14,502 nucleotides of DNA. Origin: Verrucomicrobiota bacterium (lineage in GTDB: Bacteria > Verrucomicrobiota > Verrucomicrobiia > Opitutales > Opitutaceae). The notes under the pieces are model-generated. The model saw only the letters and a program-made list of their open reading frames with translations, ran no database searches and had not been told where the DNA came from. The stretch's first letter is position 1; each line of letters opens with the position of its first letter. The DNA lies in NCBI GenBank assembly GCA_030916665.1, contig JAUPWC010000185.1, positions 1-14,502 on the forward strand, given 5' to 3'. The position numbers and the translations under genes are program-made. Of the stretch, positions 1 through 14,502 are shown in pieces.

Positions 1-500
1 CAGGCGGCGTGCTGAAGGCGCTCAACAAGCTCGGCGGCAAACACGGCATCGGCCGCGTGGACCTCGTTGAAAATCGCTTCGTCGGCATGAAGAGCCGCGG
101 CGTCTACGAGACCCCGGGCGGCACCATCCTGATGCAGGCCCACCGCCAGATCGAATCGCTGACCCTCGACCGCGAGGTGCTCCATCTGCGCGACGGCTTC
201 ATTCCGAAATACGCCGAACTCGTCTACAACGGCTTCTGGTTCGCGCCTGAGCGCGAGATGCTCCAGGCCATGGTCGACGAGAGCCAGCGCTACGTCACCG
301 GCACCGTCCGCCTCAAGCTCTACAAGGGCAACATCATCACCTGCGGCCGGAAGTCGAAGTATTCGCTCTACGACGACAAGATCGCGTCCATGGAGGGCGT
401 GAAGTCGTGGTATAACCAGAGCGACTCGACCGGGTTCATCCGCCTCAACGGCCTGCGCCTCCGCGCCCGCTACTTCTCGCAGGGCGGCCCGAAGATTTGA
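1..500 (+). CDS. argG: Argininosuccinate synthase, C-terminal part (5' end outside window)
   Basis: Argininosuccinate synthase joins citrulline and aspartate at the expense of ATP in the last-but-one step of arginine synthesis, in the cytoplasm. The reading frame is already open at the left edge (first full codon at position 3) and ends at TGA 498-500, giving the last 165 residues of a protein usually near 400. The segment [14 protein letters not shown], followed by [14 protein letters not shown], is the highly conserved start of the C-terminal region of this family. It continues with [12 protein letters not shown], the [11 protein letters not shown] stretch and [11 protein letters not shown], all typical. 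An ATG or GTG inside the visible part should not be read as the start. Identification is firm; the ATP-binding N-terminal half is not visible. Confidence 0.95.
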
Positions 501-780
501 GGCCCTTTTGCAGCCGCGGTGGAGCGGAGCGACAACGTGGTCGCTTCCTGACCACGCTTTCGCCTGCGGCTTAAGCGCGGCCACAGCCTGCGTTTCGGCG
601 CGCCGAATTGGCGTTTCGTCGCAGGCGCGTGGACACCGGCCGCGCTCCGTTGGCGAGGATCAAAAAGGGCCCGGAGAGGCGGCTCTGCGCACGAGGCGAT
701 TCCGAGGGGTGCGAGCTCTCCATTTCGCGGCATGATCTGAAGTGATGGGTTGCGCTCTGCGGCCCTATTCCGTGCAAAGC
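501..780. other. Intergenic region with palindromes, no convincing gene
   Basis: This lies between the 3' end of argG and the hairpins that follow the convergent mla-type operon. Short frames exist on both strands, but none has a recognisable motif or clear start signal. Visible structure: a 7-bp stem CGTGGTC/GACCACG at 536-542/550-556; a perfect 14-bp palindrome TTCGGCGCGCCGAA at 594-607; and around it a 7-bp inverted repeat GCCTGCG/CGCAGGC at 586-592/620-626. It may be remnant repeat DNA. No clear intrinsic terminator for argG was found on the + strand. Confidence 0.5.
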
Positions 781-836
781 AAAATGCGGGGTTCAGAGAC
801 CCCGCCTTGCAGAAAAGTGGGACGAGGGCGTCCCGC
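781..836 (-). terminator. Two tandem hairpins, probable terminator of the mla-type operon
   Basis: Two GC-rich stem-loops lie just past the mlaD stop in the direction of its transcription. The first met is 817-836 (GGGACG/CGTCCC core, 4-base loop, stem extended by a wobble and a GC pair). The second is 786-805 (GCGGGGT/ACCCCGC, 6-base loop). Read on the minus strand, each is followed by a T-rich run (ACTTTTCTG and ATTTTGCTTTG), so both fit intrinsic terminators for the leftward operon. On the plus strand the first is not followed by T, so it probably does not serve argG as an intrinsic terminator. The near-identical design of the two hairpins also suggests a repeat element. Confidence 0.6.
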
Positions 837-847
837 CTCCATGGGAT

Positions 848-1840
848 TTAGAACAACGACTGCGCGGCCACGCCGACGGCGGTGATGGGGCCTTGGTCGC
901 CGAGGCCTTCGATCATGCGGTCGGCTTTCTTGATTGTGCTCTGCACTTCCAGATAGAGCGAGTCGTCAGAGATCAGCTTCCCGAGCGTGCCCTGACCGCT
1001 GTTGATCTTGTCGGAGAGCTCGCGGAGGTTCTTCGCCGTGACCTTGATGCTGTTGGCGGTGGCGTCGTCGTAGAGCAGCACGCCGAGCGTGCCTTTGCCG
1101 GCCTTCACGTCGGCCACGAGGCCCTTGGTGTCGTTCATGAACACGCGGGCGTCGGAGGCGGCCTGCTTGATCTCGCCGACGGTCACGAGCAGCTCGTCGT
1201 GTAGCTTGGGGTCGTTGACGAGCTTTCCGAGCGTGCCCTCGGCGGTTTTGATCTTGGCGGTGATGTCCTGAAGGTTGGCGACGGTCTCGGTGAGCTTGGG
1301 GCCGTTGTCGGTCACGAGTTGGTCGAGCTTGTTGAAGAGGGACTGTGAGCCGCTCTCGCCGCCACCGAGGGCCTTGCTCACGCCGTCGGCGACCTGCTCG
1401 AGCTTGGCGCCGAGCTGGCCGAGTTGGGAGATGACCTCGCTCATATCGACGGTGTTCTTGGTCTTCAGTTCGTCGCCTTCCTTGAGGAAGGTGGGCGAGT
1501 TGCCGAAGCTGACGGCAAGGTGCTGTGAGCCGAGCAGGCTGGAAGTCTCGACCGAGGCGATGGCGTCGTTGGGGATCTGCACCTTGGGGTCGATGGTCAG
1601 CACGGCCTCGACGCGCTGGTTGCCGAGGCGGGTCTGGGCGACGGAGCCGATCTTCACGCCGGCCATGAGGATGTCGTCGCCGGTCTTCAGGCCCTTGAGG
1701 TTGGAGAAGGGCGCGACGAGCGTGTAGCCCTTGGGCTTGAAGATCTGGCCGCCGCTGAGCGACTCGAAGGTGATCCAGGCAAGCGCGCAGCCGAGGAGGA
1801 AGAAGAGGCCGACGCGGACGGCTTGTTGGTTGTTATTCAT
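848..1840 (-). CDS. mlaD: MCE-domain lipid transport protein, MlaD-like
   Basis: This is a substrate-binding MCE protein of an ABC lipid transporter, anchored in the inner membrane and reaching into the periplasm, 330 residues. One N-terminal membrane segment lies at about residues 9-28, followed by an MCE domain at about 38-115 (GLKTGDDILMAGVKIGSV, then a VEAVLTID strand). After it comes a long, probably helical tail with three repeats beginning GTLGKL or GTLGVL near residues 202, 250 and 284. This is longer than E. coli MlaD (about 180 residues) and closer to the long-tailed members of the family. The start is ATG with GGAG seven bases upstream. It overlaps the end of the ATPase gene by 8 bases (ATGAATAA), so translation is probably coupled. 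The symbol is by homology class; orthology to E. coli mlaD is not implied. Confidence 0.9.
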   Translation of the reverse strand: MNNNQQAVRVGLFFLLGCALAWITFESLSGGQIFKPKGYTLVAPFSNLKGLKTGDDILMAGVKIGSVAQTRLGNQRVEAVLTIDPKVQIPNDAIASVETSSLLGSQHLAVSFGNSPTFLKEGDELKTKNTVDMSEVISQLGQLGAKLEQVADGVSKALGGGESGSQSLFNKLDQLVTDNGPKLTETVANLQDITAKIKTAEGTLGKLVNDPKLHDELLVTVGEIKQAASDARVFMNDTKGLVADVKAGKGTLGVLLYDDATANSIKVTAKNLRELSDKINSGQGTLGKLISDDSLYLEVQSTIKKADRMIEGLGDQGPITAVGVAAQSLF

Positions 1841-2648
1841 GGGAGTTCTCCAGTTGTTTGAAGCGGGGATTCTTGAGGTCGATGACCGGGCTGAGGAAGT
1901 TGGCGATGGCGGGGTCGGCCGGTTGGCGGAAGTCGTCCGGCACGCCGAGGGCGCGGATACGGCCGTCCATGATGATGCCGATGCGGTCGGCGATGCTCAG
2001 GGCGAGCGAGCGGTCGTGGGTGACGACGATGCTGGTGACGGCGGTCTGCTCACGCAGCGTGGCGATGATCTCGCTGATGGTGGCGGACATCACGGGATCG
2101 AGCTCGGAGGTGGGCTCGTCGTAGAGGAGCAGCTGCGGCTCCATCACGAGGGCGCGGGCGATGGCCACGCGCTTCTTCATGCCGCCGGAAAGCTCGGAGG
2201 GGTATTTTTTCACGGCCTTCTCCAGCGAGAGGATGGAGAGGGCGTTCATCACGCGCTCGCGGATGCCGGCCTCGCTGCAGAGGCGGTGCTCGCGCGGGTA
2301 GAGCGCGAGGTTGTCGTAAACCGAGAGCGAGTTGAAGAGCGCGCCGGCCTGGAAGACGAGGGCGAGGTGGACCTTGTCGCGCGTGTCGGGGTCGCCCGCG
2401 TCGTGTTCGCCGATGCGCACCTCGCCGCTGGTGGCGCGCTCCAGGCCGGCGATGTGTTTCAGGAGCACGCTCTTGCCCGAGCCGCTGGGGCCCATGAGGC
2501 AGAAGATCTCGCCGGGCCGCACCTCGAGGTTGATGTCGTGCAGCACGGTGGCGCGGCCGAACTGCTTGGTGAGACCCTTGACGGTGACGCCGAAGGTTTT
2601 CCCAACGAAGGGTGTGGCGGTGAAGGCGGAGGCGGAAGGCGTGCTCAT
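1833..2648 (-). CDS. mlaF: ABC transporter ATPase of lipid (Mla/Ttg2A) type
   Basis: This is the cytoplasmic ATPase that powers the MlaE/MCE lipid transporter, 271 residues. Walker A GPSGSGKS lies at 53-60, Q-loop Q100, signature LSGGM at 153-157, Walker B LLLYDE at 173-178 and the switch histidine H211 in VVTHD, so all catalytic motifs are present. After Walker B the protein reads TSELDP, where many Ttg2A-type ATPases have TSGLDP. It follows mlaE after a 97-base gap that carries a 50-bp palindromic repeat. A 31-codon frame through that repeat (2740 to 2645) ends at a TGA overlapping this ATG. No good Shine-Dalgarno sequence precedes the start. The stop lies inside the start of mlaD. Family assignment is firm; the lipid cargo and direction of transport are unknown. 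Confidence 0.9.
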   Translation of the reverse strand: MSTPSASAFTATPFVGKTFGVTVKGLTKQFGRATVLHDINLEVRPGEIFCLMGPSGSGKSVLLKHIAGLERATSGEVRIGEHDAGDPDTRDKVHLALVFQAGALFNSLSVYDNLALYPREHRLCSEAGIRERVMNALSILSLEKAVKKYPSELSGGMKKRVAIARALVMEPQLLLYDEPTSELDPVMSATISEIIATLREQTAVTSIVVTHDRSLALSIADRIGIIMDGRIRALGVPDDFRQPADPAIANFLSPVIDLKNPRFKQLENSHE

Positions 2649-2664
2649 GGTCGGGAAGCAGGGC

Positions 2665-2714
2665 TGTAGCGGCGGTCTGCGACCGCCGGACGGCGCTCAT
2701 AGAGCGCCGCTACA
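2665..2714. repeat. 50-bp double-hairpin palindromic repeat between mlaE and mlaF
   Basis: The element has outer 8-bp inverted ends TGTAGCGG/CCGCTACA (2665-2672/2707-2714). They enclose two perfect hairpins: CGGCGGTC-tgc-GACCGCCG at 2670-2688 and CGGCGCTC-ata-GAGCGCCG at 2691-2709. The two halves are imperfect inverted copies of each other. A degenerate relative in the opposite orientation lies at 13615-13670, which supports a dispersed REP-like family. Here it sits inside an operon, so strong termination at this point seems unlikely. It may instead protect or shape the messenger RNA. Confidence 0.75.
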
Positions 2715-2745
2715 ACCGAGACGATGTGGAGGTGCGGCATGCTGG

Positions 2746-3498
2746 TCAGAGGAGGGCCTTGGTGACGAAGTAGTCGAGCACCAGGATGAGGATGAGGGAG
2801 GTGACGACGGCCTTGGTGACCGAGGCACCGATCTCGCGCGGGCCGCCGCGGGTGGAGAGGCCGATGTAGCAGCAGACGAGCACGATCACGAAGCCGAAGA
2901 CCTCGGCCTTGAGCAGACCGTCGATCACATCCCGGTTCTTCATGTAGGCCTTGAGCGCGGCGAAGTAGGCGGCGTTGTCCACCGAGATGGAGTGGGTGTA
3001 TTCGCTGACGAGCGCGCCGCCATACCAGCCGCAGATGATGCCAATGAGCGCGAGCGGCGGCATCATGACGAGAATGGCGGCGAGGCGGGGCAGCACGAGG
3101 ATGCGCTCGGCGGGGATGTTCATCGTCTCCAAGGCGTCCACCTCCTGGAAGACCTTCATGGATGCGAGTTCGGCGGCGATGGCGGAGCCGACCCGGCCGG
3201 CGATGAGGATGGCGACCATGACCGGGCCGAGTTCGCGCACCATCGAGAGACCGACGAGCGTGCCGATGAACTGCTTCGCCCCGAAGTTCTCCATGCTGTA
3301 GCCGCTTTGCAGCGCGAGCACGCTGCCGATGAAGAACGTGAGGATCGTGACGATGGGCAGCGACGTGAACCCGATTATGTAGCACTGTTCGATGACGCGG
3401 CGCGACTGGCCGGGCAGGGTGCCGACATGCTTCAGCGAGCGCCCGAGCAGGAGCACTGTGCCCCCGATGTGGCCGATAATGGCGTTGAGGAAAGTCAT
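2746..3498 (-). CDS. mlaE: ABC transporter permease, MlaE family
   Basis: This is the membrane permease of the lipid transporter, 250 residues with about five to six hydrophobic segments. Family hallmarks are FIGSVLALQSGY near residues 56-67, then VRELGPVMVAILIAGRVGSA followed by AELASMKVFQEVDALETM near 88-126, the cytoplasmic coupling region. The C-terminus (SLILILVLDYF) is also typical. The start ATG overlaps the TGA of the upstream WPF-repeat gene (ATGA at 3495-3498), so the two are probably translated together. It is followed by the ATPase and MCE genes, completing an inner-membrane transport core. Members of this family can maintain outer membrane lipid asymmetry or take up lipids; which applies here is not shown. 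Confidence 0.93.
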   Translation of the reverse strand: MTFLNAIIGHIGGTVLLLGRSLKHVGTLPGQSRRVIEQCYIIGFTSLPIVTILTFFIGSVLALQSGYSMENFGAKQFIGTLVGLSMVRELGPVMVAILIAGRVGSAIAAELASMKVFQEVDALETMNIPAERILVLPRLAAILVMMPPLALIGIICGWYGGALVSEYTHSISVDNAAYFAALKAYMKNRDVIDGLLKAEVFGFVIVLVCCYIGLSTRGGPREIGASVTKAVVTSLILILVLDYFVTKALL

Positions 3499-4946
3499 GG
3501 CGAGGCGGCTTGGTCAGCCTTCATGGCGGCTTTGGACGGGAAATCGAACAGGAAGAGGCGCCAGCGGTCGCCGGCCGCGCGACGCAGGCCGATCAAACCC
3601 TTGCCCAGCGCGAAACGCCGGCCCTCGGCGCCGGCCCGGTAACCCGCGAGCGGTCCGAGGTGAAACTCGCGTTCCTCCGGCCCGCGGCGCCAGGTGACGG
3701 CGTTCCAGAGCAGGGCGTGGCGTTCGGAGGAATCGGCCTGCCGGTCGTAGCGGTAGAGCGCGAAGAGCGGCGACCAGAGCCGGCGCACGGTGTCGTTGGC
3801 CGGGAAAAACACCTCGAAGGGGCTGAGCGCCTGCACCTGGCGGCGGCCCGCGCCGTTGTCCCACGCGCTGAACAGCGGCCAGAGGTGGGTCTTGTGCGCG
3901 GCGGCGACTTCGCGGTCGGGACTGCGTTGCTCCAGCGACCACCAGAGGAAGAAGAGGAAGGTCGTTTTCTCCTGCGCGAGGCCGTCGGCCGTCCAGCGCT
4001 GGTTGCGGTAGAGCGGCCAGAGCACCCAGGTCTTGTCGGTGCCCTTGATCACCGAGTGCGTGTAGAAAGGTCCCCAGCGGTTGACGACGCGGTCGTCGCC
4101 GCGACCCTGCACAAGGAAGGGCCAGAACCAGCGGGTCTCGTGGTAGCGGTAGGGCAGGGTGCGGTCGGAGTAGCCGAAGAACGGCCACGCGTAGTTCTCG
4201 TTGATGTAACCGGGAGAAGTGTCGCGGGTGTAGAAGGGGAGGACACCGAACTTCGCGTCGGGCACCGGCTCGGAGAGGTTGCGCGCGGATTTGTAGCCGA
4301 AGGGCCAGAGCCAGAACTGCCGCTCGTAGTCGCCTTCGCGGGCCACATGGCCGTAGAAGGGCCAGAACTCGAAGCCGTCGTGGCCGTCGCCCTCGATGAA
4401 ACGCAGAAACGGCCACGGTGCGTGCGTGACGTGACGGCCGGCCTTTTCCGTGTGCGAATAAAAGGGAAACGCGGTGAAACGGATGCGGTCGCGGCCGAAG
4501 CGGTTCTTGATGGTGCCGTGGACCGGGAAGAGCGCCTGGTAGCTGGTCTCGGCGTCGCCGGTGTCGCGGAAAAACCAGAACGGCCAGACGTCGAAGCGTT
4601 CCTCGGTCGCGCCGGCGCCGGAATCATCACTGCGCAGGTTGACCAGCTGGAAGAAGCTGAAGGTGCGGAAACCAGGCTGCCGGCGCCAGGTGAAGAAAGG
4701 GTAGAACAGGCTGCCCTGAACGGTGTCGCCGTCGGCGGTTTCGAGATAGAGTGGACGCAGTCCCTTCTGCGTGTAGCCGTCCGTGGTGGTGCCGAAAAAC
4801 AAGGGGCCGAGCATCTGCCACGATTCCGTCGTCCCATCGGCCTTGCTGACGTAGAGCGGCCAGACGTTGTCTTCCTCCGCCCGGAGGGGGGCGAGGCCGA
4901 GCAACAGGCAGGCGGCGGCCAGCCGGATTAGGCGACGAGAATACAT
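3495..4946 (-). CDS. Exported WPF-repeat protein of unknown function, first gene of the mla-type operon
   Basis: A 483-residue protein with a clear N-terminal signal peptide (two-arginine start, hydrophobic LAAACLLLGLAPL, likely cut after LRA near residue 22). No enzyme motif was recognised. The mature part is built of about 18 units of roughly 20 residues, each centred on an aromatic-proline core such as VWPL, FYPF, VWPF, FWPFY, LWPF, AWPFF or LWPLY. Charged, glycine-containing turns separate them (for example near residues 28, 81, 120, 159, 177, 194, 213, 235, 253, 274, 309 and 355). Regular aromatic units of this kind suggest a beta-rich fold such as a barrel or propeller, in the periplasm or outer membrane. 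Its stop overlaps the mlaE start by 4 bases, so a role with the lipid transporter is likely. It could stand in for the missing outer-membrane or shuttle component; that is inference. Start ATG 4946 is chosen because it gives the signal peptide. Confidence 0.85.
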   Translation of the reverse strand: MYSRRLIRLAAACLLLGLAPLRAEEDNVWPLYVSKADGTTESWQMLGPLFFGTTTDGYTQKGLRPLYLETADGDTVQGSLFYPFFTWRRQPGFRTFSFFQLVNLRSDDSGAGATEERFDVWPFWFFRDTGDAETSYQALFPVHGTIKNRFGRDRIRFTAFPFYSHTEKAGRHVTHAPWPFLRFIEGDGHDGFEFWPFYGHVAREGDYERQFWLWPFGYKSARNLSEPVPDAKFGVLPFYTRDTSPGYINENYAWPFFGYSDRTLPYRYHETRWFWPFLVQGRGDDRVVNRWGPFYTHSVIKGTDKTWVLWPLYRNQRWTADGLAQEKTTFLFFLWWSLEQRSPDREVAAAHKTHLWPLFSAWDNGAGRRQVQALSPFEVFFPANDTVRRLWSPLFALYRYDRQADSSERHALLWNAVTWRRGPEEREFHLGPLAGYRAGAEGRRFALGKGLIGLRRAAGDRWRLFLFDFPSKAAMKADQAASP

Positions 4947-5136
4947 GCTTGGTAAGCCGGGTAAGGCATTGCCTTTGGTCGGTGGGAAAGCCAGTCAGGT
5001 CAGGATGACTTTCCACCACAGCGGAGAGAATAGTTCATGGAGGCAGGGCGCAAATGCTATGTTTCAACCGGCGCTTGGGCAAATGGTTCCATTTAGGCGG
5101 CACCGAAGCGCCCAATTCAGGGCTTTCTAGCAAACC
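4947..5136. promoter_or_regulatory. Divergent upstream region of the mla-type operon and rsmD
   Basis: This 190-base non-coding stretch lies between two start codons facing away from each other, so promoters for both units must lie here or overlap the gene ends. No convincing -35/-10 pair could be picked by eye. An imperfect inverted repeat at about 4981-5017 (GGTGG...AAAG...GTCA against TGACTTTCCACC, with bulges) would fall in the leader of the WPF-repeat gene and could be a hairpin or operator. Neither start codon has a clear Shine-Dalgarno sequence. Confidence 0.4.
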
Positions 5137-5718
5137 ATGCGCATTACCGGAGGCAAAGCTCGGGGCATCCCGCTCTCCCTGCCCAAGGGCGACGCGGTGC
5201 GCCCGGCTACGGACGCGATGCGGCAGGCGGTGTTCTCCAGTCTGGCGGCGCGGGTGGAGGGAGCGCGTTTCCTTGACCTGTTCGCCGGCAGCGGCGCCTA
5301 CGGTCTGGAGGCGTTGAGCCGCGGTGCGCAGGGAGGCATGTTTGTGGAAAAAGACGGGCGCACGGCGGGGTTCATCCGCCAGAACATCGCGGCGGTGTGC
5401 AAAAGCCTGGGTCGCCCGCCGACCGACCTGACGGTCATCAACGCCGATGCCACCGCGGTTCCGTTGGCCGGCGAGGTGCCCGATTTGGTCTTCATCGATC
5501 CGCCCTACGAGATCATCCGCGAGATCGCGCCAAAGTTGTTCACGCGGCTGGATGCGTTGCTCGCGGCCAAGCCCGATCCGGTGATCGTCTTTGAGATGCC
5601 CGGCGAATGCGAACTGACGCCGGCCGGCTGGACCTGCGTGAAGCGTCTCGGCAAAGGAGCGCGGCAGCCGACCGTGGCGTTCTTCAAGAAAGCCCCAGCT
5701 TCGCCCGCAGCAGGCTGA
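5137..5718 (+). CDS. rsmD: 16S rRNA (guanine966-N2)-methyltransferase
   Basis: RsmD methylates N2 of guanine 966 in 16S rRNA during small-subunit assembly, using S-adenosylmethionine, in the cytoplasm. The 193-residue length fits the family. The N-terminus MRITGGKARG and RPATDAMRQAVFSSL match the family start (usually written RPTTDxxRExxFN). The SAM-binding motif I is LDLFAGSGAYGLEALSRGA at about 46-64, and the catalytic DPPY motif is FIDPPYE at 119-125. Its 3' end overlaps that of the opposing rsmE gene by 35 bases (5684-5718), so the last residues (KKAPASPAAG) are shared DNA. Confidence is high. Confidence 0.93.
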   Translation: MRITGGKARGIPLSLPKGDAVRPATDAMRQAVFSSLAARVEGARFLDLFAGSGAYGLEALSRGAQGGMFVEKDGRTAGFIRQNIAAVCKSLGRPPTDLTVINADATAVPLAGEVPDLVFIDPPYEIIREIAPKLFTRLDALLAAKPDPVIVFEMPGECELTPAGWTCVKRLGKGARQPTVAFFKKAPASPAAG

Positions 5719-6403
5719 TCGCGGCGATGCATGCGGTTTCGGTGCGAAGCACCCGTTCGCCGAGGTGAACGAACAAAAAACCGCGCCGGAGCAACAAGTC
5801 GCGCTCCGCCGCCGTCCAGCCGCGCTCTGAACCGATCGCAATCGTCACCGCGTCACCCGCCGGCAGTTCCGCGCGGCTCAGCGGCTGTGCCGCCTCGTAG
5901 TTGTCCAGTGCGAGCCGCACGCCCGAAGGGGGCGCGGCGAGCGCTTCGGCGAGTGTGCGACCGTGCCGCACCTCGGGCAGGCGCGTGCAAAACGCCTGCG
6001 CGGCGCCCGCAAGCAGCAGTATTTCCCACTCGCGGGACGACCAGAGCGAACTCTGCGCGTAGGAGGACTCGCCGCGCTCCGTGCGCACGAATTCCATCGC
6101 GGAGACGCCGAGCGCCGCACCCTCGCGCAGGATGTCGCGCGCCGTCTGCGGACGCGGCAGGCCGACGAGCAGATGGATCGGCGCGAGCGGCGCAGGCGGA
6201 GCGCCCCACGCGAAGGTCAGATGCAACGCGCCGTCCGTGCCGACGGCGGAAAGCGTGGCCTTGCCGCGCGGACCGTTGACCAGGCCGGCGTCAAAACCGT
6301 CGCCCACGCCGCGTTTCAGCACCGTGAGAATATGACGGGCACGGAAATCGTTCCCCGACAGGGGAAGCTCGACTTCCGCGGGATGAAAAAGAATGATGTT
6401 CAA
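5684..6403 (-). CDS. rsmE: 16S rRNA (uracil1498-N3)-methyltransferase, TTG start
   Basis: RsmE is a SPOUT-class (knotted) methyltransferase that modifies U1498 of 16S rRNA. The 239-residue product has the N-terminal PUA-like part (ILFHPAEVELPLSGNDFRARHILTVL), the central GLPRPQTARDILREGAALGV segment, and the SAM-binding knot with AIGSERGWTAAE and LGERVLRTETA. The GSERGW stretch replaces the common GPEGGW. The frame stays open far upstream, to 7138, but that extension lies antisense to the response regulator and has no family similarity. The family N-terminus (MNLILF-like) fits TTG at 6401-6403, giving MNIILFHP, and no ATG or GTG lies nearby. No clear Shine-Dalgarno sequence is seen. It converges on and overlaps rsmD by 35 bases. 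Confidence 0.88.
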   Translation of the reverse strand: MNIILFHPAEVELPLSGNDFRARHILTVLKRGVGDGFDAGLVNGPRGKATLSAVGTDGALHLTFAWGAPPAPLAPIHLLVGLPRPQTARDILREGAALGVSAMEFVRTERGESSYAQSSLWSSREWEILLLAGAAQAFCTRLPEVRHGRTLAEALAAPPSGVRLALDNYEAAQPLSRAELPAGDAVTIAIGSERGWTAAERDLLLRRGFLFVHLGERVLRTETACIAAISLLRAKLGLS

Positions 6404-6445
6404 ATTGAGGCAGGCGCAGCTTGCCGAACCCTGCGCCCAGACAGA
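6404..6445. promoter_or_regulatory. Short divergent spacer with inverted repeat between rsmE and the response regulator
   Basis: Only 42 bases separate the two proposed start codons. They contain a perfect 7-bp inverted repeat GGCGCAG/CTGCGCC at 6413-6419 and 6431-6437 with an 11-base spacer, which could be an operator or a leader hairpin. Promoters for both genes must lie here or reach into the coding regions; none could be named by eye. Confidence 0.35.
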
Positions 6446-7162
6446 ATGACTAAACGTGTGAAAATGCCCGACACAACACCAGGCATGGAGGGAGGCGCCG
6501 CGTGCATCGGCCGGGTCGTGATAGTCGAGGATCAGCGGCTCGTGGCGGAGTTCCTGCAGTTTCACTGCCGCGACCTGCGGCTTGAGGTCATGCAGCATGC
6601 GACGGGTTTTTGCGATGGTCTGGCGGCGATCCGCCAGCGCCGGCCCGACCTCGTGCTGCTCGACATCTCCCTGCCAGACGGCGACGGACTCGAGCTCGCG
6701 AAACTCGTCATCGACGAGCAGCCGCGCGTGAAGATCCTGGCGATCTCCTCGCACCACGATCCGTGGACCATGCTCCAGGTGCAGCGCATCGGCATCCACG
6801 GCTTTGTGGACAAGAACGACCAGCGGCCGGCCGTGCTTACGGAGGCGATCCACGCCGTGCTGGGCGGCCGGGTCTTCTACACGCAGATCGTGAACCAATC
6901 GAGCGCGGCGATCCGGCGCGACCCGAAGTCCTTCGTGCGCGTGCTGTCGGATTACGAGATGCGCATCCTCTCCATGATCGGCGAGTCCAAGTCGGACGAC
7001 GAAATCGCGGCCGCGCTCAACGTGGCCTCGGCGACGGTCCAGTCGCGCCGGCGCGACATCATGCGCAAGCTGGACATCCACTCCACGCCCAAGCTGATCC
7101 ACTACGCGATCGTGAACGGTCTCACCCGGGCGGAACAACTGGGCCGGAAGAAGCCAACCTAG
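6446..7162 (+). CDS. Response regulator, NarL/FixJ type (receiver plus LuxR HTH)
   Basis: A 238-residue cytoplasmic transcription regulator. The receiver domain spans about residues 22-140 with acidic pair E28/D29, phospho-acceptor D73 in VLLDISLPDGDG, S101/S102 and K123. A LuxR-type helix-turn-helix follows at about 165-226 (LSDYEMRILSMIGE, then SDDEIAAALNVASATVQSRR and KLDIHSTPKLIHYA). Start ATG 6446 is one option; ATG 6464 gives 232 residues and would also keep the whole receiver. Neither has a good Shine-Dalgarno sequence. It converges on the hybrid histidine kinase with a 41-base overlap of 3' ends (7122-7162), and is the obvious candidate for the kinase's output protein. Its target genes are unknown; the kinase's own upstream region, shared with the peptide/YcaO pair, is a reasonable guess. 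Confidence 0.9.
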   Translation: MTKRVKMPDTTPGMEGGAACIGRVVIVEDQRLVAEFLQFHCRDLRLEVMQHATGFCDGLAAIRQRRPDLVLLDISLPDGDGLELAKLVIDEQPRVKILAISSHHDPWTMLQVQRIGIHGFVDKNDQRPAVLTEAIHAVLGGRVFYTQIVNQSSAAIRRDPKSFVRVLSDYEMRILSMIGESKSDDEIAAALNVASATVQSRRRDIMRKLDIHSTPKLIHYAIVNGLTRAEQLGRKKPT

Positions 7163-10100
7163 CGCGCAGGTTGGCGAGCGCCGTGGAAAACCGCGGCCAG
7201 AACACCTGCAGCTCGGGCCAGCGCCCCTTGGCCGAATCCTCCTCCAAGCGGCGGCACAGTTCGGCGAGATCGCTCTCGCGGATGAAGTTGCAGCGACCGC
7301 AGAGCCGGTGGGCGTAATGGGCGGCGTCGGCGTTGTGCCGGTTGCGGACGGCCTCCTCCAGCAGCCCGACCTCTTCCTGCAGTTCCGCGAGGTAGAGCGC
7401 GAGTTCGTCGGCGAAGCGCACCTGCTTCTTCGTGGCGAGCAGCCGGAGGTTGGCGAGGCCGTCGGTGACGGGTGCCGGCGCGGGCTCAGCAGAGCCGTCG
7501 TCGGCGATCACCTGCGCGGCCACCAACGCCTTGCGGAGCCGCTCCTGGGTGACGGGTTTGCCGAGAAAGGAGTCCATGCCGGCCTCGCGGCACTCGCGCA
7601 TTTTCTCCGGCGTGTTGAACGCGGTGGTGGCGAAGAGGCGCGCCTTGGCGGATCCGCCGGGCAGGGCGCGGATGCCCCGGGCGACTTCGAGGCCGCTCAT
7701 CCCCGGCAGATCGTAGTCGAGGAAGGCCAGCGCGTAGTCCTGACGCGCCGCGAGCGCGAGGGCCTCGTCGCCCGTGCCGACGGCGTCGGTGGTGCAGCCG
7801 AAATTTGCGAGCAGGTCGGCGAGCACGATGCGGTTGTATTCCTGGTCGTCCACCACAAGGGCGCGGAGTCGGGCGACCGGGTTGGCGTTGCGAACGGGAG
7901 CGGCCTCGGGATCGGCCGGTTCGGGCGCGTGTTCCAGCGGGACGCTGAAGTGGAAGCACGAGCCGCGGCCGGGCTCGCTTTCGAGCCAGATGCGCCCGCC
8001 CATTTTCTCGGCGTAGCCCTTGCAGAGCGCGAGCCCGAGGCCGGTGCCGGCCACCCGCCCGCCGCGGGCGGCGGCGCCGCGCTCGAACCGGCGGAAGAGG
8101 CGCTGCTGTTCCTCGGGCGAGATGCCGGGGCCCTCGTCGGCGACCGCAAAAATCACCTCGGTGCGGTTGCCGGAGCCGGCGGACCGGCACCAGACGGTGA
8201 CCTCCACCTTGCCGCGGCCGGAAAATTTCAGGGCGTTGCTGACGAAATTCAGCAGGATCTGGCGGATGCGGCGCGGGTCGCCGCGCAGGTGGCGTGGCAC
8301 GCCGGGGGAGACCGCGATCTCCACGGGGATGAGACGTTTTTCACTGTCGGCGGCGGTCATGGCCGCCACGGAATCGACCAGCGCGTACAGGTCGAAGGGC
8401 CTGGTCTCGATCTCGACGACCCCGGCCTGCATCCTGGAAAGATCGAGCAAGTCCTCCAGCAGCGAGGACAGGTGGTCGGCGCAGGCGCGCAGCAGACCGA
8501 ATTTACGCCGGCTTTCCGGATCGAGGCCCGCGGTGGGCAGCGTCTCGGAGATGCCGATGACGCCGTTCATCGGGTTGCGGATCTCGTGGCTGACGCCGGC
8601 GAGGAACTCGTCCTTGGCGGCGTTGGCCTTGACCAGCTCGGCGGTGCGCACCTGCACGAGCCCCTCGAGTTCCACGTTGCGTTCGCGGATGCGGCGTTCG
8701 CGCAACCGGATCGTGAGCCACACGCCGAAACCGAGCGCGAGCGTGTAGCCGGCGTAGGCGAGTTTCGACCGATACCAGGGCGGCAGAATGCGGAAGGTGA
8801 ACGCGGCGGGCTCGCTGGCCTGGCCGGCGGCATTTACGACCCGCGCCTCGAAGCGATAGATGCCTTCGGAGAGGCTGGTGAACGAATAGGCCCGGCGGTC
8901 GGTGAGGGGTGACCAAGCGGTGGCGCCCTGGGCGAGTCGGGTTTGCACCTGCCACTCCCGGTCCCGCGTCGGCTGGCCCGTGAACACCCGGAGCGCCACA
9001 CGGTGCCCGTCAAACGCGAATTCCGTCCCCGCACCGGCCCGGGATGCGCTGGAGCCCGTGGTGTCGAGCCGGAGCACCGGAGCCGGCGGGGTCGCGATGA
9101 CCGGGATCGCGTCGTAGTCGAACCGCAACAATCCCTCGGTGCCACCGACCCAGAGGATCGGGCGACCCTCCTCCTCAAAAAACCGGACGACCTGCACGAG
9201 GCCGATGGAAGCCAGCGCCGGCACATCCAGTTCCTGCCAGGTGGCACGACCATCGGGGCCGAGGCTGAGCCGGCCGAGTCCCTGGTTGCCCGGATTCGAA
9301 GCGGGCAGGCCGGTGCGCTTGAAGGCCAGCACGACTTCACTTCCGCCCGTCTGGGCCGCGGCCACCAAAGGAACCCGACCGGGCAGCGGCAGCAGCGGCC
9401 GGGCCGGCAATGCGCCGGCGGGGGCCAGCACCACGTTGTCCGTGGTGAACGCGATGATGTCGTCCTGCAGGCGCACGACAACGGCCGGCCCCTTGAAGGG
9501 ATGCTGCGTGGCGGGATCGTTCAGCGCCCTGGTTTCATCGCGGGCGGGGTCGGCCACAAACACGCCTTGGCTGGCGGTGCCGACCCAGACGGAACCTTGG
9601 GAGGTTTCCGCCAGCGAACTGGCGAAATCGGGAATGCTGCCAAAACGCCGGACAGAGAAACCGGTCTCCGTGGCGGCGGGCTGCAACAGCGCCAGATTGC
9701 TGCCCTCGGAGATCAGGTAGCTTCCCGGGGCGAATCGGGACGGTTCGATCCGGTGGGCTCCCTTGGCCAGCACGCGGTAGAGCGGGGTGATGCGATCGGC
9801 GGTGGCGAGGTCAGGTCCCCCGTGCCTTCCCACGAGCAGACCGTCGGGCGTGGTGCGCAAAGCGACGTAAGAGTTGGTAAAGCGGGCGTCCCGGGTGAAG
9901 CGGGCCTCGTGTTCCGCCCCGGCTTGTAGTCGGAAAATGCCCGACCGGTTGGCCACATGGAGGCCGTTGTCCGCGGCATCAAGATCCTGCGCCCCCGCCT
10001 CCAAGCCATTGCGCGAGGCGTGAAGGGTGACGGCACCGTTCGGCTCCAGCTGAAACAACCCGTCAGACGTGACCACCCACACGGTGCCATCCGCCAGCAC

Positions 10101-11012
10101 ATCGACATTCAGGATCGACTTGGCGGCAGGGTGGGCGGTTTCGTTGATCTGCCGCAGAATTTTTCCTTCGGGCGAAAGAACGAACAACCCCTGGCTGGCG
10201 GTGCCGACATAAAGACGTCCTGCAGGGTCGCGGGCCAGGGTGGTGGGAAACCCGGCGGTGACAATCCGGTTTAGCTCGGCGGAGAAGACGGTTTCAAGGG
10301 GGGCTTCCAACCGGAAAAAGCCCTGGTTGCTCAGCGCCAGCACACCGTGATCATCCCGGACCAGATCAATTATTCCGAACGAGGGAGGCAGCCGGGTGGT
10401 TGGCATTTCCAGCTGCGGCCCTGCTTCTGTGAGACGGTAAAGACCGGTTTCGATGTGGTGGAGCCAGGACTGACCGTCAACCTTGAGGGGGAAAATCCGG
10501 GAGGCTCCCGGAAATGGCCAGATTTTGAAGGCCGTGCCGTTCCAGCCGTAGAGTTTTTTTTCGCCGAAAAAGAAAACGCTTTTCCCCGCTACGGCGCAGC
10601 CCCAAACGTGGCCGGTCTGCCGCTCCTCGAGCGGCAGGTGTTCGAGGAGGGAATGATAGACGAACCTACCGAGTGAGGGTTCGGTGAAATAGCCGATTTC
10701 ATTCAGGGCTGCGGCCCACAGCCGGCCGTCGGGCGCGGGTTCCAGCGCTCGCAGGGCCTCGCCGTGTCCGACCGGGTGGGTGATCCATTCCTGACCGTCG
10801 AACACCGAAAGCCCGGAACTGCCCACCAGCAGCCGACCGAGCGAGTCCTGGGACACAAACCAGAGGTAGGGGTGCTTGGAGCCGAGCAGGTGCGAGGACT
10901 GGAATTCCATCCGCGGCAGGCCGGCCGTTTTGTCCTGCCAGGCACCGGAAACGGAGCTGCCCAAGAGTGCGCCTAGGGTGATCGCGAAGTAAAAAAAATG
11001 TCGCTTCCGCAT
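7122..11012 (-). CDS. Hybrid sensor histidine kinase with periplasmic propeller, receiver and HPt domains
   Basis: A 1296-residue inner-membrane sensor. Domains in order: signal peptide (about 1-24); large periplasmic region with propeller-type repeats (DGRLWA, GRLYVGTASQGLF, GTVWVVTSDGLF, GSVWVGTASQGVF, PILWVGGTEGLL) to about 640; Y_Y_Y-like domain about 660-742; membrane helix about 750-770; HisKA with H809 in SHEIRNPMNG; ATPase domain with N926, DEGPG at 959-963 and GTGLGL at 989-994; receiver with D1055/D1056, D1099 and K1152; C-terminal HPt with H1235 in AHRLCGRC. All phosphorelay residues are present. The frame can begin at GTG 11042, but ATG 11012 gives a clean signal peptide and has TTGGA upstream. 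Such propeller sensors often detect saccharides in Bacteroidetes; here the DNA-binding domain is absent and the neighbouring NarL-type protein probably gives the output. It is divergent from the peptide/YcaO genes. Confidence 0.92.
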   Translation of the reverse strand: MRKRHFFYFAITLGALLGSSVSGAWQDKTAGLPRMEFQSSHLLGSKHPYLWFVSQDSLGRLLVGSSGLSVFDGQEWITHPVGHGEALRALEPAPDGRLWAAALNEIGYFTEPSLGRFVYHSLLEHLPLEERQTGHVWGCAVAGKSVFFFGEKKLYGWNGTAFKIWPFPGASRIFPLKVDGQSWLHHIETGLYRLTEAGPQLEMPTTRLPPSFGIIDLVRDDHGVLALSNQGFFRLEAPLETVFSAELNRIVTAGFPTTLARDPAGRLYVGTASQGLFVLSPEGKILRQINETAHPAAKSILNVDVLADGTVWVVTSDGLFQLEPNGAVTLHASRNGLEAGAQDLDAADNGLHVANRSGIFRLQAGAEHEARFTRDARFTNSYVALRTTPDGLLVGRHGGPDLATADRITPLYRVLAKGAHRIEPSRFAPGSYLISEGSNLALLQPAATETGFSVRRFGSIPDFASSLAETSQGSVWVGTASQGVFVADPARDETRALNDPATQHPFKGPAVVVRLQDDIIAFTTDNVVLAPAGALPARPLLPLPGRVPLVAAAQTGGSEVVLAFKRTGLPASNPGNQGLGRLSLGPDGRATWQELDVPALASIGLVQVVRFFEEEGRPILWVGGTEGLLRFDYDAIPVIATPPAPVLRLDTTGSSASRAGAGTEFAFDGHRVALRVFTGQPTRDREWQVQTRLAQGATAWSPLTDRRAYSFTSLSEGIYRFEARVVNAAGQASEPAAFTFRILPPWYRSKLAYAGYTLALGFGVWLTIRLRERRIRERNVELEGLVQVRTAELVKANAAKDEFLAGVSHEIRNPMNGVIGISETLPTAGLDPESRRKFGLLRACADHLSSLLEDLLDLSRMQAGVVEIETRPFDLYALVDSVAAMTAADSEKRLIPVEIAVSPGVPRHLRGDPRRIRQILLNFVSNALKFSGRGKVEVTVWCRSAGSGNRTEVIFAVADEGPGISPEEQQRLFRRFERGAAARGGRVAGTGLGLALCKGYAEKMGGRIWLESEPGRGSCFHFSVPLEHAPEPADPEAAPVRNANPVARLRALVVDDQEYNRIVLADLLANFGCTTDAVGTGDEALALAARQDYALAFLDYDLPGMSGLEVARGIRALPGGSAKARLFATTAFNTPEKMRECREAGMDSFLGKPVTQERLRKALVAAQVIADDGSAEPAPAPVTDGLANLRLLATKKQVRFADELALYLAELQEEVGLLEEAVRNRHNADAAHYAHRLCGRCNFIRESDLAELCRRLEEDSAKGRWPELQVFWPRFSTALANLRARLASSGPVVPPG

Positions 11013-11180
11013 GGATATTCCAAGGTAGCAAAGTCGTATCACGCAACCCGCTGCCGGGCAAAGGACATTCGCACCTTGAATTGGGTTAAAACCCGTTCGG
11101 GTAAGAGGTATTTTTTGAACTGAATAAAGGCTCTTTCCTCGATCCGGTTTGGCGGGCGCGGATGCGATACTGGGGGTGAT
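11013..11180. promoter_or_regulatory. Divergent regulatory region between the hybrid kinase and the peptide/YcaO pair
   Basis: This 168-base region separates two start codons facing away from each other and must hold the promoter of at least the peptide/YcaO unit. Two overlapping, mutually exclusive small palindromes are visible: GGGTT-aa-AACCC at 11083-11094 and ACCCG-tt-CGGGT at 11091-11102. They could be a binding site or a switching hairpin. A TTGAAC at 11115-11120 could be a -35 box, but no good -10 follows. The last nine bases, GGGGGTGAT at 11172-11180, form the ribosome binding site of the 59-codon ORF. Confidence 0.45.
11172..11180 (+). promoter_or_regulatory. Near-perfect Shine-Dalgarno sequence of the 59-codon ORF
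   Basis: GGGGGTGAT directly precedes ATG 11181. It matches the consensus GGAGGTGAT at eight of nine positions, and the exception can pair with the 16S rRNA tail through a G-U wobble. The G run sits four bases from the ATG, slightly close. It stands out because most genes in this window have weak or no Shine-Dalgarno sequence, so it suggests strong translation and supports the small ORF as a real gene. Confidence 0.7.
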
Positions 11181-11360
11181 ATGAAAAACATCACCTCATC
11201 CTTCACGGGGCTCGCTTCGAGTCTCCTTCTCAATGCCGGTTTTTCGCGGGTTGCCCAGAAATTGGATCCGGTTTCCAGCCGGCCGAGCGAATTGGCCTCC
11301 GAGGCGCACGGTCCCGCCTATTGCTTGCCGACGGGTTTCACGCCGAAGCCGCGCAAGTGA
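11181..11360 (+). CDS. 59-residue peptide, candidate RiPP precursor
   Basis: A short ORF, not similar to anything I recognise. The N-terminal half (MKNITSSFTGLASSLLLNAG, then FSRVAQKLDP) has a hydrophobic, probably helical stretch. The middle is Ser/Glu/Ala-rich, and the end, GPAYCLPTGFTPKPRK, has the only cysteine (C48), two threonines, four prolines and a basic tail. That is the leader-plus-core layout of ribosomally made, modified peptides, with YCLPTGFTP a plausible core. Support for a real gene: a near-perfect Shine-Dalgarno sequence, third-position GC of about 72 percent, and a stop codon overlapping the GTG start of a YcaO-domain gene (GTGA, 11357-11360). YcaO enzymes modify peptide backbones, so precursor is the natural reading, but it is inference. 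Alternatives are a leader peptide that only couples translation, or a small exported protein. Confidence 0.6.
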   Translation: MKNITSSFTGLASSLLLNAGFSRVAQKLDPVSSRPSELASEAHGPAYCLPTGFTPKPRK

Positions 11361-12283
11361 ACCACGGTTTCGCGAATGCTCCCATGTTCAGCCTCGCATC
11401 ATACCGTTACCGTAACGTCCTGAATGAGTCGGGCGGGCCGGTTGCCCGGTTGCAGATCGCGGACATGACAGTCTGCGGGGCGCGGGAGTTTCTCGCCACG
11501 GCCTTCCTCCGCGAAGGCCTGACGGGCAAATTGTGGCAAAGCTCCGTGTTCAGCGTCGCCGATGGCGGGGGCACCTCGCCATCGCCGATGATTGCGAGGT
11601 TCATGGCGATATCCGAGGCCATGGAGCGGTGGGCCCACTGGCAGTTGCATCAGAGTTCGGCCGGGTGTCGCTACGGTTTTGACGTGGACCCTTCGAGCAA
11701 CGGCATGGCGGCGTTCCCGGGACTCCATGCCCGACAAGCCCGGTCGGGCGCCTTGATGGAGGCGGCGGAGCGATTCAATCTGCTTCACTGGTGGGAAGGC
11801 CATCTGCCCGCGGCCGAGTCGGAAACTCCGTGGCCGGGTGTGTGCGCCGCCACGATTTGCTCCGAGGCGCCCGGCGTCACCGTTATCCTGTTCCGGCGCA
11901 CGCCCGATGGATTTGTCGCCTACGGCCATGCGGCCGCGGCAGACTATGCCGTGGCCTGCCGCAAGGCGGCCATAGAAATGGAACGTCACGCGCTCATCAT
12001 TGCGCGCTATGTGCACGCGCATGCCGGCCGGCTCGGCGAGGGATTGCCGGAGCGCGCCCATCCGATCGAGCGACGCTGTCTGTTTTTTGCCACCGAGGCC
12101 GGCCACGAGCTCTTTCTGGAACGTCTCCGGTCGTCGCCCCGGCGGTCCGCCAAGCGTCCCGAGCTGGTGTTTGACGGGGTCGTGACCGGCCCGTGGTCGC
12201 GCTACGCCGATGTTTGGCGGGTGGTCTATGCCCCGCCCAGCGACCGGTTCCTCGGCCTGGAGGAAAATTATTTCTACTGGTAA
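11357..12283 (+). CDS. Compact YcaO-domain protein, candidate peptide-modifying enzyme
   Basis: YcaO proteins use ATP to activate backbone amides, forming azolines, amidines or thioamides in peptides. This 308-residue protein shows the three expected ATP-site regions: SEAMERW (E87, E90, R91); SSNGMAAFPG at 113-122 leading to MEAAERF (E135, E138, R139) and a WW pair; and KAAIEMER at 203-210. It is shorter than usual (many are about 400 residues or more). The distance between the first two ExxER motifs is only 48 residues, and the C-terminus (LEENYFYW) lacks the proline-rich PxPxP tail of many azoline-forming members. No partner (TfuA, E1-like or Ocin-ThiF protein) is visible. Start choice: GTG 11357 overlaps the peptide stop; ATG 11384 (299 residues) and TTG 11321 also fit. 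Assignment is by motif recognition, and the specific chemistry is unknown. Confidence 0.7.
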   Translation: MNHGFANAPMFSLASYRYRNVLNESGGPVARLQIADMTVCGAREFLATAFLREGLTGKLWQSSVFSVADGGGTSPSPMIARFMAISEAMERWAHWQLHQSSAGCRYGFDVDPSSNGMAAFPGLHARQARSGALMEAAERFNLLHWWEGHLPAAESETPWPGVCAATICSEAPGVTVILFRRTPDGFVAYGHAAAADYAVACRKAAIEMERHALIIARYVHAHAGRLGEGLPERAHPIERRCLFFATEAGHELFLERLRSSPRRSAKRPELVFDGVVTGPWSRYADVWRVVYAPPSDRFLGLEENYFYW

Positions 12284-12328
12284 CGGCCACAGGCGCCGAA
12301 TGAGTCGTTCATGCGGGGGGGAATCAAA

Positions 12329-12604
12329 GGGGTCAGGCCGTTGTTTGTTGATTTTTATGCTTATCCGAGAATTTTATACGGAGCGGCAGAGCCCTTCTGC
12401 ACAGCCGGATGATATTCTGAGATAATTTATAAAATAATCTATTGAAGTTAAATACGAAAATTATTGATCAATCCAAACCAAGGGTTTGGCGATCAGGCCC
12501 TGCGGCGTTTGCAAGGTGACTGGTTGTTCAACGTGGGGCCAGAAATCGCAATTTGAGCTGGAATCAGCGGATTATGACAAATCAACAAACAACGGCCTGA
12601 CCCC
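12329..12604. mobile_element. MITE-like element with perfect 26-bp inverted ends
   Basis: A 276-bp element bounded by perfect 26-bp inverted repeats at 12329-12354 and 12579-12604, starting GGGGTCAGGCCG at the outer edge. The identity stops exactly at both ends and no target duplication is obvious. The core at about 12410-12472 is strikingly AT-rich against the surrounding GC-rich DNA. No transposase or other ORF fits inside. The GGGGTCAGG outer motif resembles sequences I associate with REP-linked IS200/IS605-type (Y1) transposases, so it may be moved by a transposase elsewhere; this is recollection, not a search. It lies 45 bases after the YcaO stop and 16 bases before the AraC stop, between convergent genes, and would form a long stem in transcripts from either side. 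Confidence 0.8.
12465..12495. repeat. Interrupted hairpin inside the MITE-like element
   Basis: TGATC (12465-12469) pairs with GATCA (12491-12495), and after a small internal loop CCAAACC (12473-12479) pairs with GGTTTGG (12483-12489) around a 3-base AAG loop. A subterminal hairpin with an internal mismatch is the kind of structure single-strand (Y1) transposases can recognise. It could also act as a weak terminator, but no T-run follows. Confidence 0.5.
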
Positions 12605-12620
12605 ATTGCAGAGAAGTCGC

Positions 12621-13493
12621 TCAGGCACGCATGGCGCGCTCGCCGGGGCGAGCGCTGAATTCGCGCACGGGCACGATGCCGGCCGGGAGCGGCCGGATGA
12701 AGCGGTCGATCAGCCGACGGCGCCACGTGGAGGGCGTAAAACGGTGCACGGCCTTGTAGTCGCGGCAGAAATGGCTGGCGCCCGTGTAGCCGCAGAGGCG
12801 GGCGATCTCGTCGAGTGTGAGGTTGGTGCGGCCCAGCAGGTCCTGCGCCTGGTCGAGGCGCGTGCGGCGGAAGAGCTGCTTGGGGCTAGCACCGCGCACC
12901 TCGCGGAACAGCCGGCGCAGGTGGCTCGGCGACACGTGGATGGCGTCGGCTACCTCCTTGACGGACGGCCGGTGCTGAAGCTGGTCCGCATACCACGAGA
13001 GCGCGCGCTCGACACGGAAGCTCGCGACGTCGGTGAGCGTGAGCGGTTCGGCGGCCTGCCGGTCGCCTTCGAGCAGCAGGAGCGCGAGGTCCATCAGGTG
13101 GCGCTGGTAGTGCAGCGGGCTGGCCACCACGGGATGACAGAAATGCGGCTCGATCCCACGGGCGATCTCCTCGAGCCGCCAGATGGCGGTCTCGTCGAGC
13201 GGGCGCGAGATCCAGCCGCCGCGGGCGCGCACAATCTCGTCGAGCGGATGGGGCACGCTGCTGAAGTGCAGCACCAGGCGGCGGTAGCTGCGGCGGCCGT
13301 CGTCGAGCCAGGCGTGCGGACATTCGGGGGCGAACAGCCAGAGGGTGCGTTCCTTCAGCGCGACGGGGGCGGTGTCGCGGAGCGTCACGGCGCAGCGGCC
13401 CTCGGTCACGGCATAGAATTCCCAGTTCGTGCGCGTGTTGCAGCGCATGCGCTCTTTCCAATGAATGCGGCCGTGAGCGAAATAGCGGAGCAT
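12621..13493 (-). CDS. AraC-family transcriptional regulator
   Basis: A 290-residue regulator with an N-terminal cupin-like sensing domain (WEFYAVTEGRCAVTLRDTAPV, then LWLFAPECPHAW) and a C-terminal AraC DNA-binding domain with two helix-turn-helix motifs (PSVKEVADAIHVSPSHLRRLFREV and LTLDEIARLCGYTGASHFCRDYKA). The usual closing segment FTPSTWRRR follows. Start: the frame is open up to 13724, but 13689-13716 forms the terminator of the upstream receptor gene and 13615-13670 is a repeat, so a start that far up is unlikely. ATG 13493 is preferred; ATG 13601 (326 residues) is possible, though its extra codons have lower third-position GC. Its target may be the adjacent receptor gene or a sugar pathway elsewhere; the ligand is unknown. 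The MITE-like element ends 16 bases after its stop. Confidence 0.88.
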   Translation of the reverse strand: MLRYFAHGRIHWKERMRCNTRTNWEFYAVTEGRCAVTLRDTAPVALKERTLWLFAPECPHAWLDDGRRSYRRLVLHFSSVPHPLDEIVRARGGWISRPLDETAIWRLEEIARGIEPHFCHPVVASPLHYQRHLMDLALLLLEGDRQAAEPLTLTDVASFRVERALSWYADQLQHRPSVKEVADAIHVSPSHLRRLFREVRGASPKQLFRRTRLDQAQDLLGRTNLTLDEIARLCGYTGASHFCRDYKAVHRFTPSTWRRRLIDRFIRPLPAGIVPVREFSARPGERAMRA

Positions 13494-13614
13494 ACCGGGC
13501 GTGGGGTGGGGTTGGGCGCATAGTGCGGGCCGACGTTGCGCAAACCAGTCCGGTCCGAATCGGCCAGTCCGAGAGGCCTGGTCCGATCGGGAGCCGGTCA
13601 TTGGGTCGGTCTGT

Positions 13615-13670
13615 TGTAACGGAGCGCTGCGAGCGCCGATGTCCCGACGGCGGTCATGGTCCGCCGCTTC
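13615..13670. repeat. Degenerate copy of the double-hairpin palindromic repeat
   Basis: It begins TGTAACGGAGCGCT, then GCGAGCGCCG, and ends with CGGCGGTC-at-GGTCCGCCGC-TTC. It aligns, in opposite orientation, with the 50-bp element at 2665-2714, with a longer spacer between the two hairpins and several substitutions. It lies between the AraC start and the receptor terminator. Confidence 0.6.
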
Positions 13671-13681
13671 CGCGTTTGGGC

Positions 13682-13716
13682 AAAGAAAAGGCCGGCACCC
13701 CCAACGGTGCCGGCCT
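13682..13716 (-). terminator. Rho-independent terminator of the TonB-dependent receptor gene
   Basis: A perfect 11-bp stem AGGCCGGCACC/GGTGCCGGCCT at 13689-13699 and 13706-13716 has a 6-base loop. On the minus strand it is followed directly by TTTTCTTTG. It lies about 45 bases past the receptor stop codon. It separates the receptor's transcript from the AraC gene that follows on the same strand, and argues against a far-upstream AraC start. Confidence 0.85.
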
Positions 13717-13761
13717 GAGGGCACCGCGCCGGTGAGGGCGGGATGCGTCCACCAAAGCGGT

Positions 13762-14502
13762 TCAATACTTGTAGGTGACCGAGAGCTTCAGGTTGCGCGG
13801 GTCGCCGACCATCATCGAGTTACGGTTGATGCCGCCGAGGATGTAGTCCTTGTCCAGGACGTTGTTGATCTGGAGGCGGGCGGTCCATTCCTTGGCGCGG
13901 TAGGTGAAGCCGAGGTTGGCGACGGTGCGCGGGGCGATCTTGAAGCTGGGCTGCTGCGGCACGAGCTGGCCGCCGGCGAGCGGCTTGGTCGTGGTGAAGG
14001 CGTTGACGTTCTCGCCGACGAGGTCGCTGCGGTAATCGACGCCCAGGTTGATGCCGAAGCCCGCGAGCGTGCCCTCACTGAAGCGGTAGTCGGCGTAGAA
14101 GCCGTAGCTCTTGTCGGAGACGCCGCGGAGGCGCACGCCGGTGGGCTGGCGCATCTTGTAGTCGGTGTAGTTGCCGATGAGCGTGAGGTTCTTCGTGGCG
14201 GTGTAGCTGCCCTCGAATTCCCAGCCCTTCGAGGTGAGGTCGAGGTAGAGCGGGTTCTGGAGGGCGTTGGCGGCGGCCACGTTGCCCTGCGCGATCAGCA
14301 CGTAGTATTCGCTGTTCGGCACGGCGTAGTTCGACGAAGTGATGTCGAACCAGGCGAACGAGGCCGTGAGCTTGCCGTCGAGGAACGAGGTCTTGATGCC
14401 GTATTCGTCCTGGTCGCCGACCGAGGCGCGGAAGCTTGGGGCGACGTTGCCGGCGCTGAGCGAGCCGGGCATGGTGCCGCCCGAGGTGTTGTGGCTGTAG
14501 AA
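13762..14502 (-). CDS. TonB-dependent outer membrane receptor, C-terminal part (5' end outside window)
   Basis: The last 246 residues of an outer-membrane beta-barrel that imports a ligand using TonB energy. Typical features are alternating strands with turns, such as KLTASFAWFDITSSNY, then GWEFEGSYTATKNLTLIGNYTDY, the segment RTVANLGFTYRAKEWTARLQINNVLDKDY, and the terminal aromatic strand LKLSVTYKY. INNVLDKDY followed by a GDPRNLKLSV strand is the standard end of this family (SusC/FhuA-like class). The frame runs to the window edge; an internal ATG at 14472 is not the start. The plug domain and TonB box are not visible, so the substrate cannot be assigned. It is followed by a strong terminator and an AraC regulator. 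Confidence 0.93.
   Translation of the reverse strand, partial: FYSHNTSGGTMPGSLSAGNVAPSFRASVGDQDEYGIKTSFLDGKLTASFAWFDITSSNYAVPNSEYYVLIAQGNVAAANALQNPLYLDLTSKGWEFEGSYTATKNLTLIGNYTDYKMRQPTGVRLRGVSDKSYGFYADYRFSEGTLAGFGINLGVDYRSDLVGENVNAFTTTKPLAGGQLVPQQPSFKIAPRTVANLGFTYRAKEWTARLQINNVLDKDYILGGINRNSMMVGDPRNLKLSVTYKY

Follow-up and report, generated by a model that had tools for sequence, protein, structure and literature searches.

A YcaO gene, its candidate RiPP precursor and a propeller-sensor kinase in a putative peptide-signalling locus of Verrucomicrobiota

Introduction

Most known peptide pheromone systems come from Gram-positive bacteria. In ComQXPA of Bacillus, a modifying enzyme, a variable short precursor, a membrane histidine kinase, and a NarL/LuxR-type regulator are encoded together. 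The hybrid two-component systems (HTCS) of Bacteroides have a fused C-terminal DNA-binding domain and sense glycans, and Cys, Ser, and Thr are the residues that cyclodehydration can use in peptide substrates. One account of ComQXPA diversity describes ComA as its least diverse component (PMC4008528), and one report on bufferins describes their precursors as carrying Sec signals (PMC12452194).

The window, that is, the whole 14,502-nucleotide stretch of DNA analysed (contig JAUPWC010000185.1), comes from a relative of Lacunisphaera. Its initial annotation singled out a 59-residue ORF and an adjoining YcaO-domain gene as a minimal candidate RiPP locus that may be undescribed. In keeping with the latter suggestion, no description of such a peptide-YcaO-kinase system was found in the open-access literature searched, subscription papers being outside that search.

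Conservation and organisation of the locus

The loci compared were 92 distinct ones (45 plus 80 named loci, less 33 sharing identical last 200 residues). The set of 45 consisted of the window and 44 relatives, with the fragment match G036:C61 left out, and the 80 named loci were those kept out of 101 confirmed. A YcaO homologue was present in 41 of 142 genomes of relatives, the window's own genome included, and in 14 of 387 genomes of a phylum-wide draw, all 14 from the same order. The named YcaO loci belong to Opitutaceae, Opitutales, or wider Verrucomicrobiota, apart from one record labelled merely 'bacterium'. Four genomes (G004, G042, G043, and G122) carry two full-length YcaO homologues each, which suggests more than one channel per cell.

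The conserved unit was found to be larger than the pair first described, and to include a sensor kinase and usually a response regulator:

6464..7162, plus strand: LuxR/NarL-type response regulator, 232 aa (Pfam Response_reg and GerE)
7122..11012, minus strand: hybrid histidine kinase, about 1290 aa (Pfam domains; residues 1-802 modelled)
11181..11360, plus strand: candidate RiPP precursor, 59 aa (ORF call, homologues, pN/pS, and the upstream ORF of relatives)
11384..12283, plus strand: stand-alone YcaO enzyme, 299 aa, with a conserved ATG start (start clustering, AlphaFold model, Pfam matches of relatives, and structure alignment)

A kinase gene lies directly upstream of the peptide-YcaO pair, and divergent from it, in 87 of the 92 loci. 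The exceptions are L019, L141, and L150 (less than 300 nt of upstream sequence), L118 (1.8 kb), and L070, where the pair is present with no kinase within 7.4 kb. In 65 of 92 loci, a relative of the regulator is encoded beyond the kinase, at its far end. Of the 27 loci without one there, 19 have less than 4.9 kb of sequence upstream; a regulator match is located downstream instead in L061, L064, L168, and L174. The two-gene locus was rejected on these counts. Clustering of the neighbours of the 45-locus set returned no other cluster of more than 10 loci, and the 10-locus cluster is antisense to YcaO; neither a dedicated exporter nor a protease was identified among clusters of more than 10 of the 45 loci.

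The kinase is composed of an N-terminal helix, a propeller-type ectodomain, an Ig-like domain, a TM helix, and HisKA, HATPase, receiver, and Hpt domains. Its start is presumed to be ATG 11012, the listed ORF opening at GTG 11042. The model of the ectodomain (residues 1-802; pLDDT 86.8) aligns over about 660 residues with the Bacteroides sensors BT3049 and BT4663. In the structure search with this model, the best match and most others were unrelated WD40-type propellers covering one propeller, and the BT3049 and BT4663 HTCS sensors were the matches that covered most of the model. Between the window and G017, identity is 92% in the regulator, 82% in the kinase half, and 76% in YcaO, compared with 44.5% in the sensor half.

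The YcaO enzyme and its start codon

That the larger ORF of the pair encodes a YcaO-like protein is borne out by Pfam matches of the family and by an AlphaFold model. The window protein scores 22.1 bits against Pfam PF02624, below the curated cut-off of 25.7, and 59 of 65 family members match PF02624 at E <= 0.01. The best alignments of the model (pLDDT 94) are with solved YcaO-domain proteins, and the window enzyme has, as modelled, the YcaO fold. A sequence search of the PDB using a YcaO profile gave no match. Across 65 sequences E78 is invariant, and E81, R82, E126, E129, R130, E198, and R201 are nearly so. Thus, the acidic and Arg positions of the three motifs initially assigned to the ATP site, here a putative one, are near-invariant.

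11357..11359, plus strand: GTG proposed earlier as the YcaO start, probably unused (start codons and lengths of relatives)

Similarly, the GTGA overlap initially described between the two genes holds only in part. The TGA of the 59-codon ORF (11358-11360) does overlap an in-frame GTG at 11357, but this GTG is probably not the real start of YcaO, which is more plausibly ATG 11384. The start codons of YcaO relatives cluster at window position 11384, several relatives have no start codon farther upstream than its equivalent, and lengths among the 120 of 789 relatives listed are 295-303 aa, with the exception of P0041 (327 aa). By script, an ATG (76) or GTG (4) lies at most three codons before the conserved first motif in 80 of 92 loci, and three more were found by eye. 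GTG 11357 was rejected on the clustering and on the relatives' starts and lengths. The family alignments had been trimmed to codon 11384 and therefore give no independent support for that start. With YcaO starting at ATG 11384, the two genes would be separated by a gap of 23 nt and would not overlap.

The precursor peptide

Two parts can be recognised in the 59-residue peptide:

11181..11270, plus strand: conserved leader, residues 1-30, signal-peptide-like
11304..11339, plus strand: presumed core, residues 42-53 (AHGPAYCLPTGF), with T51 at a Cys/Ser/Thr-only position and F53 as a conserved Phe; the exact ends of the core are likewise presumed

The small ORF is genuine and its conservation is above chance. 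Of 25 candidate homologues of the window peptide, 22 were confirmed, the best being 80% identical over the full length, and all 22 are annotated only as hypothetical or unnamed proteins. A related short ORF precedes YcaO in 90 of the 92 homologous loci (Verrucomicrobiota), which contradicts the possibility, raised at the outset, that YcaO homologues consistently lack it. The two loci without a precursor are L063, one of the two YcaO copies of G042 and a true miss, and L150, with 10 nt of upstream sequence only. Precursors were assigned by rules and by inspection; for about a dozen of the 90, the leader similarity is weak and the assignment was made by eye. The precursor ends 255-733 nt before YcaO in L058, L164, and L118, and that of L060 extends into masked bases. 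In L118 and L046, two tandem precursor-like ORFs precede YcaO; the ORF nearer to YcaO has no Cys near its C-terminus and the farther one has.

The short upstream ORFs consist of a hydrophobic leader and a variable tail in which Cys is usually present. By crude rules, a basic n-region, a hydrophobic core, and a small-x-small site are found in 80, 74, and 79 of 87 precursors, respectively. The window leader is borderline hydrophobic, with a best 12-mer mean of 1.31, compared with more than 1.6 in 74 of the 87 precursors. In 11 close sequences, with synonymous sites near saturation, pN/pS is 0.49 in the leader and 0.87 in the tail. Codon-level conservation, on which the initial annotation had also made its peptide depend, is thus present in the leader, and is likewise seen in repeat copies that differ mostly synonymously (L060 excepted).

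Repeated cores occur in eight loci (L037, L038, L039, L044, L058, L062, L164, and L169), and a ninth (L060) has a degenerate core pair. For instance, the L037 precursor contains five identical 12-residue copies of KSSAFSELPCQF whose codons differ only synonymously, and L058 and L164 contain three GCAQLPCYHRDF copies apiece. Totalled over pairs of copies, the synonymous/nonsynonymous codon differences are 50/0 in L037, 17/3 in L038, 11/2 in L169, 9/1 in L062, 6/2 in L044, and 9/4 in three of the four L039 copies; the two L060 repeats differ mostly nonsynonymously (4/14). Judged by these codon differences, the repeated cores are under purifying selection, and the 50/0 count of L037 is not accounted for by chance and drift.

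A second regularity of the core concerns the residue two before the conserved Phe. In 32 close homologues it was scored by script as C in 21, S in 7, T in 3, and G in 1. The G, in L040, is an anchoring artefact: a Thr precedes its core Phe by two, so the position is Cys, Ser, or Thr in 32 of 32, and these three residues together make up 26% of tail residues. Because the 32 homologues are kin, no probability was put on this pattern. A Cys/Ser/Thr-only position is what an azoline-forming YcaO would need, although it would also fit (thio)lactone formation; an azoline is, by a narrow judgement, the product we favour. Cys is absent from 8 of 87 tails, CxxPC occurs in 27 of 87, and at least two Cys in 54 of 87. 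The distant group L059/L060/L062 has a different core without the usual Cys motif, either of EQPPGVPPxPGGGIIIK type (L062, duplicated) or with an IIIR ending. Taken with the tails that lack Cys and the nonsynonymous repeats of L060, these cores mean that one chemistry may not fit all members.

Overall, the small ORF and the YcaO-like gene very probably represent a RiPP precursor and its enzyme. The initial reading of the peptide as the YcaO substrate gains support, and we infer the same from their co-occurrence and from the Cys/Ser/Thr-only core position.

Upstream signals

Two features upstream of the precursor are relevant to its expression:

11073..11086, unstranded: ACC-N8-GGT palindrome (ACCTTGAATTGGGT), NarL-like, 108 nt ahead of the precursor ATG; presumed to be bound by the response regulator
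11166..11171, plus strand: -10-like hexamer GATACT, 9 nt before the precursor ATG, putative promoter element

The near-perfect Shine-Dalgarno sequence remarked on initially is not conserved. Among 12 close sequences (the window and 11 relatives), the SD rule found a match in the window only, and SD was rejected as a conserved feature of the precursor. A loose -10-like hexamer is located 5-10 nt before the precursor ATG in 10 of the same 12. In the whole set of 86 upstream regions, an SD-like match was found in 17 and the hexamer in 20 (shuffle mean 2.8). This pattern suggests a near-leaderless precursor mRNA in the close group only.

In close relatives, ACC-N8-GGT lies at -103 to -108. Of the 85 upstream regions counted (out of 87), 41 contain it no more than 200 nt from the precursor ATG, compared with 3 of 85 for a control pattern and with a mean of 3.06 and a maximum of 8 of 85 in 100 shuffles; the exact motif is absent from 44 of the 85. 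In 38 of the 41 motif loci, the sites fall into three bands with a spacing of about 22 bp (near -64, -86, and -106); L054 has a site in each of them. The best-palindrome score is only modestly above shuffles (6.62 vs 6.03; best shuffle 6.31), and the argument rests on the motif counts.

Palindromes of the TACCGG type were counted in 12 genomes, 8 of them chosen for having this type; 7 of the 12 contain 1-8 sites, and the backwards control occurs once in one genome and in none of the others. In G035 and G047, the single genomic TACCGG-type palindrome is located at the precursor. The sites elsewhere in G084, G043, G026, G005, and G016 are mixed. In L082, L093, L095, and L096, TACCGG-type palindromes also lie 87-156 bp before ORFs that by eye resemble response regulators, a hint of a cascade. 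For CACCT-type sites, 11 genomes were searched and 10 sites were read, three of them in the window's genome; no regulated genes were identified at these sites, and many of those read lie within ORFs.

Loci without the peptide-YcaO pair

Close relatives share a chromosomal site with the order RsmD, RsmE, regulator, kinase, (peptide-YcaO), tRNA-Gly, PilC, where RsmD, RsmE, and PilC are the names that we assume for the Pfam Cons_hypoth95, Methyltrans_RNA, and T2SSF proteins. PilC lies beyond YcaO in 7 of 10 pair-bearing loci. The window differs on that side: tRNA-Gly and PilC are absent downstream of its YcaO, and no tRNA was found in the whole window. Just downstream of YcaO, at 12325-12608, is a 284-bp element with 30-bp inverted ends that are 97% complementary; the same end sequence is also present on three further contigs of this genome.

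At the RsmE-regulator site, a full kinase is present in all ten loci with the pair. Of the eight pair-less loci at the same site, two have the full kinase (G003 and G009), five have a kinase without the propeller, and one has no kinase (Fisher p 0.0015 for pair versus full kinase, phylogeny ignored). This co-loss reflects some three or four separate events. The five short kinase ORFs are 606-631 codons long and align only from about residue 740 of the window kinase; Pfam found no propeller in the three tested. The contigs of L199 and L200 break off close to the start of the kinase, and the genomes concerned have no YcaO match; G005, G016, and G047 have another cassette elsewhere in the genome. 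That the propeller tends to be missing together with the signal genes points to a sensor that reads the peptide signal.

The pair-less loci were found through regulator and kinase searches, and the presence of the regulator in them is therefore by selection. In 11 same-genus genomes without a YcaO match, a regulator at least 70% identical was found in 5 only. The receiver-only loci of G003 (L194) and G009 (L195) have the full kinase and the regulator without peptide or YcaO, and G009 keeps a CACCT-type palindrome. As kinase and regulator survive in some pair-less genomes, the pathway seems to have targets beyond the cluster.

Discussion

The arrangement described above is probably, in our judgement, a four-gene autoregulated peptide-signalling circuit built on YcaO in a Gram-negative host. 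Translation of the precursor would, in this group, probably start on a near-leaderless mRNA. The YcaO enzyme, which stands alone as a single domain and lacks an RRE, would then recognise the leader and modify the tail at the expense of ATP, with an azoline formed from the conserved Cys/Ser/Thr as the most likely product. The peptide so modified would be exported, probably by Sec via the signal-peptide-like leader, and trimmed, after which the adjacent hybrid kinase would bind it with its periplasmic propeller sensor. Phosphate would then be relayed by way of the receiver and Hpt domains, and the LuxR/NarL-type regulator that receives it would bind ACC-N8-GGT palindromes before the precursor gene and elsewhere.

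Two-component systems are usual beside biosynthetic genes, and variable cores and multi-core precursors, both found here, also occur in antibacterial RiPPs. The peptide might accordingly be exported as a RiPP effector, for example an antibacterial of narrow spectrum, with the kinase and regulator only switching on its genes, possibly by lantibiotic-like autoinduction. However, some same-genus genomes that lack YcaO keep the regulator (5 of 11) and a kinase, which suggests that the pathway also serves other functions. In addition, no further gene is found in more than 10 of 45 loci, so there is no widely conserved immunity, transporter, or protease gene. An effector is thus unlikely.

Less likely again is a bufferin-like RiPP that has CxxPC-type cores and binds metal in the periplasm, paired with a kinase that senses metal or a metal-peptide complex. 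The frequency of CxxPC and of multiple Cys in the tails, together with the signal-peptide-like leader, would suit such a role, but in close homologues the conserved position can hold Ser or Thr in place of Cys, the tails are variable and some lack Cys altogether, and the sensor resembles those of HTCS.

One report describes DbfQ as a periplasmic partner of DbfRS (PMC12714742). By that precedent, and given the conserved neighbourhood, the short protein could be an unmodified periplasmic partner of the kinase, with YcaO acting on something else. We consider this very unlikely, because the short ORF precedes YcaO in nearly every locus, and because repeated cores and a position restricted to Cys, Ser, or Thr are features that suggest a substrate of an enzyme. 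Finally, a chance short ORF beside a YcaO gene that acts alone can practically be dismissed: although the ORF is short and a Pfam and NCBIfam search with it gave no match, homologues, purifying selection, and linkage contradict it.

The signalling circuit thus remains our preferred reading. By the slightest of leanings, and from comparative genomics, we would go further and place the locus in a new class of peptide quorum sensing in Gram-negative Verrucomicrobiota, with a YcaO-built pheromone, a propeller-kinase sensor, signal and sensor that diverge in the manner of pherotypes, and strains that naturally lack the signal or the sensor. If true, a YcaO-modified and probably Sec-exported signal would add to the chemistry of cell-cell signalling, HTCS-like sensors would gain a new kind of ligand, and a little-studied lineage would gain a testable communication system. 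Multi-core precursors, and strains without the signal genes, the sensor, or both, make the system directly testable.

Comparison with known systems

Compared with other stand-alone YcaO RiPP enzymes, the enzyme here is a single 299-aa domain without a widely conserved partner gene beside it, and it is associated with a signal-peptide-like leader and a linked sensor kinase. Linear azole peptides of the SagBCD type involve an RRE/E1-like partner and a dehydrogenase; here the enzyme has a single domain, and besides kinase and regulator no third gene accompanies the pair in more than 10 of 45 loci. In the 45-locus clustering, YcaO has no widely conserved TfuA-type neighbour such as would recall thioamitides.

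Bufferins and other RiPPs with Sec signals, as described in one report (PMC12452194), resemble the present peptides in the signal-peptide-like leader and Cys-containing tail. In contrast, the adjacent enzyme is a YcaO here and an MNIO in bufferins, Cys is replaceable by Ser or Thr, and a kinase and regulator are linked. The Bacteroides HTCS BT3049 and BT4663 likewise have a propeller and Ig-like periplasmic sensor on a hybrid kinase. However, the kinase here ends in Hpt with no DNA-binding domain found by Pfam, and GerE is located in the separate LuxR-type regulator.

ComQXPA resembles the locus in its set of co-encoded components, and also in which part varies least: the regulator in the window and G017, and ComA in the account cited above (PMC4008528). 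The differences lie in the chemistry and the sensor. YcaO here takes the place of the ComQ isoprenyl transferase, there is no conserved C-terminal Trp (the window precursor has no Trp), and a hybrid kinase with a periplasmic propeller sensor is encoded by divergent genes in Verrucomicrobiota.
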